A DNA stretch of 64,000 nt from positions 1-64,000 of IMG/VR virus record IMGVR_UViG_3300038299_000353; one strand, given 5' to 3'. Of this stretch, positions 1 through 64,000 are shown piece after piece; the stretch's first letter is position 1; every line of letters begins with the position of its first letter. The notes under the pieces were generated by a model, which was not told the origin of the DNA, made no database searches, and saw only the letters and a program-made list of their open reading frames with translations. This DNA comes from a virus. Position numbers and translations under genes: made by a program.

Positions 1-357
1 AACGCTATCATACCAAGACCCGCAGCCGAAGCAGAAAATTGGTATGCTTGGAATCTAACGAATTGGGGTAGCAAGTGGGATGTGAGAGACTTGGTTGTAG
101 AATATGAAGACGATACTCAACTCAATTTATATTTTGCTACTGCTTGGAGTCCTATTACTCCCATCTTTGACGAATTGGTTGAGCGCGGCTTTAAAGTCTT
201 AGCCGAATACCAAGATGAGGGATATATGTTTGTAGGTGAATATGAAGATGGCAAAGAAACAGACTTTGAAATATTAGTCTGCGAGGATTGCCAAGAGCTT
301 GACGAACCGAACAACGAATGCAAATGCGAGGGAAATGGAGTAATCGTCGTGCGATAA
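1..357 (+). CDS. YubB/Api92-like ferredoxin-fold protein, C-terminal part
   Basis: The reading frame is open from the first base of the window, so this is the 3' part of a gene that starts upstream. A GTG at 82 is an internal codon rather than a convincing start. The frame before it encodes ENWYAWNLTNWGSKWDV, which resembles the WGTKWD signature of the YubB/Api92 (DUF1281) family of phage and plasmid proteins with a ferredoxin-like fold. The function of that family is not established. The C-terminus is acidic and ends with a cysteine group (CEDC, CKC) that could bind metal. The family call rests on motif memory only. Confidence 0.6.
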   Translation, partial: NAIIPRPAAEAENWYAWNLTNWGSKWDVRDLVVEYEDDTQLNLYFATAWSPITPIFDELVERGFKVLAEYQDEGYMFVGEYEDGKETDFEILVCEDCQELDEPNNECKCEGNGVIVVR

Positions 358-375
358 CCAAACAAAAAAATAATT

Positions 376-549
376 ATGACTACAAAAGAAAGAATGAAAG
401 CTTGGGAGGATCTTGGCTCACCAAAACCAGACTGGGAAACGTTTAAGAGGATGTTAGCATCCTGCAATAATAATCCGTTAGTAGTTCGGACATTGTGGCT
501 GAAAAAGAATTCAAAAAAAGGCTTGACAATCACTCCAGATAATGCATGA
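376..549 (+). CDS. Small hypothetical protein, 57 aa
   Basis: A complete short ORF beginning MTTKERMKAW and ending at TGA 547-549. It follows the previous gene by 18 nt, with an A-rich leader and no Shine-Dalgarno sequence. The product is basic, contains SPKPDWETFKRML and has no recognised domain or membrane segment. Its last codons hold a TTGACA box (523-528) that probably belongs to the promoter of the next gene, an arrangement repeated several times in this arm. Function unknown. Confidence 0.55.
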   Translation: MTTKERMKAWEDLGSPKPDWETFKRMLASCNNNPLVVRTLWLKKNSKKGLTITPDNA

Positions 550-550
550 T
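523..550 (+). promoter_or_regulatory. Sigma70-type promoter for the gene at 582
   Basis: TTGACA at 523-528, a 16-bp spacer, then CATGAT at 545-550. It lies inside the end of the upstream gene and would give a leader of about 25 nt ending in CACACATT before ATG 582. The -10 box is weak. Confidence 0.45.
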
Positions 551-581
551 TGAAGATACTTAAAACTAACTAACACACATT

Positions 582-812
582 ATGGAAAACAAAAACATTG
601 AAGACATCATTATCGAATACTGTGAAGGTTTTGAGCATCTAGAATTTAACTATAGCGATTTACCCGAGATGGCAGAGAAGATAAAAGAGGAACTGGCTAC
701 GGAAAATCATCGGCTACGCATTGCACTGCACGAAGCAATCAATCTCCCCAAAGGTATCGTCCCGCACGAAGCCGAGGAGTTTTACGATCAAGACTTCTAC
801 TCCACCACATAG
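582..812 (+). CDS. Small acidic hypothetical protein, 76 aa
   Basis: The start ATG is preceded by CACACATT, the same CA-rich leader seen before 833, 1232 and 5319, which supports this start in place of a Shine-Dalgarno site. The protein is acidic and largely helical (EYCEGFEHLEFNYSDLPEMAEKIKEEL) with no recognised domain. It heads a run of small co-oriented genes reaching 1871. Function unknown. Confidence 0.65.
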   Translation: MENKNIEDIIIEYCEGFEHLEFNYSDLPEMAEKIKEELATENHRLRIALHEAINLPKGIVPHEAEEFYDQDFYSTT

Positions 813-832
813 CCCAACAGGGCGCACACATT

Positions 833-1219
833 ATGAAACCACTAAGCGAAACATACAAAGAACTAGGCATTGCATTTACATTCCCTATTGAGATTAGAGA
901 TGCACACGGTAACTTGACTTACTACGAGAACAGCAAGGGCTACTGCTATAAGCGTGAGTGCGACGCCAATGATAACGAGACTTACCGCGAGGACAGCAAG
1001 GGCTACTGGTGTAAGCGTGAGTGCGACGCCAAGGGCAATAAGACTTACTACGAGGACAGCGGGGGCTACTGGTGTAAGTATGAGTATGATGCCGATGGTA
1101 AAGCGACTTACTTCGAGAGCAGCAAGGGCTACAAGCAAGGAACTCCTCGTTCAGCTAAGACCTGCGAAGGTAAGGTCATTGAAGTTGATGGCATTAAATA
1201 CAAACTAATAGCTCAGTAG
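833..1219 (+). CDS. Tandem-repeat protein with 21-aa Tyr/Cys-rich units
   Basis: The start is set by the leader GGGCGCACACATT directly before ATG 833. Residues from about 27 to 100 form three full and one partial copy of a 21-residue unit of the form TYYE(N/D)SxGYxCKxExDAxGNx, encoded by a 63-bp tandem repeat at about 918-1130. The repeats carry aromatic residues, charged residues and several cysteines. Similar 20-residue repeats occur in phage proteins of unknown function. The last 25 residues (GKVIEVDGIKYKLIAQ) are non-repetitive. Copy number could change by slippage. Role unknown. Confidence 0.75.
   Translation: MKPLSETYKELGIAFTFPIEIRDAHGNLTYYENSKGYCYKRECDANDNETYREDSKGYWCKRECDAKGNKTYYEDSGGYWCKYEYDADGKATYFESSKGYKQGTPRSAKTCEGKVIEVDGIKYKLIAQ
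918..1133 (+). repeat. 63-bp coding tandem repeat
   Basis: Three complete and one partial 63-bp unit, starting at ACTTACTACGAG and recurring as ACTTACCGCGAG, ACTTACTACGAG and ACTTACTTCGAG. Each keeps the reading frame of the gene at 833. The first two units are the most alike, and later ones diverge at codon third positions and in cysteine content. Confidence 0.8.
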
Positions 1220-1231
1220 GGCGCACACACT
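1211..1231 (+). promoter_or_regulatory. Leader element GCTCAGTAGGGC plus CACACACT
   Basis: GCTCAGTAGGGC at 1211-1222 runs into GCACACACT directly before ATG 1232. The first half recurs at 5095-5106 and, as GCTCAGTAG, at 5941-5949. The second half recurs at 820-832, and exactly as GGGCGCACACATT at 1297-1309. Probably part of the translation initiation region, since no Shine-Dalgarno sequence is present. Confidence 0.5.
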
Positions 1232-1420
1232 ATGAAAACAGAAGAACTTATACACGTCGTGACTGATATTTCTGAAGCTATTGTTGAACACAGGATGGGC
1301 GCACACATTGTGTGGGAAGACAGGGAGGATGGATCAGAAGGTTTCACAGAAGAAGCCCAAGATCTATTTTGCGAAGTCTACGACATCATAGAACCCATAA
1401 TACTTAAACACATCAAATAA
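1232..1420 (+). CDS. Small acidic hypothetical protein, 62 aa
   Basis: Starts at ATG 1232 after a CA-rich leader. No domain is recognised. The protein is acidic and probably helical. Inside the gene, 1297-1309 is an exact copy of the 13-nt leader GGGCGCACACATT, followed by an in-frame GTG at 1310. A second, shorter product of 36 residues is therefore possible. Four bases separate it from the next start. Confidence 0.6.
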   Translation: MKTEELIHVVTDISEAIVEHRMGAHIVWEDREDGSEGFTEEAQDLFCEVYDIIEPIILKHIK

Positions 1421-1423
1421 ATC

Positions 1424-1639
1424 ATGGAACTACTAAAAAATTACTTCGTCGAGCTGATCATTACTATTGGCGAATACGAAACCCATACCAATTATGTATA
1501 TTCAGCAATCAACGAATCTGAAGCGATTAAACTTATAGAGGAGGATTGCAATGATGACAATGATGAGAGGCATACCGAACTAACAAGCATAGTGGAATTA
1601 TCCGACGATGATTTTGCCGTACTAAGTAGATTCATTTAA
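1424..1639 (+). CDS. Small acidic hypothetical protein, 71 aa
   Basis: The ATG lies 3 nt after the previous stop (TAAATCATGG), so the two are probably co-transcribed and translationally coupled. The product resembles small phage proteins that pair a beta-strand with an acidic helix (EAIKLIEEDCNDDNDERH). No catalytic motif is seen. Function unknown. Confidence 0.6.
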   Translation: MELLKNYFVELIITIGEYETHTNYVYSAINESEAIKLIEEDCNDDNDERHTELTSIVELSDDDFAVLSRFI

Positions 1640-1658
1640 ACCCAACCAAATAAATAGT

Positions 1659-1871
1659 ATGACTAAAACAGAAGCACATATTCGCGCCTCCAACTTTTAT
1701 CTATGCGAGGCTTTGCCCGAAGACTTCGATAAGCTAGATGAGCAAGAGGTCACAGACTTCATCCGAGATAACAGGTGGGAGCCGTTTGAAGAGTGGGAAC
1801 CGCACGGAATTTGGGAGTTGATTGAAGACCTTGCATCTGAATTTCTTTCGATTTCTAAGAAAAACAATTGA
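1659..1871 (+). CDS. Small acidic hypothetical protein, 70 aa
   Basis: Starts at ATG 1659, 20 nt after the previous gene, in a leader (CCCAACCAAATAAATAGT) without a Shine-Dalgarno sequence. It is rich in Trp and acidic residues (NRWEPFEEWEPHGIWELIEDL). No recognised domain. It is the last gene of this run and is followed at 1942 by a large hairpin. Confidence 0.6.
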   Translation: MTKTEAHIRASNFYLCEALPEDFDKLDEQEVTDFIRDNRWEPFEEWEPHGIWELIEDLASEFLSISKKNN

Positions 1872-1941
1872 CACCGTAGACACCTTGTTATACATTTTTA
1901 TCTTTCTGTTGTTACTAGTTATGTTGTAACGTTATGTGGTA

Positions 1942-1973
1942 GTCGTCCCATCTTGTGGTTAGGGTGGGGCGAC
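1942..1973 (+). terminator. Conserved 11-bp hairpin, loop TTGTGGTTAG
   Basis: GTCGTCCCATC (1942-1952) pairs with GGTGGGGCGAC (1963-1973) around the loop TTGTGGTTAG. The same loop and stem length recur at 2759-2790 with a different stem sequence that still pairs. No T-run follows, so it may be a factor-dependent terminator or a 3'-end stabiliser rather than an intrinsic terminator. Confidence 0.6.
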
Positions 1974-1978
1974 ATTAC

Positions 1979-2044
1979 CAAATAGTCCAATTTAACTCGA
2001 AATATTCACAAATAACACAATTTAGTGCGAAATAAACCCAAATA
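1979..2044 (+). repeat. 10-bp phased AAATA array
   Basis: CAAATA, CAATTT and GAAATA words begin at 1979, 1988, 1999, 2009, 2018, 2029 and 2039. The average spacing is 10 bp. A 30-bp higher-order period (CAAATA at 1979, 2009 and 2039) is visible. It is non-coding, and further arrays lie behind other gene ends in this arm. Confidence 0.8.
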
Positions 2045-2046
2045 AT

Positions 2047-2127
2047 ATGATAGGTCAAGAAGAATTATGTATGTGGACTCTAGTTGCAGTGGCAATTGTG
2101 TTTTACTATACTATATATTGTAGATAA
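2047..2127 (+). CDS. Possible 26-aa membrane peptide
   Basis: A short ORF starting right after the phased array: MIGQEELCMWTLVAVAIVFY continuing to CR. A short polar N-terminus precedes one hydrophobic segment long enough to span a membrane. Similar very small hydrophobic ORFs follow the arrays at 3939, 10863 and 11715. No ribosome binding site is seen, so its translation is uncertain. Confidence 0.35.
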   Translation: MIGQEELCMWTLVAVAIVFYYTIYCR

Positions 2128-2155
2128 TTTTTTAATTCTTTTTTTAAAAAAGGTA

Positions 2156-2183
2156 TTGACATACCATCTTACTGAGACATACT
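2156..2183 (+). promoter_or_regulatory. Leaderless-type promoter for the gene at 2191
   Basis: TTGACA 2156-2161, 16-bp spacer, CATACT 2178-2183. An A/T tract lies just upstream. Only 7 nt separate the -10 box from ATG 2191, so transcription should start at or beside the start codon. Confidence 0.75.
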
Positions 2184-2190
2184 GAGAAGC

Positions 2191-2538
2191 ATGAAAGTAA
2201 GAGTATATCGCAACCTAACCAAAAAATGCCTCTCTGTCCAAACCATGACAGACAAGGGCTGGAGAGTAACCAGACACGTTCAATCCATTTGCTTGAGCGC
2301 AGCGTCTTTTAAAGTATCTGAAGCAGGGCGACAAAGAGTGCTGTTGCAGAAGAGGAAGAATGTCCACGCCTGGGTAGAGGGATACGAAACGGATTCATTT
2401 GACGAGTCAACCGCTAAGGGTGTTAGCTACAACCCATATAAATCATCTCATTTCTTTTTGAAGGACGCGCCAAGCATCCCAATCTTCAAAACCCCAGCAG
2501 CCAGAATAAAAACTTCGGGAATCGAAATTAGTTCTTGA
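2191..2538 (+). CDS. Conserved phage hypothetical protein, 115 aa
   Basis: Begins 7 nt after a promoter -10 box, so the mRNA is probably leaderless and the start is well fixed. The protein is basic and contains KVSEAGRQRVLLQKRKNVHAWVEG, a segment that resembles conserved phage proteins of unknown function. No transmembrane segment or enzyme motif is seen. Its last codons overlap the -35 box of the next promoter. Confidence 0.7.
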   Translation: MKVRVYRNLTKKCLSVQTMTDKGWRVTRHVQSICLSAASFKVSEAGRQRVLLQKRKNVHAWVEGYETDSFDESTAKGVSYNPYKSSHFFLKDAPSIPIFKTPAARIKTSGIEISS

Positions 2539-2562
2539 CATCGGCATCAACCTATGCATAAT
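2535..2562 (+). promoter_or_regulatory. Leaderless-type promoter for the gene at 2569
   Basis: TTGACA 2535-2540, 16 bp, CATAAT 2557-2562, then 6 nt to ATG 2569. The -35 box overlaps the stop codon of the upstream gene. Confidence 0.75.
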
Positions 2563-2568
2563 AACACT

Positions 2569-2718
2569 ATGACCACAAAAGAAATTAAAGTAAGTTCTAT
2601 TCCATCGCCAGATACTTGGAGAAAGAAAGATGAGCTACTCGCCCAAGGATTTAAACACGTAAACAATATAAGTGTTCGAGGCTCTGATCGATTCACTATG
2701 GTCTTCACTAAAGATTAA
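2569..2718 (+). CDS. Small hypothetical protein, 49 aa
   Basis: A complete ORF beginning MTTKEIKVSSIPSPDTW and ending FTMVFTKD. The start is fixed by a promoter whose -10 box ends 6 nt upstream. The first codons (MTTKE) resemble those of the ORF at 376. The product is basic and soluble, with no recognised domain. It is followed by a (GT)n tract and a conserved hairpin. Confidence 0.6.
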   Translation: MTTKEIKVSSIPSPDTWRKKDELLAQGFKHVNNISVRGSDRFTMVFTKD

Positions 2719-2734
2719 AACTTTTTTCTGTTAA

Positions 2735-2758
2735 CGTGTGTGTGTACGCGTGTGTGTT
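2735..2758 (+). repeat. Alternating GT tract
   Basis: A run of about 24 bp of nearly pure purine-pyrimidine alternation (GTGTGTGTGTACGCGTGTGTGT) lies between the stop of the 49-aa gene and the hairpin at 2759. Such tracts can adopt Z-DNA or act as slippage sites. No function is evident. Confidence 0.6.
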
Positions 2759-2790
2759 GCCGTCTAGTCTTGTGGTTAGGACTAGGCGGC
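2759..2790 (+). terminator. Conserved 11-bp hairpin, loop TTGTGGTTAG
   Basis: GCCGTCTAGTC (2759-2769) pairs with GACTAGGCGGC (2780-2790) around TTGTGGTTAG. This is the partner of the hairpin at 1942, with the same 32-nt size, the same loop and compensated stem changes. It is followed by TTTATG, not a long T-run. Confidence 0.65.
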
Positions 2791-2812
2791 TTTATGCATG
2801 CCCATACTCCGT

Positions 2813-2848
2813 CAAATAACTTGAAATAACTCTAAATAATATCAAATA
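2813..2848 (+). repeat. 10-bp phased AAATA array
   Basis: CAAATA 2813, GAAATA 2823, TAAATA 2833 and CAAATA 2843 are spaced exactly 10 bp apart. The array lies between the hairpin at 2759 and the promoter at 2936. Confidence 0.8.
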
Positions 2849-2935
2849 AAGGAACTAGTCAAGATATATTACTGTATTTGTTTTTTCTGATCTATTTGCA
2901 AGGTAATTATTTTTTTAAAGTTTTTTAAAAAATTG

Positions 2936-2963
2936 TTGACATATGCTTTTTACTATGCATTAT
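2936..2963 (+). promoter_or_regulatory. Promoter deciding the start at 2972
   Basis: TTGACA 2936-2941, 16 bp, CATTAT 2958-2963, then 8 nt to ATG 2972. Poly-A/T DNA just upstream resembles an UP element. An in-frame TTG at 2933 lies upstream of this promoter and cannot be its start. Confidence 0.75.
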
Positions 2964-2971
2964 TAGAGATC

Positions 2972-3205
2972 ATGACAAACATAACTATAACACATAAACA
3001 ATCATACGGAAACGACCACTTGTATATCACGGGTGATAAAGCAGACAATTTAAAGAGCTTGCTAGGAAAGAAGACTGTTAATCTATCTGATTTAAAAAAC
3101 CTTCTTAAGCTTGGGGTAAAGTTTGACATTGACGCAAGCAGTCAAACATGCTTAAACATTACTTCCGCAATTAATCACGGTGCAAGCGAAATTATTTTTC
3201 CTTAG
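2972..3205 (+). CDS. Small hypothetical protein, 77 aa
   Basis: The start at 2972 (MTNITITHKQSYGNDHLY) is chosen because the promoter -10 box ends 8 nt upstream. The frame can be read from 2933, but that codon lies before the promoter. The product is soluble with mixed alpha/beta character (DNLKSLLGKKTVNLSDLKNLL). No recognised domain. Leaderless translation is likely. Confidence 0.65.
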   Translation: MTNITITHKQSYGNDHLYITGDKADNLKSLLGKKTVNLSDLKNLLKLGVKFDIDASSQTCLNITSAINHGASEIIFP

Positions 3206-3208
3206 CAC

Positions 3209-3236
3209 TTGACAAACCACAAAAACCATACATTAT
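3209..3236 (+). promoter_or_regulatory. Leaderless-type promoter for the gene at 3244
   Basis: TTGACA 3209-3214, 16 bp, CATTAT 3231-3236, 7 nt to ATG 3244. It begins 3 nt after the stop of the previous gene. Confidence 0.75.
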
Positions 3237-3243
3237 AACGACC

Positions 3244-3930
3244 ATGAAACTACTAACTACAAACACAAAACTAGAAAAAGATACCACTTGGCACACGCTA
3301 GGAATTCAGCTTGCGCCTTTTACCCTTGGGGGCTATGGCAATGTTTGCACAAGTGCAAGCCAAGGTTGCAGCGACGCTTGCTTATTTACAGCGGGGCGCG
3401 GTGCAATGCCTAATGTTAAAGATGCGCGTATTGCTCGCACAAAAAAGTTTTTCACTGATAAGAGAGGCTTTATGACGCAACTTTTTGAAGAAGTTGCTAA
3501 AGCTGAAAAAAGCGCCAGTCGAAAAGGTTTGAAACTTGCCATACGTTTAAACGTTCTTTCCGATTTGCCTTGGGAAAAAATTAAACATGAAAGCAAGACA
3601 GTTTTTGAGGCTTTCCCTCAAATCACTTTTTACGATTATACAAAGCATTTTAAACGCGCAATGGCATTTGCCAAGGGTGAAATGCCTAGCAACTATCACT
3701 TGACTTTTTCGCGCAGCGAGTCAAACGAAAACTTGGCTAAAATGATTCTCGAAATCGGTGGAAACGTTGCTTGCGTATTCCGCAATGAGTTGCCAAAAAC
3801 TTGGCAAGGTAAAAAAGTTATTGACGGTGATAAGAGTGATTTGCGATTCTTAGACGATTCAAACGTCGTCGTAGGACTAGCGCAAAAGGGCATGGCTAAA
3901 AAAGACGCAACGGGCTTCGTAATAGGGTAA
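3244..3930 (+). CDS. GP88-like phage protein, 228 aa
   Basis: The N-terminal third has the pattern GGYGNVCTSASQGCSDACLF followed by a Gly-rich stretch and RIARTKKFF. This resembles the phage GP88 family (named from mycobacteriophage gene 88), whose cysteine cluster (C-x7-C-x3-C) is typical. The biochemical function of the family is not known to me. Later segments (LAIRLNVLSDLPWE, NYHLTFSRSESNENL) are also typical. The gene has its own leaderless-type promoter. It is among the largest early genes here and is followed by the phased array, a micro-ORF and the tmRNA-like RNA. Confidence 0.65.
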   Translation: MKLLTTNTKLEKDTTWHTLGIQLAPFTLGGYGNVCTSASQGCSDACLFTAGRGAMPNVKDARIARTKKFFTDKRGFMTQLFEEVAKAEKSASRKGLKLAIRLNVLSDLPWEKIKHESKTVFEAFPQITFYDYTKHFKRAMAFAKGEMPSNYHLTFSRSESNENLAKMILEIGGNVACVFRNELPKTWQGKKVIDGDKSDLRFLDDSNVVVGLAQKGMAKKDATGFVIG

Positions 3931-3938
3931 GACTAGCG

Positions 3939-3954
3939 CAAATATAATCAAATA
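3939..3954 (+). repeat. Short phased AAATA array
   Basis: CAAATA at 3939 and 3949, 10 bp apart, just behind the gene at 3244. The last base of the second copy is the A of a micro-ORF ATG (3954). Confidence 0.5.
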
Positions 3955-3998
3955 TGATATTTATAATTATTTTGCTTCTATTGATAGTAATAAACTAA
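3954..3998 (+). CDS. Possible 14-aa hydrophobic peptide
   Basis: ATG at 3954 encodes MIFIIILLLLIVIN and then TAA. It is almost entirely Ile/Leu/Val/Phe. The ORF at 10915 (MIFIIIFILLLCINL) also follows a phased array and has the same opening and length class. The pairing argues against chance, but no ribosome binding site or promoter is clear. Confidence 0.35.
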   Translation: MIFIIILLLLIVIN

Positions 3999-4006
3999 AG
4001 TAAAGG

Positions 4007-4073
4007 GGGGGTGAAAGGGTTTCGATTTAAATTGTTTAATTTAAAGACGGTGGTTCAACTCCACCCACCTCCA
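4007..4073 (+). ncRNA. Minimal tmRNA-like RNA (tRNA-like domain without mRNA-like domain)
   Basis: A 67-nt element folds as follows. The acceptor stem GGGGGTG (4007-4013) pairs with CACCTCC (4066-4072), including a G3-U70 wobble, and A73 follows. A D-loop segment AAAGGGTTTCGA carries the GGTTTCGA box typical of tmRNA 5' ends. An 8-bp hairpin TTTAAATT/AATTTAAA with loop GTTT comes next, then GAC. A perfect 5-bp T-arm GGTGG-TTCAACT-CCACC (4049-4065) completes it. The 3' part resembles bacterial tmRNA ends (GGAC, T-arm with TTCAACT). G3-U70 with A73 is the alanyl-tRNA synthetase signal. There is no room for a tag ORF or pseudoknots. CCA is not encoded, and a T-run follows. No clear promoter was found. 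Confidence 0.7.
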
Positions 4074-4103
4074 TTATTTTTTTAAAAAAAATTAAAAAAC
4101 GCA

Positions 4104-4132
4104 TTGACAATCATTATACGTTAACCTATTGT
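4104..4132 (+). promoter_or_regulatory. Promoter upstream of the gene at 4177
   Basis: TTGACA 4104-4109 with an A-rich upstream tract. The -10 candidate TATTGT (4127-4132) lies 17 bp away. The predicted start near 4139 leaves a leader of about 38 nt. Confidence 0.55.
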
Positions 4133-4176
4133 CATGGCATAAGATTAATTCTGATCTTATAAACCACATAAACCAA

Positions 4177-4398
4177 ATGAAATTAATTGACCAAGTGAAT
4201 CAGATTCAAAAAGATGCCCGTCTCTCTCTTATTAAAAAGTTTGCACGTAGGAAGCGTAAGTTTAGCTATGCCGACGCAATGAAAAGCATTGACGACAATG
4301 CTCCAAGCATCGCAACGGAAAATGCTCCAAGCGATTTGACATTCAATCGCGAAAAAGATGAGTTGACAAAAGATATAATGGAAAGAATTTTCGGTTAA
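4177..4398 (+). CDS. Small basic hypothetical protein, 73 aa
   Basis: The frame is open from a TTG at 4129, but that codon overlaps the promoter -10 box, so ATG 4177 (MKLIDQVNQIQKDARLSL) is preferred. The leader (AAACCACATAAACCAA) has no Shine-Dalgarno sequence. The N-terminal half is very basic (IKKFARRKRKFSYADAMK), which could suit nucleic-acid binding, and the C-terminal half is acidic. A strong terminator follows 11 nt after the stop. Function unknown. Confidence 0.6.
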   Translation: MKLIDQVNQIQKDARLSLIKKFARRKRKFSYADAMKSIDDNAPSIATENAPSDLTFNREKDELTKDIMERIFG

Positions 4399-4409
4399 CA
4401 TATGGTTAT

Positions 4410-4447
4410 GGGAAGCGGTGCTTTTAGGTTGCACTGCTTCCCTTTTC
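4410..4447 (+). terminator. Intrinsic terminator
   Basis: GGGAAGCGGTGC pairs with GCACTGCTTCCC around a short loop and is followed by TTTT. It lies directly downstream of the gene ending at 4398. Confidence 0.8.
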
Positions 4448-4466
4448 CTATATAACTTTTATTACT

Positions 4467-4712
4467 ATGAAAACACACACACTACCACAAGACATAAAAG
4501 CATTGGTTTTAGATTTGATTCTAAAGAAAACTGATTTTGGCTGGCAACTTTTAAACTATACTATTAGCGCTAATAGAGTTGACCTAGATTTTGGTCATTC
4601 AAACAGACCCGACATAAGTAATAGCTTTTGCTTTAAACTAGATGATTTAGAAGTATCCAGGGCAAATCTAAATATTTGGATTAACCAGGTCAAAGCACCG
4701 TATCTTAAATAG
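4467..4712 (+). CDS. Small hypothetical protein, 81 aa
   Basis: ATG 4467 follows a terminator closely. TATATAA at 4449-4456 could be a -10 box giving a very short leader, but no good -35 box is present. The protein reads MKTHTLPQDIKALVLDLILK and later RVDLDFGHSNRPDIS, with mixed alpha/beta character. No domain recognised. Confidence 0.55.
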   Translation: MKTHTLPQDIKALVLDLILKKTDFGWQLLNYTISANRVDLDFGHSNRPDISNSFCFKLDDLEVSRANLNIWINQVKAPYLK

Positions 4713-4757
4713 ATTCAAATACAACTATGATACAGGCGAAATAATAAAATAGCTTGC

Positions 4758-4784
4758 AAGCTCTTGTAATTGCCAAGAGCTTTT
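4758..4784 (+). terminator. Intrinsic terminator
   Basis: AAGCTCTTG (4758-4766), loop TAATTGC, CAAGAGCTT (4774-4782), then T residues. It ends the unit of the gene at 4467. The rest of 4713-4862 holds no ORF that I can support. Confidence 0.75.
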
Positions 4785-4862
4785 AAACAGTCTAGACTAT
4801 TTGTCGAGAGAAAACTTAAAAGGTTTTGTTTGTTTTAGTGCGAAAAAAACTTTAAAAAAATG

Positions 4863-4891
4863 TTGACAAGCCCATCTGTGTAGTAAATTAT
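4863..4891 (+). promoter_or_regulatory. Leaderless-type promoter for the gene at 4898
   Basis: TTGACA 4863-4868, 17 bp, AATTAT 4886-4891, 6 nt to ATG 4898. A poly-A tract precedes the -35 box. Confidence 0.65.
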
Positions 4892-4897
4892 ATACAT

Positions 4898-5074
4898 ATG
4901 AAAAAAGCCACAGACCTAATACCAGAAGCAATTGACTTCTTGACTCAGATGAACTACAACCACAATCGCAAGATGGGTGTTGAATCTAAAAAGTTTGATT
5001 TACTATACGGAGAAAAGAAAGTCTCTGTTATGGAAGAAAACTTTAAAAGGGTATTGACAATCAAAGAAAGTTAA
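4898..5074 (+). CDS. Small basic hypothetical protein, 58 aa
   Basis: A complete ORF (MKKATDLIPEAIDFLTQMNY to LTIKES) whose start sits 6 nt after a promoter -10 box. The product is basic and helical. The final codons contain the -35 box of the next promoter (5054-5059). No recognised domain. Confidence 0.55.
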   Translation: MKKATDLIPEAIDFLTQMNYNHNRKMGVESKKFDLLYGEKKVSVMEENFKRVLTIKES

Positions 5075-5081
5075 ACATACT
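5054..5081 (+). promoter_or_regulatory. Promoter for the gene at 5122
   Basis: TTGACA 5054-5059, 16 bp, CATACT 5076-5081. Unlike its neighbours it leaves a leader of about 33 nt, which contains GCTCAGTAGGGC (5095-5106) and an AAGAGG Shine-Dalgarno-like sequence. Confidence 0.65.
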
Positions 5082-5121
5082 ACTTTAACAACCAGCTCAG
5101 TAGGGCAAAGAGGTAAACTTT

Positions 5122-5304
5122 ATGAGTAAAAACCACTACGATGAATACAGCTTTCATTTTCTCATTGAATGGGATGATGGGCAACAAGTGCAACAGTCAC
5201 TAGATGGAGCATATAAGCGCGATGTTCCTTGGTGTGATATACACGCGCAAAATGACGATGCCGACTCGATTACACTAGAATCCATAAGTAAAAATTATGC
5301 CTAA
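5122..5304 (+). CDS. Small acidic hypothetical protein, 60 aa
   Basis: The start is supported by AAGAGG about 10 nt upstream and by the promoter at 5054. The sequence MSKNHYDEYSFHFLIEWDDG suggests a small beta-rich acidic protein. No known domain. The gene for a 30-residue membrane peptide follows within 15 nt. Confidence 0.6.
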   Translation: MSKNHYDEYSFHFLIEWDDGQQVQQSLDGAYKRDVPWCDIHAQNDDADSITLESISKNYA

Positions 5305-5318
5305 GAAACGCACACATT

Positions 5319-5411
5319 ATGGAATCCCAAGATATTATCGAAACCGCATTTTTCGGTTTCATATTCTTCCTGCTAATTCTTAGCGTGAGTTGTGTTATCT
5401 TAAATAAATAA
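5319..5411 (+). CDS. 30-aa single-span membrane peptide
   Basis: ATG 5319 is preceded by CGCACACATT, the leader also used at 833. The peptide MESQDIIETAFFGFIFFLLI continues to SVSCVILNK. A polar N-terminus, about 20 hydrophobic residues and a short basic tail predict one transmembrane helix. The recurring leader makes translation likely. It could be a membrane-active or host-modifying peptide, but nothing shows which. Confidence 0.55.
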   Translation: MESQDIIETAFFGFIFFLLILSVSCVILNK

Positions 5412-5421
5412 CAATAACACC

Positions 5422-5449
5422 TTGACAGCCAAACAAAAATAAACATACT
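5422..5449 (+). promoter_or_regulatory. Leaderless-type promoter for the gene at 5457
   Basis: TTGACA 5422-5427, 16 bp, CATACT 5444-5449, 7 nt to ATG 5457. Confidence 0.75.
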
Positions 5450-5456
5450 GTAAGTT

Positions 5457-5594
5457 ATGAAATCAGCAATTTTAAACAAAGCTATTTGGGTAGAGATCAT
5501 CGAAGAGGAAGGCAACTTATGTCTTGTTCGCGATAAAGATGTAAACGAAGTTTGGGTTCATAAAAATCATCTTGACGCAATTGAAACAGACTAA
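5457..5594 (+). CDS. Small hypothetical protein, 45 aa
   Basis: A complete ORF, MKSAILNKAIWVEIIEEEGN to LDAIETD. The start is fixed by the -10 box 7 nt upstream. The alternating pattern (LCLVRDKDVNEVWVHKNHL) suggests a small beta-barrel-like fold. The stop overlaps the next start (TAATG), so the two are coupled. Confidence 0.6.
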   Translation: MKSAILNKAIWVEIIEEEGNLCLVRDKDVNEVWVHKNHLDAIETD

Positions 5595-5791
5595 TGAAAA
5601 CTGTAATTATAAATAGCGTTAGAAAGAATGTTATTATAAATAATATTATTTTAATATCATTCTCAACTATTCTATGCAGTTTATTTTGCTTCGCAATATT
5701 ACAAATAGCAGAGGATAGAGAAGTTAAAAGAATTGATTTGCAAGAGAAAGCTTGGAAGCAAAAAGGTTACAATCTAAATAATACTAAATAA
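5594..5791 (+). CDS. Small single-span membrane protein, 65 aa
   Basis: The ATG overlaps the previous stop in TAATG. Residues 15-39 (NNIILISFSTILCSLFCFAI) form one clear transmembrane helix. A charged C-terminal tail (AEDREVKRIDLQEKAWKQKG) follows, predicted on the cytoplasmic or periplasmic side. The architecture is like that of the small proteins at 11539 and 12267. It could be a spanin- or holin-like peptide, but evidence is lacking. Confidence 0.6.
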   Translation: MKTVIINSVRKNVIINNIILISFSTILCSLFCFAILQIAEDREVKRIDLQEKAWKQKGYNLNNTK

Positions 5792-5800
5792 GACAAATAG

Positions 5801-5911
5801 ATGCAGATAAGTATAAACGTTCTACTAAACCAATTCATTGTAACTGAAAATGGCAAAAAGACTATTTTAACATTAGATGAGGTGGCAAATTATTTTAAAA
5901 AAAAAGGTTGA
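5801..5911 (+). CDS. Small hypothetical protein, 36 aa
   Basis: A complete short ORF (MQISINVLLNQFIVTENGKK to YFKKKG). The stop TGA overlaps the -35 box of the following promoter. The segment ILTLDEVANYF resembles the start of an excisionase-type winged helix (a LTLxEVAxYL pattern), but the protein is too short to support that call. Confidence 0.4.
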   Translation: MQISINVLLNQFIVTENGKKTILTLDEVANYFKKKG

Positions 5912-5936
5912 CATGAGTTGTGCGCCATAGGATACT
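5908..5936 (+). promoter_or_regulatory. Promoter for the gene at 5981
   Basis: TTGACA 5908-5913, 17 bp, GATACT 5931-5936. The leader of about 38 nt begins near GCTCAGTAG (5941-5949), a motif shared with the leaders at 1211 and 5095. Confidence 0.6.
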
Positions 5937-5980
5937 ACTCGCTCAGTAGTAACTTATTAACCACATAACCAAAAAAACAC

Positions 5981-6223
5981 ATGACACAAGATACAGTAAA
6001 CGAAATTAAAGAACTCGCTCTCGCCAATTACGATGAGGGTGGTCACTGGGTAGTTGAATGCTTTTCCGATCAAGATATACTAGAGCATTTTAATTCCGTT
6101 AAAGACGCTAGAGAGTATTGGCTTCTTAAGCAGGAAAATGAAGATGAGAAACAAGCCGCTCATGAATTTTATAACGACGGTAAATTTTGGGCTGATTTTT
6201 ATAATGTAAAGACAAATGTGTAA
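5981..6223 (+). CDS. Small acidic hypothetical protein, 80 aa
   Basis: ATG 5981 follows an A/C-rich leader (ACCACATAACCAAAAAAACAC) with no Shine-Dalgarno sequence. The product is acidic and rich in Trp and Tyr (GGHWVVECFSDQDILEHF). No known domain. An intrinsic terminator follows 13 nt downstream. Confidence 0.6.
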   Translation: MTQDTVNEIKELALANYDEGGHWVVECFSDQDILEHFNSVKDAREYWLLKQENEDEKQAAHEFYNDGKFWADFYNVKTNV

Positions 6224-6235
6224 GTAATATGGTTT

Positions 6236-6266
6236 AAGCCGTCACTCGAAAGGGTGGCGGTTTTTT
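6236..6266 (+). terminator. Intrinsic terminator, loop TCGAAAGG
   Basis: AAGCCGTCAC and GTGGCGGTTT form a stem around TCGAAAGG, followed by TTTTTT. The same loop is used by the terminator at 6968 with a different stem. Confidence 0.75.
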
Positions 6267-6272
6267 CCTGCC

Positions 6273-6334
6273 CAAATACGACAAATAGATCGAAATAGAA
6301 TAGATAGCCCAAATAGTCTGAAATAAAGCAAATA
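6273..6334 (+). repeat. Phased AAATA array
   Basis: CAAATA/GAAATA/TAGATA words begin at 6273, 6282, 6292, 6301, 6310, 6320 and 6329, 9-10 bp apart. The surrounding gap 6224-6522 otherwise holds a terminator, an AT-rich stretch and the promoter at 6455. Confidence 0.75.
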
Positions 6335-6454
6335 AAACTATCCTGTCTATCCGTCAACATAATCCCTTTATTCATACCCGTGGAAATCGACGGGATTAGG
6401 TAGAATTTAAATTATTTGATTTAGAATCTTTTTTATTTTTTTTTCTGCATTTGC

Positions 6455-6506
6455 TTGACTCAAGCATTTCGATAGTCATTCTATACGTTATAGCAATTCT
6501 GCTATA
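6455..6506 (+). promoter_or_regulatory. Promoter with 5'-terminal hairpin leader for the gene at 6523
   Basis: TTGACT 6455-6460, 16 bp, CATTCT 6477-6482. The predicted transcript start near 6489 coincides with a hairpin TATAGC-AATTCT-GCTATA (6489-6506). Hairpins lie at the matching place in the leaders of 7274, 11106 and 11941. Confidence 0.55.
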
Positions 6507-6522
6507 TTAAAACTAAGTCATT

Positions 6523-6957
6523 ATGAATAAACTAAATGCATTACAAACACTTCGCAAAGGCACATTTGCCATTGCTAGAATCGTCTCTAAAAAGAAGCCT
6601 TTAAAAGCTTTCGCTCAGCACGATATAACTAAAGTCATCCTTTGCACTGTTCGCACTGGCATTGAGTATCGTAACCTATCTGAAGTAAAAGACAATGGAA
6701 TCAAACCTAAGAACCTTCCTTGGGGCGAATGGGAATCCTATCCCTACGCTATTACTCACAAAGGCAATCGCTATTTGAGACTCTACTTGGGACAGTCTCT
6801 TAAAGTGTTTTATCTAGTTGACGGCGTAAAGGTTTCTTCCAGCCAAGCCAAGATCATGCTTCCAAGATCAAGCGGATCTTCAAAGCCGCTTTGCATAACT
6901 GTTAAAGAGGCTGGTTTAGTTAGTCTCAAACAGAAGGGTAAAGAGTTAATTAAGTAA
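6523..6957 (+). CDS. Hypothetical protein, 144 aa, paralog of 11106
   Basis: Closely related to the product of 11106: both begin MNKL-ALQT-RKG-FAIARIVS and share LPWGEWE-YPY-ITHKGNRYLRLYLGQ and KPLCITVKE-GLVSLKQKGKELI. The protein is basic and has no recognised domain. The compact conserved core suggests a DNA- or ribosome-binding role, but this is only a guess. It has its own promoter, a hairpin leader and a terminator, so it is a single-gene cassette. Confidence 0.7.
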   Translation: MNKLNALQTLRKGTFAIARIVSKKKPLKAFAQHDITKVILCTVRTGIEYRNLSEVKDNGIKPKNLPWGEWESYPYAITHKGNRYLRLYLGQSLKVFYLVDGVKVSSSQAKIMLPRSSGSSKPLCITVKEAGLVSLKQKGKELIK

Positions 6958-6967
6958 TACAATTTAC

Positions 6968-6997
6968 ATCGCTACTCGAAAGGGTAGCGATTTTTTT
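6968..6997 (+). terminator. Intrinsic terminator, loop TCGAAAGG
   Basis: ATCGCTAC (6968-6975), loop TCGAAAGG, GTAGCGAT (6984-6991), then seven T in all. Strong. Confidence 0.85.
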
Positions 6998-7002
6998 GTG
7001 TC

Positions 7003-7055
7003 CAAATAAAATAAATAGATCCAAATAACGGGAATCCTCACAAATAATGCAAATA
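7003..7055 (+). repeat. Phased AAATA array
   Basis: CAAATA/TAAATA words at 7003, 7012, 7022, 7041 and 7050, a spacing of 9-10 bp with one degenerate position near 7031. It occupies part of the gene-free stretch 6958-7273, whose remainder holds the regulatory module at 7102 and the promoter at 7188. Confidence 0.7.
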
Positions 7056-7101
7056 ATATATACGGGCATAGGCATCCAGCTATGTGCATCTGATTTTACT
7101 G

Positions 7102-7154
7102 CTATTAGATAATCTTATTTAGAATCATTCTAAAGTGAATGGCTATCAGGTAGC
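7102..7154 (+). promoter_or_regulatory. Regulatory module copy A with palindromes
   Basis: CTATTAG, then AATCTTATTTAGAATCATTC, ending in TATCAGGTAGC (7144-7154). It is shared with 9002-9056 and 10291-10346. It contains the palindrome AGAATCATTCT (7121-7131) and ends 33 bp before the -35 box at 7188. Probably binds a regulator. Confidence 0.6.
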
Positions 7155-7187
7155 TCAAATTATTTTATCTATTTTAAAACAATTAAT

Positions 7188-7241
7188 TTGACACAAGGTA
7201 AACTGATCTATCTATTGGGCAATGTAGCTATCGTATAGTTA
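7188..7241 (+). promoter_or_regulatory. Promoter and leader hairpin for the gene at 7274
   Basis: TTGACA 7188-7193 and a weak -10 region near 7210-7215. The predicted start near 7222 is followed at once by a 7-bp hairpin (7225-7241, loop CGT). The leader then runs CA/A-rich to ATG 7274. Confidence 0.5.
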
Positions 7242-7273
7242 CCTTAGATTAAACCATCTAAACCATAAACATA

Positions 7274-8077
7274 ATGAAAACAGTAAATGCAAACGAAGCC
7301 CTCGCCCTCGATATCACTGAAACTGCTTTGAACGTAGAGTTTAAAGAGATTCGTATTAATGGCGAGTATTCGGCGACAGTAGGCAATGATCGCTCGATCC
7401 CAACATTTGACAAATTGCTTGCGCCTTTTGTCGATCTCTCAAACGCCATGCAAAGCGAATTCAATCCGTCGATTAAACTAATGCGTTCAAGTCATGGCGC
7501 TGACGGCACGATCTACTCGATCTCGATGCCTTACAAAATGATTAAGCTAGGCGAGCGCGATACAGAATGCCGCATCGTGCGTCATGGCTCTCTAAACTCG
7601 TCTTGCTCTGATCGCTTTGGTTTGCAAATGCTAGTTCAGATTTGCTCTAATGGCATGATGGGCTGGAAGTCTGAAGGTAATGCCGTCACACGCTTCACAG
7701 CGAACTGGCAAGGCATCTCAAAAGGGCGCATCGATCTTGCGCTTGGCTCTTTCGATTCGATGCAAGCGCATTACATGGAATTGGCTAATGATCTCAAAGC
7801 AATCACTTTGACTAGCGAGGGCGTTACTGATCGCTTAAACCGTATAGTTAAAGGCGAGTCGAAACGTGCTGAGAATATTCGCGAAGAGATTCGCGAGCTA
7901 TTCGTTTCGGGCAAAGGCAATCGCGGGCAAAACTCATGGGATTTGTTTAACGCTGTTACCGAATACGAGAATCACTACAAGGTGTATCGCAACACAAATG
8001 GCGTTACAAGCGACGAGAATCGCGCTAAGGGCGTTTTAGCCCTCGATACGGATAAGCTAGCAAGCTTGGTAGCGTAA
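7274..8077 (+). CDS. DUF932-like protein, 267 aa (copy 1)
   Basis: The segment LQMLVQICSNGMMGWKSEG and the later NSWDLFNAVTEYENHYKVYRN resemble the DUF932 family (phage/plasmid-like protein, TIGR03299). Members of this family sit in early regions of phages and plasmids and have no settled biochemical function. The protein has an almost full-length paralog at 9308. The gene is a single-gene unit with its own regulated promoter, a hairpin leader and a terminator at 8096. Codon use is richer in G+C than its neighbours, so recent acquisition or high expression is possible. Confidence 0.7.
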   Translation: MKTVNANEALALDITETALNVEFKEIRINGEYSATVGNDRSIPTFDKLLAPFVDLSNAMQSEFNPSIKLMRSSHGADGTIYSISMPYKMIKLGERDTECRIVRHGSLNSSCSDRFGLQMLVQICSNGMMGWKSEGNAVTRFTANWQGISKGRIDLALGSFDSMQAHYMELANDLKAITLTSEGVTDRLNRIVKGESKRAENIREEIRELFVSGKGNRGQNSWDLFNAVTEYENHYKVYRNTNGVTSDENRAKGVLALDTDKLASLVA

Positions 8078-8095
8078 GCGATTCTAAGCCCTCTC

Positions 8096-8124
8096 AAGCC
8101 CTCTCAAATAGAGAGGGCTTTTTT
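8096..8124 (+). terminator. Intrinsic terminator
   Basis: AAGCCCTCTC, loop AAATA, GAGAGGGCTT and six T. Strong. A second AGCCCTCTC just upstream (8087-8095) could compete for pairing. Confidence 0.85.
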
Positions 8125-8128
8125 GTGC

Positions 8129-8226
8129 GTAATAACTAGATAGATCTAAATAACTATAATAGCCCAAAATAAACCAAATAAAGTAATAGCCCAAAATAAA
8201 CAGGATAGAGCGAAATAAACCAAATA
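8129..8226 (+). repeat. Long phased AAATA array
   Basis: TAATAA, TAGATA, TAAATA, CAAAATA, CAAATA and GAAATA words recur every 9-10 bp from about 8129 to 8226 (clear members at 8138, 8147, 8175, 8212 and 8221). AATAGCCCAAAATAAAC is repeated within it. It fills most of the gene-free stretch 8078-8412. Confidence 0.75.
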
Positions 8227-8323
8227 AAGGGTAGTGATTAGATAGGGTAGATCATTGCACCATGTGATTAAAAGGATTAATGTAAAACCGATTTACTATT
8301 AAAAAATCTTATACCGAATAAGA

Positions 8324-8352
8324 TTGACACTGTTTCGAAATCGACTGAAAAT
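8324..8352 (+). promoter_or_regulatory. Promoter for the gene at 8413
   Basis: TTGACA 8324-8329, 17 bp, GAAAAT 8347-8352. The leader contains GCGCA-CGA-TGCGC (8373-8385), a small hairpin, and then a CA-rich run up to ATG 8413. Confidence 0.5.
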
Positions 8353-8412
8353 GCAGGCTGTTCTTTTAACCCGCGCACGATGCGCACACATAAACCACAC
8401 ACACATATACAC

Positions 8413-8781
8413 ATGAAAAACTACATACAAATCGTTCGATCATTCATCCGCTTTCAGAAGAAAGAGGGTTTCAGTCTAATCAGTTCAACCGATGGGACTG
8501 GTTCAGTCCGAAAGGCTGATTGTCATCCAACAGTTTTAGCTGAATGGGTATGCTCATGCGAAGAGGGTGCATTAACCTTTGAGAAAGAGGGGCATCTGAT
8601 CACCGCTTTCGTAGTCCTTGGCAACGATGCCTGTGAGACTGTAGCGGACTGGAGCTGGAAGGCTAATGTCGATCTAGACGTTCTTAAGACATTTGAACGT
8701 GCTTGGGAAGCTTGGGAAGCGCGATGGGAAGAACCTATCGGTGCGGCGACTCTTCCAGAAGGATTCATCTCTTACGGATAA
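8413..8781 (+). CDS. Hypothetical protein, 122 aa
   Basis: An upstream in-frame ATG at 8380 would add a His/Thr-rich peptide encoded by the CA-rich leader. The start at 8413 (MKNYIQIVRSFIRFQKKEG) is preferred because the same ACACA leader precedes other starts here. The product contains an acidic, Trp-rich C-terminal half (WSWKANVDLDVLKTFERAWE). No recognised domain. A terminator follows at 8797. Confidence 0.6.
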   Translation: MKNYIQIVRSFIRFQKKEGFSLISSTDGTGSVRKADCHPTVLAEWVCSCEEGALTFEKEGHLITAFVVLGNDACETVADWSWKANVDLDVLKTFERAWEAWEARWEEPIGAATLPEGFISYG

Positions 8782-8796
8782 GACCAATCAATTCAT

Positions 8797-8827
8797 CCCC
8801 TGTCTGAAATATGACAGGGGATTTTTT
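8797..8827 (+). terminator. Intrinsic terminator
   Basis: CCCCTGTC (8797-8804), loop, GACAGGGG (8813-8820) and a T-rich tail ATTTTTT. Confidence 0.85.
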
Positions 8828-8832
8828 GTGTC

Positions 8833-8941
8833 CAGATACTCCAAATAGATCTAAATAAAGTAGATCAAATAGAACAAATAATCTGAGCCAAATAATAGTC
8901 TGAAATAAGCTTAATAAGAGTGGTCGCAATCAGGGCAAATA
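8833..8941 (+). repeat. Phased AAATA array
   Basis: CAGATA 8833, CAAATA 8842, TAAATA 8852, CAAATA 8866, 8875 and 8889, GAAATA 8902, and CAAATA 8936. It begins right behind the terminator at 8797. It fills the first part of the gene-free stretch 8782-9307; the second part holds module copy B, a promoter and a long leader. Confidence 0.7.
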
Positions 8942-9001
8942 ATATGGGTGGGCTAAGGCTAGTTATATGAATCTCCCTAGTATGTGCTGTCAATTTATCC
9001 A

Positions 9002-9056
9002 CTATTAGTAAAACTTATTTAGAATCATTCTAGAATTACTGCGTATCAGGTACGCG
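9002..9056 (+). promoter_or_regulatory. Regulatory module copy B with palindromes
   Basis: Shares CTATTAGTA, CTTATTTAGAATCATTCTAG and TATCAGGTACGC with copies A (7102) and C (10291). It contains AGAATCATTCT (9021-9031), overlapping TTCTAGAA. The end GCGTA-TCAGG-TACGC (9041-9055) is also a small hairpin followed by eight T. Confidence 0.65.
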
Positions 9057-9090
9057 TTTTTTTTAAAAAGATTTATTTATGCTATTGACA
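9057..9090 (+). promoter_or_regulatory. Repeated promoter box AAAAAGATT(T/C)ATTTATGC-TTGACA
   Basis: AAAAAGATTTATTTATGC followed by TTGACA (9085-9090). Almost the same block occurs at 11003-11034 and 11835-11867. The -10 box here is poor (TTTATA near 9110), so activation by a factor is plausible. Confidence 0.55.
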
Positions 9091-9119
9091 GGCCTTTTCA
9101 AATGCCTTTGTTTATAGCC

Positions 9120-9307
9120 TGTTCTTTGACATTTCTCTACTTTTCCTCTTTGGCTTTGATCGGCCTTTGATGGGTGAGAAGCGTGAACGTTTAAAAGGTA
9201 AGTCAGGAGCGGGATTCTAGCAATCGCCTGATACTGCTTTTTGAAAACTAGAATTCGCTATTGAGAATCCCTAAAACTAAAAACTAAACACACACACACA
9301 TACATAT
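9120..9307 (+). other. Long leader of the gene at 9308
   Basis: About 180 nt without an ORF. It holds a second TTGACA (9126-9131), an inverted pair TCAGG/CCTGA with intervening sequence, and finally a CA-repeat (ACACACACACACATACATAT) directly before ATG 9308. It may fold into a regulatory leader, but no known riboswitch class is recognised. Confidence 0.4.
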
Positions 9308-10111
9308 ATGAAAAAAGTAAATGCAGAAGAAGTACTCGCACTCGACATCACTGAACACGCTTTGAACGTAGAGTTTAAAGAAGTTCGTATCAATGGAGAG
9401 TATTCGGCAACGGTTGGAAGTGACCGCGCTGTTCCTACGTTCGAGCAATTGCTTGACCCGTTCGTCAAGTTGTCAAACGGGATGCAAAAAGACTTTAACC
9501 CTACGGTTAATCTTATGCGTTCGAGCCACGGAGCAGAAGGTACGCTCTACAACATATCAATGCCATTCGGAACGGTTGACCTTGGCGGTCGCTCGACTGA
9601 ATGCCGAATCAGTAGGTTCGGGAGTTTGAATAGTTCCTGTTCCGATAAGTTTGGCTTACAAATGCTAGTACAGATTTGTTCCAACGGGATGATGGGATGG
9701 AAAAGTGAAGGAACTGCCGTCACACGCTTCACAGCGAACTGGCAAGGCCTTTCCAACGAACGCATTCAATTCGCTTTGGATGGATTCAGCGGGATGAAAC
9801 AACACTATATCCAGCTGGCCGACGACTTGAAAGCAATTCGTTTGTCTGCTCCCGAAGTTGACAAACGTTTAGAGAGAATCGTAAAAGGTGATTCTAAGCG
9901 TTCGGAAAACATTCGTGAAGAAATTCGCGAATTGTTTGTAAGCGGGAAAGGGAATCGCGGAGAGAATTCGTGGGACTTGTTTAACGCGGTCACGGAGTAT
10001 GAGAATCACTTCAAGTCTTACAGGAATACCAATGGTGTTTCGAGTGACGAAAATCGCGCCAAAGGTGTCTTATCGATTGATACCGATAAGCTGGCCGAAC
10101 TAGTAGCATAA
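9308..10111 (+). CDS. DUF932-like protein, 267 aa (copy 2)
   Basis: Same length as, and strongly similar throughout to, the product of 7274, including ICSNGMMGWKSEG and NSWDLFNAVTEYENH. DNA identity is lower than protein identity, so the duplication is not recent or the copies were acquired separately. Both sit behind a copy of the same regulatory module, which suggests shared control, while their leaders differ. The ATG follows a CA-repeat. Function of the DUF932 family is not established. Confidence 0.7.
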   Translation: MKKVNAEEVLALDITEHALNVEFKEVRINGEYSATVGSDRAVPTFEQLLDPFVKLSNGMQKDFNPTVNLMRSSHGAEGTLYNISMPFGTVDLGGRSTECRISRFGSLNSSCSDKFGLQMLVQICSNGMMGWKSEGTAVTRFTANWQGLSNERIQFALDGFSGMKQHYIQLADDLKAIRLSAPEVDKRLERIVKGDSKRSENIREEIRELFVSGKGNRGENSWDLFNAVTEYENHFKSYRNTNGVSSDENRAKGVLSIDTDKLAELVA

Positions 10112-10115
10112 ATCT

Positions 10116-10145
10116 AAGGGACTTCTTCGGGAGTCCCTTTTTTTT
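10116..10145 (+). terminator. Intrinsic terminator
   Basis: AAGGGACT, loop TCTTCGGG, AGTCCCTT and a run of T to 10145. Confidence 0.85.
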
Positions 10146-10148
10146 GGC

Positions 10149-10215
10149 TTAATAATTCGGAATCAAATATCGTAAATAAACTAAGCCAAATATTAGAAAT
10201 AATCTAAGCCAAATA
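10149..10215 (+). repeat. Phased AAATA array
   Basis: TTAATAA 10149, CAAATA 10164, TAAATA 10173, CAAATA 10187, GAAATA 10196 and CAAATA 10210, with CTAAGCCAAATATTA occurring twice. It forms the first part of the gene-free stretch 10112-10455. Confidence 0.7.
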
Positions 10216-10290
10216 TTATGGTTATATTAACGTTAACCTATCACCCTATTGCATCAATCACCCTGGTATCTTATTGCATCGATCACCGCC

Positions 10291-10346
10291 ACTATTAGTG
10301 AATCTTATTTAGAATAGTTCTAGAATTATTGCGTACCTGGTGCGCG
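10291..10346 (+). promoter_or_regulatory. Regulatory module copy C with palindromes
   Basis: ACTATTAGTGAATCTTATTT, then AGAATAGTTCTAGAATTATT, then GCGTACCTGGTGCGCG. It matches copies A and B with changes that keep the dyads (AGAA/TTCT; ACCTGGT). Just upstream, ATTGCATC-ATCACC occurs twice (10238-10285). Confidence 0.6.
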
Positions 10347-10363
10347 TTTTTCTCAAGTTTAGC

Positions 10364-10446
10364 TTGCAATCGCTATTCTATTCTATTCTATTTGTGGCAT
10401 GGCGCTGTTGCCATTCTAACCTAAAGGTCGCGATTTCCTTAATCGC
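10364..10446 (+). promoter_or_regulatory. Promoter and structured leader of the gene at 10456
   Basis: TTGCAA 10364-10369 with TCTATT about 17 bp on is a weak promoter candidate inside a (CTATT) repeat. The leader holds two hairpins, GGCA/TGCC (10397-10413) and GCGATT-TCCTT-AATCGC (10430-10446). The second ends 9 nt before the ATG and could control translation. Confidence 0.4.
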
Positions 10447-10455
10447 TTTTCTATC

Positions 10456-10809
10456 ATGTTATACCACTCGATCCCATCCAAAGACTTGCAAGGTGTTGAC
10501 GTTTCAAAGGAGATCACTTTGAAGGAGTATGGATTCGCCTATCATGTCTTGCCACGTAAAGGTATATACCGCTTTTACATTGGTCAGTCTCACGCTATCG
10601 ATCACAACTCAGATTGGGACAGTCACGACTATACTTGGTTCGAGTGTCTTGAGTTGCCACTCGACGTTGCCATCGAGGTCGAATTCGACTTTATCGATGT
10701 GCTAGACGTTGCAAGCTGCAGCGGTCTTACAAGTGAGGAGTGGCTTAAAACTAGCGCTCCTCGCAAGTTGTATGATGCCATTAATTACTATGGCGCTGAC
10801 AACTTCTGA
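10456..10809 (+). CDS. Hypothetical protein, 117 aa
   Basis: Starts MLYHSIPSKDLQGVDVSKE. It contains a beta-rich middle (GFAYHVLPRKGIYRFYIGQS) and an acidic centre. No domain recognised. It forms a single-gene unit between regulatory module C and a strong terminator at 10827. Its codon use is less AT-rich than the flanks. Confidence 0.6.
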   Translation: MLYHSIPSKDLQGVDVSKEITLKEYGFAYHVLPRKGIYRFYIGQSHAIDHNSDWDSHDYTWFECLELPLDVAIEVEFDFIDVLDVASCSGLTSEEWLKTSAPRKLYDAINYYGADNF

Positions 10810-10826
10810 GTCGACAGAAGGATAGG

Positions 10827-10858
10827 AGGAGTCCTGACATTGTTAGGACTCCTTTTTT
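10827..10858 (+). terminator. Intrinsic terminator
   Basis: AGGAGTCCT (10827-10835), loop GACATTGTT, AGGACTCCT (10845-10853) and a T-run. Very strong. Confidence 0.9.
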
Positions 10859-10862
10859 CCTG

Positions 10863-10912
10863 TAAATAATAGCCAAATAATAACTCAATAATAACTCAAT
10901 AATAGCCAAATA
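10863..10912 (+). repeat. Phased AAATA array
   Basis: TAAATA 10863, CAAATA 10874, CAATA 10886 and 10897, CAAATA 10907, spaced 10-12 bp. TAACTCAATAA occurs twice in tandem. A micro-ORF follows at 10915. Confidence 0.7.
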
Positions 10913-10914
10913 AA

Positions 10915-10962
10915 ATGATTTTTATCATCATCTTTATACTTCTACTTTGCATCAACTTATAG
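10915..10962 (+). CDS. Possible 15-aa hydrophobic peptide
   Basis: MIFIIIFILLLCINL followed by TAG. It is very like the 14-codon ORF at 3954 (MIFIIILLLLIVIN). It starts 2 nt after the last array word. No ribosome binding site is evident. The recurrence of sequence and position is the main support. Confidence 0.35.
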   Translation: MIFIIIFILLLCINL

Positions 10963-11002
10963 CGTGATCGGCTCTTTTCATACTATATATATGCTATGAT
11001 TT

Positions 11003-11056
11003 ATTTTTAAAAAGATTCATTTATGCACTTGACGCATACATTCATTGCCCTACTGT
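11003..11056 (+). promoter_or_regulatory. Repeated promoter box for the gene at 11106
   Basis: AAAAAGATTCATTTATGCAC then TTGACG (11029-11034), 16 bp, TACTGT (11051-11056). Same module as 9057 and 11835. Confidence 0.6.
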
Positions 11057-11069
11057 CATGTATGTCGGG

Positions 11070-11083
11070 GGGCAATTCAGCCC
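11070..11083 (+). promoter_or_regulatory. Leader hairpin GGGC-AATTCA-GCCC
   Basis: Lies within the first nucleotides of the predicted transcript of 11106. The matching leader at 11903 has GAGC-AATTCA-GCTC, so one base pair has changed on both sides while the loop is constant. AAACAAC follows in both. Confidence 0.6.
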
Positions 11084-11105
11084 AAACAACTCGACCTTAT
11101 AGCAC

Positions 11106-11552
11106 ATGAACAAACTAACTGCACTCCAAACAATCCGCAAAGGCTCTTTTGCCATTGCTAGAATCGTATCCGAAAAGAAGCCACTCAGCGCTTACTCCGA
11201 TTATAAGATCACTAAGGTTACTCTTTGCACTGTCCGTGCTGGTATTGAGTATTCAAACCTTAAGGAAGTGAAAGCCTTTTCCGATGGTTACAAGGGTTTG
11301 CCTTGGGGGGAATGGGAAAATTACCCATACTCAATCACTCACAAGGGCAATCGTTACCTACGCCTTTACCTTGGGCAAGCGTTGAAGGTTATTTACTTCA
11401 TCGACGGAGTAAAGGTCAGCGCGAACAAAGCAAAGTTTATGCTTCCACTAGCTCGCGCTAAAAGTGTTAAACCTCTTTGCATTACTGTAAAGGAAAGCGG
11501 GCTGGTAAGCCTAAAGCAAAAAGGAAAGGAGTTGATCAATGAAAGCATTTGA
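11106..11552 (+). CDS. Hypothetical protein, 148 aa, paralog of 6523
   Basis: Similar over its full length to the product of 6523, with an identical core LRLYLGQ and the same C-terminus (LVSLKQKGKELI). No known domain. Unlike the paralog it is followed by an overlapping gene for a membrane peptide (ATG at 11539). Its leader hairpin and promoter are shared with the gene at 11941, so the two are probably co-regulated. Confidence 0.7.
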   Translation: MNKLTALQTIRKGSFAIARIVSEKKPLSAYSDYKITKVTLCTVRAGIEYSNLKEVKAFSDGYKGLPWGEWENYPYSITHKGNRYLRLYLGQALKVIYFIDGVKVSANKAKFMLPLARAKSVKPLCITVKESGLVSLKQKGKELINESI

Positions 11553-11670
11553 GTTGATCGCAATCCTAATGCTAGGTTGCTTAATCGGGTATGCGGCATT
11601 CGTTGGATTGAAACTCGACGATCAAGTAAGACAAACTCAAGAAAGCAAATGGCATAAAGCAACAGACTAG
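11539..11670 (+). CDS. Small single-span membrane protein, 43 aa
   Basis: ATG 11539 overlaps the end of the upstream gene by 14 nt. AAAGGAG at 11525-11531 is a good Shine-Dalgarno sequence. MKAFELIAILMLGCLIGYAA is a membrane helix, followed by KLDDQVRQTQES and a basic tail with KWHKATD. The tail pattern LDD-x5-Q-x3-WH-x-A recurs in the protein at 12267, so this is a small family. A terminator follows at 11678. Confidence 0.65.
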   Translation: MKAFELIAILMLGCLIGYAAFVGLKLDDQVRQTQESKWHKATD

Positions 11671-11677
11671 GAATATC

Positions 11678-11711
11678 GGAGAGCGTCGAAATAGTCGGCG
11701 TTCTCCTTTTC
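11678..11711 (+). terminator. Intrinsic terminator
   Basis: GGAGAGCGTCG pairs over 11 bp (two G-U) with CGGCGTTCTCC, then TTTT. Confidence 0.75.
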
Positions 11712-11714
11712 TTT

Positions 11715-11730
11715 CAAATACTCTCAAATA
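11715..11730 (+). repeat. Short phased AAATA array
   Basis: CAAATA twice (about 11715 and 11725), 10 bp apart, between a terminator and a micro-ORF, as at 3939. Confidence 0.5.
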
Positions 11731-11744
11731 ATATATATACATAC

Positions 11745-11795
11745 ATGTTGATACTATCCTTTATAATTGTGATCATACTAATCGTTAGAGATTGA
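11745..11795 (+). CDS. Possible 16-aa hydrophobic peptide
   Basis: MLILSFIIVIILIVRD followed by TGA, behind a short array. It has the same size class and composition as the micro-ORFs at 3954 and 10915. Its stop overlaps an ACCAGGTGAGCAT repeat. Confidence 0.35.
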   Translation: MLILSFIIVIILIVRD

Positions 11796-11833
11796 CCAGG
11801 TGAGCATGATTTGACCGTCTACCAGGTGAGCAT
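11795..11833 (+). promoter_or_regulatory. Direct repeat ACCAGGTGAGCAT x2, operator-like
   Basis: Identical 13-bp copies at 11795-11807 and 11821-11833, 26 bp apart, ending 28 bp before the -35 box at 11862. The core ACC-W-GGT is a dyad that also ends regulatory modules A, B and C. Probably binding sites for one regulator. Confidence 0.55.
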
Positions 11834-11834
11834 C

Positions 11835-11889
11835 TTTTTTTAAAAAGATTCATTTATGCCCTTGACGCACCTATCCATTGGTATACCTT
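11835..11889 (+). promoter_or_regulatory. Repeated promoter box for the gene at 11941
   Basis: TTTTTTAAAAAGATTCATTT, TTGACG at 11862-11867, 16 bp, TACCTT 11884-11889. Confidence 0.6.
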
Positions 11890-11902
11890 CGTTTATGTAG
11901 GG

Positions 11903-11916
11903 GAGCAATTCAGCTC
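11903..11916 (+). promoter_or_regulatory. Leader hairpin GAGC-AATTCA-GCTC
   Basis: The counterpart of the hairpin at 11070, with a compensated G-C to A-T change and the same loop, followed by AAACAACCC. It sits at the predicted 5' end of the transcript. Confidence 0.6.
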
Positions 11917-11940
11917 AAACAACCCTGCCTTATCAAACCT

Positions 11941-12270
11941 ATGAAGACTAAAGCCATACTAATCGATCCGAACCTACCACGCATTTCCGTTGAGCGTGTT
12001 GACGGTTTCGAAGATATCCAGCGCATGATTGATTGCCGCTGCTTCACATGTGTTCGCTTCCCAGATGGCAAGCACGTTGCATACGTTGACGACGAAGGTC
12101 TAATCAATGGCACGAAGCTTGGCGTCAAGTTCATTGACAGCATCTACCCAGATGCTTTGGCTGGCAAGATCCTTATCCTTGGCGATGACGGGCATGGCGG
12201 CGATGCTGACTGCGAGTTGACTGGATCAGACATTCAAGCGATGGTGAAGGGCATCGTTCAATTCTCATGA
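11941..12270 (+). CDS. DUF3846-like protein, 109 aa
   Basis: The frame is open from 11878, but that region is the structured leader, so ATG 11941 (MKTKAILIDPNLPRISVERV) is used. The pattern CFTCVRFPDGKHVAYVDDEG followed by LAGKILILGDDGHGGDADCE is that of DUF3846, a widespread phage and plasmid protein family of unknown function. GC-rich relative to its flanks. The stop overlaps the next start (ATGA). Confidence 0.65.
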   Translation: MKTKAILIDPNLPRISVERVDGFEDIQRMIDCRCFTCVRFPDGKHVAYVDDEGLINGTKLGVKFIDSIYPDALAGKILILGDDGHGGDADCELTGSDIQAMVKGIVQFS

Positions 12271-12395
12271 AGGTCTGGGAGTTTGGTGCGCTGATCCTGT
12301 TTGGGTTTATCATAGCGTTAGGAATTCTTTTAGGAATTCAGCTAGATGATAACGCTCAAGAGATTCAGCAAAGCACTTGGCACATCGCAGAATAA
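12267..12395 (+). CDS. Small single-span membrane protein, 42 aa
   Basis: Coupled to the previous gene by ATGA. MKVWEFGALILFGFIIALGI is a membrane helix, then LDDNAQEIQQSTWHIAE. The C-terminal pattern matches that of the peptide at 11539. Both peptides follow genes with the same promoter and leader hairpin. Topology is likely N-in with a polar tail outside; function unknown. Confidence 0.65.
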   Translation: MKVWEFGALILFGFIIALGILLGIQLDDNAQEIQQSTWHIAE

Positions 12396-12401
12396 ACTAA
12401 C

Positions 12402-12431
12402 GGGGGGTAATTAGCGTTACCCCCCCTTTTT
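12402..12431 (+). terminator. Intrinsic terminator at the end of the early arm
   Basis: GGGGGGTAA (12402-12410), loop TTAGCG, TTACCCCCC (12417-12425), one more C, then five T. A very stable end to rightward transcription before the leftward genes. The following 12432-12567 is AT-rich with no supported gene. Confidence 0.9.
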
Positions 12432-12567
12432 GCGCTTTGCGAGAAAAAAATAAATTTTTTTTTAGCGGTGGGGGACCCAACTTATACGCTACGAAACGGG
12501 AAAAATCACTTTTATACCCCGCTATTGAATTGACCCCTCATATGGAATCCAAAAAAAACCCGACCCT

Positions 12568-13113
12568 CTATTTTCTCCCAGGGAAATTTTCCATAAACCC
12601 TTCCACATCAACCTCGCAGCTCACAACGTCCCCATAATGGGGCCATCGAATGACATAATCGGCCTTATCTCTCAAAACCTTATCATGCCTCTCCTCTAAC
12701 TCATTTGCTGCAGCCACTCCAATTTTGTCCACATAAACAATAGTCCCACCCATCCCTTTTATGGCATCAATTTCAATTGGAAACCTAACATCTGGTACAA
12801 TGCCGCGAGTGCCTACAGCGGCGATAGCCTTGTCCATCCATATGGTGTCGCCGAACTTCTTCTTCATGGCTTGGCCATATTCTACTAGCATGGGGCGAAT
12901 GAGTTCTTTTTCCAGTGAAATTTCGGTGAAGGCCGAAATGCCAAAGTGTTTTTGGAAAAAGGGTTCGCAGTCTTCTTTCAGCGCCTTGGCGAAGGAGATT
13001 ATTTTCATTTCTTCTCCCCAGTTCTTAAGGAATTTCTGCTGCAAGATTTTTGCGGCTGTGTCTTTGCCCGATCTGGCAAAACCAGCGATGCCAATTAGTC
13101 TAGGTCGTAGCAT
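12568..13113 (-). CDS. Deoxynucleoside monophosphate kinase-like protein
   Basis: 181 residues. The N-terminus LIGIAGFARSGKDTAAKIL is a P-loop (GFARSGKDT, residues about 11-19) of the type found in phage dNMP kinases related to T4 gp1. These phosphorylate dNMPs with ATP to supply DNA synthesis. IVPDVRFPIEIDAI and ELEERHDKVLRDKADYVI fit the core and C-terminal parts of such kinases. The start overlaps the preceding gene by 19 nt. It is the last gene of the leftward unit from about 14.4 kb, with thioredoxin and nuclease genes. Substrate preference is not predictable. Confidence 0.75.
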   Translation of the reverse strand: MLRPRLIGIAGFARSGKDTAAKILQQKFLKNWGEEMKIISFAKALKEDCEPFFQKHFGISAFTEISLEKELIRPMLVEYGQAMKKKFGDTIWMDKAIAAVGTRGIVPDVRFPIEIDAIKGMGGTIVYVDKIGVAAANELEERHDKVLRDKADYVIRWPHYGDVVSCEVDVEGFMENFPGRK

Positions 13114-13331
13114 ACGATAAATCCCTTTCCATTCGGCTGAACTCCCATTACATTGTAGTCAATCCACTCGATGGCTTCTTCGCTACTCATTTGTTCACTA
13201 AAATGTTCATACATTTTCTTATATGAGTAAATTAAAACTCCCTCATCATCGTGACCTAGGACGCATTCGTCTAAACCCGTTAGGATTAACGCTTCTTCGT
13301 GCAGGAGACCTGCGATTATATCTATATTCAT
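13095..13331 (-). CDS. Small acidic hypothetical protein, 78 aa
   Basis: Starts MNIDIIAGLLHEEALILTGL. Acidic, mixed alpha/beta, no domain recognised. A promoter on the minus strand (TTGACA 13367-13362, 16 bp, AATAAT) ends 8 nt before the ATG, so a leaderless mRNA can be made in addition to read-through from upstream. It overlaps the kinase gene by 19 nt. Confidence 0.6.
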   Translation of the reverse strand: MNIDIIAGLLHEEALILTGLDECVLGHDDEGVLIYSYKKMYEHFSEQMSSEEAIEWIDYNVMGVQPNGKGFIVCYDLD

Positions 13332-13339
13332 AATTTGTT

Positions 13340-13367
13340 ATTATTTTGCTTATTTTGTAAATGTCAA
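13340..13367 (-). promoter_or_regulatory. Leaderless-type promoter for the gene at 13331
   Basis: Minus strand TTGACA (13367-13362), 16 bp, AATAAT (13345-13340), 8 nt to the ATG at 13331. It overlaps the 3' end of the upstream gene. Confidence 0.6.
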
Positions 13368-13828
13368 TCTTTAAATTTCCTCAATTGACCTTGCTCTAGG
13401 CAATATCCTTCGCCATGACCAAGATTTTTAATATTTTCCTTTTTGATTAGGTCCTTTTTAAAGGCCCAGCCTGGAAATGTTACAGTGCTGTCTTCGACGG
13501 TGGCAAGGACATACATATCTACGTCGTCATTAACCTTTAGGGTTGAAAGCAGTTTTCCGTTCTTATATTTGGTAGACTTAATGTCATACCTATACCCCTT
13601 ATAAGTGCCATCCTCACTGCCACTTCTTGGCGTGAGACCAAGGTCTGGAAATGTGTTAAAATGCTTGGAGAAGGCGTACTCTGCCATAAGTCCCATAACG
13701 TCAGCTTCGGAGCCATCCTGGTCTCCCATCTTTGCGTCCTTTACGCCAGCACTTCTGGCAATAAGAGATCTCATCCTGCCAATGATTTGACATACAGTTA
13801 CTTCGTCTGGATTTAATTTTACTTTCAT
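13364..13828 (-). CDS. Predicted PD-(D/E)XK nuclease-like protein, 154 aa
   Basis: GLMAEYAFSKHFN is followed by GYRYDIKSTKYKNG, which has the E...D-x-K spacing of small PD-(D/E)XK nucleases (Glu in the first helix, then D-I-K in a strand). A beta-rich C-terminus with DMYVLATVEDSTVTFPGW follows. Related phage proteins are annotated as endonucleases or restriction-like proteins. The start overlaps the thioredoxin stop (ATGA). Substrate unknown; the fold assignment is an inference from the motif. Confidence 0.6.
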   Translation of the reverse strand: MKVKLNPDEVTVCQIIGRMRSLIARSAGVKDAKMGDQDGSEADVMGLMAEYAFSKHFNTFPDLGLTPRSGSEDGTYKGYRYDIKSTKYKNGKLLSTLKVNDDVDMYVLATVEDSTVTFPGWAFKKDLIKKENIKNLGHGEGYCLEQGQLRKFKD

Positions 13829-14034
13829 AGGCCTAGCTTCTCTGCGATTGCGTCTGCACCAAAAATAACTTCTCCAGTATCTGTAACCAAGCTAGGTACA
13901 GACCTAATTCCGTGCTGCATAAAGAAATTGGGATCAACATCCATATCTTTATATTCGACCTTTACCCCAGAACTCTCGATTCTGGCTTTTAATGTTTTAC
14001 ATGGAGCGCACCATGATGCTGTTGCTATTTTCAT
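13825..14034 (-). CDS. Mini-thioredoxin/glutaredoxin-like protein, 69 aa
   Basis: Starting at ATG 14034, MKIATASWCAPCKTLKARIE carries the redox motif WCAPC (residues 8-12), and IRSVPSLVTDTGEVI carries the cis-proline loop. At 69 residues it is much shorter than E. coli thioredoxin and matches phage and archaeal mini-thioredoxins. A longer frame to 14079 runs into the tRNA and is rejected. It may supply electrons to a ribonucleotide reductase coded elsewhere. Coupled to the next gene by ATGA. Confidence 0.8.
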   Translation of the reverse strand: MKIATASWCAPCKTLKARIESSGVKVEYKDMDVDPNFFMQHGIRSVPSLVTDTGEVIFGADAIAEKLGL

Positions 14035-14045
14035 ATTTTTTAAAT

Positions 14046-14121
14046 TGGTGGACCCACTGGGACTTGAACCCAGACTCAACGGATTATGAATCCGCTGCTT
14101 TAACCATTAAGCTATGCGTCC
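14046..14121 (-). tRNA. tRNA with anticodon CAU (Met or Ile2)
   Basis: 76 nt including an encoded CCA. D-stem GCTT/AAGC, anticodon stem GCGGA/TCCGT with loop TTCATAA, T-arm CTGGG-TTCAAGT-CCCAG and discriminator A. The acceptor GGACGCA/TGGGTCC has one G-G mismatch at the fifth pair. G1-C72 rules out a normal initiator tRNA. CAU could be elongator Met, or Ile if the C is modified by TilS. Confidence 0.85.
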
Positions 14122-14141
14122 TATTTTGAATGTTTTTAAAT

Positions 14142-14218
14142 TGGTACTCCGAGCAGGACTTGAACCTGCGACCCACGGTTTAGAAAACCGTTGCTCTATC
14201 CAGCTGAGCTATCGGAGC
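14142..14218 (-). tRNA. tRNA-Arg (anticodon UCU)
   Basis: 77 nt with CCA encoded. Acceptor GCTCCGA/TCGGAGT (first pair G-U), D-arm GCTC-AGCTGGATA-GAGC, anticodon loop TTTCTAA, T-arm GCAGG-TTCAAGT-CCTGC. It reads AGA/AGG, which are the dominant arginine codons in the late genes (for example in the tape measure), so it fits phage codon demand. Confidence 0.9.
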
Positions 14219-14397
14219 ATAAATGAGTGTAGGAACGAGTCTCTCTCTCTTTTCGATATTCGTAAAGGCCCGACCGAATACCGCCTACATAAATTTATAT
14301 TTTGAAAGTTATGTTTTTTTTGTTTTGATGTCAAATGTTTTTTTCAATTAATTGGAATAATGTTATTTAGTCACTCAATCCCTTAACTATTCGCATC

Positions 14398-14425
14398 ATA
14401 ATAGGTTAAAAGGGCCGTTTGTCAA
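14398..14425 (-). promoter_or_regulatory. Promoter of the leftward tRNA-thioredoxin unit
   Basis: Minus strand TTGACA (14425-14420), 16 bp, TATTAT (14403-14398). It points toward the two tRNAs and the four genes beyond. The divergent late region starts at 14471. The remainder of 14219-14486 holds no gene. Confidence 0.7.
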
Positions 14426-14470
14426 GTTAAATTAAAACTTATTATTAAATTCGTATAAAGCTCTTTTCAG

Positions 14471-14478
14471 TGTAAATC
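14471..14478 (+). promoter_or_regulatory. Late promoter motif TGTAAATC
   Basis: Lies 8 nt before ATG 14487, at the first late gene. One of at least eleven TGTAATA/TGTAAATA-type motifs in front of late genes. Confidence 0.55.
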
Positions 14479-14486
14479 TACCATAG

Positions 14487-14837
14487 ATGGACACTCTGCA
14501 TACTATACGCCACGACATACATTCTTCTCAAACATTTGAAGCATTTACTTCTGGTAATTTCGTATCGGGGATATTGGATTTTTTCCCTTTATATCCGACT
14601 GGTATTCCTCAAAATTACCACATGTATATCTATGCGATGCAGGAGTACAATAGAAAGCTTGATGGTTTCGGTGGCCAAGTAATAGAGCCAGTTGACGCTG
14701 GGTTTAGACCTATAGATTTTGCAAGTTTCTTTGGTGGCATACCAAGTTCTGGACTAGATGACTACCTGCTAATAGAAGCTGGTGGTTTTTTATTACAGCA
14801 AAATTCTTTTAAGCTTGTTCTAGAGCAGGATAACTAG
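14487..14837 (+). CDS. Hypothetical late protein, 116 aa
   Basis: First gene of the late region. The sequence is rich in Gly, Phe and Pro (SGILDFFPLYPTGIPQNYHM) and looks like a structural or head-associated protein, but no family is recognised. It has its own late promoter motif, and another motif precedes the next gene 40 nt downstream. Confidence 0.6.
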   Translation: MDTLHTIRHDIHSSQTFEAFTSGNFVSGILDFFPLYPTGIPQNYHMYIYAMQEYNRKLDGFGGQVIEPVDAGFRPIDFASFFGGIPSSGLDDYLLIEAGGFLLQQNSFKLVLEQDN

Positions 14838-14862
14838 TTTTTACTCTATTTTCCTAAATTGG

Positions 14863-14870
14863 TGTAAATA
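14863..14870 (+). promoter_or_regulatory. Late promoter motif TGTAAATA
   Basis: Ends 6 nt before ATG 14877. Only the first base after TG-phase differs from the T4 late promoter TATAAATA. Confidence 0.6.
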
Positions 14871-14876
14871 AATATT

Positions 14877-16217
14877 ATGCCTAAAACAGAATTCAATGCG
14901 GTTAGCAGCATGTTTGAGCTTTCCCATCAGGCTGGGAACATTCCGCATATATTTGATCAAGCAAGTGGGGCTTACAGACCCTTAGTCACTGAGGACTTCT
15001 CTCTTGCTAGTTCGGCTGGTGAAGCGAATATAGACGCATTTAATCGCTTGAGAGTATCTGAGCCTTTAACTCTTTTCGATTCTAGCCATAGATACAGCGA
15101 CAACGATTTATGGTCTGAATTTCACTCTGGCCCAAATAGTTCTGGGGTTTTTAATCTAAATCAAGGTCTCATGGATCTGAATGTAGATACCACCTCTGGT
15201 TCCCAAGTACTTAGAGAGACTACGAAAATTTTCTCATACCAACCAGGAAAAAGTTTATTGGTTATGGCTACACTTGTAATGAGTCCAGCTAAAGAAGGCT
15301 TACGACAAAGGGTTGGGTATTTCGGAGCCGATAATGGGTTTTATGTACAAAAGGATGATTTTGATATCAGTTTAGTCGAAAGACATTCTACTTTAGGAGG
15401 TGTCGAAGAAAATATAATACTCCAAGAAGATTGGAGTGTGGATAAACTAGATGGAACTGGAAAATCTGGAATTACCTTGGATTTGTCCAAAGGGCAAATA
15501 CTATGGTCTGACATAGAGTGGCTTGGCGTTGGGACAGTGAGAATGGGTTTTGTTATTAACGGCCAATTCATTATTTGCCATAAGTTCCATCACGCTAATT
15601 TACTTGATAGAACTTACGTCACTACAGCATCTTTGCCACTTAGGTACGAAATAACGAATAAGACCGACACTTCTGGCAATAGCACTTTAAAACAAATATG
15701 CTCCACTGTTATTTCTGAAGGTGGCTATGAATTAGCTGGCCTACAGCAAGCCATAGGCACGCCGATAACTCTTCCAAAAGACCTTGGTGCTGCTGGGACG
15801 AGAGCGCCAATAGTAACTATTAGGCTCAAAATAGATAGACCAGACGCCGTAGTTATCTTAACAGCTCTTTCGTTATTGGGAGTAAACAACAACACCAATT
15901 TCAGATGGGAGGTAATTGCTTCTGGAATCACTTCTGGTGGATCAGGAACTTGGATTTCAGCTGGGCTTAGAAGCTCTGTTGAATATAAGCTTGATGCAGA
16001 AACTATTTCTGGAGGAAGAGTTCTAGCCTCTGGTTATGTACAAGGCTCTAACCAGGGGTCAGTGCCAGTCGATATCTCGAAAGAAGCTTTATTTAAGTTT
16101 CAACTAGAAAGAAATTCTTTTACCAACGAACGTTTTGAAATATCACTCGTATGTGCTGCCAGTATAGGTGGTGCGGATGTTTTCGGGTCTTTAGACTGGG
16201 AAGAGGCCTCTAGATAA
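14877..16217 (+). CDS. Virion structural protein, 446 aa
   Basis: NIDAFNRLRVSEPLTLFDSS near residue 50 and GTVRMGFVINGQFIICHKFH near 222 are typical of a family of beta-rich phage structural proteins. Members have the pattern DAFGRLRVSEP...LFDS and are thought to be head or tail decoration or fibre proteins. No enzyme motif. The N-terminus (about 45 residues) may be an attachment segment. The next gene starts directly after the stop. Confidence 0.65.
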   Translation: MPKTEFNAVSSMFELSHQAGNIPHIFDQASGAYRPLVTEDFSLASSAGEANIDAFNRLRVSEPLTLFDSSHRYSDNDLWSEFHSGPNSSGVFNLNQGLMDLNVDTTSGSQVLRETTKIFSYQPGKSLLVMATLVMSPAKEGLRQRVGYFGADNGFYVQKDDFDISLVERHSTLGGVEENIILQEDWSVDKLDGTGKSGITLDLSKGQILWSDIEWLGVGTVRMGFVINGQFIICHKFHHANLLDRTYVTTASLPLRYEITNKTDTSGNSTLKQICSTVISEGGYELAGLQQAIGTPITLPKDLGAAGTRAPIVTIRLKIDRPDAVVILTALSLLGVNNNTNFRWEVIASGITSGGSGTWISAGLRSSVEYKLDAETISGGRVLASGYVQGSNQGSVPVDISKEALFKFQLERNSFTNERFEISLVCAASIGGADVFGSLDWEEASR

Positions 16218-16766
16218 ATGAGCTACTTATCCGCCCTAATAGACTTTAATGGGAAGGTAGATGGATGTAATGGTATTATTTGCGGATGCAATGAAGTTGC
16301 AAGCGCATTCGATTTAAAGATACAAGGCAACGATTGCGTTGTAGATATCAATTTAAACAAAGAACATTCGCCAGTCTTCAAATATAAAGAGTATCACCAA
16401 TCCTGTATGGAAAATATGCTTATCCCAGCAATTCAACCAGATGTAGATATAAAATATTTGGCAGCTATATTTGACTGGTTCGGGTCTTTCAAGATATTGC
16501 AAGTGGGAGAAAGATACTATCCACAGGTGGTTTTTAAATCTAAGGAAATTTCACACTTCTTATGCGGTCACCTAGGAAAACCAGTTAAGGATACTTTAAC
16601 TTTACATTCAAAAGAGATTTTATATTTTTTAGAAAACACTAAAAATTTTATGTTAAGAAGAACTGAAGAGGCTGAGGTGGTACTTGAATGTGCCATAGAC
16701 TCTAAAAACCCCTATAATAAAGATAGAATGTTTTTATTAAAAGATTATTTAAAAAAAGCTATTTAA
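16218..16766 (+). CDS. Degenerate double-LAGLIDADG-like protein, 182 aa
   Basis: Two copies of a LAGLIDADG-like helix motif are visible: YLSALIDFNGKV at residues 3-14 and YLAAIFDWFGSF at 80-91. The spacing is that of a half-size homing endonuclease domain pair. The metal-binding acid before the last Gly is replaced (Asn in the first, Phe in the second), so cleavage activity is doubtful. Cysteines near residues 17-25 are unusual. ATG follows the previous stop directly. It could be a domesticated DNA-binding protein. I do not know of a family match. Confidence 0.5.
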   Translation: MSYLSALIDFNGKVDGCNGIICGCNEVASAFDLKIQGNDCVVDINLNKEHSPVFKYKEYHQSCMENMLIPAIQPDVDIKYLAAIFDWFGSFKILQVGERYYPQVVFKSKEISHFLCGHLGKPVKDTLTLHSKEILYFLENTKNFMLRRTEEAEVVLECAIDSKNPYNKDRMFLLKDYLKKAI

Positions 16767-16777
16767 TGTAAAAGCAG

Positions 16778-16785
16778 TGTAATAC
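16778..16785 (+). promoter_or_regulatory. Late promoter motif TGTAATAC
   Basis: 18 nt before ATG 16804, a longer spacing than elsewhere. A related TGTAAAAG lies at 16767. Confidence 0.45.
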
Positions 16786-16803
16786 ACACTACATACATAC
16801 TGC

Positions 16804-17127
16804 ATGAATATAAACGAAAATAATCGATTAGACCGCATTGAAGAGAAGATAGATAAGATGGCAGAAGCTATTATATCTATAGCTCGTGCTGAAGAGAGAA
16901 TATCTACTTTGGATAACTCTACTAAGATTATTCTTAAGAGGATGGTTGATCAGGATGATCGATTGAGATTGCTTGAGAGAGACCTATCTCACGTTGAAGA
17001 TACCACGCAGACTATTCGGTCTGTAGTATGGACTATAACGACAGCAGTAATTGGAGCATTAGTTGCTGGATTTATTTGGATGTTTGGTACACTTCCATTC
17101 AATGGCAGTAATCTGCCAGGTCGTTAA
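16804..17127 (+). CDS. Coiled-coil protein with C-terminal membrane anchor, 107 aa
   Basis: Residues 1-65 are a heptad-rich helix (RLDRIEEKIDKMAEAIISIA and RLRLLERDLSHVEDTTQTIR). Residues 72-95 (VVWTITTAVIGALVAGFIWM) form one transmembrane segment. This layout is that of XhlA-like or DUF7201-type phage proteins, often placed with lysis functions, although no holin or endolysin is adjacent here. A holin-accessory role is possible but unproven. Confidence 0.65.
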   Translation: MNINENNRLDRIEEKIDKMAEAIISIARAEERISTLDNSTKIILKRMVDQDDRLRLLERDLSHVEDTTQTIRSVVWTITTAVIGALVAGFIWMFGTLPFNGSNLPGR

Positions 17128-17249
17128 CAGGTAATTATCTAACAGTAGTTAAGCTACTGCTTAATTAAAAGGCACTGCCTTTAGGTAGAAAATAATCTGC
17201 TTTAATTTTAAAAATTGTTTTTTTAAATAAAAAAACATATATATAATAT

Positions 17250-17570
17250 ATGAAATTTTGTACAGACTGCGGTTCAAAGGTGAAGCCATCTAATGGCTCC
17301 TACCCTAAATTTTGTGCTGAATGCGGAAACGCATTTGGCGTTAAAACTATAAAGAAAGAAGTGTTCGAGGAGGCTGATGAAGTAGATGAGTTCTCTCTAT
17401 CAAGCCTAGACTTTGATTTTTCGAATGAAGATGATTCTGTTCTAAAAATCGAAAACGTTATAGGTTCCAGCGAAAGTGGCGAACCAAAAAAAATAAGTAG
17501 AAAAACGTCCTTTGCAAGTATTGATGAGCTAAGAGTTAGAATGAAGCAAAATTCAATTGACGAAGCGTAA
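17250..17570 (+). CDS. Zinc-ribbon protein, 106 aa
   Basis: The N-terminus MKFCTDCGSKVKPSNGSYPK continues to FCAECGNAF, a CxxC-x(n)-CxxC zinc ribbon (residues 4-25). The remainder is acidic and low in order, with a basic Ser-rich end. It directly precedes and overlaps (TAATG) the sigma-like gene, so it may be a co-activator or partner in late transcription. A palindromic AT-rich run (ATATATAATAT) just before the ATG could hold a promoter. Confidence 0.65.
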   Translation: MKFCTDCGSKVKPSNGSYPKFCAECGNAFGVKTIKKEVFEEADEVDEFSLSSLDFDFSNEDDSVLKIENVIGSSESGEPKKISRKTSFASIDELRVRMKQNSIDEA

Positions 17571-18268
17571 TGATGATTTTTGAAGACGTTGAGCCGAATA
17601 TAGAGAAACTACTAATTAGATACAGAAACAAGTGGAATCTTGATGTGATTAGACACTATGAGTTTGAAGACTTTAAGCAAGATGTGAAACTTCATATTTA
17701 TCTTAAATTCCAAAAATGGAAGCAATCGGAACCTTTTGACCCTTGGTGTTCTAGAGTTATTCACAACCAACTTATTAACAAGAAGAGGAATCTATTTACC
17801 AATCATAGTAAACCTTGCTCTGATTGTTTTTTTAACAATGGTGGTGATTCATGTGGATTCACAGAGAATAAGACTCAGTCTGTTGAGTGCAGTAAGTTCA
17901 AGCAATGGACAAAAGGCAAGAAAAGTGCTTATGAAATAAAGACTGCAACCGATATTGACTCTGATTTTTTGGAGATATCTAGAGTCGAAGACTTAAATAT
18001 AGATTACGAAAAGTTTCTGTCTTCAATTAGATTGGAGATACTTGATCGGATTAAAAATGCAAAGTACAAGATGACTTCCACTACACTAAAGATATTTGAT
18101 ATGACTTATCTACAAAAAAAAGATGACAATGACATATCAAGAACGCTAGGATATACTACTAGTGAGAGAAATAGGAATCCAGGATATAGGAATCTGTCTT
18201 TACATAGAAAGATAATTAAAGAAATAGCAAAAGAACTTTTAACCAAAGAAGACTACGATTTTGTATGA
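17570..18268 (+). CDS. Sigma-factor-like protein, putative late sigma
   Basis: 232 residues. Residues 30-75 (FEDFKQDVKLHIYLKFQKW and EPFDPWCSRVIHNQLINKKR) match the helical region 2 of sigma factors, where an acidic-rich helix is followed by F-x-x-W and an RN-type helix. Residues 83-107 contain four cysteines (83, 86, 95, 107) that suggest a zinc-binding insertion. Residues 170-220 (LKIFDMTYLQKKDDNDISRT) fit a region-4 helix-turn-helix. Similar cysteine-containing sigma-like proteins occur in other phages. It would direct host RNA polymerase to late promoters, like T4 gp55. Confidence 0.65.
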   Translation: MMIFEDVEPNIEKLLIRYRNKWNLDVIRHYEFEDFKQDVKLHIYLKFQKWKQSEPFDPWCSRVIHNQLINKKRNLFTNHSKPCSDCFFNNGGDSCGFTENKTQSVECSKFKQWTKGKKSAYEIKTATDIDSDFLEISRVEDLNIDYEKFLSSIRLEILDRIKNAKYKMTSTTLKIFDMTYLQKKDDNDISRTLGYTTSERNRNPGYRNLSLHRKIIKEIAKELLTKEDYDFV

Positions 18269-19350
18269 AAAATAAATTTACATTAACAGATTCTCAGAAG
18301 GAATGGATCAAGAAAAATGCAGAGGAGCTTGAATACGATGTTAAAAGCATTACAATCTCTATAACTGGGGACAAGGCTAAGGACGGAAGATCTTTGGAAG
18401 GCATGGCTGTAAAGAAGTTTTTGTCAGAAGACTTGAACGTAAAGCCTCAGGTTAGAAGCGTCAACAGTGCAGAATACGAAGCCTTTCAATTGACTGATAA
18501 ACAAAAAGAATTTCTTAGATTTAATTTTGAGAAAATGTCAACCACTGAGCTTGCTCTAGAGCTTTTTGAAGAACTTAGAGACATTGAGCTGCGTAGGGTA
18601 GCTTTTAGCAGGCCAGGAGTAGCCATAGCGAGGTTTTTAAATGAAATTGGGGCATCTGCCAACAAACAGGGTAAGCAGGCTAAATTTCAGAACCCTGACA
18701 GTGTATCTTCAGCTTTGATGATTATCAATAAATTCACTGGAGCTAAGCTTGAAGAGAAAAAACTTAAAGACCATCAAATTGAGTCTATAGAAGGTTTGTG
18801 CGTCAACTTAAAAAGAGTGGGCGTTAGACATACTATGGAAAACTTTAAGGAGGAGATAGAAAGGGAGAGATTCTTGGAAAGCTTTATATGCGATACTTGG
18901 GACAAGGAGGATCTTACATCTGGAGAAATATCCCAGTATATTGACTTGGCAGGCGAGAGAGTTCACTTAGATCAAATCAAAAACCATCAAATGGAACTTA
19001 AAGAAATGATGGAGGTTTCGATGCGTAATGATGACAAGATCCAGTATACCTTAGTTGAGAGTATTGACAAGCAGATACAGAATAGGGACAAGTGCATGGG
19101 TCGAATAGAGAAGCTTCAAAAAAGTTTGGAGGGAACTAGAACACAAAGGTTAAAGGACAAGTCTCCAGACAATGTTACAATTCTTTCGATTATTGAAAAG
19201 TTTATGAAAGAAAAGGAGAGAAAACAGATTCTAAAGATGCAAAAGAGAAAAGACGAAATTTTATCTAAAGACATAGATAGTTTAGATGATATGGATGAAT
19301 ATGTATCTAGAGTATTGGGCATAACTAAATCTGAAATTATTAATCAATAA
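18265..19350 (+). CDS. Hypothetical helical protein with N-terminal repeat, 361 aa
   Basis: The start overlaps the sigma-like stop (ATGA). Two related N-terminal segments, LTDSQKEWIKKNAEEL (about 7-22) and LTDKQKEFLRFNFEKM (about 76-91), each lead into a small helical domain that ends in a similar turn. The rest is long, charged and predicted coiled-coil (residues about 230-345). It sits between a sigma factor and a nuclease-terminase pair, so a small terminase or transcription-linked role is conceivable. I do not recognise the family. Confidence 0.6.
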   Translation: MKNKFTLTDSQKEWIKKNAEELEYDVKSITISITGDKAKDGRSLEGMAVKKFLSEDLNVKPQVRSVNSAEYEAFQLTDKQKEFLRFNFEKMSTTELALELFEELRDIELRRVAFSRPGVAIARFLNEIGASANKQGKQAKFQNPDSVSSALMIINKFTGAKLEEKKLKDHQIESIEGLCVNLKRVGVRHTMENFKEEIERERFLESFICDTWDKEDLTSGEISQYIDLAGERVHLDQIKNHQMELKEMMEVSMRNDDKIQYTLVESIDKQIQNRDKCMGRIEKLQKSLEGTRTQRLKDKSPDNVTILSIIEKFMKEKERKQILKMQKRKDEILSKDIDSLDDMDEYVSRVLGITKSEIINQ

Positions 19351-20255
19351 TGAGATACTCAGAGTTTAAAACGGAAGCAGAGTTTAAAAAGTACTTGCGC
19401 AGAGAGAAGATCTTGATGGCGGAATACTTTGAAAAATTTGAACCACGATATGATTTGTATTCTAATGAAGTTATAAAGTATAAAGATAGGGCTAGTTACT
19501 TGTCTACATATTTTAATGATAAGAGGAATATGAGCAAATGGCTCAAGATTCAAGATAAAGAAACTTCTTTAAATTTTATAAAAAATAGATTTAAATTTAG
19601 AAAAGAAAAGGACGAGCTGCAGTTCGTACCGTCTCAAGTGGAGAGCAGAAGCTTAAAAGAAGTTCCATCAATAAATGCATATCCTTATATCAAGGAGGAT
19701 ATCGTATGGGAAGGCTTAAACCTAAAACAAAGATTCATTTATGAGGAAGTAGATTATAAATTTGATAATCTGGACGAAGCTATCATAGGAATCGATACAA
19801 GAGAGAAGGATAGATTAGATTTCAAGGGAATTAAAACTATAAAGCATAAGTTTGATTTTGGAGATTATGGATTTATAAATGAACCCTACTTTTGTAATAT
19901 ATTCTTCGAAAGGAAGTCTATTACAGATTTGTGGGGTACAATGTCTAAAGGCTATGATAGATTCTGTAGAGAAATTGAAAGAGCTAAAGATTCTGGAGCA
20001 TATGTCATAGTTATGATCGATTATGCTTATAGTAAAGCTACTGGTTACAACTTCAATAAGAGATACTCTAAATCAACATCTAAATTTATTTTTCATAGAA
20101 TTAGAAAGATGCTGCAGACGTATGATAACGTACAGTTTGTTTTTTCTGGTGGCAGAGATCAAAGTGAATACTTAATCAAGAAGATAGGCTTAATAGGTGA
20201 AAAGGCAAAAATGTATGACCTACAGTATCTTTTAGATACTAAAAAAATAAAATGA
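19350..20255 (+). CDS. ERCC4-type nuclease, 301 aa
   Basis: Residues 148-193 carry IDTREKDRL, then FDFGDYGF and FFERKSITDLWGTM. This matches the XPF/ERCC4 nuclease signature GD-x(n)-ERK-x3-D with an upstream D-x-RE. Such nucleases cut branched or flap DNA. The N-terminal 110 residues are basic and unassigned. The gene overlaps the terminase start by 4 nt, so a role in trimming branched concatemers before packaging, comparable to T4 endonuclease VII in purpose, is plausible. Confidence 0.75.
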   Translation: MRYSEFKTEAEFKKYLRREKILMAEYFEKFEPRYDLYSNEVIKYKDRASYLSTYFNDKRNMSKWLKIQDKETSLNFIKNRFKFRKEKDELQFVPSQVESRSLKEVPSINAYPYIKEDIVWEGLNLKQRFIYEEVDYKFDNLDEAIIGIDTREKDRLDFKGIKTIKHKFDFGDYGFINEPYFCNIFFERKSITDLWGTMSKGYDRFCREIERAKDSGAYVIVMIDYAYSKATGYNFNKRYSKSTSKFIFHRIRKMLQTYDNVQFVFSGGRDQSEYLIKKIGLIGEKAKMYDLQYLLDTKKIK

Positions 20256-22156
20256 TTGAAAAAGGAAACTTTGGGCTAGAAGCCCCCGACGTAATAGACG
20301 AGATGCTTAAGGTCGAAGGAGACCTAACTGAAGCTGAAGCTTCTGAGATGGTTGCAAGGCTATTAGCATCAAAACCAGGTCTACTTTACAATATGCTTAC
20401 TGGTGGAGAGAATCTATTTAGCTTTCAAATAGCCAAAATGGCTGTCTTAGCCAAGAGAGACTTCACCTTAGATGTAAGTGCTAGAGGTGGAGCCAAAACC
20501 TTTACTACAGCAGTATTTGCCCTAATATATGCCATTACTCATCCTGGGATTAAGATTCTAGTACTGGGTCCTACCTTAAGGCAGGCTAAGACTCTATTAA
20601 ATTACATAATGGATATATCCAAAAAGCCTAATGCTTTCTTACTGCGACAATTTCTAACCGACAAGAGTTACAAGAGAGATCCAGATAGATATTCCATAAA
20701 AATTGGAACTGGTATATTTGGTCCAGAGTCAGAGATTTTTGCTATGGCATTGGGTGATGGTAAGAAAATTCGTGGAGCTAGAGCGCAAGTAATTATCCTC
20801 GATGAGGCTTTTGCTATTCCTCAAAACATTATTGACGAGGTTATTGGGCCAATGATGATCGTCAATGCAAATATTTCGGAGAGAGTCGAAACCAAAAAGA
20901 TAGAGGACAAGTTGGTGGAAAGCGGGAAAATGAAGAATAGCGAGAGACGTAAATTCGCTAATAATAAGATGATAATGCTATCTTCTGCTTGTTATGAATT
21001 TGAGTCATTCTATAAAAGATTTGAAAGTTATAGGGATAAGATTCTAAACCCAAATATAGATAGAGAAGAAGGGGAGATTACATACGGTATTGTCAACTTG
21101 GGTTGGGAAGCGCATCCACCAGAATTATTGTCGAAGACATTTGTATTAAGGGAACAGGAGTCAATGTCTGAGGATTCATTTAGAAGAGAGTATGAAGCTC
21201 AGTTCTCTCCAGACTCAGCATCTTATTTCAAGATGTCTGTGATGGCGAAGAGAACTTTAGAGCCAGGAGAATATCCTCATGTCGAGATAAAGGGAGATGA
21301 CCCTTCTAAGTATTTTTATATTCTTGGGATTGACCCTAATTTTAGCAATTCAGAAACTAGTGACAACTATGCAATGTCTTTGCTTAAAGTGGAAAGAGGT
21401 AAGCAGAACAAAGGGACTTTGGTACATAACTATGCGGTCGCAGGACTTGAGGCAGAAAATATTATTAATTATATAATTTATTTGATCACCCATTTTAATA
21501 TCGAATATATTTGCATGGATTTCGCTGGCGCTAGACAGTCTTTAGATACTTGGAATAATTCCTCTTTATTTAAAGAGAGGAATCTAAAACTGGAAGACTT
21601 CGAAGCTAAGTTTGATTCGGAAAAAGATGTCAGGAATAGCAAGTACTCTTATGATTTAGGTTCTAGAAAGATTGTGCATATCCAAAACTTTAATACTGGA
21701 TGGATTAGAGAGGCTAATGAGTATATGCAAATGTGCTTTGACAGAGGAAAGCTATTCTTCGCATCTGCTCCTATTGACAGCGAATTTGAGAGTATGGTAA
21801 AGAAAAAGGATATTCCTATGGATAAAATATACTATATATATGGACAGGAAAATGAGGACAACTTCAATGAAGAAGATTGGTTGAAGAAAAAGCAGTATGA
21901 TTTCGTTGAACATCAAGTCAGATTAATATCACAATCTAAAACAGAATGCGCAAATGTTAAAATGACTGCGTCTCCTCAAGGGCATCAAACTTTTGATTTG
22001 CCAGTAACAATGAGAAAGATGAATACGCCAGATAAGCCAAGGAAGGATAGCTATTCGTCACTTTTACTTGCAAATTGGGGCAGAAAATGCTATCAGTTAC
22101 TTAACGAAACGGACGAAGAAGAGGTATCTACTTGGGTTCCTCCTATGATGTTCTAA
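20252..22156 (+). CDS. Terminase large subunit
   Basis: 634 residues. Walker A is ARGGAKT at 77-83 and Walker B VIILDE at 180-185, followed by AFAIPQ. The C-terminal nuclease (RNase H fold) shows YILGIDPNFSN near 351 and YICMDFAGA near 425, the first two metal-binding acids. The protein packages concatemeric DNA into proheads using ATP and cuts it. ATGA overlap couples it to the ERCC4 nuclease. The small subunit is not identified. Confidence 0.9.
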   Translation: MIEKGNFGLEAPDVIDEMLKVEGDLTEAEASEMVARLLASKPGLLYNMLTGGENLFSFQIAKMAVLAKRDFTLDVSARGGAKTFTTAVFALIYAITHPGIKILVLGPTLRQAKTLLNYIMDISKKPNAFLLRQFLTDKSYKRDPDRYSIKIGTGIFGPESEIFAMALGDGKKIRGARAQVIILDEAFAIPQNIIDEVIGPMMIVNANISERVETKKIEDKLVESGKMKNSERRKFANNKMIMLSSACYEFESFYKRFESYRDKILNPNIDREEGEITYGIVNLGWEAHPPELLSKTFVLREQESMSEDSFRREYEAQFSPDSASYFKMSVMAKRTLEPGEYPHVEIKGDDPSKYFYILGIDPNFSNSETSDNYAMSLLKVERGKQNKGTLVHNYAVAGLEAENIINYIIYLITHFNIEYICMDFAGARQSLDTWNNSSLFKERNLKLEDFEAKFDSEKDVRNSKYSYDLGSRKIVHIQNFNTGWIREANEYMQMCFDRGKLFFASAPIDSEFESMVKKKDIPMDKIYYIYGQENEDNFNEEDWLKKKQYDFVEHQVRLISQSKTECANVKMTASPQGHQTFDLPVTMRKMNTPDKPRKDSYSSLLLANWGRKCYQLLNETDEEEVSTWVPPMMF

Positions 22157-22180
22157 TCTTTCACATAAAGTCACATTAAA

Positions 22181-22188
22181 TGTAATAT
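22181..22188 (+). promoter_or_regulatory. Late promoter motif TGTAATAT
   Basis: 7 nt before ATG 22196 (portal). Confidence 0.6.
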
Positions 22189-22195
22189 CTACCAA

Positions 22196-24205
22196 ATGGC
22201 AAAAAAGAAGTACAACTCAAATTCTCTATATCATAAAGATAGAAAAGCATACTATGCTCAGAAAGAAGCGGAAGCTTCTACTCAACAGCCAGAATTAACT
22301 TATAACGACGTCTTCTCTAGCAGAGAAAATATCGAAAAGAGCATTGGGATGGTAGGAGGCAACAGCAGGGGCGGCTCTCTGGGAAGAACTTTCGATAGTG
22401 CTTTGGGCGTTGATAGTGAGTTAGCGGCAAGATTTCCAAACCTAATAGGTAGAGGGACTATTTATCGCAGACACTCAGATGGGTATATTGGCATTCAAGA
22501 AGTTGTATACTTGTGCCAAAAGGCTTGGGAAGAATTTCAGCTGTTTAGAAATACTATAGAAACTATGGTAGAGTTTTCCGTTTCAGAAATTCAAATCAGC
22601 GATAAAAATAGCTCTGCAAAAGCATTTTGCAAAGGATGGTTAGAAGCCGTCAATATGCAAGGATTCTCTGAGCAATTCTATAGAGAGCTTTACAGGTCTT
22701 GTAATCTTTTTATTTATAAAATAGGTGGAAAGGTAGATAAGAAAGATATTACCAGTTTAAGAGATGTTAAAAGCGGCAGTGTCAATATACCAGTAAAGTA
22801 TACAGTTCTTAACCCAGCTCAAGTAGCCCTTGAAGGTGGAGTAACATATGACTCTGCAGTATACAAGATCCTTAGCCCTTACGAAATACAGAGACTTAAA
22901 AATCCAAAGACTCCAACTGAGAAGGCTATTTTCAACAACTTAGACAAAGACATACAAGTTCAAATACGAAATTATAGTGAAAACTATGGCAGCTCTCAAG
23001 AAACTTTGAGAGTAGCTCTAGAAGATGTTGATTCTATCTTCTACCAAAAACAGGATTACGAATACTTTGCTGTTCCTCTATTCTACGGGGTACTGGATGA
23101 TATCGAACTAAAAATGGAAATGAAGAATGCTGATAGGCAGATTATTAGCTCTTTGGACAGTATGCTTCTTCTTCTTACTATGGGAGGGGCTAAGGGCAGA
23201 GACGGAACTGAACTTCCTCCAAATCCTGAGCATATGGCTTATATGAAAACTCTATTTGAGAACAAGAAAGCTCAACGAGTACTAGTGGCCGATTACACTA
23301 CAAAAGCAGAATATGTAATCCCAGATATTGATAAGATCATCGGGAAAGCTAAGTATGAGCAAGTCAACGAAGATATTAGAGAAGGCTTGCAAACTGTATT
23401 TGGAGGAAACGAAACATTCTCTAATTCGGTTACTAAGGTAAAAATATTTTGCGAAAGACTTCAGAAAGGTCAAAACATATTTAAAAGATGGCTTGAAGAC
23501 GAGCTTAGTAACGTCTGCAAGAAGATGGGGTTTAATGCTAAGCCAACTGTAAAACTTTCTTCCGTAAGTCTAGAAGATGATGCTCAGATGTTTAGAGTTT
23601 ATACTAGAATGGCAGAGCTTGGATTCCTAACTCCAGAAGAGCTGTTCGAAGCAACTAAAAATGGAATGCTTCCGAACTCTCATGAAAGCATTCTTTCTCA
23701 GAGAAAGTTTAAAAAGCAAAAAGAGGAAGATATATATTTCCCTCAAATTTTCAACAATAGTCAATACAATCCTTTGGATGCTGACACGAAAAATACTAAC
23801 GACAAGGAGCCTTCTGCTAATCAAGTTGGAAGGCCCCCAAGTAAAGATTCTGGCTTCAATGAAGTTAGACAAAGAAGAGTCGGCAGTATTGAACAGCTTT
23901 CAATCAAGAGTCTTAAAGATGTGTTGTCAGAGTACGACAGCCTTAAGGAAGATACTAATACCTCCTTTGCTAAAAAATACGGGATAGAAGAAGTTAGTGA
24001 GAAGCAAAAGGAAATTACAAAGTCTATAGCTTACAACATATCCAAGAATTATGAAATAAAGGACTGGAAGAAAGCTATTGAGGAAGTTATAGAAAAGAAA
24101 ATCATATTGAGTAATACGGATGTTGAAAACAAGATTGAGAGCATTTGTAATGATTTTGAGCTTAGTGACGACTTTATGGGTATGTTGATTTATCACTCCA
24201 AATAA
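22196..24205 (+). CDS. Portal protein
   Basis: 669 residues directly after the terminase, which is the normal place of the portal. Residues about 95-330 contain features typical of phage portals (RRHSDGYIGIQEVVYLCQKA, VDSIFYQKQDYEYFAVPLFY and a long stem helix IISSLDSMLLLLTMG). The C-terminal 150 residues are polar, charged and probably flexible. Forms the dodecameric DNA channel at one head vertex. It has its own late promoter motif. Call rests on order and general sequence character. Confidence 0.75.
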   Translation: MAKKKYNSNSLYHKDRKAYYAQKEAEASTQQPELTYNDVFSSRENIEKSIGMVGGNSRGGSLGRTFDSALGVDSELAARFPNLIGRGTIYRRHSDGYIGIQEVVYLCQKAWEEFQLFRNTIETMVEFSVSEIQISDKNSSAKAFCKGWLEAVNMQGFSEQFYRELYRSCNLFIYKIGGKVDKKDITSLRDVKSGSVNIPVKYTVLNPAQVALEGGVTYDSAVYKILSPYEIQRLKNPKTPTEKAIFNNLDKDIQVQIRNYSENYGSSQETLRVALEDVDSIFYQKQDYEYFAVPLFYGVLDDIELKMEMKNADRQIISSLDSMLLLLTMGGAKGRDGTELPPNPEHMAYMKTLFENKKAQRVLVADYTTKAEYVIPDIDKIIGKAKYEQVNEDIREGLQTVFGGNETFSNSVTKVKIFCERLQKGQNIFKRWLEDELSNVCKKMGFNAKPTVKLSSVSLEDDAQMFRVYTRMAELGFLTPEELFEATKNGMLPNSHESILSQRKFKKQKEEDIYFPQIFNNSQYNPLDADTKNTNDKEPSANQVGRPPSKDSGFNEVRQRRVGSIEQLSIKSLKDVLSEYDSLKEDTNTSFAKKYGIEEVSEKQKEITKSIAYNISKNYEIKDWKKAIEEVIEKKIILSNTDVENKIESICNDFELSDDFMGMLIYHSK

Positions 24206-24227
24206 CTTCTCAAGATTGGCGTTACCA

Positions 24228-24235
24228 TGTATATA
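24228..24235 (+). promoter_or_regulatory. Late promoter motif TGTATATA
   Basis: 5 nt before ATG 24241. Confidence 0.55.
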
Positions 24236-24240
24236 ACTAT

Positions 24241-25749
24241 ATGCGCTCTTCGTTAAGTGATAAATTCAAATATAAAAGTACTTTCCTTTCTAAGGCAAAT
24301 GTAGTATCTCTAACTACCTCTAATCTATCAAAGGCTTCTTTACAAAATTTAAAGGATACTTTGAATGTATCAGAAGGTGACTTTGAGAAAAATCCAGACC
24401 TATTATTTCTTTCTGCGGACTTGTATGTTTCAGACAATGCAAATAAAAATGGAGATCTGGTCGATAGAGAAGGAGCGCTTGAGCTTGCTAAGCAAGTACC
24501 TAATAAATATTTAAATTTAGAACACGAACAAGATATGATCGTAGGATCTCTGATTAGCCCTTTCTACAGAAAGTATTCTGAAGATAGGGAGATGATAGAG
24601 GAGGGTGGCCTAGAAGACTATGACGGTCCAGTCGTAGTTGGAGGCACTGGATATATCTGGAAAAGTGTTAACCCAGACCTAGCTGAATTTTTAGTTCAAG
24701 CTTCCGAAGAGGATAGCGAAGAATATGGAATGGCTTCTATGTCTTGGGAAGTATATTTCAATGACTTTGAAATCTTAAAGGGATCAAAGTATGTTGCCGA
24801 GGGTGACATAGTTTCTGATAAGAGAGAAATTGAAAAAATGAAACCCTTCTTAAGGTGCTATGGAGGAAATGGAGACTATGATGGTTCTCCTATCTATAGG
24901 CTGATAAAAGGAGAAAAATTATTTTTAGGTGCTGGAATAGTAAAGAACCCTGCGGCTGATGTCAAAGGTATAATTACTTCCGAGTCTAAAATTATTAAAA
25001 ATAATAATAAAAAAAATTCACAAACAGTGAAAATAAATGTAAAACCAAATAAAGCAATGAAGATCTCAAATATTACAGATTATAAAAATGCACTAGCTTC
25101 TATTACCTCTGGTGATGAAGTTAATGTAACTACCCTTGCATCTTTGGAAGCGAATTTCGATTCCGTAGTTGATAAAGCTCAAGCTTCCGCTATCGCCGAC
25201 GAAATTCGTGCGAAGAGTGAAGAGTTTGCAGCTTCTATCTCCGAAAAGGATGCACTTATCGTACAGGCCGAAGAAGCTCGTGCGACGTTGGAGACGAAAA
25301 TAGCAGAACTTGAAGCAGCTAAGGCCGCTCAAGACTCCGAACTTTCTGAAATTAAAGAAAAAGTTGAAGCGCAAGAAAAACAAAGAGTATTCGACGAAAG
25401 AATGACTGCTCTAAGTTCTGAATTTAAGCTTGAAGGCGAAGTAGCGAAGGTTGTTGCTGAAGAAATCAAGGATATAGATGAAGAGCAGTATGACGCTTGG
25501 CTTAGCAGATTTAAAATTTTAGCTGGAAGTCACTTGAAGGCAGAAGCTAGTGAAGAAGTCTCTCAAGATGAGTCCGATTCAGAAGAAACCGAAGAGTGTG
25601 TAGCAGAAGCTGCGGCGGAAGAAGAAGCAGAGGCGGTAATCACCGAAGCTTCTAATTCAGCAATAGAAGAAGTTACTAACTCTCAACATGAATACAAATC
25701 CCTTAAAGATGAATTTGAAAACTTCGAATTCGAACTTGCGGGTAAATAA
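24241..25749 (+). CDS. Prohead protease-scaffold fusion, 502 aa
   Basis: The N-terminal half has NKNGDLVDREGALELAKQVP followed by YLNLEHEQDMIVGSL (His near 96) and EYGMASMSWEV (Ser 167/169). This layout fits the serine capsid maturation proteases of Mu and HK97-related phages. From about residue 270 the protein is a Glu/Ala-rich coiled coil (ARATLETKIAELEAAKAAQD) typical of a scaffold, ending in an acidic tail. Protease and scaffold are therefore one polypeptide, and no separate scaffold gene is seen. It would be cleaved during maturation. Confidence 0.75.
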   Translation: MRSSLSDKFKYKSTFLSKANVVSLTTSNLSKASLQNLKDTLNVSEGDFEKNPDLLFLSADLYVSDNANKNGDLVDREGALELAKQVPNKYLNLEHEQDMIVGSLISPFYRKYSEDREMIEEGGLEDYDGPVVVGGTGYIWKSVNPDLAEFLVQASEEDSEEYGMASMSWEVYFNDFEILKGSKYVAEGDIVSDKREIEKMKPFLRCYGGNGDYDGSPIYRLIKGEKLFLGAGIVKNPAADVKGIITSESKIIKNNNKKNSQTVKINVKPNKAMKISNITDYKNALASITSGDEVNVTTLASLEANFDSVVDKAQASAIADEIRAKSEEFAASISEKDALIVQAEEARATLETKIAELEAAKAAQDSELSEIKEKVEAQEKQRVFDERMTALSSEFKLEGEVAKVVAEEIKDIDEEQYDAWLSRFKILAGSHLKAEASEEVSQDESDSEETEECVAEAAAEEEAEAVITEASNSAIEEVTNSQHEYKSLKDEFENFEFELAGK

Positions 25750-25773
25750 AAACAAACATAAAAAAAATAAATT

Positions 25774-26364
25774 ATGGCATATAAAGACCTAATCCTAAAA
25801 CCAACTCGCAACGTTCCTCCTCATAAGATCGTTTCTGAGTTCCGCACGGACTTCACTGGTCAGGCTGGTCATCTCGTTAAGGTTTCTTCGTACGATCCTG
25901 ACAGTGACACTTATTACAGCTCGTCCCCAGTAGGAGGTTCCTATGATGGTATCTACAGCAATCAGCAAGTAGCTCCATATTCAGTCGCTAAAACCGCAGC
26001 AGGAGATACTTCTGCTCAGGTTCTTGGCATCACCCTCGAAGGCACTGCTACTGTAGACGCTAACGGGAATAAAGTCGATGGCTTCAACAAACGTTGGGCT
26101 GACGAAAATGGTTACGTTGCTTCTGGCAAGCCAGTTCAAATTGCTACAGAAGGTCTATTCTGGATTGATGCAAATCAACTCAATGGCGGCATTCCTGCTC
26201 CTGGTTCTGGTCTTAAGGCTGGAGCTGCTGGCACATTTGCTCTTGTTGATACATCTGCTATTGTTGTTACAGGCGCTGTTTCTGCTGCTGCTCTGCAAAT
26301 CGGCAAAGTTATCTCAAGCACTGGCACACGTCAGTCTGATGTTCTAATCCAACTGTCACTCTAA
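25774..26364 (+). CDS. Probable capsid decoration protein, 196 aa
   Basis: Lies between the protease-scaffold and the major capsid gene, the usual place of lambda D-like or head-fibre proteins. The sequence is rich in small residues and beta strands (DFTGQAGHLVKVSSYDPDSD). The codon use is the more G+C-rich, high-expression type shared with the capsid gene and the tail tube. No late motif precedes it, so it is probably read with the upstream gene. Confidence 0.65.
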   Translation: MAYKDLILKPTRNVPPHKIVSEFRTDFTGQAGHLVKVSSYDPDSDTYYSSSPVGGSYDGIYSNQQVAPYSVAKTAAGDTSAQVLGITLEGTATVDANGNKVDGFNKRWADENGYVASGKPVQIATEGLFWIDANQLNGGIPAPGSGLKAGAAGTFALVDTSAIVVTGAVSAAALQIGKVISSTGTRQSDVLIQLSL

Positions 26365-26383
26365 AATACAAGTTACTACTAAA

Positions 26384-27523
26384 ATGAAAATTAAACTAAA
26401 AGAAAAACCAGAACAAATCGCCCTTATTAAGGCAATGGGTTCGAGTGACGAGGAAACTTCTGCAAAAGCAATGAAGGTTTTCGCAAACCTAGTTGGCCCT
26501 CTTGCAAGAAAGGTTCTTGACGAAACTAATATCATCGATTCTTTGTATGATACTATTTCCGTTGGAGAGTTTGAGCCTCGCACTATTCCTCTCGATGATT
26601 TTTATAACGTCGATAAGCCAGATTATGTTCGTGTAACATTCTCTAGCCAACCAGGCGATCTTGCATACAGCCAATTGACTGGTGCTGATGACATCCCCTT
26701 CACTACTTTCGTAGTTACAGCTGCTATCGCAATGTATCGCAAGTATCTTAAGGCTGGACGTATTCAACACGCTGAAAATGGTATTCGCAAGATGATCAAC
26801 GAAGTTCGTTTCAAGATGAAGCGCCAAGGCATCCAGCCAATCCTTGATTCGGTTGCTAATGTTCAAACTAACGGTCAGTATCACGTTACTCGTTCGCACC
26901 AAGCTGGCAGATTCGTTCTTGCCGACTTGAACCGACTCGAAACTCTTGCTTCTCGTATCGTTACTTCTGCTCTTGGCGGAACTCCTAACGCTTCGGGCGC
27001 TCGTGGCATTACTGATATGCTAGTTTCTCCTGAAATCGTTGAAGACATTCGCGCTATCGCTTATAACCCAATGAATACTGTTGCTGCTGATGGTGGCGCT
27101 CCTGCTAACACAGAGGACGGCATTGCTGCTCCTGAGTCGCTTCGTAACGAAGTGTATGGTGCTGCTGGTATCCCAACCCTGTATGGTTGCAACATCATCC
27201 AAATGGTTGAAATGGGCGTAGGTCAGGACTTCAACACTATCTTCGATGCGTTTGCAGGTAATAACGCTTATGTTGATAATGCTGGTACTGGTACTGCAGT
27301 CTTCAATGGTGCTACTGAGCAAATCGTTCTTGGTATCAACAGATCTGTTGATGTTAACGGTCTTGTTAAAGTTGAAATCAACGACAGTGAAAGTGGTTCA
27401 ACATTCAATGCTCTTCCTGACAACCAGTTTGTTGCCAGAGAAGGTAAGGTTGGATTCTACGGAACAACTGAAGCAGGTTATCTTAGCGTTGAGCCAAGAA
27501 ACCTCTTCGCTATCGCGATCTAG
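26384..27523 (+). CDS. Major capsid protein (HK97 fold)
   Basis: 379 residues, followed by a strong terminator, with the most G+C-rich and regular codon use of the late region, as expected for the most abundant protein. The sequence has an N-arm, E-loop-like region and P-domain helix (YRKYLKAGRIQHAENGIRKM) and an A-domain part (ITDMLVSPEIVEDIRAI) typical of HK97-fold capsids. There is no delta-domain-length N-extension, consistent with a separate scaffold. Confidence 0.8.
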   Translation: MKIKLKEKPEQIALIKAMGSSDEETSAKAMKVFANLVGPLARKVLDETNIIDSLYDTISVGEFEPRTIPLDDFYNVDKPDYVRVTFSSQPGDLAYSQLTGADDIPFTTFVVTAAIAMYRKYLKAGRIQHAENGIRKMINEVRFKMKRQGIQPILDSVANVQTNGQYHVTRSHQAGRFVLADLNRLETLASRIVTSALGGTPNASGARGITDMLVSPEIVEDIRAIAYNPMNTVAADGGAPANTEDGIAAPESLRNEVYGAAGIPTLYGCNIIQMVEMGVGQDFNTIFDAFAGNNAYVDNAGTGTAVFNGATEQIVLGINRSVDVNGLVKVEINDSESGSTFNALPDNQFVAREGKVGFYGTTEAGYLSVEPRNLFAIAI

Positions 27524-27542
27524 AACTAATAAAATCAAAACT

Positions 27543-27571
27543 AATCCCGCCAGAAATGGCGGGATTTTTTT
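27543..27571 (+). terminator. Intrinsic terminator after the capsid gene
   Basis: AATCCCGCC (27543-27551), loop AGAAAT, GGCGGGATT (27558-27566), then T-run. Confidence 0.9.
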
Positions 27572-27610
27572 GTGTCTAAGTTTAGAATTTTCCCAAAAGT
27601 ACGCTACACC

Positions 27611-27618
27611 TGTATATA
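27611..27618 (+). promoter_or_regulatory. Late promoter motif TGTATATA
   Basis: 5 nt before ATG 27624. It restarts transcription behind the capsid terminator. Confidence 0.55.
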
Positions 27619-27623
27619 ATAAT

Positions 27624-27947
27624 ATGGAAAAAATTAATGGAAAAATTAATGGCAGCGATACTTTGGTAAGCGCTTTGGGTAATAAAAAGTCAGTAGCAGG
27701 TGTTTCTCAGTTTTTGGATTATAAAATTCTTATTAGTAAGATGCCTATGGAAAAACTATATAGGCATGGTTTAGAAGAATTTGGTATTAAGCCAAACAGA
27801 TCCTTGAAAGGTAGAGAAACTTTTGAAAAAAAATGCTTGGCTGCATTCAGAAAATCTACTGGTCAATTGATGAATCAAGATTTATCAAAAAAGCTGACTA
27901 AGACCAAACAAAAGAAGCTAGATGAAGTTCTGAAGAAGGGGATTTAA
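27624..27947 (+). CDS. Small basic hypothetical protein, 107 aa
   Basis: The open frame extends back into the capsid gene, but the late motif and the terminator place the start at ATG 27624 (MEKINGKINGSDTLVSALGN). Basic, helical C-terminus (LSKKLTKTKQKKLDEVLKKG). Position between the capsid and neck genes suggests a head role. No family recognised. Confidence 0.6.
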   Translation: MEKINGKINGSDTLVSALGNKKSVAGVSQFLDYKILISKMPMEKLYRHGLEEFGIKPNRSLKGRETFEKKCLAAFRKSTGQLMNQDLSKKLTKTKQKKLDEVLKKGI

Positions 27948-27969
27948 TTTCTTTGTAGGGTTTTTTAAC

Positions 27970-27977
27970 TGTAATAA
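27970..27977 (+). promoter_or_regulatory. Late promoter motif TGTAATAA
   Basis: 5 nt before ATG 27983. Confidence 0.55.
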
Positions 27978-27982
27978 TAGTT

Positions 27983-28438
27983 ATGTCTACGTACCAATTA
28001 ACAGGAGTTGCTTATGAGCTTCATCAAGAGTTAAATTTCCCTAGCGAACCAAGTCAAAATAGAATAAACCTTTGGCTAGAATATAACGTCGGGAAATTAA
28101 ACAATAAGATTTCTACTAACTACAGTTTAAATTCTGGAGAATATGTACCTCTATTACATCAAGACGAAAAAGACATCTTAAAGTCTCTATACTATGTTGA
28201 GTATTATACAAATCTATCTAGGGATATCTTAATAAAAAGCTCTAGTGGCGGAAACATTATCTCTATAAAGGATGACGAAAGTTCAGTTACTTTTGAAAGG
28301 AGTAGGGACTCATCTGTGGAGATATATAAAATTGCTAGAGATATGGATAACAGGTCTACGGATTTAGTAAATCTATATAAACATAATAGGTCTGGACCAA
28401 GAGACCCTCAAGAGAATTTAACTGGCTTCAAGTATTAA
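27983..28438 (+). CDS. Putative head-completion (connector) protein, 151 aa
   Basis: First of four overlapping genes between the capsid and tail tube, the place of head-tail connector genes. The helical N-terminal part (VAYELHQELNFPSEPSQNRI) and LHQDEKDILKSLYYVEYYTN fit a gp6-like adaptor in size, but motif evidence is weak. The stop overlaps the next start (TAATG). Confidence 0.5.
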   Translation: MSTYQLTGVAYELHQELNFPSEPSQNRINLWLEYNVGKLNNKISTNYSLNSGEYVPLLHQDEKDILKSLYYVEYYTNLSRDILIKSSSGGNIISIKDDESSVTFERSRDSSVEIYKIARDMDNRSTDLVNLYKHNRSGPRDPQENLTGFKY

Positions 28439-28881
28439 TGATAGTATTGACCGACAGTCAGCAAGATAGTGTTAATGATGGAATGATGAGTTTGCATAAT
28501 TTTTTTGCTAGTAAAAACAAATTATTTGCTATCAAAAAAGGTACTACTACTGTTATTAGTGAGAGTAGCGCTCATAACTCTTATTATCAAAATAGCATTG
28601 AGAATAGTAAAACTGTTGAAACTCAAACCAGTGGAATGTTTTTGGCTAGGGCATATTATCTAGACAGGGGTACTGAATTTAAACCAATAGACGGCAATCA
28701 GGGTAGTGTTGCAGCAAGCCCTAGAATTAAGCTAGTAACTGATATAACGGGAAGAGATTTTTTAGAAGACTCAAAGGACGTTTATTGGGATGAAGAGTTT
28801 TATGATTTAATTTCAGAACCAAGAAGACACGGCTTGCTGCAAAACAACTTCTACACTTACTTCCTAGAGAAAATCAACTAA
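28438..28881 (+). CDS. Neck-region protein, 147 aa
   Basis: Coupled on both sides (TAATG overlaps). Mixed alpha/beta with GMFLARAYYLDRGTEFKPID. Position suggests a head-closure or stopper protein. Not recognised by sequence. Confidence 0.45.
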   Translation: MIVLTDSQQDSVNDGMMSLHNFFASKNKLFAIKKGTTTVISESSAHNSYYQNSIENSKTVETQTSGMFLARAYYLDRGTEFKPIDGNQGSVAASPRIKLVTDITGRDFLEDSKDVYWDEEFYDLISEPRRHGLLQNNFYTYFLEKIN

Positions 28882-29447
28882 TGGCAATCTTCAAGGCACA
28901 GATAAATAAGAAAATTACGAAAGCACTAACTGGAAGAAAGGCTAGGTCTAGCGCAATAAAAAAAATGTCTGCCGATTTCAAAAGATCTAAGAGACAGTTC
29001 TTGTCGGAGGTTGGCTCTGATAGGTCGTCACAAATGGTTCAGTCTGATGATAAAACAAGAGGTTACTTCGGCTTAGAGCCATCACAAAATCCAGTACAAG
29101 ATATAAAAGAATCTTTCGAAGAAAAAATTCAACTGAATACTAGGCCTAGCACTACTAGAGATAAAAATAGAGCATTTTACAAGTTTCAAATACAATATCC
29201 ATCAAGGCCAGAAATTTATAATGATGATCGATTGAGTCTACCGTGGACTGCAAAGACTTGGGTGCAAGCGTTGCAGGAGGGGTTAGGAAGTATTGAAAAA
29301 TTCTTATTTAAGCCAGGTGCTGGTAGGTCTGAGCTTGGTTATCAGATTAAAAACTCAATAAACAGGCAGAGCGAGCCAAGAGATGGTTCGTATCTAGACA
29401 GATTAAGAAGTCTTTTTGAAACAAAACTCAGAGGGGGAAATAGATGA
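28881..29447 (+). CDS. Neck-region basic protein, 188 aa
   Basis: Very basic N-terminus (FKAQINKKITKALTGRKARS). Third gene of the connector block. The basic helix followed by beta segments could be a tail-to-head joining protein of the HK97 gp10 kind, but this is by position only. Overlaps the next gene by 4 nt with GAGGGGG as ribosome binding site for it. Confidence 0.45.
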   Translation: MAIFKAQINKKITKALTGRKARSSAIKKMSADFKRSKRQFLSEVGSDRSSQMVQSDDKTRGYFGLEPSQNPVQDIKESFEEKIQLNTRPSTTRDKNRAFYKFQIQYPSRPEIYNDDRLSLPWTAKTWVQALQEGLGSIEKFLFKPGAGRSELGYQIKNSINRQSEPRDGSYLDRLRSLFETKLRGGNR

Positions 29448-30280
29448 TACCGCAATACGATCATAAGCTAGGGTCTTACTTTACTCTATATCTAGAAAAC
29501 AGGCTCTTAGAGAAGGGGCAGGCTTTTACTAATACTACTGGAATCTTTTACCCAAACGATCAAAATAATATTAATGGACTAACCTTTTCAAATAGTCCTT
29601 ATGGTCAGTGGGTTTATGATCACTCAATTACTGGTGCTATAATTCCAAGTGGAGTTTATGTAAATGGTGAAGAGGTGAATAGGGGTACTAGTGGATTGTC
29701 TATAGACTTTTTAAATGGTGGCGCTTATCATGAAGACTTTGGAGACTCACCAGTGTCGGGAGCATTCGCATACAAGGACTTTAACGTATACTTTAAACCA
29801 GAAAATGAAACTCAGGTTTTATTGAGAGAAGCTTTTAGATCCAAGGACCCATTAAACTTTTTAACTGGATCGAATAATTTAAGAATAAATGCCCCATGCA
29901 TTATAGTCAGTTCTAAGAATAGCTCTAGCGAGCCTCTCGCATTTGGTGGCCTAGATGAAGTAACTTATAACTTACAGACTTTAGTTTTAACTGATAATTA
30001 CTATGATTTGGATGGAGCTTTATCTATATTTAGAGATTTGAGGGAAAATTACTTTTCGGTAGGAGGCTTTGAAAAAATACCTTGGGACTTTAAGGGTGAC
30101 TTAAAAGATCCAGAATATAGCTACAATGATATCAACGCAGCATTTAGCGGTGGGTATGAAAAAGCTTATATTGATAAGGTGACTATAAACTCTACAAATA
30201 GTGTAGATAATGAATTTTCAGAGTTTAATATAGGCTATGCAGAATTTTCGATTATAGCCTATAGGTTTCCAAGAAAATGA
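29444..30280 (+). CDS. Neck or tail-completion protein, 278 aa
   Basis: Beta-rich (GIFYPNDQNNINGLTFSNSP) with Gly, Tyr and Asn in abundance. Last gene before the tail tube, which is the common place of a tail terminator, though it is longer than most. The start follows a GAGGGGG Shine-Dalgarno sequence, here the most convincing in the block. Confidence 0.5.
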   Translation: MIPQYDHKLGSYFTLYLENRLLEKGQAFTNTTGIFYPNDQNNINGLTFSNSPYGQWVYDHSITGAIIPSGVYVNGEEVNRGTSGLSIDFLNGGAYHEDFGDSPVSGAFAYKDFNVYFKPENETQVLLREAFRSKDPLNFLTGSNNLRINAPCIIVSSKNSSSEPLAFGGLDEVTYNLQTLVLTDNYYDLDGALSIFRDLRENYFSVGGFEKIPWDFKGDLKDPEYSYNDINAAFSGGYEKAYIDKVTINSTNSVDNEFSEFNIGYAEFSIIAYRFPRK

Positions 30281-30337
30281 TTCACAGTCTCGCAAATAAA
30301 ATGTATTAACTATTATAACCCAACCTTTTTTAAAACT

Positions 30338-31567
30338 ATGGCAAAAAGAATTCAAACAAGATATGAAAGTGCTGGCCTCTTTGTAGGCCCTTCGCCAGCA
30401 ACTGGCAGACACTTTGCAGATGGTCTTTACGGTTACACCACTCTATTAAGTGGATCAAGCGGTGATAACCAAATCAGACCACTATTCAGAGTACAGTCGT
30501 TCTCCGACTCTTTCGACAACCCTCTTCAGAACGTTAATCAATTTGGACAAGCTACTACTCTTGCCAAATTAGCTACTTCTGCACCGACCCCAACCTTCGA
30601 TTTCACGTATTTCACTAATAATGGATTGAACGAAGCTATTCTGGGCTTTCCAGTGTCCCTTGATGCTAGCACTGTTGCTGGAAATACAACTGGCTTGAGA
30701 AATTGCCTGTCTGGATTCTTTGATTCTACAAATGATTCCAAGAACTATTTCGCGCAATTCGTCCCAGAAGGTAAGTCCGTTTATGGAGATACCTCTGCAG
30801 ATGACCTAGACTTCGTAGTTTGCCTTTCAAATGGCTTCATTACTAATTATGAAGTTAGCGCAAGTGTTGGCGGGTTCATGGAATCTACAGTTTCTGTTGA
30901 AGGTTCTAATTACGTAGTTAATTCTAATAGTACTGGCAACATTTCTCCAGCAATTTTCCCAGAAAATGGAGACAAGGTTACTGGGTGGCAATATGATATT
31001 CCTGCAATCTCACAAGACTCCACTGGAGCTTTTGCTGGTGCAGGTTCTACAATGCCAGCGGTCATCAAACAAGGTGGAATTAAGCTTAACATCAGCACTC
31101 TTTCGGGTAACATGGGTGTTAACATTACAGAATCGAATATCAATTCGTTTTCCGTTAGCGTTCCAGTTGCTCGTGACAACCTTGAAAGACTAGGAAGTCA
31201 ATTCGTTTTTGCTCGCCCATTGCAAACACCAATTGATGGAACAGTAAGCTTCGATTTTAATGTCACTGATATGACGACAGGTTCTCTTGTTGATCTATTC
31301 AACGGCACATCGAACACTGAGTTTGACTTTAGTATTGTAACTGCTGGAAGTACTGGTAATTCGGTAGATACAGATCAATTCGCTATTGTTGTTAGAGGTG
31401 CTACCTTCGAATCGGAAAATACATCTCTTGATATCGGATCTGCAAGAAACGGTTCTGTAACATTCCAAGTCCCACTTGGTACTGTTGATGAAACTGGAAA
31501 AGGCATATTCTTCAGCGGAGCCGCTACAGAAGCAGATCGTAACGCGAGATACGCAGGTCGTTCATAA
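30338..31567 (+). CDS. Major tail tube protein, 409 aa
   Basis: High-expression codon use like the capsid, a strong terminator behind it and the tape measure next. The N-terminus AKRIQTRYESAGLFVGPSPA is followed by two stretches of alternating strands (about 60-230 and 240-395), suggesting two tube-like domains, which fits a length about twice that of a simple tube protein. It would polymerise into the non-contractile tail tube. TGTATTAA at 30302 is a weak late motif. Confidence 0.7.
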   Translation: MAKRIQTRYESAGLFVGPSPATGRHFADGLYGYTTLLSGSSGDNQIRPLFRVQSFSDSFDNPLQNVNQFGQATTLAKLATSAPTPTFDFTYFTNNGLNEAILGFPVSLDASTVAGNTTGLRNCLSGFFDSTNDSKNYFAQFVPEGKSVYGDTSADDLDFVVCLSNGFITNYEVSASVGGFMESTVSVEGSNYVVNSNSTGNISPAIFPENGDKVTGWQYDIPAISQDSTGAFAGAGSTMPAVIKQGGIKLNISTLSGNMGVNITESNINSFSVSVPVARDNLERLGSQFVFARPLQTPIDGTVSFDFNVTDMTTGSLVDLFNGTSNTEFDFSIVTAGSTGNSVDTDQFAIVVRGATFESENTSLDIGSARNGSVTFQVPLGTVDETGKGIFFSGAATEADRNARYAGRS

Positions 31568-31593
31568 ATTTTAAATATTCATTTAAAAAACAA

Positions 31594-31628
31594 AGCCCAT
31601 TGATTTTTTTATCAGTGGGCTTTTTTTT
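31594..31628 (+). terminator. Intrinsic terminator after the tail tube gene
   Basis: AGCCCATTGAT pairs with ATCAGTGGGCT (11 bp), loop TTTTTT, then a long T-run. Confidence 0.9.
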
Positions 31629-31630
31629 AG

Positions 31631-31638
31631 TGTAATAG
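31631..31638 (+). promoter_or_regulatory. Late promoter motif TGTAATAG
   Basis: 9 nt before ATG 31648. TATAGGC between motif and ATG is shared with the gene at 40610. Confidence 0.6.
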
Positions 31639-31647
31639 TATATAGGC

Positions 31648-34600
31648 ATGGCTAGATCTGATTTAGAAATATTAGCGGAAGTAAAACTCTCAAACACAAG
31701 AGAGTTTAATGCTCAGTTGCGTGGTCTTGAAAAACGTAAAGTTATAATTGACACAAAGCGAAGTGAGCAGGCTTTAGGCAGAATTACAGGCAAGGCAAAT
31801 GAGTTTACTAAATCACTTGAAGCTTCTAATGCCCGTGTCATCGCTTTCGGCGCTTCTGTGGCCGTCATTGAAGGGGTAAGAAGAGCCTTCCTAGAATTGG
31901 CTACCACCGTAGTACAGGTGGAAAGTAGCTTGAATGCTATTAACTCCATCTTCGGAAGAAGTAGCGATACGATATCGAAGTTTGGTGACGAGCTGTTTAA
32001 GGTTGCTAAGAATACTGGTCAGGGATTTCAGCAAGTAGCTGAAGCTGCACAGGAATTTGCCAGACAGGGCTTGAGCGTAGAGCAAACTCTAAAGAGAACA
32101 AATGACGCTCTGATATTAACTCGACTAACAACTTTAAACACAGAGAAAGCAATTTCTGGTTTAACTGCGGTTGTTAACGGTTTTGCATCCTCTGCTATAA
32201 CGACTACTGACGTCATAAATAAGTTGAGAGCAGTTGAAACTGCTTTTGCGGTTTCTTCTACAGATCTAATTGATGCGGTTTCTAGATCGGCATCCGTTGC
32301 TCAGGATGCTGGCATATCGTTTGAAGAATTGCTGGGTTTCATTACTGCGATAAAACAAAGAACTGGTTTGGGTGGCGCTACTATTGGTCAAGGTCTGAAG
32401 ACTGCTTTAACTAGACTTAATTTACCTACTAGAATCGCACAGTTGAAAGAACTTGGGGTCGCTGTTGATGAATCTGCCGCAACCTTTGATAACCTAGTAA
32501 CAGCATCTGTAGCCATTGATAAAGCTCAAAAGGACGGGAACAGAAGTCTTGCCACTCAAATATCTACAGTTGTTGCTGGCCAGTTCCAGGTTTCAAAATT
32601 GTCGGCCCTATTTAGAGATTTAGCATCCCAACAAAGTATTGCTGGAGGAGCGACAGACGCTGCGACCAAGGCAACTAATGAAGCTATTCTAGCCAACTTA
32701 GCTTACAATCAAACTATTGAGGGTGTTAGTAAGCAAATCTCTGCCAATATAAGTCAAATTTTTGCAGGCCTTGGCGAGGCTGGGCTTCAAGACTTCTTCA
32801 AGTCTATTGTAACGGATATAAATGTATTGCTAGAAGCTCTTCAAGGCAAAGATATTGGAGGTGGGTCCTTTTTGGCAAACCTTACCAAGGACGTGCTTTT
32901 ACTAGCTAATGATCTTAAGCTTTTAGCGCCACTTGCTGAAGGGTTTGTAAAAGTCTTGACTGGTCCTGCATTTGTAACTGGCTTGGCAATTATTGCCAAT
33001 ACTTTAAAAAATGTATTCACTCAGGGTGGCGCAAGTTTACTTCAGCTCAGTGGTATAAACAAAGTTTCAGAAAAACGAATAGCAAATCAGAGAGTTATTC
33101 AAAGCTTGTTAGCTCAAGCTACCTCTTCCGAGTTAAAACAGCTAGAATTAGCAACTTCACAGGCACAAAAAGAACAAATTATATTAGGCTTGCTGACTAA
33201 ACAACTTGCTGCGCAAAAAGCCTTAGAATCTAGTTCGATTAGAACTGCGCAAAGCTTGTCGAGGCAGGGTGTATCTCTTGGTGGATCTGTTTTTACTGGA
33301 GATGTAAGTAGGAAAGGAAGAGGAACAAAGGGTTTTGCTGGAGGAACTTTAGGGGGAGCAATAGAAAATGAAAAAAGGGCGATCAGCAATGGCGTTGGTG
33401 GAGCTAGTTCAAACGCGCAAGTAAAAGTAGTAAATTCATTCAATTATGGAAAGGGCAAGATTGGGCCAGCCGTATTGAATAGTGATGAGATTTTAATACC
33501 TAATAAGAGTGGCGACATTGTATTGAATAGAGATATGGCAGGATCTTCTGCTATTAGCTCTATGGGTGGAAACTTTGCCAAAGGCAAGATCCCTATGATC
33601 AAGGGATTGACCTACAAGGCCTCTCAGGATGGCTTTAGCAAGCTTCTGATGGGTAACACCAAATTTCAGTCTGTAAGCTACTACAGTAAGAATTCTGACT
33701 CAGTTAGACAGCTTACAGGGGTTCAGCATTCATCTATGGTTGGTCAGTCATCTAAGGCTGGAAAGCCGCCTCCTAAGGGGTATTCTAGCTGGAAGCAATA
33801 CCAAAGGGAGAATCAGATGGTTACTCTTAGAGGTATGCAGGGTGGCGAACAAGTAACCAAAAATGTAAAACTCTCTAATATAAGAAAGGTTAGAGCTGGG
33901 GGAGCTACCTATATACCTAATTTTGCAGAAGGCAGGGTCAATATTGGAGATTCCGAAATAAAAAGGATGATGAAGAGGCTGAGATCTGGTCAATCTCTAA
34001 CAAACAGAGATTTGAGAAGGATCGAATCTGGTATTGCATCGGGTCAATCATTTAAAATTCCACCCCTTTTAAGGGATGCTGCGGCTAAGCAGGCTTCGTT
34101 TGCAAGTCAGAAAGCTGCTAGAGGTTCTGGTAGAGCTACACCAAAAACTCCACCAAGCGGTGCTGGTGAAAGGACTAGAATATTTCCGACACGAACATCT
34201 TCCGTTAGAGATAGTCAAGGGAGATTTGTTGGAACAGGTGGAGCATCAGATGTAAGCTCTTCAGGTTCCAGAGCTTTTAGCACTAATGATTTTCAGCCGC
34301 CAGCAGTAATACAGCCAAGTTTAGCCGAGCAGGCAAAAAATGCTCCACCTAAAGCAACTGACTTTAGTAAATCTTTGGAAGAGAGGCAGTACAAGCAATT
34401 TAAAAACGATTTTACTGCTGGCAAAATACCTAGCGGAGGTGGCGATGACACGTTCAAGAAATTTAAAACAAGGCTGCAGTTTGATCTTATAGAAGCCGAA
34501 TTAAAAAAAGAGTCTAAAGCTCAGGGAAGACCTGTATCATTTGCTGAGCTTGGTAGGTCAAAAGAAGGTAGGAAGCTTAGGCAAAATATTGTAAAAGCTG

Positions 34601-37302
34601 GACTAGTTAATTTTAAGCAAGTTGAAGCCACAACAGCAAGAGCCGTTCAAGATGCTCTTTTGGCTGATGCACAAACACAATTAGAGAAGTCTGGGAAGGG
34701 TAGATTTGGTCTTGATAGTGGCCTAGACAAAAAAGCAAAAGGCATTTTGCAATCACCTTCTGGAAGAAGACTTTCATCAGAATCTAGAGCTAAATTTAAC
34801 GAATCGGTTGAATCTAGAAAAATAGCTAGAGGACAAAGACTACAGGGGGCTGGATTTGGACTTAGCTTTGCTGGGGCTTTGGCAGCGCCAGTAGTTGGTC
34901 AGGGGATTGCAAAGGCAACTGGAAATGAAAGGGCTGGGTCAATTGCATCTGGTGCTTTAGGTGGGGCTGCGACTGGAGCAAGTGTGGGTGCATTTTCTGG
35001 GAATCCGATTGGTATTGCAATAGGTGCTGGAGTTGGGGGTATACTGGGTGGAGTTAGTGCTGCGCTTGCTACAGCCAATGATGATGCCAGCAAGTATTCC
35101 AAGACTCTGGGCGAGCAGCAAGATTTTTATAAAAAGAATATAGCTTCTGCACAGGCATATGTAAATGCGCAGTTTAGACTAAATGATGCATTTGAAAGTG
35201 GAACTGCATCAGGAAAACAGATAGCGGCCCTGTTCTCTGATATACAAAGAACGTTTAATGATTTTCAGAACGATCCAAATCTTGGCAAATCAGAAAGAGG
35301 GAGAAAGCTTCAGCAAGACTTTGTTACTGCAACTCCAGAGGCAAGAAGAGAGATATTGGCTGACCTCCAAAGGGAGGGGCAGTCAAAAATAAGGACAGCG
35401 TCAACACAGGCGGCTTTCGACGATTTCGCTACAAAATCTAAAGATAGGAGAGCTACTATAGCGGCGGAGAGAACTACTATTAAGGGTGTCGGTCAATATG
35501 CCTTTGGATCGCCAGTATCAAGAGTAACAAACCAGGCGGAACTTAATCTTAGTAAGATTACAAAAGAAGAGGTATCTCTTTTTGTTGGAGGCCTTCTAGC
35601 GGATATAGATCTTGACAATGTTGACTTTTCCACTTTAGAGGCGTCTGGAACTAATCTCCAGAAGCTACTTGCGCTGGGTCTTGAAGAGGAAACTGCAAAA
35701 GCTTTTGCTCTTCAGTTCGACGAAAATAGGCTTCTATCAAACCTATTCCAGCAAGAGATTGGAAAAGGCTCCATTAAGACCAATATAATTCAACAGCAAA
35801 ATACCGCTGCGATAACAGATGCGAACTTTAAAGTTGCAGGAGCTAACAGAGACTCTGATGATGCTTCATCTAATTTGTTCCAAGCTCAGGCTGGCCAGTC
35901 TGCTGCTGCTAGAATAACGCAAAGGGGTCAAGTTAGTAGAGCGTCCAACCTCAAGCAAAATCAATTGGAGTTTCTTTCTGGTCAGGGCTTTGACCAGACA
36001 CGTAATAAGCAGAACCTTCAGATAAGTGATCTGCAAACAGCTCTTAAAAATGGGTTGAAGGATCTTAACTTAGGTGCTTCAGGGGGTGTCCAATCTGCTT
36101 TTAAAGATAGATTGTCCACATTCACACCAGAGCAAAGAGCTGAGGTTTCCCCTATCTTGGAAAAGGTTGCGAATGAAGGAGCTTCAATTAGCGATATAAA
36201 CTCTCTAATAGGAACGACAAAAGATAAGGATTTGAAACAAGAGCTTACAAAGTTGGCAATTAGCCTGGCAGCAAATAGAGATGCTCTTGTCGCAAATACA
36301 AATCAGTCACTTGCGGATACAGTAGCTATCAATCAACAGCGCGAAAATCAGAGAGTGTCTCAAGCAGCATTAAACGATTTAGGGTCAAAGACGGGAGGTC
36401 AGAACCTTTCACAATTATTTGGTGAAGATAAGGCGGGTAGTAGTCTTACTGAAGAAATTAGAAAGGGAATGAGAGAAACTTTCTTAGGCTTAGATAGAAC
36501 GGGTTTGCCTGGAAGAGATCCAATTAGAGAAGTGCTGGCTGATAAAGATTCTCCAGAGGCTCAAGCATTAAAGGGGGCTTCTGATGTACTTAGAGAGCAG
36601 TTCAATCTTGTTACTAGATCAAAAGGCGAAGGGGGTCAACTAACCGATTTACAGAGTAAAAGAGCTAGGAGCATTTTTGAACGAGAGTTGAGTATAGGGG
36701 ATCAAACTCCTGAAGGGCTTGCGGATTTACCTGCAAGATTAGAAAGTGTATTTGACCGTTTATCTGATCAGGGCGTTAAACTGGACTTAGACGAACTAGT
36801 TAAGGTTAAAACTAATACAGGTGAAGAGATTGGTGGCTTTGAAGTAATCAACCAAGGTTTAGCTGCTGTTGTCGAATCCCTCAAGGTGGTCAGCCCAACA
36901 TTAGCATCACTATTGAGTGATGTTACTCCAACCGAAGGTAGGCTTCCTGGAGCGCCACCAGTTGTAGAAGGAGGTAATCAATCTTCCACCGCAGCAGACT
37001 CTGCAGCAAATGTATTAGCTGCACTCAAGGTGCAGGAGGCCGCAGCGTTGGTAAATAGAGATGCTATAGCCACTCTAGTAGAACAATTAAATGCAAATAC
37101 TCTTACTCAAGAGCAATTTATTAAAGCATCTAGTGAGCTAAGTGAAAGGCTTGCAGAGGGAGTAATTAAAACCACTGATGTTGTTACTAATATAGATATA
37201 AAGCTTCCAGACGGCAGCATAGCTAGGTTGGGTTCAGTAGAAGAAGCGGTTGAAGAGTTTAGGAGAAATTTAGAATCAATTGTAGACACGATCAGTGATT
37301 AA
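31648..37302 (+). CDS. Tail tape measure protein, 1884 aa
   Basis: The largest protein of the window. The N-terminal 400 residues contain the TP901-type tape measure core (NAINSIFGRSSDTISKFGDE and AVSSTDLIDAVSRSASVAQD, then GLGGATIGQGLKTALTRL). Hydrophobic segments occur at about 425-450 and 1070-1145 (Gly/Ala-rich, AGSIASGALGGAATGASVGA). Long helical stretches follow. It sets tail length, and 1884 residues predicts a tail of roughly 280 nm at 1.5 angstrom per residue. Part of it is probably ejected into the host membrane with the DNA. Confidence 0.9.
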   Translation: MARSDLEILAEVKLSNTREFNAQLRGLEKRKVIIDTKRSEQALGRITGKANEFTKSLEASNARVIAFGASVAVIEGVRRAFLELATTVVQVESSLNAINSIFGRSSDTISKFGDELFKVAKNTGQGFQQVAEAAQEFARQGLSVEQTLKRTNDALILTRLTTLNTEKAISGLTAVVNGFASSAITTTDVINKLRAVETAFAVSSTDLIDAVSRSASVAQDAGISFEELLGFITAIKQRTGLGGATIGQGLKTALTRLNLPTRIAQLKELGVAVDESAATFDNLVTASVAIDKAQKDGNRSLATQISTVVAGQFQVSKLSALFRDLASQQSIAGGATDAATKATNEAILANLAYNQTIEGVSKQISANISQIFAGLGEAGLQDFFKSIVTDINVLLEALQGKDIGGGSFLANLTKDVLLLANDLKLLAPLAEGFVKVLTGPAFVTGLAIIANTLKNVFTQGGASLLQLSGINKVSEKRIANQRVIQSLLAQATSSELKQLELATSQAQKEQIILGLLTKQLAAQKALESSSIRTAQSLSRQGVSLGGSVFTGDVSRKGRGTKGFAGGTLGGAIENEKRAISNGVGGASSNAQVKVVNSFNYGKGKIGPAVLNSDEILIPNKSGDIVLNRDMAGSSAISSMGGNFAKGKIPMIKGLTYKASQDGFSKLLMGNTKFQSVSYYSKNSDSVRQLTGVQHSSMVGQSSKAGKPPPKGYSSWKQYQRENQMVTLRGMQGGEQVTKNVKLSNIRKVRAGGATYIPNFAEGRVNIGDSEIKRMMKRLRSGQSLTNRDLRRIESGIASGQSFKIPPLLRDAAAKQASFASQKAARGSGRATPKTPPSGAGERTRIFPTRTSSVRDSQGRFVGTGGASDVSSSGSRAFSTNDFQPPAVIQPSLAEQAKNAPPKATDFSKSLEERQYKQFKNDFTAGKIPSGGGDDTFKKFKTRLQFDLIEAELKKESKAQGRPVSFAELGRSKEGRKLRQNIVKAGLVNFKQVEATTARAVQDALLADAQTQLEKSGKGRFGLDSGLDKKAKGILQSPSGRRLSSESRAKFNESVESRKIARGQRLQGAGFGLSFAGALAAPVVGQGIAKATGNERAGSIASGALGGAATGASVGAFSGNPIGIAIGAGVGGILGGVSAALATANDDASKYSKTLGEQQDFYKKNIASAQAYVNAQFRLNDAFESGTASGKQIAALFSDIQRTFNDFQNDPNLGKSERGRKLQQDFVTATPEARREILADLQREGQSKIRTASTQAAFDDFATKSKDRRATIAAERTTIKGVGQYAFGSPVSRVTNQAELNLSKITKEEVSLFVGGLLADIDLDNVDFSTLEASGTNLQKLLALGLEEETAKAFALQFDENRLLSNLFQQEIGKGSIKTNIIQQQNTAAITDANFKVAGANRDSDDASSNLFQAQAGQSAAARITQRGQVSRASNLKQNQLEFLSGQGFDQTRNKQNLQISDLQTALKNGLKDLNLGASGGVQSAFKDRLSTFTPEQRAEVSPILEKVANEGASISDINSLIGTTKDKDLKQELTKLAISLAANRDALVANTNQSLADTVAINQQRENQRVSQAALNDLGSKTGGQNLSQLFGEDKAGSSLTEEIRKGMRETFLGLDRTGLPGRDPIREVLADKDSPEAQALKGASDVLREQFNLVTRSKGEGGQLTDLQSKRARSIFERELSIGDQTPEGLADLPARLESVFDRLSDQGVKLDLDELVKVKTNTGEEIGGFEVINQGLAAVVESLKVVSPTLASLLSDVTPTEGRLPGAPPVVEGGNQSSTAADSAANVLAALKVQEAAALVNRDAIATLVEQLNANTLTQEQFIKASSELSERLAEGVIKTTDVVTNIDIKLPDGSIARLGSVEEAVEEFRRNLESIVDTISD

Positions 37303-37310
37303 TTATAAAA

Positions 37311-38921
37311 GTGAATTTTAATAATGCTAGTTTATTAGGTTTTAAAAAAACAAATCAATTCTTAAATTCCAATTTTAGATTCGGTTCAAGAGTTGAGTAT
37401 GAGATAGAAGGGTATTTCATAGATCTTCAAAATGATATTGGTGTAAGCGGATTACTTAGCGCTTCTGAGTTTTTTAGAACTGGTCTTCAAGATTATCAGC
37501 CAATAATACTAAATGGAAATGACTTTGGAAAAGGCAGGGTATTAAGTTTTAGTAATAACGATGCAAACTCTTTACAGTACTCTACTTACAATCTATCAAT
37601 CGAAGGCTTTCAATCTGGAAATTTAAGCAATCTTTCTGGCAAATATTATAGCGGATTAGCTCCCTTAGTAACTGGCAACACCATTTTAGAATCGCCATAC
37701 CTGCTTGAGGATTTTTCTGAAGATTTTAATATTAACAGGGACGGTGATCAATTTTCTTATACGCATAGTATAAATATTAAATATGCTAGTGGCGATGGAG
37801 TGATAATCACCCCTATTCAAAGAGCAAAAGGTTTAGCTGCGGAAATTTTTCAAACAGTAGAAGCGCCCTTTGAGCTTTTAGATAGTTTTCCTGGACACAA
37901 TTTTTTTACTGGGGCAATAGACGAGAAATTTAATGAATCCTACGATTTAGTAAACAACTCGGTTAGTATTTCTAGAAAATTTTCTACATATACTTCTGAA
38001 TTTGAAAAATATTCAGTAAAGCACTCTCAGAATTTCACAAAGCAAACAGACGGGATAATCTCTGTTTCTGAAAATGGCTCAATAAAGGCAAAATCCTTTT
38101 CTATAGAAGTTGATCTATCAGAAGCTATAAAAAGTGAAATAAGCGGATCTTATGGTAGATGTAGTGAAATTTATCTAGCATATGGTAATTCCTCAGCTCT
38201 ACCTTCTGGAGCCATTTCTACTTCTCAAAGTATTGATAATTTTGCTGGCGAGGCTAACTACACAATATCCTTTAACGATGCTGATTCTAATTATGGAGAA
38301 AATTATATTTTGAATTCAACACTCTCCATGCAAAGACTAGGAGACATTATGCAGATTTCTGAGGAAGCAAGTATATTGGGAAGAGGCGACTCTGAGGCAG
38401 AAAAAATGCAAAACTCTGTGAATGGCTACAATATAGAAAAAGAAAATATCTTTGGAAGATGTTATAGTTTTTATCAGGAGCAAGGTGGGATTAAAGATTT
38501 GAGCCTAGAGGATTGTTCTTATAATAAAAAAACGAATGGAAGTTCTATAGACTACGACTATACCTTTTCCGATGACTCTTCTCTGGTAAGCGGAAGAAGA
38601 GTTTCTATTTCGGTTAACGATGACGATTCAATTAATGCATTTGCTAATTTCTCCGCCTTGGGTGAGAAGCAATTTGTACAAAAAATAGATACTACAAGCC
38701 AGGGATCTAGAGACTTAAAAATATCTATAAACGGGCAAGAGGAAGATACGCTTTATGATCTTCTTGACCAGGCAAAGGGTGTAGCTAATGAGCATGTAAA
38801 GACCTATAATGATACTTATATTGATGGCGCAACTTACCAATACAATTTAGAGAAAAATGCATTAGAAGTATCTGTAAAATATAAATTCAACAAACTGGTT
38901 AGGAATAGAGCTACATTATGA
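37311..38921 (+). CDS. Distal tail structural protein, 536 aa
   Basis: Begins at GTG 37311, 8 nt after the tape measure stop. Beta-rich with Asn, Ser and Gly (FNNASLLGFKKTNQFLNSNF and RVEYEIEGYFIDLQNDIGVS). It resembles the next protein in layout: an opening domain with a beta-hairpin, a middle with SNDANSLQYSTYNLSIEGF and a repetitive C-terminus. Probably a tail-tip or hub component. Coupled to the next gene by ATGA. No enzyme motif. Confidence 0.6.
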   Translation: MNFNNASLLGFKKTNQFLNSNFRFGSRVEYEIEGYFIDLQNDIGVSGLLSASEFFRTGLQDYQPIILNGNDFGKGRVLSFSNNDANSLQYSTYNLSIEGFQSGNLSNLSGKYYSGLAPLVTGNTILESPYLLEDFSEDFNINRDGDQFSYTHSINIKYASGDGVIITPIQRAKGLAAEIFQTVEAPFELLDSFPGHNFFTGAIDEKFNESYDLVNNSVSISRKFSTYTSEFEKYSVKHSQNFTKQTDGIISVSENGSIKAKSFSIEVDLSEAIKSEISGSYGRCSEIYLAYGNSSALPSGAISTSQSIDNFAGEANYTISFNDADSNYGENYILNSTLSMQRLGDIMQISEEASILGRGDSEAEKMQNSVNGYNIEKENIFGRCYSFYQEQGGIKDLSLEDCSYNKKTNGSSIDYDYTFSDDSSLVSGRRVSISVNDDDSINAFANFSALGEKQFVQKIDTTSQGSRDLKISINGQEEDTLYDLLDQAKGVANEHVKTYNDTYIDGATYQYNLEKNALEVSVKYKFNKLVRNRATL

Positions 38922-40567
38922 CTCCAACTAAAATAATTTACGATAGCTTTGACTTTGGTGATCAACCAACACCATTCTTGAGTAGTCAGGAGAATTTTTT
39001 AAAGTATGGGGAAAACTTTGGGAGTGAGGAATCGTACTCTCTAAATGGTCAGCTTACTGGAAGGGACTTCAATGATCTTAGGTCAGAACAATTGAAGCTG
39101 ATTAGCGGATTTTCAAAAGACTTTGGAACTTTTATAGTTAAGGATTTTAAGCCTTATGAAGCAGAGGTAATGGTAAGGAGTGGAGTAAAGATTGATTCTA
39201 TCGACTTCGGGCAAAGCAAATATAATAAAATTATTGATTATAATATTAGTTTTACTGCTTACCCAGTAGATTATTTTGGTGATAATTATGGAGTTATAGA
39301 TCCAGCGGAGAGTTGGTCGTTTGAAGAAAGTGATGATGGGATAGTTTCAATTTCTCACCTCATAAGTGCAAGGGGCATAGAAACTCCTCAAGCCGATTCA
39401 TATGACAAATCATCTTCATTACAGAATGCAATAGACTACGTCAAACAAAGGACTGGATCTACTCAAACTTTCATTTCTCCTCATTTTATATGCAAGGATT
39501 CGGACTACTCTTTAAATTTAAATTCTTTGCAAGAAAGTATAGATAGAGTTCAAGGAACTTATAGTGTAACTGAAAGTTACTCTTCTGATTTGTATGGAAA
39601 CTCTGGTATATTAAGATATTCGGCAGATATAGACTCATCTATTGACGCTCCAAATTCTATCTCAATAAAAGGTAGATTAGAGGGAAGCATAGGTGATCCA
39701 ATATCTATAATTAGGGATAGATTTTTAACTTATGATTGGTTCTCTACGGCTAGTGAATTTCTGATAAACCAATTTGGTTCAGCATCTATTGGACAAAAGC
39801 CACTGCAGAAGAATATTACTGAAGACCTATTTAATAACTCTATAAACTTCTCATACTCATTTGGTGATGATGAATCTATACAGGATCAGGTTAGAGTTGA
39901 TACAGACATCTCGATCAATAGTGGAACCTCTTTAGTATCCGTTTCTGTAGGAGGATCTGTAACATCATCTGCCGATAAGTCTGTAAGGTCTGGACTTATA
40001 CAAAGCGCTTTTGAGGAGATAGATATATTCGATATAGCTAATGGAGAGTTTAATGCTTTTTTCGGAGGAAATGCACCAAAGTCTTTAAGCAATAGAGTTA
40101 CTGCTGACTCATTTTCAAGGGACTCTGATACATACGCTATAAATTTCGATCAGTCATTTGATAATAAAGACGCTCCAGAGGAAGTTTTTTTTAAGGAAGT
40201 GAATACATCTCTATCGTTTACTCCGTCTAAGATTTCTATAGCGTCAAGCCCACTTCCAGGCAAGGGTGGAGAATATGATACAATTGACTTGGAGGTTAAA
40301 AACAGAGCATATTTAGACATATCCTTAGATGCTATACTTGAAACTGGAAGTTCTCAGTCTATGGATCAATTGGTATCCTCATTGAAAGATAAGTCGAATG
40401 ATATACTTAGCGAATATGGGCAGCTTCAATCTTTAAATTTAGAAGGAGTATCGATTGGTACTGGGGACCCACTATCGATAACTCTAAATTCAAGATACTC
40501 TTTTGAAAGTAATAATAATCTTTTTACGGCTCCCAACTATTCAGTTGTAAATGATTTTAAGGTTTAA
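38918..40567 (+). CDS. Distal tail structural protein, 549 aa, related to the previous
   Basis: Similar organisation to the 536-residue neighbour: an opening domain (SYSLNGQLTGRDFNDLRSEQ), then NKIIDYNISFTAYPVDYFGD, and a long series of beta segments with SGSYG/GRLEGS-like turns. The two may be ancient paralogs forming different rings of the tail tip. Coupled by ATGA. Confidence 0.6.
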   Translation: MTPTKIIYDSFDFGDQPTPFLSSQENFLKYGENFGSEESYSLNGQLTGRDFNDLRSEQLKLISGFSKDFGTFIVKDFKPYEAEVMVRSGVKIDSIDFGQSKYNKIIDYNISFTAYPVDYFGDNYGVIDPAESWSFEESDDGIVSISHLISARGIETPQADSYDKSSSLQNAIDYVKQRTGSTQTFISPHFICKDSDYSLNLNSLQESIDRVQGTYSVTESYSSDLYGNSGILRYSADIDSSIDAPNSISIKGRLEGSIGDPISIIRDRFLTYDWFSTASEFLINQFGSASIGQKPLQKNITEDLFNNSINFSYSFGDDESIQDQVRVDTDISINSGTSLVSVSVGGSVTSSADKSVRSGLIQSAFEEIDIFDIANGEFNAFFGGNAPKSLSNRVTADSFSRDSDTYAINFDQSFDNKDAPEEVFFKEVNTSLSFTPSKISIASSPLPGKGGEYDTIDLEVKNRAYLDISLDAILETGSSQSMDQLVSSLKDKSNDILSEYGQLQSLNLEGVSIGTGDPLSITLNSRYSFESNNNLFTAPNYSVVNDFKV

Positions 40568-40592
40568 CTATTTCACATACTAGTTAAATGTC

Positions 40593-40600
40593 TGTATATA
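40593..40600 (+). promoter_or_regulatory. Late promoter motif TGTATATA
   Basis: 9 nt before ATG 40610, followed by GATATAGGC as at 31641. Confidence 0.55.
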
Positions 40601-40609
40601 GATATAGGC

Positions 40610-40834
40610 ATGGAAGAAAAGGATTTTTATTATTTTGAGTTTTTGGGCGAAAGGTGTATCAAGCATTTGTTCAAGGACTTCCTTTATCAATTAGAGGATA
40701 TACAGGAAAAGTACTCTATAGAGGACGACGATTTCGAAAAAATAAGAAATCGAGTTTTAGATAAGGGTAATGATACTATTCGTTTCTTTAGGGATCAGGG
40801 AGAGAATTATACGAAATTAAACTCAGGAGAATAA
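40610..40834 (+). CDS. Small acidic hypothetical protein, 74 aa
   Basis: MEEKDFYYFEFLGERCIKHL and a helical acidic rest. First of three co-oriented genes with no spacing. The following start is preceded by AGGAGAA in this gene's end. Possibly a chaperone partner of the next two. Not recognised. Confidence 0.55.
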   Translation: MEEKDFYYFEFLGERCIKHLFKDFLYQLEDIQEKYSIEDDDFEKIRNRVLDKGNDTIRFFRDQGENYTKLNSGE

Positions 40835-41575
40835 ATGAAAAAATTATTTAGTTTTAAGGAAAAGAATAAGGATAAGGATTACGAGTTCACGCTCAAGCAA
40901 CCTAATAGAACCGAGAGAGAGGAAATGGAGATTTACTACGCAGCCATGCTCTCAAAGTTAATGAACATGGGAGTTCAGACGAAAGCTTCCGTAGATAAGT
41001 ATTATGCTGATAATAGCGATACCGCTCTACCAAAGAAAGATCAGACTTATTATTTCAACCTGCAAAAGGAATTGGCAGAAAGTCAAGAAAAGCTGATTAG
41101 AGAAAAATCAAACTCTGAAAAGAAGTTTGAGCTTTACGCTAAAATTGTGCAGATACAAGAAGATATGCGTAAATTCACATCTTATTATTCTGCAATATAT
41201 GATAATACGGCAGAGATTAAAGCCAGAGATAAGACTGTTGACTTCTGTATGTTAAATTACTCTTGTTTGGATGGAGATCCAATTTTTGATGTCGATGAAG
41301 AAGATTTTCAAAAAAGAGCTATATTACAATATGAGAAAGTTGACGATCTAAGGGCTGGAGATGAATCGGAATTTTGGAGTTCAGTTATCGATAGGTTTGT
41401 ATTTTTGTTTACAATATGGTATCTAGATCTCGCTCAGACGGAGGAGGAGTTTCAATCCTATTATGACTCCTACTTTAAAGAAGAGCAAGAGCCTTTGGAG
41501 GAAGCTAAAGAGGAACCTGCAGAAGAAGCTCAAGAGGAACCTTTAGAAGAAGTTTCGAAAAAAAAGGAGGGCTAA
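40835..41575 (+). CDS. Putative tail assembly chaperone, 246 aa
   Basis: The N-terminal KDKDYEFTLKQPNRTEREEM is followed by LSKLMNMGVQTKASVDKYYA, a pattern I associate with tail assembly chaperones of large phages (a beta opening and a conserved lysine-tyrosine helix). Middle is a long coiled coil; the C-terminus is a Glu-rich repeat (EEPAEEAQEEPLEE). ATG follows the previous stop directly with AGGAG 6 nt upstream. It is followed without gap by a TTG-started partner. Confidence 0.5.
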   Translation: MKKLFSFKEKNKDKDYEFTLKQPNRTEREEMEIYYAAMLSKLMNMGVQTKASVDKYYADNSDTALPKKDQTYYFNLQKELAESQEKLIREKSNSEKKFELYAKIVQIQEDMRKFTSYYSAIYDNTAEIKARDKTVDFCMLNYSCLDGDPIFDVDEEDFQKRAILQYEKVDDLRAGDESEFWSSVIDRFVFLFTIWYLDLAQTEEEFQSYYDSYFKEEQEPLEEAKEEPAEEAQEEPLEEVSKKKEG

Positions 41576-42478
41576 TTGAAAGAAGAGTCGAAGCTTCGTT
41601 CAGCTCTTTCTGACATATTAAAAGGCTTCTCTTATTATAAAGATGAAAATTTTTATATTAAGCATTTGACTCTAGACGACTATGTAGATTTTGAATGTGA
41701 GTATGATTCTTTCTACGAAAATCTCAGGAAAAAGAAGCTACTAAATAATGAAGAGCTTTTAGCTCAAGCAAAGTCCAAGGATTTGTGGTCTAAGCAAGAG
41801 GATTATGAAATTGAAGATTTAGAGCAACTAATAGATCATACTAGGCAAAGCTCTCAGAAGCTTCTTCTTCACTCTCAGAAGAAGATTCAACTAGATTATA
41901 TTGACGAACTTGAGCAAAAATTGTTTATTTTAATTAATAAAAAAAATTCTTTTCTAACCCATTCTTGTGAAAGTATCGCCGACAGGAGATTGAATGAATA
42001 TTATTTATTAAATAGTCTTTTTAAAGATAAACAATTTGAAGAACCTTTGCTTGGCGAAGACGAGAAGCAGGACCCGTCTTTAGATGTGCAAAAATACTTT
42101 AGAATACAGTCGGAATGTCTTAAAAATATTTCTACGGAAAGTATAAAAATGGTATCTACTAAAGAGTTTTTTACTTCTAGTTGGAGAATATGTAATAATG
42201 CTTTTGAGTATTTCGGAAAACCGATTTGCAAGCTATCCTTCCATCAAACTAATTTAGCTAATTACGCGAAAACATTTACAACAATCTTTGAGAGGTATCC
42301 AAATATAAAAAGCGAAGATCCTGACGAAATTATTAGATTAGCAAATTCCAGGTCCAAGCTAGAAGAAGTGTCTGGCGGAAAAGATGTAGATGTGGTTGGC
42401 ATGACGCATGAAGAAGCCGACAAGATGGGTATAAAGATTAAAGACAGATCTAGGCAATTTTCGCAGGATGCAGAATAA
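41576..42478 (+). CDS. Putative tail assembly chaperone partner, 300 aa
   Basis: Starts at TTG 41576, the base after the previous stop, with a perfect AAAAGGAGG (41561-41569) 6 nt upstream. This is the strongest Shine-Dalgarno site in the window. Helical and highly charged (LTLDDYVDFECEYDSFYENL) with C-terminal VVGMTHEEADKMGIKIKDRS. The arrangement of two adjacent genes with no gap resembles a G/GT-type pair, but re-initiation rather than frameshifting seems used. Function inferred from position. Confidence 0.5.
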   Translation: MKEESKLRSALSDILKGFSYYKDENFYIKHLTLDDYVDFECEYDSFYENLRKKKLLNNEELLAQAKSKDLWSKQEDYEIEDLEQLIDHTRQSSQKLLLHSQKKIQLDYIDELEQKLFILINKKNSFLTHSCESIADRRLNEYYLLNSLFKDKQFEEPLLGEDEKQDPSLDVQKYFRIQSECLKNISTESIKMVSTKEFFTSSWRICNNAFEYFGKPICKLSFHQTNLANYAKTFTTIFERYPNIKSEDPDEIIRLANSRSKLEEVSGGKDVDVVGMTHEEADKMGIKIKDRSRQFSQDAE

Positions 42479-42482
42479 AAGG

Positions 42483-42490
42483 TGTAATAT
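42483..42490 (+). promoter_or_regulatory. Late promoter motif TGTAATAT
   Basis: 6 nt before ATG 42497. Confidence 0.6.
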
Positions 42491-42496
42491 AAACAT

Positions 42497-44593
42497 ATGG
42501 GCTTAAGGGGCATAAACTACATTTATTCTGGAATATTAAAACTAGATACAGGCAACATGCCAGTATACTATGACTTTAATAATTTTAGTGATGAATTTTA
42601 TACTCAGCTAGTCACACAGTCAGGAAGCCCCTTAATTACGCAAGATTCTTCTTTTATAGTATTAGAGGACGTCGATGTTTCAGGATACAATTCTGTAAAC
42701 TTTGCTTCTTTTTTTATTGGGCAAGATATAAATATTTTAAGCTCAAACTCTGCTTCTATAATAGGAAACGTTGATAGCTTTACTGGAAATGGAAATTCTG
42801 GAAATTTTAATTACGGATATTTAGAAATAAATAATCAACAAGATTTATTCTCTAGAGACTTTACCGTACTCTTGTCTCAGGATAAGCGTTATACTGGAGA
42901 TGGAGTTTTATTTTCTTGTTTTGACGACAACGTTATAAAAAGTGGATATTCTTTTGGGATAAATTCTGCAAATAAAATGTATTTTGAATATTTTGATAAT
43001 CAAAATCAAAGATACGATATACAAACTAGCTTGTTGCAGCTATCAGATAAAAACTTAATAGGACTAAGAAAGTTCGATGACTCAATTTACTTTTTAGCTT
43101 ATAATAATAGTACGAAATCTTTTGAGAGTGAAATCAAAAGTGTTATATCTGACGAGATTCTTCCTTGTAACAAATTTTTAATTGGTAGTGGGCAAAATCA
43201 AAAAAGCTATTCTGGCTTTATGGACGATTTTGTATACTTAAATCAAAACATTTCAACTGTAGATGCAAACATACTTGCTTCTGGCTTTTGGTCGGACACT
43301 AAGAGTGGGATTCCTTTCTTGATAGAGTCTGGAATTACTGGAGGAGTTAGTGGCTATGAATATAATTTAACTGGAGTAACTGGCATACTTTCTACAAGCA
43401 GTATTTTGACTGGCACTGGATATACTACTGGTTACTCTGACATTTATCAATATGTTATTGAAACGGGAGTTATAGCATCTGGAGAAGAAAAGATAGAGTT
43501 CTTACAAAACTTACCGCAGTATTGCGTAGGAAACGAAGAAGTTCCAATATATAGAAAGGTTGTTACATTAGATTCAACTGGCGTAATTGGGTTGATTCGT
43601 CAATTCTCTGGAACCGATGAAGTTATCAATGGAACGGATATATATCAAAACGTTAACATCACTGGGTTCTTGTCTAGTGGGTTAAGAGCTACTACTATTT
43701 TCAATACTGGAAACAATGACATTTCTGGACTTAAGAATGTTATGAGTGGCGACAGAAGAAGGCTTTCTGAGTATGGAATGAGCGAAATTACTTATCTTGG
43801 CGAGTATTTTGATCAATCGTTTGGTCAAGAACAGACTGGCATAAATAGCTTCAACTCTTTAGCTTTATATGAAAAAGAAGACGATTATTCTAATGAATTT
43901 AGAAATTTTAATTTCTTAAATAAGACATCTCTTGCAAGCTTAGATGGGACTGGATTTTCAATTAATCAAGAGTATGATGGGTCCGAATTTAGAGTCTCTT
44001 CTAATGGTCTTTTGAGATTTTCAAACTCTACCATAACATCAGCTGGTCTAGAAAATTTTTATAAATCTGGTTCAATAGAACTAGGTAAGGTAATATTAAG
44101 CGGTAATAATACTGGCTCAAAAGTATTTTACGATGCTAATGACTTTGCAGTAAAAAGTGTCTTTAGTGGTAGCAATAATATAAGCGTACACGATAACTTG
44201 TTTTTCAAAAAAGGGTATAAGCTAGCGTCTGGATTGGATTATACTGGAGACGCAATTAACAACTCGTTCACCGCAATAAAAGCATCTGACTCAACTAAAG
44301 AAATTTTAGCTATTGGCTTTAGAGTTCAGAGTGGTCAACACCAGTCTAATGTTATACCATCTTCGGGGAAATTCTTTAGAGACTCCTCTACCAATTATTT
44401 TGGTAGGCTGAGACTGCGCCGTGATCTATATTTAGAGACTAGTGAATCTTCAGACCTAACATCTAATAAAAAGCAGCTTATTCCAAGCGGAGTAAAGTCT
44501 CTATTTGTTAATAGAAATTATCAGAGCGAGCTATCAACTGGATCAGTATATAGATCTTATCTAACTGGAGCCAGTGGATTTTTCGATCTTTAG
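42497..44593 (+). CDS. Tail protein with lectin-like (LamG) domain, 698 aa
   Basis: Residues about 90-260 contain GYLEINNQQDLFSRDFTVLL, GVLFSCFDDNVIKSGYSFGI and SGFMDDFVYLNQNISTVDAN, the usual strands of a LamG/concanavalin-like jelly roll that binds sugars. The rest is beta-rich with SG and TG dipeptides similar to the long fibre at 46782. Likely a receptor-binding or fibre protein. Own late promoter motif. Confidence 0.6.
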   Translation: MGLRGINYIYSGILKLDTGNMPVYYDFNNFSDEFYTQLVTQSGSPLITQDSSFIVLEDVDVSGYNSVNFASFFIGQDINILSSNSASIIGNVDSFTGNGNSGNFNYGYLEINNQQDLFSRDFTVLLSQDKRYTGDGVLFSCFDDNVIKSGYSFGINSANKMYFEYFDNQNQRYDIQTSLLQLSDKNLIGLRKFDDSIYFLAYNNSTKSFESEIKSVISDEILPCNKFLIGSGQNQKSYSGFMDDFVYLNQNISTVDANILASGFWSDTKSGIPFLIESGITGGVSGYEYNLTGVTGILSTSSILTGTGYTTGYSDIYQYVIETGVIASGEEKIEFLQNLPQYCVGNEEVPIYRKVVTLDSTGVIGLIRQFSGTDEVINGTDIYQNVNITGFLSSGLRATTIFNTGNNDISGLKNVMSGDRRRLSEYGMSEITYLGEYFDQSFGQEQTGINSFNSLALYEKEDDYSNEFRNFNFLNKTSLASLDGTGFSINQEYDGSEFRVSSNGLLRFSNSTITSAGLENFYKSGSIELGKVILSGNNTGSKVFYDANDFAVKSVFSGSNNISVHDNLFFKKGYKLASGLDYTGDAINNSFTAIKASDSTKEILAIGFRVQSGQHQSNVIPSSGKFFRDSSTNYFGRLRLRRDLYLETSESSDLTSNKKQLIPSGVKSLFVNRNYQSELSTGSVYRSYLTGASGFFDL

Positions 44594-44625
44594 TTTGATT
44601 AAGTTTAAAATGGATTACAATTAAG

Positions 44626-44633
44626 TGTAATAA
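44626..44633 (+). promoter_or_regulatory. Late promoter motif TGTAATAA
   Basis: 9 nt before ATG 44643; AAAGG between the two can also act as ribosome binding site. Confidence 0.6.
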
Positions 44634-44642
44634 GATAAAGGA

Positions 44643-46769
44643 ATGGCGATAAGAAAAACAGACAAGGTTACTTTGAATGGGAGTACTTCAGCGTACGGTG
44701 GACTAATAATTAGTGCATCTTATTCTATTGGCTTTGGGACGCAAGTCACGCAGTTAACATTAACTGTTTCGAGCGATGATGGCACTTATACTATAAGCGA
44801 AGATAGTTTGAATGTTTTTGATAGTGATAAGATAAGTCTAGGATCAAGAGAACTCAATATGGTTGCGATAGAGTACTCCATAGATAATAGTCTTAGTGGA
44901 AGAATTTTGACCGTCACTTATAACGACAAGTCAATTCTACTTTTAGATAAAAAATTCGTTGCTTTATTGGGGAGAAATTTTGACGAAACGGCAACGGACG
45001 AGTCTTTAATACTAGTTGGCCAAGGATACTTTGCAGTAGAAGAATCGCAAGGCGAAGGAGATACACAATCGATTCCAGTAACTAGATCAACCTCCTCTCA
45101 GGATGCCAGGCAGCTCCCAGATTATTTATATAACCTTAAGGAGCTATTGGAAAAAATTCCAGGGAAAATTGCAAATATAAATACAGCTTTAGTCAGACAT
45201 GATGATGACATATTGAAGGACACTACTGGTACTTTAAGAAGCGTATTAAGTTCTTGGGGTTCCCTATATGGATTTACATTTTTTTTTAATGAGTCTGGTA
45301 AGATACAGTTTATAGATCTTACTGAAAGTATTTCTCCAGTTTTCCCTAACGGAGTTAACTTCATATCTGAAAAAAGCTCATTCTCATTGAGAGATACGAT
45401 ATCAAAAGGTCACTCCGTTTATTTCGGCAAGGCTGGTAAAGATATAAATGCTGGTGGCGGAAATCAAACAACTATTGGTGGAGGAGGCGGAACTACGTAT
45501 GGGGAATTTGAAGAGACATCAGATACACAGATAACACTTTATAGGCCTACTGACAGGCCAGATCAGTATTGGGATAATCCAGGATTTGCTATAAATCTAG
45601 GCAAAGCTGCTGCGATAGGAGAGACTTTTTTTGCTTTCGCTGCTTTGTATTTGTGCAAGGAGTATACATCGGAATATTCAAGTGTATTTGGATATAGTGA
45701 CGTCAATGTTTTGAGCGCTAACCAAAAAAAGGCTTTTGATCCAAAGGATGATTTATATCAGGATTATAACATAATCTCATATATTGAGTCAGATAGTTCC
45801 GATACGGTCACAGTGGAAACTGTAAAGCAAAAATTTGCGCAATTCATGACCTACGAGAATAATCTAGCTAAAGCCCAATATCTTAGATACAATTGGGCTA
45901 TTGGTGCGGATTTAAAGTATGACATAGAGGATACGACTGAATATGTCAATGAGGATCGGAGTAGCAACGCTGAAGGTAATCATAGAATATATGCAACCGT
46001 TCCGTGGGATTTGGCTTTCGACGTTTATGATAGTGTTAGCTCATTAAATTTAAATAAGTCTGTAATATTTTTAGAAGTAAGTAGTGCCGCTAGATACAGG
46101 GCTAGAAATAACGGATATAATCCAAATTTGAAGTTTGCAGCAGTTCTTAAGAATATCAACTTCTCTAATATATTCTCAAGAATAAACTTTAAATACGAGA
46201 ACAAACAGACTCTGAGAGTGGAGGGTCAAAGAATCGATAAAAATGGCAACGTTGGTGGTGGGGGAGGAAACAACGAGAATTTTACATCTGCTGTAGAGGC
46301 ACTAGCTTTTACTCAGCCAAGTTATAGTTCTAATACAATTAGGACTGACGTCGATTTGGACACATCACCAAATCAAGTAGCGGGCTTATCAGACATACTT
46401 CGAGTAGAGGGCGACAATGTAAGGCTTGGTGATACTCCTAGAATAGGCGGATCATTAAATAATTATCCAAACTTGGGATATACTATAACGCAGAAAAAGA
46501 TCGAAAAAACTTTTACAATTAACAATATAGATGTACCAGGTTATACCTCTTCTATAGAAAAGGGACTACAAAGCGTAGATATAAGTATTAGTAGCAACGG
46601 CGTAAAAACTACTTATACGATTGGCAATAGAAACTTTACTTTACCTAGTAAAGAATTACTAACTCAGCCAAGGGGTGCAGTTCTTGTCGGCAATCCAAAT
46701 TCATCACCTCCAAAGAAGAATGTGTATTCAATAAAAAGTTCTTTAAATACCCCAAATAAATTCATCTAA
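44643..46769 (+). CDS. Tail-tip structural protein, 708 aa
   Basis: Mixed alpha/beta with a middle SRDTISKGHSV-like segment, LPDYLYNLKELLEKIPGKIA and a Gly-rich linker (NAGGGNQTTIGGGGGTTYGE, about residues 274-293). A second Gly run lies near 540. Linkers of this type separate domains of tail-tip proteins. The place after a lectin-like protein and before the fibre suggests a hub or tip protein. No recognised enzyme domain. Confidence 0.55.
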   Translation: MAIRKTDKVTLNGSTSAYGGLIISASYSIGFGTQVTQLTLTVSSDDGTYTISEDSLNVFDSDKISLGSRELNMVAIEYSIDNSLSGRILTVTYNDKSILLLDKKFVALLGRNFDETATDESLILVGQGYFAVEESQGEGDTQSIPVTRSTSSQDARQLPDYLYNLKELLEKIPGKIANINTALVRHDDDILKDTTGTLRSVLSSWGSLYGFTFFFNESGKIQFIDLTESISPVFPNGVNFISEKSSFSLRDTISKGHSVYFGKAGKDINAGGGNQTTIGGGGGTTYGEFEETSDTQITLYRPTDRPDQYWDNPGFAINLGKAAAIGETFFAFAALYLCKEYTSEYSSVFGYSDVNVLSANQKKAFDPKDDLYQDYNIISYIESDSSDTVTVETVKQKFAQFMTYENNLAKAQYLRYNWAIGADLKYDIEDTTEYVNEDRSSNAEGNHRIYATVPWDLAFDVYDSVSSLNLNKSVIFLEVSSAARYRARNNGYNPNLKFAAVLKNINFSNIFSRINFKYENKQTLRVEGQRIDKNGNVGGGGGNNENFTSAVEALAFTQPSYSSNTIRTDVDLDTSPNQVAGLSDILRVEGDNVRLGDTPRIGGSLNNYPNLGYTITQKKIEKTFTINNIDVPGYTSSIEKGLQSVDISISSNGVKTTYTIGNRNFTLPSKELLTQPRGAVLVGNPNSSPPKKNVYSIKSSLNTPNKFI

Positions 46770-46781
46770 AAATAAAAAGAT

Positions 46782-49700
46782 ATGTCATTCTCAATTGGAA
46801 CCCAGTCAGGAAACTTTTCTTATCAAGCCTTTGTACGGCCTCAAAGGGACGATCATATTTCATTTGGGTTTTCATTTATAAATACTGGAGATGGCTCTAT
46901 TGAAGATAGGATTGTTTTTAGTGGCGAAAGCGGAAAGCTTTATGATTCTGATAATAACTTTTTCTACTCTTACAAGAATCAAGATACTTTCTCCGTTTCT
47001 GGGAATAAAATTGGGAATTATAATAATTATTTCGTTAATAATGTACTTATAAATTCTTACCATGAAAATGGCACTGGCTACATAAATAACTTTACTGAAA
47101 ATGGAGTAGTTTCGGAACTTAGTTTAATGGGAGTAGAGCCAGTAATTAGTATTAGTGGAATATTCGAAAATAGTAATTTAACTGGAAGTTTAAAGGTTAG
47201 CAATAATTCTAGTGAGGGAATATCATTTAATATATTTTCTGGAAGATTTGAAGAATTATCTAACTTTTTCAATTTCAATACTGGACAAAATACTGGAATA
47301 ATAGAGGGTCAATCTAGTAGAGACTTTTTAATTAATCAAATTTCAAATGTTACTACTGGAACTGGAGTACTGATACCAATATCTTTTGTTTCAGACTTTG
47401 GAACTTTTACAAAAAGCGGCTTAATTAGTTTTACGAGGGAATACGAATACTTATTGAGTTTATTGGGACCAGACTTTTTGGATTCTACTGGAATATTTAA
47501 TTATAATGTTTTATTTTCTGAAAGATACGGTCCAAATCTTACAGATGATCCATTCGGACTTCATTTTACATTTGGTAATATTAGTGGCTATAGTGGTTAT
47601 GCTGACTATGATATTAAAACTGGTAAAATAGCTGGGTCAATTCCAGGATTTGATATTTCTAGAAATATAATAGGCACTGGTAATTTAACTGGAATGATTG
47701 AGTCCAGCTTGGGCGGCGGGTATTTAACACTCTCTGGCTATAGCACTGGTCTTGAAATTAATTATACTGGCAATATACCATCTCAGATTTATACTGGAGA
47801 AACAGTATTTGCTACTGGAGAAATGTCGTATCCCTTTTTAACGTCCTCTAGTGGGATTGTAACTGGATTAGATATTGGATTCATAAGGAATGTTAGTGGA
47901 GGATATAACTTCACTGAAACTGGCGCTATTGCATTCACTGGTCAACAATCTCTATTTCCAAGTTTTACGACTGGAATCATACTTAGTGGAAATAATACTG
48001 ACGGAGATCCGATAGTAACATCGAAAAATGACTCTCTTTGCTTTTCCTTCGACATTCAGTCGTTTACCGCTACATCAAATCAAACAAGAAATAAGGAATA
48101 TGCCAGTAGATTTAGCGGATTTGCAACTGGCGCATTTGATGGGATTGCGTATTACCCAGGAGATCAGGCTGGCTTAGATATAACCACTACTATTAGTGGA
48201 TTTAAGGTTTCTGGAACTCCAGGGGCATTCATAGCGACTGGAACTGGGGTTTTTGACCTCATTGGAACCTTTCCGATGGACACTAAAGATTCCCAAGGAA
48301 ATTTTGTTAATAATGGCTGGACGATAGATCTATCTGACCGAATTTTAACTGGACTAGCAACTGGCTTATTACCAGAAGATCCAAATCTTACTGGATTGGT
48401 CGCACTTGGTACTGGAGTAACTGGCGCTGGATCTAATCAAACTTCTAATGTTTATTATTCTAATATATTTAGCGGGTTTTCGAGTGGACTTTTTGATGGA
48501 CAAATGAGAATTCCTGCTGACCAAATTGGTTTAATTGGAACAAATATTATTAGCGGATTTAAGTTTTCTGGAACTCCAGGGGCATTCATAGCGACTGGAA
48601 CTGGGGCTTTTGATATTACTGGAATCAATAGAATTGATATGAAGTATCCAATACCCGATTACAGTTTGTATGTTAGTACAGAGCTTACTGGACTTGCAAC
48701 TGGAATTTTGACGGAAGATCCAAATTTAACTGGAGCTATATTTAGTGGAATTGGAATAACTGGAATCGAATCTGTATTTACTACTGGAGTTTTGACGGGT
48801 AGCGGAATAATTACTGGGCAAGCTTCTACATTAGCAAGTGGATTTACTGGAATAGATTTTACTTATAATTACATTGCAAAAGGTAATCTTGTGAGTGGAA
48901 TGACTAATGAAATTACTAATGAAGTTACGGGCAAAAGATATGTTGCTACTGATTTGCCAATGCTAGGAAATTATGATTATTTGTTCCGATCTATTCGATT
49001 AGGCTTAGCTTTCAGCGAGAACTTTACTGTTCAAGCACAAGACATTTCTTCTGGATATGTTGATTTTACTGGTCAGTTTCAGTATTCAGGAACTGGCGCA
49101 TATGTGCATCCTCAAGAAATTACTGGTATAGGATATACTGGACTTGGCCTCATAGGCTCAATTTCTGAACCAGTAAAAGATATAATTTTCAATGGGGAAA
49201 GTGGGGTAACTGGTCGATCTCTAACAAACACTGGAGCGCTTATTGACGATAGCATTTCTTTGAATGGAAATTCCTACGGAATCCCCGTTTCCAGCGTTTA
49301 TACAAGATATAATCCCTTTGTTTTTAGTGGGAACAGTGGAATACTTCTATATTCTGATCACACCAACGAAAAAGCCCCTATATTAACATTTTCTGATAAC
49401 GATGCAAGCAGGGGTTCATATATTCATAACCCAGTATGGCTCAATAGAAGATTGCTGAGTGGTACTTTCAATCTTGATCCGTCACCCATGAGAGTTGGCA
49501 TAAGTCCCAAGTACTTTTTATCTGGAACTGGAGTTTACAAAAGCCAAAAAAGTAGAAGCTACAGAATTACTATTTATACTGGGAATAACTTTGTGGATAT
49601 GGTCTATAAAGAAAGTGAAGTCTTAAGCCTTAATTCAAGTACTAATTTCAATCAGTATTTTAGATCTGAGTTTATATCCGAATACGATCCTTTTAATGTC

Positions 49701-52034
49701 TACTTTCTAATAACTTCAAACACCGAAGATTTGGAACCTAGTGGGTTTAATTATTTCTCTTTTGAGGACACCGACAACAGCAAGAATCCACCTCAGTTCG
49801 GCCCTCGTCAGTTTAATACGTTCTTCGATAGCTCTGGGCAGGGATTTCGCAGCTTTTTAACAAATTACTCTTCACCGACTGATGCTAGCGGATATCTACT
49901 ATCTGACGATCAAATATATCCAACTGGGTCTACATCTAATAGGATCGCCATCGCTCTTCCAAACACCATTAGCGTTACAAGTGGCTTGAATGTATTTCAA
50001 ACTGGGTTTAATATGACTGGATATGCTGAAAATGTCAGCGTTGAGGGTACTGGAATGTCTGGAGTTGGCGGTACTATTGAAGCAACTGGTGAAAATGCTG
50101 GATTTTTATATGCCCTTCAAGATAAAAATCTTTTTCCTAATACTTCATACCCCAATGAAATATTCACTCAAACGACTGGAAATTTTAATGGCGAGAAAAG
50201 TATAAATAATTTTGAGATTCCTACTGGAATTTTTGTAGCTAATGAGGTTGGCTTTTTAAGAAAAAGAGTAGACTCTACCAACGTAAAAATCGACGGTTAT
50301 ACATTTGATTTTTATGAGCGAATACAGCGACTAAGAATAGGCTCTTATCAAAGTAGTATTGAAGAGATTAGCGGTATCATGAAAGCATATTGTGATAGAA
50401 TTGGGTATAATGTATATTTTGGAACTGGCAAAATAGGATTTACTTCTTATCCCGAATTAACTTACCCAGTCGGAGGTGCATTAGGTCTTGGTCTTGGCAG
50501 TAGCTCAAGTACTGCTTATGCTCCTTGGAGTAAAGATAAGAAATATGCAGTCAGGCAAAGTGGAGGACTTTATACTTTAGTCGAAGGAGGGCGTGTAGAC
50601 GGTATGCCAACAGGGGGGTATCCTACCCAAGGATCAAATCTTCCATATTCAGGTATAATGTCTGGAAAAGTAGCTGCTGAAATTCCAATTACCTTTGCTA
50701 CTGGATATTCGTTTTTCAATTCTGGAGTTAGTGGAAATATTTATAGTACAGCTTTTACTGGCATGGAAAATACTACTTCCAAATACTTTATAAGTTCATT
50801 AAGTCAAGGAGATATTTATATAAATCCCTTTACTTCTAGCGGAATAATACCCTCTACTGGATTTGGAACTGGAATAGACCAAATTACGGTACTTGCTGGA
50901 CAGAAGTCTGGCGACTTTGTCCCGACCCTTTTAAATATGTTTCCTTTTTCTGGAACTGGAGTAAGGGCATTATCCAATAGCCCACCATTGGGTGGGGATA
51001 ATGACCTTTATGCGGATAACTATATATTTTCGGGCGTTCGTACTGGAATATCATTTGCTACTGGCGATGACAGTACTGGTTCTTTATATAGTATAGCTTA
51101 TACGGGAATCCAAACTGGGCCTGCTAGATGGTATATAGATAATTTAGACTTCAATGGCGATATTGTAGACCTAGATGCTACAGTCACTGGCTATGTGCCA
51201 ACCATAGCAAGTGGAACTGGAATAGACCCTATTACGATCCTTGCTGGACAGCAGTCTGGCGAATTCGACCAAGCCATTCTCAATATGCTTCCATTTAGTG
51301 GAGTGAATTTGCAGACATTAACCTATGACCAACCAGTAGGAGGGTTTGAGGATTCTTATGCAGATAATTTTATATATTCGGGAGTTAGAAAGGGAGTCAA
51401 CTTTGCAACTGGGATATTAACTGGATCGTTCGATTATACTGGGATATTAAACTTCACTCAAAGAAACTTACAAAAAACGGGAGTCAAGATTGGAATTGGA
51501 GTAATATCTGGAAACATTACTGGAATAGTATATCCAGGAAGCGGAGAGTTTAATTTCTCTGGAATTCAAACTGGACTGCCGCAGTTTATAAATTCAGTAG
51601 TACCAACAGGACAGGAGGTATTTTTACTATCTTCTGGAAATGTTCCTATAACTCCATTCACTGGAAACTTAAATAGCTCTTTTATTGGAACTGGATTTTA
51701 TACTGATTTTGTTAATCCTGCTGACTTAGAATCTTTGAGTTACGGCTTCCCTATTCCAAATTATATAAAGACTTTTACTGGAGAGTATGAAATTCTTACT
51801 GGTATTAACAATACTGGATTTGCTAAATGCACTGGTTTCTTTAATGTGCCTTCTATTAATCTAACTGGCTATTCAGGTTATGTTACTCTCACTGGAGATG
51901 ATGACTTAAATATCCAGATGGTAAAGAAGAAATACTTTGCTGATTCTGTAGATTTAAATATAATTAAATATAGTGGTATCGGTACTTTAGATACATCATA
52001 CGATAACACAGGATCTTTAACTTTTATAGGATAA
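46782..52034 (+). CDS. Giant Thr-Gly-rich tail fibre, 1750 aa
   Basis: Over most of its length TG, SG and GTG dipeptides recur every 5-12 residues (GTGVLIPISF, LTGLATGLLPEDPNLTGL), as expected of a repetitive beta structure such as a beta-helix or spiral. It holds two internal duplications, a 119-residue unit near residues 445-680 and a second near 1365-1545. Asn-rich, AT-rich codon use. A long extended fibre or tail spike acting in host contact is the best guess. Starts 13 nt after the previous gene and ends 2 nt before the next. Confidence 0.65.
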   Translation: MSFSIGTQSGNFSYQAFVRPQRDDHISFGFSFINTGDGSIEDRIVFSGESGKLYDSDNNFFYSYKNQDTFSVSGNKIGNYNNYFVNNVLINSYHENGTGYINNFTENGVVSELSLMGVEPVISISGIFENSNLTGSLKVSNNSSEGISFNIFSGRFEELSNFFNFNTGQNTGIIEGQSSRDFLINQISNVTTGTGVLIPISFVSDFGTFTKSGLISFTREYEYLLSLLGPDFLDSTGIFNYNVLFSERYGPNLTDDPFGLHFTFGNISGYSGYADYDIKTGKIAGSIPGFDISRNIIGTGNLTGMIESSLGGGYLTLSGYSTGLEINYTGNIPSQIYTGETVFATGEMSYPFLTSSSGIVTGLDIGFIRNVSGGYNFTETGAIAFTGQQSLFPSFTTGIILSGNNTDGDPIVTSKNDSLCFSFDIQSFTATSNQTRNKEYASRFSGFATGAFDGIAYYPGDQAGLDITTTISGFKVSGTPGAFIATGTGVFDLIGTFPMDTKDSQGNFVNNGWTIDLSDRILTGLATGLLPEDPNLTGLVALGTGVTGAGSNQTSNVYYSNIFSGFSSGLFDGQMRIPADQIGLIGTNIISGFKFSGTPGAFIATGTGAFDITGINRIDMKYPIPDYSLYVSTELTGLATGILTEDPNLTGAIFSGIGITGIESVFTTGVLTGSGIITGQASTLASGFTGIDFTYNYIAKGNLVSGMTNEITNEVTGKRYVATDLPMLGNYDYLFRSIRLGLAFSENFTVQAQDISSGYVDFTGQFQYSGTGAYVHPQEITGIGYTGLGLIGSISEPVKDIIFNGESGVTGRSLTNTGALIDDSISLNGNSYGIPVSSVYTRYNPFVFSGNSGILLYSDHTNEKAPILTFSDNDASRGSYIHNPVWLNRRLLSGTFNLDPSPMRVGISPKYFLSGTGVYKSQKSRSYRITIYTGNNFVDMVYKESEVLSLNSSTNFNQYFRSEFISEYDPFNVYFLITSNTEDLEPSGFNYFSFEDTDNSKNPPQFGPRQFNTFFDSSGQGFRSFLTNYSSPTDASGYLLSDDQIYPTGSTSNRIAIALPNTISVTSGLNVFQTGFNMTGYAENVSVEGTGMSGVGGTIEATGENAGFLYALQDKNLFPNTSYPNEIFTQTTGNFNGEKSINNFEIPTGIFVANEVGFLRKRVDSTNVKIDGYTFDFYERIQRLRIGSYQSSIEEISGIMKAYCDRIGYNVYFGTGKIGFTSYPELTYPVGGALGLGLGSSSSTAYAPWSKDKKYAVRQSGGLYTLVEGGRVDGMPTGGYPTQGSNLPYSGIMSGKVAAEIPITFATGYSFFNSGVSGNIYSTAFTGMENTTSKYFISSLSQGDIYINPFTSSGIIPSTGFGTGIDQITVLAGQKSGDFVPTLLNMFPFSGTGVRALSNSPPLGGDNDLYADNYIFSGVRTGISFATGDDSTGSLYSIAYTGIQTGPARWYIDNLDFNGDIVDLDATVTGYVPTIASGTGIDPITILAGQQSGEFDQAILNMLPFSGVNLQTLTYDQPVGGFEDSYADNFIYSGVRKGVNFATGILTGSFDYTGILNFTQRNLQKTGVKIGIGVISGNITGIVYPGSGEFNFSGIQTGLPQFINSVVPTGQEVFLLSSGNVPITPFTGNLNSSFIGTGFYTDFVNPADLESLSYGFPIPNYIKTFTGEYEILTGINNTGFAKCTGFFNVPSINLTGYSGYVTLTGDDDLNIQMVKKKYFADSVDLNIIKYSGIGTLDTSYDNTGSLTFIG
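48209..48610 (+). repeat. In-frame near-identical direct repeats within the fibre gene
   Basis: A stretch of about 40 bp starting TTCTGGAACTCCAGGGGCAT at 48209 recurs at 48566, 357 bp (119 codons) downstream, with only isolated differences. The flanking protein segments (SGF-TG-FDG and TG-ED-PNLTG) also match, so a whole unit was duplicated. Confidence 0.75.
50870..51410 (+). repeat. Second diverged in-frame duplication within the fibre gene
   Basis: GTGIDQITVLAGQKSGDF with the following ADNYIFSGVRTGISFATG is repeated about 110 codons later as GTGIDPITILAGQQSGEF and ADNFIYSGVRKGVNFATG. More diverged than the first duplication, so older. Confidence 0.7.
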
Positions 52035-52036
52035 TT

Positions 52037-52384
52037 ATGGCAATAAATAATACAAGTTTAGCAGCATCGTTTATAGAATACGACGTAGATGGAGAAAACC
52101 AAGATGGACATTTAAACTACTCGATTTCCCCATTAACATCTAGCGAAAAACCAACTCTTAGTATGGACGACGAGAAGAAGTTTAATACGTTTAGAATTCA
52201 AGCAGGTTCGGACAATGGATCAAAGATGTTTAATATAGACATGAATCTAGAAGATTTAAAAGCTGTTGCAGATGCGGCGGATAAGGATATAGAGATGAAA
52301 TTTAGAACATTGAAAGTATGCAATAATGGGTCAGAGGCTAACATAGTGGTCCTTTGCAGCCAAGCTTTTAGAGTAGACCCCTAG
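52037..52384 (+). CDS. Small virion-associated protein, 115 aa
   Basis: Starts 2 nt after the fibre stop. Acidic, beta-rich (FIEYDVDGENQDGHLNYSIS) with LEDLKAVADAADKDIEMKFR. No family. Perhaps a fibre chaperone or a small tail component. Followed closely by the Cys-rich gene. Confidence 0.55.
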   Translation: MAINNTSLAASFIEYDVDGENQDGHLNYSISPLTSSEKPTLSMDDEKKFNTFRIQAGSDNGSKMFNIDMNLEDLKAVADAADKDIEMKFRTLKVCNNGSEANIVVLCSQAFRVDP

Positions 52385-52392
52385 TATACAAT

Positions 52393-54642
52393 ATGGCTGA
52401 CGAAGACGTATACTTTAGAATTCGTGGAAACCCAATAGTCCTTGGGCAGTCCACTAACTCAGGTGGTGACAAATCTGAGAAAGAGGAAAAGTCTAGAACC
52501 GTTCGAGTAAATGTTCTTATTGGAGACACTATGTCTTTTACTTTCGATACGCTTGATAGCGTTGCCAATAATGGACTTCAGGGAAATTTTCAATTAGATG
52601 CTGGTAGAAGTGGAATTGAATTTTACGACCAAGAGGAAGATCAAGTAATAAGCAGCTTTAAGCTTCCAAAGGAGCCTACTGAACAAGATGCAGAAGGTAA
52701 TAGTACTAGGTATTTTGAAAATAAAACTCTCTTGGTAAGAGCAGTAGAAGGTTTAGATCTTGATGGCGCAGTAACGGTAACGGTTCAATTTAACGGAACT
52801 GTAGAAACTCTTAACTCTGGGTTTGATTTTTATACTCTTGATGAGTGTTGCGATTGCGCTCTTCTTCCGAGTATAGATTCTAGAGGTTGCACCGTTTATT
52901 GCGAATGTCCGAAACCTGCTGAATGTGACGACGACGTAGAATGCGATTGCAATAGTATTTGTGATTCATCTGCCCCTATATGGCAAAATGACGCTTATAC
53001 AAATGGAGAAGGGGAGTGTACCCAAGGCTGTGAAGATAATAGCGATTGCTGTACGGATGACGAAAATGATTTTAGGTGTGTAGAAGGAAAATGCGAAATA
53101 GCTACCGAATGCCCATGCCCACCAGGGCAAAAATGTGTAGATCGAAAGTGTGAGGATGATCCTGATAATCCTAACCCTGACCCTGACCCTGACCCTGACC
53201 CTGACCCTGATCCTCCTGGTATTGGACAAGTATACATGATGGTTCAAAAGGTAAGGGTAGAGCTTAACAAGGTTAAATATGGTTGGGATCAAATCGGACA
53301 GGTTGCAGGTGAAGTTTTTTATAAGAACTTTACAGATCAGACTATCATGTTTAGGCGATACAGAACCATTGACGTTGATGAGGGTTGTGCAAATTTTGAG
53401 GGATATTGGTATAGTGAGTACGGAAGGGAGGATGGTGATAGAGGACCCTGTGGAATTAATAATAGTGATCCCGATGGAAACCCAGTAAATGGAGATGGAT
53501 CATTTGCCAGGGCATTTGTACAGCTTGAGGGTACTAATTATAGACCTCCAGATGAATTAATATACGACCAGGGTATTTTCGATACTCCTTATAGGAGCGC
53601 CCGTTTAAAGACTATTATAAGAGGCGCGACTCTCCAGTCTTCATTTGACACTTATAAGGGCTTTCCAAAAAATGGAGTTTTAAAAACAGTAACTTTTAAT
53701 GAAGATGGGTCTAGATCGACTGACGTTAAAAGAGGGGAAAATGTAAATTCTGACGCAGGCTCTAGCTTTGCGACAAATGGTTTTGAGGAGAAGATTCAAT
53801 ACTATTTTGTAAAGGCTATAGAAACTAGTACTTCTAGTTCATCGAGTTTTGTGACAGCAGACGAAAGGGGTGACGATCTTAGTATTAGTCAAACCACTTC
53901 CACTGACCAAATCACTATATCTGAAAAAGATACTTATGTAGATGGAAGAACTTCAAATGAAAATTTTGTTGGTACTACGCCCTCTCAGACAACTATACCT
54001 TGGTCTAGCGTACCCTATGATACTAGAATTGTAAATGTAGACGGAGTGAGTCCTAATGGAACTATATATCCTATTCAACTTCAACAGAAGATAGTCGTGA
54101 CTGATGTGTATACAACTAGTTTGTATGATGAAGCAACCGACGTATACATAAGTGGTCCTGGCAGCATAGCAACATTCGAGACGCCTGATGCTATATTTGA
54201 CCAGAACCCAGATGATGTAGCAGGTTACTGTGAGACTTGGGAAGACTGCAATACAGGTCAGGACTGTAGAAATAATAAGTGCGTTACAACTTTAACGCAA
54301 CCATGTAATAACAATTCCGATTGCCCAGAAGGGCAGAGTTGCGATAGCGGAAAATGTAGGGGATCGCTTGACGTAGACTGTGACGATCCTTCGGACTGCC
54401 CTACAGGGAGCCAATGCATAGATGGAAAATGCAATACGAATAATCCAGATGGTCCAGATGGTCCAGATGGTCCAGACGGTCCACCACCAGTCGAACCTCC
54501 TGTTGATCCTAATGATCCTGACGATCCTCGTAACTGTGACGGACCGTGTCCAAATGGACAGATATGTGTAGATGGTTCCTGTGTGGATGATTGCCCAGAA
54601 GCACAGCCACCATTACCAAATTCAGTAATAGTAATACAATGA
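52393..54642 (+). CDS. Cysteine-rich virion protein, 749 aa
   Basis: Two dense cysteine zones (about residues 150-260 and 615-745) contain repeats of the form C-x(n)-DC-PxGQxCxxGKC (NNSDCPEGQSCDSGKC, DPSDCPTGSQCIDGKC), like small disulfide-rich EGF/dickkopf-type modules in extracellular proteins. The first zone ends in a Pro-Asp repeat (NPDPDPDPDPDPDP) and the second includes PDGPDGPDGPDGP. The middle is beta-rich. Such disulfide modules are uncommon in phage particles and imply folding in an oxidising place or free thiols. Coupled to the next gene by ATGA. Confidence 0.65.
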   Translation: MADEDVYFRIRGNPIVLGQSTNSGGDKSEKEEKSRTVRVNVLIGDTMSFTFDTLDSVANNGLQGNFQLDAGRSGIEFYDQEEDQVISSFKLPKEPTEQDAEGNSTRYFENKTLLVRAVEGLDLDGAVTVTVQFNGTVETLNSGFDFYTLDECCDCALLPSIDSRGCTVYCECPKPAECDDDVECDCNSICDSSAPIWQNDAYTNGEGECTQGCEDNSDCCTDDENDFRCVEGKCEIATECPCPPGQKCVDRKCEDDPDNPNPDPDPDPDPDPDPPGIGQVYMMVQKVRVELNKVKYGWDQIGQVAGEVFYKNFTDQTIMFRRYRTIDVDEGCANFEGYWYSEYGREDGDRGPCGINNSDPDGNPVNGDGSFARAFVQLEGTNYRPPDELIYDQGIFDTPYRSARLKTIIRGATLQSSFDTYKGFPKNGVLKTVTFNEDGSRSTDVKRGENVNSDAGSSFATNGFEEKIQYYFVKAIETSTSSSSSFVTADERGDDLSISQTTSTDQITISEKDTYVDGRTSNENFVGTTPSQTTIPWSSVPYDTRIVNVDGVSPNGTIYPIQLQQKIVVTDVYTTSLYDEATDVYISGPGSIATFETPDAIFDQNPDDVAGYCETWEDCNTGQDCRNNKCVTTLTQPCNNNSDCPEGQSCDSGKCRGSLDVDCDDPSDCPTGSQCIDGKCNTNNPDGPDGPDGPDGPPPVEPPVDPNDPDDPRNCDGPCPNGQICVDGSCVDDCPEAQPPLPNSVIVIQ
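53175..53210 (+). repeat. Hexanucleotide repeat (CCCTGA)6
   Basis: Six perfect copies of CCCTGA encode the Pro-Asp repeat. Such a tract can expand or shrink by slippage, always by two residues, so linker length could vary. Confidence 0.85.
54448..54483 (+). repeat. 9-bp repeat (GGTCCAGAT)4
   Basis: Four copies of GGTCCAGAT, the last with one change, encode the PDG repeat of the Cys-rich protein. A second linker-type repeat in the same gene. Confidence 0.8.
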
Positions 54643-55001
54643 TTTGCGAAGAAAAAGAAACTATTTGTAATACCTGCCCGTTGAAAGCCAATAAAGTCTG
54701 CATCAAGTGGACTAAGGTTTGTGTGGGTATGAGGTGTCCAATAAATGCATTTGAGGATAAAAGTGCCATAGGAAGGCTAGTGAACTGGTCGATAAAACCC
54801 GTGCAGAAGATTGAAGTTGAGAAAGCTCCAGCGAATTTAGAAGATATATTCTTTGGAATAAAAAAAGGAAAACTTCCTGATAAGTACAAAGATTTGAAAA
54901 TATCATATCTTAACGATAAAAACAATTTGGGCAAAGGCTGCTCACAGTGCAAGCTTAACGGATTGATAAGCCAATACAAAAAAAAGATAGCAAGTATTTA
55001 G
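54639..55001 (+). CDS. Small Cys-rich protein, 120 aa
   Basis: The open frame reaches back to 54591, but ATG 54639 overlaps the previous stop (ATGA) and gives a complete Cys-rich start: MICEEKETICNTCPLKANKV continuing CIKWTKVCVGMRC. Seven or more cysteines, several as CxxC, suggest a metal site. The second half is basic. Translation overlaps with the large Cys-rich gene, so both may act together. Ends inside a terminator stem. Confidence 0.6.
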   Translation: MICEEKETICNTCPLKANKVCIKWTKVCVGMRCPINAFEDKSAIGRLVNWSIKPVQKIEVEKAPANLEDIFFGIKKGKLPDKYKDLKISYLNDKNNLGKGCSQCKLNGLISQYKKKIASI

Positions 55002-55014
55002 CTTGCTATCTTTT
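54986..55014. terminator. Bidirectional terminator between late and replication units
   Basis: GATAGCAAG pairs with CTTGCTATC (loop TATTTAG). On the + strand TTTT follows; on the - strand a run of eight T follows (AAAAAAAA on +). It ends both converging units. Confidence 0.85.
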
Positions 55015-55039
55015 GGTTATTTTTATATTTTTTTTAAAA

Positions 55040-55381
55040 TTATTGCATCAACTTTTTAAGTGTTGCAAATAACAATATTTGCAAGAAGTATATATAGGGC
55101 AAGTACATTGCACTGCCTCCTATAAGGGTGAGTACTACTGATATCCAAAAGCCTATGCAGATGGGACACATTAGTAATGAGGCAATACTGAAATCCGTCT
55201 TAAGAATCTTAAAATCAAACTTCATTGCTATAAACTCATTGATATTTGAGCTATCCAGATCTGTTTTAAATAAAGTATTAATAAAATGGATTTTAAAGTC
55301 GCTTAAAAACCAAATAGTAAGAACTAAGCATCCTGATATGGATAAGTAGACAATTAGGGGGAAATTACAAATAGTATTCAT
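55040..55381 (-). CDS. Membrane protein with CPICIGFW motif, 113 aa
   Basis: Three hydrophobic segments (about residues 7-25, 64-88, 92-108). The motif CPICIGFWISVV at the second segment is that of DUF1360-like small phage membrane proteins, with a C-x2-C-x-G-F-W signature. The function of these is unknown. Last gene of the leftward unit. Confidence 0.6.
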   Translation of the reverse strand: MNTICNFPLIVYLSISGCLVLTIWFLSDFKIHFINTLFKTDLDSSNINEFIAMKFDFKILKTDFSIASLLMCPICIGFWISVVLTLIGGSAMYLPYIYFLQILLFATLKKLMQ

Positions 55382-55384
55382 ATT

Positions 55385-56086
55385 TTATTGATTTAGTCTT
55401 TTAATTTTAGAAATAAGCTCAGTTGCTTTTACCTTCTTTACGCTTTCCCAATCTCCATACTCAGCCCATTCGTCATATTCGCTTGGCTTAATCCAGGCTT
55501 CTTTTGGATGAGACTTAACTCTGTCCCTAAGAAACTGCTTGAATTCATCGAAGGATGTAATGGACAGCTTCTCCTTGGAGGCCTTTCTCAAGGTGAAGAT
55601 TGGGCCAGTAGGAGCGCCAATAGAAAGAGTCGATGTATCATTCTCTTTTGGAATCTCCCCAATTTCATCAGCTCCAAGCATCGAGATGTTGAAATATGCT
55701 TTTACGGCTCTGACAAAAGAACGATTTTCTGCAATAGGACCTAAGTAATATTTTGCAAAAGAATTTGTATTGCAATAGTGAGCATCACCAATTCCGCTAG
55801 TAACTTTTCCACTTGACCACTTGATCTTACAGCATAGTCCAGTGTAGGATTCATGAGATTGACCAATGGGTTCATAGTCAATTGACTCAAAGCCCTCTTC
55901 GTGCAAAATATCTTTGAAGAATTGCAGGAGAATGATTTTAAACTTTTCGTCAACAGACTCTAAAACTTCCTTTTCCTTTTTCTTGGAAATTTTTTCGCTG
56001 TCTATTTTACCATAGCTCTTGGCCATTTGTTTATTCAGAACCAAAAACTCTGGATTATCTTCTAAGTGTTTTTTCCAATCAATCAT
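55385..56086 (-). CDS. Hypothetical protein, possible annealing-type recombination protein, 233 aa
   Basis: Lys-rich helical N-terminus (residues 1-60), then YTGLCCKIKWSSGKVTSGIG followed by AENRSFVRAVKAYFNISMLG. The second pattern, in which a strand pair is followed by NR-F-RAV-xx-LNI, resembles proteins in marine phages and loosely Rad52-type annealing proteins. I cannot confirm the fold. Placed with SSB, nuclease and primase genes, which fits a recombination role. The C-terminus is basic and Trp-rich. Confidence 0.45.
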   Translation of the reverse strand: MIDWKKHLEDNPEFLVLNKQMAKSYGKIDSEKISKKKEKEVLESVDEKFKIILLQFFKDILHEEGFESIDYEPIGQSHESYTGLCCKIKWSSGKVTSGIGDAHYCNTNSFAKYYLGPIAENRSFVRAVKAYFNISMLGADEIGEIPKENDTSTLSIGAPTGPIFTLRKASKEKLSITSFDEFKQFLRDRVKSHPKEAWIKPSEYDEWAEYGDWESVKKVKATELISKIKRLNQ

Positions 56087-56087
56087 A

Positions 56088-56435
56088 TTAACTTTCTAAT
56101 AGTTTCTGCACTTCTTTTTTGCTAAGGAACCAAAAGTCATAAAAAATGCCAAAAGCCTCTTGGGTTATATCATCATCTTCAATAGATGAATCGAAATTTG
56201 ATGAGAAAGCAACAGTTGAGTTGAAAACATCTTCTGGCTCATCCTCGTCTTCATCAAAATCAAATTGAACGCCAACGTCCTCCATTTCAATAATTTTAAC
56301 TAAACATGGAAAATCTTCTGGGACATCCTCAGAAAAGAATACTTCTTTGTTATTTATTTGGCAATCTTCTGCCATCATAAGCTTCATATCTTCGAACTCC
56401 TCTTTACTTTTAACTACTGTGCTATTTTTAATCAT
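56088..56435 (-). CDS. Acidic hypothetical protein, 115 aa
   Basis: Very acidic (EDVGVQFDFDEDEDEPEDVF) with a helical end DFWFLSKKEVQKLLES. Such proteins can mimic DNA, but nothing else supports this. Promoter on the minus strand with 6 nt between -10 and ATG, so leaderless. One nucleotide separates its stop from the next gene's start. Confidence 0.55.
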   Translation of the reverse strand: MIKNSTVVKSKEEFEDMKLMMAEDCQINNKEVFFSEDVPEDFPCLVKIIEMEDVGVQFDFDEDEDEPEDVFNSTVAFSSNFDSSIEDDDITQEAFGIFYDFWFLSKKEVQKLLES

Positions 56436-56441
56436 ATTTAT

Positions 56442-56469
56442 ATATTGTTTAGGATTGTTATTTTGTCAA
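56442..56469 (-). promoter_or_regulatory. Leaderless-type promoter for the gene at 56435
   Basis: Minus strand TTGACA (56469-56464), 16 bp, CAATAT (56447-56442), 6 nt to ATG 56435. It overlaps the end of the glycosyltransferase gene. Confidence 0.65.
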
Positions 56470-57624
56470 GTTTTTTTTGATGATTCTAAAAAATTGTACT
56501 TCTTCCATGAAATCTTCATCCATCTCTTTAAATTTAACACAATTATCTTCTAGAGATTCAATGCTTTCATCGGCAATCATAGATTGTTTAGATGTAAAGA
56601 CCTTGCCGTTACTTAAAATGAACTTATTCGAAATGTAAAAGCAATCAGAATTAAGACCATCGATGCTAACTGAATCAATCTTCTTTAGGTGGACCTGGCC
56701 TATGTCTAAAAACATGAATCTTATTTTGTCTATATTTTCTACATCATCCGACCATAACTTACAATCTATACCAATATTCAAAAGACTTTTGACGTAATCT
56801 TTATTAGCATCAAGCGATACTTTGAAGTTGATATTTGAGACATTGTCTCTACAAATTTTGTACAACCTTATTTCGCTTTCTTTAGAAGTGATGATAGAAC
56901 ATTTGACCTTTTTCAATAAACTAAATAAAACATTATCATTGCATTCATAGTCGCATCTAATTGTTGGCTCAACGTTATTAAGGATATTTGCGTCTACGTC
57001 TAAATTCGGGACAATTTCTATTATTTGTTGCGGATAAAATTTACCAGTAAAGATAGTTTCTTCGTCGCTACTCTTTTTAATTCTAAGAGCTTCGTAGACT
57101 TTATTTACAATGTCCTCTACCTTTATCATGTTAATCGTCTTATCAGGCTCATTAGAAGCGAAGGAGGGGTTGTTCCCATTTCTATGCGAAGAGATCAAAT
57201 GCGTATTTTCAGATTTAAAATAAGGTCCATGATTCTCTGGAGTAGTTGGGCCATATACGGAGACTACGGGAGTTTCGTGAAGTCCAGACAAATGTACAGC
57301 AAAGGAATCATTACCCAAATGAAGGCTGCTGTTTCTTAGTATGTAATTGGTTTGATGCAAGCTAGTTTTGCCAATAAGGGATTTCACGAAAGGGATATTT
57401 AACCCCTCTGTTCCTATGTGCAATATTTCATATCCAGCATCATGCAGATCCTTTTTAATGTATTTTAATACATCAATCCAGTAATCATAATTCTTACTAC
57501 TCATCCCAGATGAGGTCTGTATAGTAATATACTTTTTAGGTGTTGGATAGAAGAATTCTAGCGGCTTGCATTTTCTGATTTTAAAGCCAGAATTTAAAGA
57601 GTAGGTTTTTAACAATGAGGGCAT
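56458..57624 (-). CDS. Glycosyltransferase family 9 (heptosyltransferase-like), C-terminal domain plus extension, 388 aa
   Basis: Residues 30-150 hold YITIQTSSGMSSKNYDYWID, YEILHIGTEG and NSSLHLGNDSFAVHLSGLHE, then TPVVSVYGPTTPENHGPYF. This is the nucleotide-sugar-binding C-terminal domain of GT9 ADP-heptose heptosyltransferases. The usual N-terminal domain is missing here and is instead at the end of the upstream gene, overlapping at TAATG. The last 190 residues are not recognised. The two halves must associate if active. Confidence 0.75.
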   Translation of the reverse strand: MPSLLKTYSLNSGFKIRKCKPLEFFYPTPKKYITIQTSSGMSSKNYDYWIDVLKYIKKDLHDAGYEILHIGTEGLNIPFVKSLIGKTSLHQTNYILRNSSLHLGNDSFAVHLSGLHETPVVSVYGPTTPENHGPYFKSENTHLISSHRNGNNPSFASNEPDKTINMIKVEDIVNKVYEALRIKKSSDEETIFTGKFYPQQIIEIVPNLDVDANILNNVEPTIRCDYECNDNVLFSLLKKVKCSIITSKESEIRLYKICRDNVSNINFKVSLDANKDYVKSLLNIGIDCKLWSDDVENIDKIRFMFLDIGQVHLKKIDSVSIDGLNSDCFYISNKFILSNGKVFTSKQSMIADESIESLEDNCVKFKEMDEDFMEEVQFFRIIKKNLTK

Positions 57625-59543
57625 TATAGTTCTGGGTTGTTGTTTGAAAGGTAATTTAAGTGCTTTTGAGTTGATACTGTTGGCATGATGAATACGTCAG
57701 CTATATTCTTTTCGCTACCTGCTCCAATTACAAAAAGCTCTTGCTCTAATTGTGGATAAAATGGTATCATTTTATCTACAAAGTCGCAGCCAACAAACAC
57801 TTCAAAGTATTTTGGGTCAGTGCAAACAATAATGTTATGCTCTGGATATTGCTTTCTAACTCCCTCTAGAAGACTGAGAGAGATAATAGTATCGCCCAAG
57901 CTCTCCTTGATTACGAACAACACGTTCTTTTTGCCATTTTTAGGCAAGAGATCTTCTATGTCGCGACCCTTGGAAGCTTCTTGTTTTTCAATATTTTGTT
58001 GAGAAATATTACGAAATAGGGAAGCGATGCTACTATGGTCCTCTCCCTGCTCAATTCTTTGCATCCAGTGCCTCATTCCAGCCTCATCTGGATACTCTGC
58101 TCCAAGATATCCCAAGTAGAGACTGCGTATGAAATCCTCTCCAGTTAAATTAAGATTCACTTCAAAGTTTGGATTTGACCCGTCTTCGTCATCAAAAGAA
58201 AAGTCAGTATAATCTACTTCAGGCAAAGAGTCGAAGATTTCCATCCATTTGGCGGCAATAACTTTGCTATCATATCTTTCCTTAGCCCATTTGATGGATT
58301 TGACTTTTATTTCATTCTTATCTTTTTCTGACATTGTTTCGATCTTTTTAATAAATTTAACAATGTCATTGATATTTGGCTCTGCTTTCACGAATCCAGT
58401 TTGACACTCTCCACTTTCAATATGTCTTATTTCGAAAACTGAATCACAGGCAGTATACTCTGACCCACAAGAATAAGAAACAGTAGCAAGCGGAAGCCCA
58501 CACATCATAGACTCTGCGTTACAAAATTCAAACCCACCACTAGTAAAAACTGAAATACACGCATCTGCGACTCCATAAATCTTACACATGTCCTCATCTG
58601 TGACTCCATTCCCAACAGAAGAAGAGTCTACACATTTCTTATTCCCGCAACATCCGCAGTCTTTCTGCTCTCCAACGTACCTACTAATTTTAAACTCCTT
58701 ACATTTATTGCAAACATAAGTGGTTAGAATATCTTCTGGATCAATTTCCAGAGACTCGATGATACGAGTTAGCGGCCAGCCTTCTGTCCAGCTACAATGG
58801 AACAGTAGCTTAGATTTGCTTTTTGGGTTCTGCAACTTATGACTTTTAAAAGCCTTTAGGATAGAGTCGTACTTTTTTCTAAGTTGATTACGTCCAAGGT
58901 AAAAGAATAAAGTACAGTCTTTTTCGATCCCAAATTTCTTTCTTAACTCTGACTTTTGTAACTTAGAAATTGGCTTGTAGCACTCTCCATCTACAGCTCC
59001 ATTAACAGTACCTAGATTATATCTAGAGGAAAAATCCTCTTTATCAAAAACCTTTTTAATTTCTTTTTCACCAAAGCTTGCCCAAGAATAAAAGTTAGAG
59101 TTCTTTGCTTGCTGTATAGCTTCGGGCAAGATTGGAACTGAATCTATAGTAACGTGACTAATTAGATTAAGATGTTTTGCCCACTTAGTATCGCAAAACT
59201 TATCTGGGGGAAAAGCCCAAATATCATCAGAACACCATAAAATATCAGGCTTTTCATCCTTAACTATCTGCTCGACTCTATATCCTCCATATGTAGCCAT
59301 GCGAGAAAGATGTGGGTCAGACTGTATTTTTTGAATATCTGCTGGATTACTGGGAATAGAACCAAGAGTTTTCCAGGGATACTTATCTAAGTTATGATCA
59401 TTCTCGCTAACTCCAGAGCAGTAATGTACTATCTCGTACTTGTCTAAAGGATAAATCTCCTTTAGAATAGCTTTCAAGTTTCGAGATAAACCAGTTTTAA
59501 TAAAAAGAGCGTTGGTGAGGAATATGATTTTCTTTTTCTTCAT
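57624..59543 (-). CDS. GT4 glycosyltransferase - DUF4214 - GT9 N-terminal domain fusion, about 639 aa
   Basis: Starts at ATG 59543, 6 nt after a TATAAT box; a TTG at 59549 lies too close to that box. Residues 1-440 are a GT4-type enzyme (LFFYLGRNQLRKKYDSILKA; EFCNAESMMCGLPLATVSYS with the E-x7-E-like pattern), interrupted near 278-304 by six cysteines (CNKC...CGCC...C), an inserted zinc ribbon. Residues 466-518 (LTGEDFIRSLYLGYLGAEYP and DEAGMRHWMQRIEQGEDHSS) match DUF4214. Residues 538-639 (NVLFVIKESLGDTIISLSLL) are the N-terminal Rossmann domain of a GT9 heptosyltransferase, continued in the next gene. Confidence 0.75.
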   Translation of the reverse strand: MKKKKIIFLTNALFIKTGLSRNLKAILKEIYPLDKYEIVHYCSGVSENDHNLDKYPWKTLGSIPSNPADIQKIQSDPHLSRMATYGGYRVEQIVKDEKPDILWCSDDIWAFPPDKFCDTKWAKHLNLISHVTIDSVPILPEAIQQAKNSNFYSWASFGEKEIKKVFDKEDFSSRYNLGTVNGAVDGECYKPISKLQKSELRKKFGIEKDCTLFFYLGRNQLRKKYDSILKAFKSHKLQNPKSKSKLLFHCSWTEGWPLTRIIESLEIDPEDILTTYVCNKCKEFKISRYVGEQKDCGCCGNKKCVDSSSVGNGVTDEDMCKIYGVADACISVFTSGGFEFCNAESMMCGLPLATVSYSCGSEYTACDSVFEIRHIESGECQTGFVKAEPNINDIVKFIKKIETMSEKDKNEIKVKSIKWAKERYDSKVIAAKWMEIFDSLPEVDYTDFSFDDEDGSNPNFEVNLNLTGEDFIRSLYLGYLGAEYPDEAGMRHWMQRIEQGEDHSSIASLFRNISQQNIEKQEASKGRDIEDLLPKNGKKNVLFVIKESLGDTIISLSLLEGVRKQYPEHNIIVCTDPKYFEVFVGCDFVDKMIPFYPQLEQELFVIGAGSEKNIADVFIMPTVSTQKHLNYLSNNNPEL

Positions 59544-59549
59544 TTTCAA

Positions 59550-59577
59550 ATTATAGATTTAAACTTTAATTTAACAA
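59550..59577 (-). promoter_or_regulatory. Leaderless-type promoter for the glycosyltransferase operon
   Basis: Minus strand TTGTTA (59577-59572), 16 bp, TATAAT (59555-59550), 6 nt to ATG 59543. Overlaps the ssb terminator region, so the sugar operon is transcribed by itself. Confidence 0.65.
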
Positions 59578-59610
59578 TAAAAAAGCCAGCCATCTTTCGA
59601 TAGCTGGCTA
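59578..59610 (-). terminator. Terminator of ssb
   Basis: On the minus strand AGCCAGC, loop, GCTGGCT and a run of six T (AAAAAA on +). It separates ssb from the glycosyltransferase genes. Confidence 0.8.
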
Positions 59611-59638
59611 GTTTTTATATTAACCCACCTTGACCTTA

Positions 59639-60283
59639 TTAAAACGGCAGATCGTCGTCGGAACTAAGCGGATCGCTTGATTCAGCGAATTGATCTGGAG
59701 CTTCCTTCTCTTCCTCTTGAAAAGCTGGTTTGCTATTCCCTTCGAACTGCTCAAAGAATGAAGAGGCTACGTCCCATAGGAAAGTCTCTGGTTCGGACCA
59801 ATCCCACTCTTCCTTGCCACGAACAACCTTTTTGTTCGGAGCGGGAAGGCCATTTGGATTATCTTTCGTATATGCAAACTTCACAAAACCTCCATTTTGT
59901 TTGATTAGCATTACAGGACTCTTATCTTGCTTATCTGGAAAGCATACTAATTCTATTTCCTGAGAGACTTCAATATTTGGAATTCGTTTTACGAAAGCAT
60001 CTCGGAGTTTGGAATTCCAAGGAAGCTTGACGATATACGATTCTTTCCCATCTTCAAGATTAATAGAGATTTGATCACCATAGTCTCCGCTTTCGACAGA
60101 ACCTCCAGAGATCTTACCAGTAACGCTACCGTACTGAAGCTCATATACATCAGAGCCTTCGTTAGGTCCATTTTTAAGGGTGCGAGATACTGCTCCTTCT
60201 GTGCCTTCTGGGACACGTTGTGAAATCTTCCCACCGACTACTGTCAAGTAGGTAGATGATTTAGTTTGTTTGTTTAGTGCCAT
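59639..60283 (-). CDS. ssb: Single-stranded DNA-binding protein, 214 aa
   Basis: The C-terminus is acidic and ends in DPLSSDDDLPF, the D-D-D-(I/L)-P-F tip by which bacterial SSBs recruit partner enzymes. The middle (about 20-140) is beta-rich (YGSVTGKISGGSVESGDYGD; EIELVCFPDKQDKSPVMLIK), consistent with an OB fold, though of an unusual sequence. A flexible linker (EEEKEAPDQFAESS) precedes the tip. Preceded by a leader of about 55 nt with a promoter near 60345-60372. Confidence 0.8.
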   Translation of the reverse strand: MALNKQTKSSTYLTVVGGKISQRVPEGTEGAVSRTLKNGPNEGSDVYELQYGSVTGKISGGSVESGDYGDQISINLEDGKESYIVKLPWNSKLRDAFVKRIPNIEVSQEIELVCFPDKQDKSPVMLIKQNGGFVKFAYTKDNPNGLPAPNKKVVRGKEEWDWSEPETFLWDVASSFFEQFEGNSKPAFQEEEKEAPDQFAESSDPLSSDDDLPF

Positions 60284-60344
60284 AATTTTGTATTATTTTT
60301 TTGTATTATTATTTGTTATTTATTGTTTGTTGTTTAGATGCCCT

Positions 60345-60372
60345 ATGTTAGGACAAAGTTATATAATGTCAA
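60345..60372 (-). promoter_or_regulatory. Promoter of ssb
   Basis: Minus strand TTGACA (60372-60367), 16 bp, TAACAT (60350-60345). Overlaps the 3' end of the adenylyltransferase gene. Leader of about 55 nt. Confidence 0.6.
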
Positions 60373-60773
60373 GTATTTTTTTGTCTTATATTTGTGCTAG
60401 AAAATCCTGGAATTCGTTTTATGATTCTTACTTCTCCTCCCCAGTATTTACACTCTTTGTGACCAACTACTTTTTCTAGCGGATAGTCATCGCCAACAAA
60501 TATTATTTTGGGTTTAATTTTATTAATCAGGTCTATGGGGCTGTCTTCTATGAACGAATGAATTTCATTTACTCCAAAATTTCTAATCTTCTTTTTTCTT
60601 TCATCAATGCAAGAGAGCAAAAGTCTTTTGTTTTTTATAATATATCTATCTGAGTTAAGAGCAACATGGAGAATATCGCATTGCTCCATAGCTGTCTTTA
60701 AAATATATTGATGACCTTCATGGAATCCATCAAAGCATCCAGCTATAAAACCTGCGATGGGGTTATGAGTCAT
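60369..60773 (-). CDS. Heptose-1-phosphate adenylyltransferase-like protein (HldE C-terminal domain)
   Basis: Starting at ATG 60773 (MTHNPIAGFIAGCFDGFHEG), it carries the nucleotidyltransferase HxGH motif (HEGH) and LDLIN-KPKIIFVGDDYPLE, then VVGHKECKYWGGEVRIIK and SSTNI at the end. These correspond to the end of HldE, which makes ADP-heptose from heptose-1-phosphate and ATP. A TTG at 60800 is a longer alternative. The kinase gene just upstream overlaps it by 11 nt, so the HldE pair is split in two genes. Confidence 0.75.
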   Translation of the reverse strand: MTHNPIAGFIAGCFDGFHEGHQYILKTAMEQCDILHVALNSDRYIIKNKRLLLSCIDERKKKIRNFGVNEIHSFIEDSPIDLINKIKPKIIFVGDDYPLEKVVGHKECKYWGGEVRIIKRIPGFSSTNIRQKNT

Positions 60774-61563
60774 TAAGCTCTGTTTCTGAAACAGAAACAA
60801 CTCCTCTCTTTGATACAGCTATTGATGCGACTTGATTTGCGAATGAAAGGCTTTTATTAATATTGGCACAGCGCAAGTATTCTGCTACAAAGCCAGCTAA
60901 ATAGCTGTCACCAGCTCCAGACACGCAGTTAGCTTCGACTTCTTTTGTTTTAATGGTAGAGTCAGTATTGAAGTGATAAACCCCCTTCTCGCCCAACGTG
61001 ACGAATAAGTTAGTTTTCTTGAGCAGGGTACTAACTTGTTTCCCAAGGTCATAAGGAAGAAAATTTTCATCAAATTCTTTTTTATTAATTTTTATAAAAT
61101 CTACATACTTGATCCAGTTTCCAGCTTTCTTTTTTGTATCTATAATAATTTTGCATGAGAATTTTTTACGAATATCATGTATAAGGCTTTCAGTAATAAA
61201 TCCCTTGCAGTAGTCTGAAATTACAACCATATCTATAGGTTCACTGCATTTGCTCGAAGATATTGATTGAATCAAGCTCTCAAGACTAAGGGGCTTGCAG
61301 GGGCTTTCTTTGTCTAATCTTGCAATATGTTGCCCAGAACTTTTATGCACGTATCTGGTTTTAATGATTTCGTTGTCTTGATGGACGAATAAAATTTTAT
61401 CACACCCCAATGACTTTAAGTTGCTTACTACGTTAGCTGCTCCTCCATCATTCTTTTCTCTGAAAATTTCTTTTATTACTGGGCAGCAAGCTTCTGGAGA
61501 AAGCCTGTCGGAAGAACAGTAAATAAATTCGTCCTTTATAAATTCTCCAATAACTAAAATCAT
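60763..61563 (-). CDS. Heptose-7-phosphate kinase-like protein (HldE N-terminal domain)
   Basis: 266 residues of the PfkB family: GGAANVVSNLKSLG at 40-53 and the catalytic VSGAGDSYLAGF (GAGDS 216-220, base Asp219). The opening ILVIGEFIKDEFIYCSSDRL and SPEACCPVIKEIF parallel HldE (DRISPEAPVPV), and the end VSVSETELNDS parallels TVSPIELENA. It is about 50 residues shorter than the bacterial domain. Would phosphorylate D-glycero-manno-heptose 7-phosphate. Start overlaps the nuclease stop by 4 nt. Confidence 0.8.
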   Translation of the reverse strand: MILVIGEFIKDEFIYCSSDRLSPEACCPVIKEIFREKNDGGAANVVSNLKSLGCDKILFVHQDNEIIKTRYVHKSSGQHIARLDKESPCKPLSLESLIQSISSSKCSEPIDMVVISDYCKGFITESLIHDIRKKFSCKIIIDTKKKAGNWIKYVDFIKINKKEFDENFLPYDLGKQVSTLLKKTNLFVTLGEKGVYHFNTDSTIKTKEVEANCVSGAGDSYLAGFVAEYLRCANINKSLSFANQVASIAVSKRGVVSVSETELNDS

Positions 61564-62615
61564 TTAGAGCCTTTCCATTCCAAGAATTCAACAGAGTTTG
61601 TGAATTTTGGACATCCTTGCCATGACTTCTTTTCTACAAGGCTTTGATCCTTATCTTTAAAATCTTCCTCGTCCCTTGTACTTTTTATAATATTGCCATC
61701 TTCATCTTTAAGAGTCCAGTAATCGTATGGCCATTTTTCAGAACATACGTAATATGGCTTGCCTCTCTTTTCTACATTCTTATGAGTGTCTGAATAGGAG
61801 TGTCCAGGATATTTTCCATAACCGCATACGATAGAACCAGAGAATGTACCATCCTTTGGATAGCCTTTGTCTGCTGCCATATTGTCATACATGTTTAGCT
61901 CGTCAAAGTTTCTTAGGTATACGTAAAGATCAGAGAGCCAAGATTCAAACCCCTCTAAAACTTCATCGGTGACTTCTACTCTTTGGTCTGGCTTATCTGG
62001 AAATCTAAGAAAAACAAACTCAACAAAGGCAGTCATATCTTTAGCTTTCTTAGCCCAGAGAATATAGGACAGAGCCTGAACACTGAACTCCAACTCTACA
62101 TCTTGTTTTTTCTGAGCAGAAGATTTATAATCAACAATTCTATATTTTTTGCCACGGCTAGAAGGCTTATCAATCTTGCCTCTCAACTCATAAGGCTGAT
62201 CTTCAGTACCCTTTAAGTAAAACATGGTTTCTAGATTTTCATAGTCAACCTTATAGCCTTTGCAGTAAAAGTCATAATTCAAACCTACGAAAATCATTTC
62301 GCAAATCATCTCAAAATTATTCTGACCCTTATCATCTAGCTCCTCCATGTTGAAGCCAGACATCATAGAATTGATTAAATCAATAAGCTTCTTATCTTTT
62401 AGGATAGACCCTTCTTCTAGAATTTGGTCAACTCTGTCCTTATGCTTTTCTTCGATAAGCATTTCGAAAATGTCATGACATATCGTGCCTCTTAAAGCTC
62501 CATAATTTTCTTTATCTGGAGTCTTGTTCAAATACTTTGCATAATAAACTAAACTGCACTTCTGATATGTTTCAATCTTGGAGGCGCTTAATACATGTTT
62601 TGTTGGCTTATCCAT
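61560..62615 (-). CDS. RecB/Cas4-type PD-(D/E)XK nuclease, 351 aa
   Basis: LSASKIETYQKCSLVYYAKY is the typical first helix of RecB-family nucleases. ALRGTICHDIF supplies the His motif (about 48), and LRGKIDKPSSRGKKYRIVDY with KSS gives the D...D-x-K catalytic core (Asp149, Asp162, Lys164). ALSYILWAKK is the QxxxY-like helix. Cysteines in the first helix and near residues 265 and 340 might hold an iron-sulfur cluster as in Cas4 and AddB, but not all positions are clear. Likely a 5' or 3' exonuclease in recombination or replication. Confidence 0.8.
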   Translation of the reverse strand: MDKPTKHVLSASKIETYQKCSLVYYAKYLNKTPDKENYGALRGTICHDIFEMLIEEKHKDRVDQILEEGSILKDKKLIDLINSMMSGFNMEELDDKGQNNFEMICEMIFVGLNYDFYCKGYKVDYENLETMFYLKGTEDQPYELRGKIDKPSSRGKKYRIVDYKSSAQKKQDVELEFSVQALSYILWAKKAKDMTAFVEFVFLRFPDKPDQRVEVTDEVLEGFESWLSDLYVYLRNFDELNMYDNMAADKGYPKDGTFSGSIVCGYGKYPGHSYSDTHKNVEKRGKPYYVCSEKWPYDYWTLKDEDGNIIKSTRDEEDFKDKDQSLVEKKSWQGCPKFTNSVEFLEWKGSK

Positions 62616-63615
62616 TAGATAAAACCCTTCCTACGTTTATCTCTTTTTGACTCATCCTTTGTTTAGTATCTGATTTTGCTCTAATATATTTTTCTCTGAA
62701 TAAAGTTATTATATCATCTGGATCTGATTTGAAAAAGTTTTTTATATTACTTTTATCATCTGAAAGATCATTGCATGAAGGAGTTTTTATCTCTAAGTTG
62801 TGAGGTTCGAAATACTCAAACAGTTTTGTATAATTTTTTACTGCTGCATTTTGACCATTAAACTTACTATCCTTATTATAGCAGATAGTTATTAGGCTAG
62901 GATTGACTCCCAATATAAAAGACATCATAGGCTTGCTAATATTTAGACCCATAGTTGGAAGTACGTTAGTGATGCCCTCGTCATAGCAAGCAACACTATC
63001 GCTTGGTCCTTCTACAAGAATCAAATGAGAGTTCTTTAAAATAGATTTTAAAATGGGAAACTCATCATTCTTTTTATTGTAAAGTCCAAATAAGAAATTT
63101 GTAGACTTCCCTTCGTGCTTATACTTTACACCGTGCTTTTCAGTAAGATCTCTTCCTGTAAAACCTACAATTCTTTGATGCCTGTCGAAGACTGGCCATA
63201 CGTATCTCTGGTAAAGCTTTCCGCTATGAGAAGCACCGCCTTGAAAGAAGTCTAGCGTTTCTTTAGACACTCCCCTATTCATCCAGTAAGAGTGTTCTGG
63301 CAAGAGATGTAGTAAGGAGTCTTTTGACCAAAACTTTACTTCATTCTCGTCATTGATGATATCCAGATCTAAAGAAGCGATTTTATTTATAACCGCCTTG
63401 TCTGGCTTTTTGCCAGTCATCTTTTCAATCAAAATCTCAATAGGAAAATTCTCGTTTATTGACCAATCTGTAGTCCAGCCATTCTTCAGATTTATAGAGG
63501 CTCCAGAAGGGTTGTCGCTATTTCTATAAGTTGGGCAGAATTGAGCAAAGCCAGAGTCATTAACGCTGATGACTTTTACCCCTATTTCGTCTAAAATGTC
63601 TTTTACTGAGTTCAA
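62608..63615 (-). CDS. DNA primase (DnaG-type TOPRIM), 335 aa
   Basis: Starts at TTG 63615, with GAGAGG about 8 nt upstream and overlap TTGA with the previous stop. Middle WMNRGVSKETLDFFQGGASH and YVWPVFDRHQRIVGFTGRDL match DnaG-type primases. The TOPRIM motif is VEGPSDSVACYDEG (201 onward) and LITICYNKDSKFNGQNAAVK supplies a D-x-D-like site in which the usual first Asp appears as Asn. The N-terminal zinc-binding motif is degenerate (a single Cys at 27). It makes RNA primers with the neighbouring helicase. Confidence 0.75.
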   Translation of the reverse strand: MNSVKDILDEIGVKVISVNDSGFAQFCPTYRNSDNPSGASINLKNGWTTDWSINENFPIEILIEKMTGKKPDKAVINKIASLDLDIINDENEVKFWSKDSLLHLLPEHSYWMNRGVSKETLDFFQGGASHSGKLYQRYVWPVFDRHQRIVGFTGRDLTEKHGVKYKHEGKSTNFLFGLYNKKNDEFPILKSILKNSHLILVEGPSDSVACYDEGITNVLPTMGLNISKPMMSFILGVNPSLITICYNKDSKFNGQNAAVKNYTKLFEYFEPHNLEIKTPSCNDLSDDKSNIKNFFKSDPDDIITLFREKYIRAKSDTKQRMSQKEINVGRVLSNG

Positions 63616-64000
63616 AGTATTGCCTCTCTAGTTGAATTGTTGTTTCCTGAATTGCCATTAGCAAGCAGTTCGAGATACTCTTGAACAGCTCTGCCATCTC
63701 CTCCATCTTCGAATCTAAAGTTGTGGAAATTTAGATTTATCCAATTGGAGCAATATTTATTATTGATCTTAACTGGATTCTCGAACTTCCATCCATCTTT
63801 ACCTAGCTTTCTGAATTTAACTGGTATTAAAGCATGAGTTCCAAATCGATCTACTGGTTGCTCAGCTTTTTCATCCATAGTCTTTTTCTTGATTAGACCG
63901 ACGAAGGTTGATAGTTGTTGAATGTAGTCACTTTCTGCTAAAGATGAGTCGTCATCTTCTCCATGTCGGTTTCGTTGAGCGCCGAAAAGAAATGTTGCAT
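63612..64000 (-). CDS. Probable replicative helicase (DnaB-like), C-terminal part
   Basis: The frame is open to the right edge of the window, so the gene starts outside it; an internal ATG at 63878 is not taken as the start. The first visible residues, TFLFGAQRNRHGEDD and SSLAESDYIQQLSTFVGLI, resemble the Q-x-NR (motif 4) region of DnaB-type helicases, where the chain continues with the ADVV strand. The tail (NNKYCSNWINLNFHNFRFED) is not conserved. Its place next to the primase supports the call. The ATPase motifs lie outside the window. Confidence 0.55.
   Translation of the reverse strand, partial: ATFLFGAQRNRHGEDDDSSLAESDYIQQLSTFVGLIKKKTMDEKAEQPVDRFGTHALIPVKFRKLGKDGWKFENPVKINNKYCSNWINLNFHNFRFEDGGDGRAVQEYLELLANGNSGNNNSTREAIL

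Follow-up and report, generated by a model that had tools for sequence, protein, structure and literature searches.

The window, the whole 64,000-nt stretch of DNA analysed in this study, is part of an 83,210-bp virus record (G000). In it, a short tmRNA-like element lies in the 198-bp intergenic space between a GP88-family gene and the next ORF (4129), and it is the only tmRNA match in the record. tmRNA is the bacterial RNA that frees stuck ribosomes. The features of the locus are listed in Table 1. The GP88 gene is the probable transcription-unit partner of the element, and both lie behind a putative sigma-70-like promoter. Two equal-length DUF932 genes (PF06067; window 7274-8077 and 9308-10111) in the early region are perhaps a duplication. 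A nucleotide search of a phage database with the window DNA gave no match to any isolate, and the matches of the window terminase were distant (22-28% identity).

Table 1. Features of the mini-tmRNA locus in the window, with the two tmRNA genes of record G001.
Feature	Position	Strand	Basis
Mini-tmRNA (TLD-only tmRNA), tRNA positions 1-73	4007..4073	+	RF00023 57.2 bits; own covariance model R1 62.6 bits, E 1.5e-11
Acceptor stem 5' strand GGGGGTG, G3 = 4009	4007..4013	+	7/7 paired with 4066-4072
D-loop analogue GGTTTCGA, E. coli positions 13-20	4018..4025	+	sequence; contacts from PMC8363625
P2 hairpin, 8 bp, TTTAAATT-GTTT-AATTTAAA, in place of the mRNA-like domain	4026..4045	+	sequence, RNA fold
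GAC; A = E. coli A334 of the SmpB Trp122 pocket	4046..4048	+	PMC8363625
T-arm GGTGG-TTCAACT-CCACC, 5/5 paired	4049..4065	+	sequence
Acceptor stem 3' strand CACCTCC, U70 = 4070	4066..4072	+	sequence
Discriminator A73	4073	+	sequence
Upstream GP88-family gene (PF17338)	3244..3930	+	Pfam 1.4e-47
Candidate sigma-70-like promoter TTGACA-16-CATTAT, ahead of GP88 and element	3209..3236	+	consensus match only
G001 full tmRNA (L217)	88065-88440		
G001 mini-tmRNA	41861-41933		

The sequence-only reading had named the acceptor stem, G3-U70, A73, the D-box, GAC, the T-arm and the 8-bp GTTT hairpin, and all of these are exact in the sequence. The third acceptor pair is G-U, which AlaRS reads in tmRNA, and U17, C18, G19 and A334, which contact SmpB in E. 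coli (PMC8363625), are all found in the element. Thus the features for the proposed alanine charging and SmpB binding are present. Position 15 is U in the element and A in E. coli. Just the 20-nt closed hairpin separates GGTTTCGA and GAC, and no resume codon, tag reading frame or pseudoknot was found. Two additional G residues at 4005-4006 make several 5' ends possible, of which the relatives favour 4007. CCA is absent from the gene, in which TTA follows A73, unlike in the tRNA-Met(CAT) and tRNA-Arg(TCT) genes of the window (14046-14218, minus strand), which encode it.

An Infernal search with the Rfam models, which the sequence-only reading had proposed, gave a match to RF00023 (E = 8.7e-20 over the whole window). 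The score was above the curated gathering cut-off of 47 bits and not at background, and model positions 1-374 were matched in 70 nt with both ends included. RF00023 was the reported best of its clan at the element; one overlapping match to a clan model, which may or may not be that of mitochondrial tmRNA (RF02544), scored lower. The Rfam scan of the window reported no permuted two-piece tmRNA (RF04321), and the 5' and 3' strands are in the standard order. Bare RNA folding gave the same stems (-20.8 kcal/mol, z = -2.2). ARAGORN, also proposed as a check, called neither a tmRNA nor a tRNA at the element. Judged by its sequence, the element is a complete tmRNA tRNA-like domain (TLD) and probably a functional RNA gene, and the earlier description of a TLD without the mRNA-like part agrees with the end-to-end match.

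In the three nearest relatives, L122 to L124, whose GP88 gene is 91-97% identical, the element is kept at the same place; in more distant GP88 carriers it is not. Decay in close relatives was looked for, and L123 and L124 keep an undecayed element, 98.5% and 95.5% identical to that of the window. The neighbouring gene is 93% and the flanks 92% identical in L123, and 84% and 73-74% in L124. The L124 element has a single base change each in the linker and the loop, and one of its stem pairs is G-U instead of A-U. As the element is more conserved than the gene and the flanks and its changes are of these kinds, these results suggest selection on the RNA.

IMG/VR was searched with a pattern that fixed only GGGG..G, GG.TTCGA, GAC and the T-loop and left 12-42 bases free between the second and third of these. 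The standard pattern matched at least 120 stretches, a short-insert scan added 12 (at least 132), and a U4-A69 scan added 30 more, giving at least 162 stretches of a common design; the counts are lower bounds, and the contigs are partly redundant. The patterns dictated the letters of G1-G4, the D-box and the T-loop in all members apart from the window element and the isolates found by BLAST. Acceptors of 7 bp and T-stems of 5 bp, which lay outside the pattern, were present among 60 non-redundant members, and U70 and A73 were each found in 59/60, the exception being one mis-parsed sequence. Short members (61-67 nt) are of the window type, some with GCGA or TTCG loops, and long members (75-82 nt) carry a second hairpin, often CCGCAYGCGG, atop P2. 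The P2 loops of the short form have no codon in common, which led us to reject a resume or stop codon there. ARAGORN called long tmRNAs over L008 and L079; these calls are unsupported, and RF00023 fits an 83-85 nt form. One phage record (G012) contains two mini-tmRNAs (42520-42602 and 109671-109753). Decaying or diverged minis were observed in the Streptomyces phage Alone3 (L228:579-655) and in Riptide (L264:772-848). The D-box is damaged in both and the acceptor stem with G3-U70 is still present; the T-stem is broken in Alone3, and GAC has become GAA in Riptide.

Pairing was examined in two ways. The first five P2 pairs of the 60 non-redundant relatives, read from fixed anchors without structure fitting, were 97% paired, compared with 53% when the partners were shuffled and at most 55% when they were slid. 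Linker length varies among members, and an alignment was made on a subset with given structure. In an alignment of 97 distinct members, which is fitted to model R1, 96.7% of the cells were paired (66.1% when shuffled), with 99.9% in the acceptor and 100% in the T-stem. Two-sided changes occurred at 18 of the 22 pairs, and the covariation score was 0.742 versus 0.164 for shuffled alignments, with none of 500 shuffles as high.

Constraint on single positions was examined using patterns otherwise identical to the standard one, with ambiguity codes verified on the fetched loci. The non-U70, non-A73 and non-A334 patterns each gave no match in IMG/VR, compared with at least 132 matches of the standard pattern, and the non-G19 pattern was found in one contig. 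U70 was also present in 30/30 contigs in which pair 4-69 is U-A, though the pattern allowed C. The Streptomyces phages LuckySocke, GiJojo and BRock, which were found by pattern-free BLAST, kept G3-U70 beside U4-A69. Since U70, A73 and the SmpB contacts are fixed and the surrounding stems are variable, the charging and SmpB positions are held. As judged by these substitution patterns, the results show that the mini-tmRNA is under purifying selection.

The strict pattern gave 4 matches in 257 Gb of bacterial and archaeal genomes. At least 3 of the 4 were on contigs that encode phage proteins or have gene sets resembling those of phages, and the MAGs with these matches have a full tmRNA elsewhere. 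In the collections searched, these distributions show the mini-tmRNA family to be phage-specific. Among 50 carrier viral records, the mini scored above the RF00023 cut-off in 49, no SmpB was found, and a tyrosine integrase match was present in 6 and absent in 44, including G000 (no PF00589). As the examined carriers have no SmpB and few integrases, the minis would be neither decayed genes nor attachment sites. In about eight lineages, the mini follows a head-protease-type gene and precedes the major capsid gene, and another site is between the terminase and portal genes. At the capsid site, a fixed place in the late operon, 78-122 bp separate the minis (L006, L017, L037, L052, L056, L071, L094 and others) from the capsid gene downstream.

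G001 and G048, which are records of the same phage type, carry an intact full tmRNA with the tag ANNIVRFEDFTACGEELALAA plus a mini, and G003 has a second, long tmRNA match. The presence of both forms in one phage type indicates that the minis are not simply decayed copies. The sequence-only reading had stated that the RNA "has lost its mRNA-like domain"; the domain is indeed absent, but its loss is a statement about ancestry, beside which the coexistence of both forms has to be set. Several other phage matches were rejected as minis: that of Phabba is a full tmRNA with a tRNA array, those of PaMx31 and Tunturi_5 are permuted tmRNAs, and that of BeeGee is an attP copy.

In infected cells, phage mini-tmRNAs probably commandeer ribosome rescue or stop it. 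The explanation that we favour, to which we give an even chance, is that an Ala-charged, SmpB-bound mini-tmRNA competes with host tmRNA at stalled ribosomes. Excision of the mini-tmRNA would be by RNase P and 3' tRNA processing, followed by the addition of CCA. Host AlaRS would charge it, and host SmpB and EF-Tu would bind it; SmpB is taken to be that of the host because the examined phages encode none. The Ala-mini-tmRNA/SmpB complex would occupy the empty A site of stalled ribosomes, rivalling host tmRNA. Having no resume codon, the mini would not tag, so that trans-translation would be blocked and nascent chains, phage proteins included, would escape tagging for proteolysis. The decoy role suggested by the sequence-only reading is plausible. 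Competition is our best guess because inhibition is the sole reported effect: according to the accounts in PMC4131195 and PMC11915505, E. coli tmRNA is inhibited by a molecule like that of mycobacteriophage DS6A whether or not this can be charged, and titration of SmpB may be the cause. However, this inhibition needs no alanine charging and thus leaves the strict G3-U70 unexplained. Also against competition, the phage type of G001 and G048 has an intact full tmRNA as well, which is odd for a pure inhibitor, and the mini gene lacks the CCA that the two tRNA genes of the window phage encode.

The need for charging and the coexistence with a full tmRNA are better accommodated if the mini-tmRNA rescues ribosomes without a tag, a less probable explanation that we rate at half the weight of competition. 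Ala-mini-tmRNA with host SmpB would accept the nascent chain and add one or several alanines, and the chain would come free through drop-off or the action of other release factors, so that alanine tailing would replace trans-translation in infection. That G3-U70 and A73 are absolute speaks for a need of charging, and a full tmRNA and a mini in one phage would fit two outputs, which explains their coexistence better than competition does. It has been reported that, in vitro, SmpB and a TLD fragment need no mRNA for polyalanine synthesis (Shimizu and Ueda 2006, as described in PMC3929946), and CDS-less tmRNAs have been retained in mitochondria and some plastids (PMC11915505). However, no release route for the chain is known, and the effect given for the DS6A type in the accounts above is inhibition. 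It is possible, and less than likely, that a widespread Ala-charged, SmpB-dependent mini-tmRNA family actively rewires the rescue of ribosomes in infected cells and ends stalled translation by template-free alanine addition rather than by tagging; if so, it would be a natural RNA-based counterpart of alanine tailing.

A passive sponge, in which the RNA only binds SmpB and charging is dispensable, is improbable. The conserved SmpB-contact bases would agree with it, as would the inhibition by a similar molecule whether chargeable or not (in the account of PMC4131195). However, U70 and A73 of the alanine identity have no exceptions though neighbouring pairs vary freely, and we infer from this strictness a charged molecule on the ribosome. 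Slightly less probable still is that the RNA serves as a decoy, or as a spare substrate, and so occupies host defences that cleave tRNA-like RNAs or their tails. Such defences exist (PMC10264068; PMC12851939), and a tRNA gene lies within 500 bp of the mini in 18/137 cases (~13%), often 1-9 nt away, with some minis in tRNA arrays. However, a conserved target is missing from the variable P2 loop, and a decoy would not require G3-U70 and all of the SmpB-contact bases.

It is very unlikely that the mini is an attachment-site copy or a decayed ssrA, left behind after a phage integrated into a host tmRNA gene or captured one. Copies of the ssrA 3' part do serve for integration in cluster K mycobacteriophages and others (PMC10865867), and the BeeGee match adjoins an integrase. 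However, such attP copies fit the 3' part only or have no RF00023 match, as in BeeGee, while both ends of the mini are retained and covary. Most carrier records, that of the window included, have no tyrosine integrase match, and real decay looks otherwise, as in Alone3. This explanation is already largely refuted, and the earlier claim that the element, with both ends paired, is more than a 3' ssrA attachment fragment holds. That the element resembles tmRNA by chance or is an ordinary tRNA gene, for which only its small size speaks, is refuted by the E-value, the missing anticodon arm, the absence of an ARAGORN tRNA call and the 4 matches in 257 Gb.

The alanine identity and SmpB contacts are fixed in at least 162 viral stretches and the rest covaries, which suggests that phages commonly act against trans-translation or make use of it. 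Common annotation misses the mini form, as ARAGORN does not call it; the gene has either no annotation or a hypothetical protein annotated over it in the cultured Streptomyces phages LuckySocke, GiJojo, BRock and pSt2308. These cultured carriers make mini-tmRNA function directly testable. In the open-licence papers that were covered, the scale and the strict alanine identity of phage mini-tmRNAs appear new.

The mini-tmRNA was compared with known systems. It shares with bacterial tmRNA (RF00023) the acceptor with G3-U70, A73, GG-TTCGA, GAC and the T-arm. It differs in its length (67 nt versus about 350-400) and in having no pseudoknots, resume codon or tag. The mitochondrial tmRNAs of jakobids and oomycetes (RF02544) and the CDS-less plastid tmRNA of Mallomonadaceae (~65 bp) likewise have no tag reading frame. 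However, both are organellar, and the mitochondrial form usually has a permuted gene and an SmpB that is encoded in the nucleus of its own cell (PMC11915505, PMC4131195). In the 2025 tmRNA database, just 9 of 97,179 unique tmRNAs are standard-form and CDS-less, and the text mentions one phage, DS6A (PMC11915505). In the engineered T. thermophilus TLD of crystal structure 2CZJ, a UUCG loop links the 5' 25 nt to the 3' 34 nt (PMC3929946). It is man-made, yet its size and design are nearly those of the short phage form, of which L205:351-413 is a natural 63-nt example with a TTCG loop.

The sequence-only reading knew of no such RNA in a phage. That statement does not stand: the element is no singleton in IMG/VR, and a TLD-only tmRNA is on record for mycobacteriophage DS6A (tmRNA Website 11587; Mao et al. 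2009, as cited in PMC4131195 and PMC11915505). By those citations, DS6A is an existing precedent and the window element is not the first phage case. The integration site of DS6A is a tRNA-Lys gene (PMC10865867), so the TLD of this phage does not serve as its attP. DS6A is a single reported phage case, set beside the window element by description alone. Both are phage tmRNAs with little beyond the TLD and no tag CDS, and the window element, a phage gene with a complete TLD and no CDS, is of the DS6A type as defined in PMC4131195.
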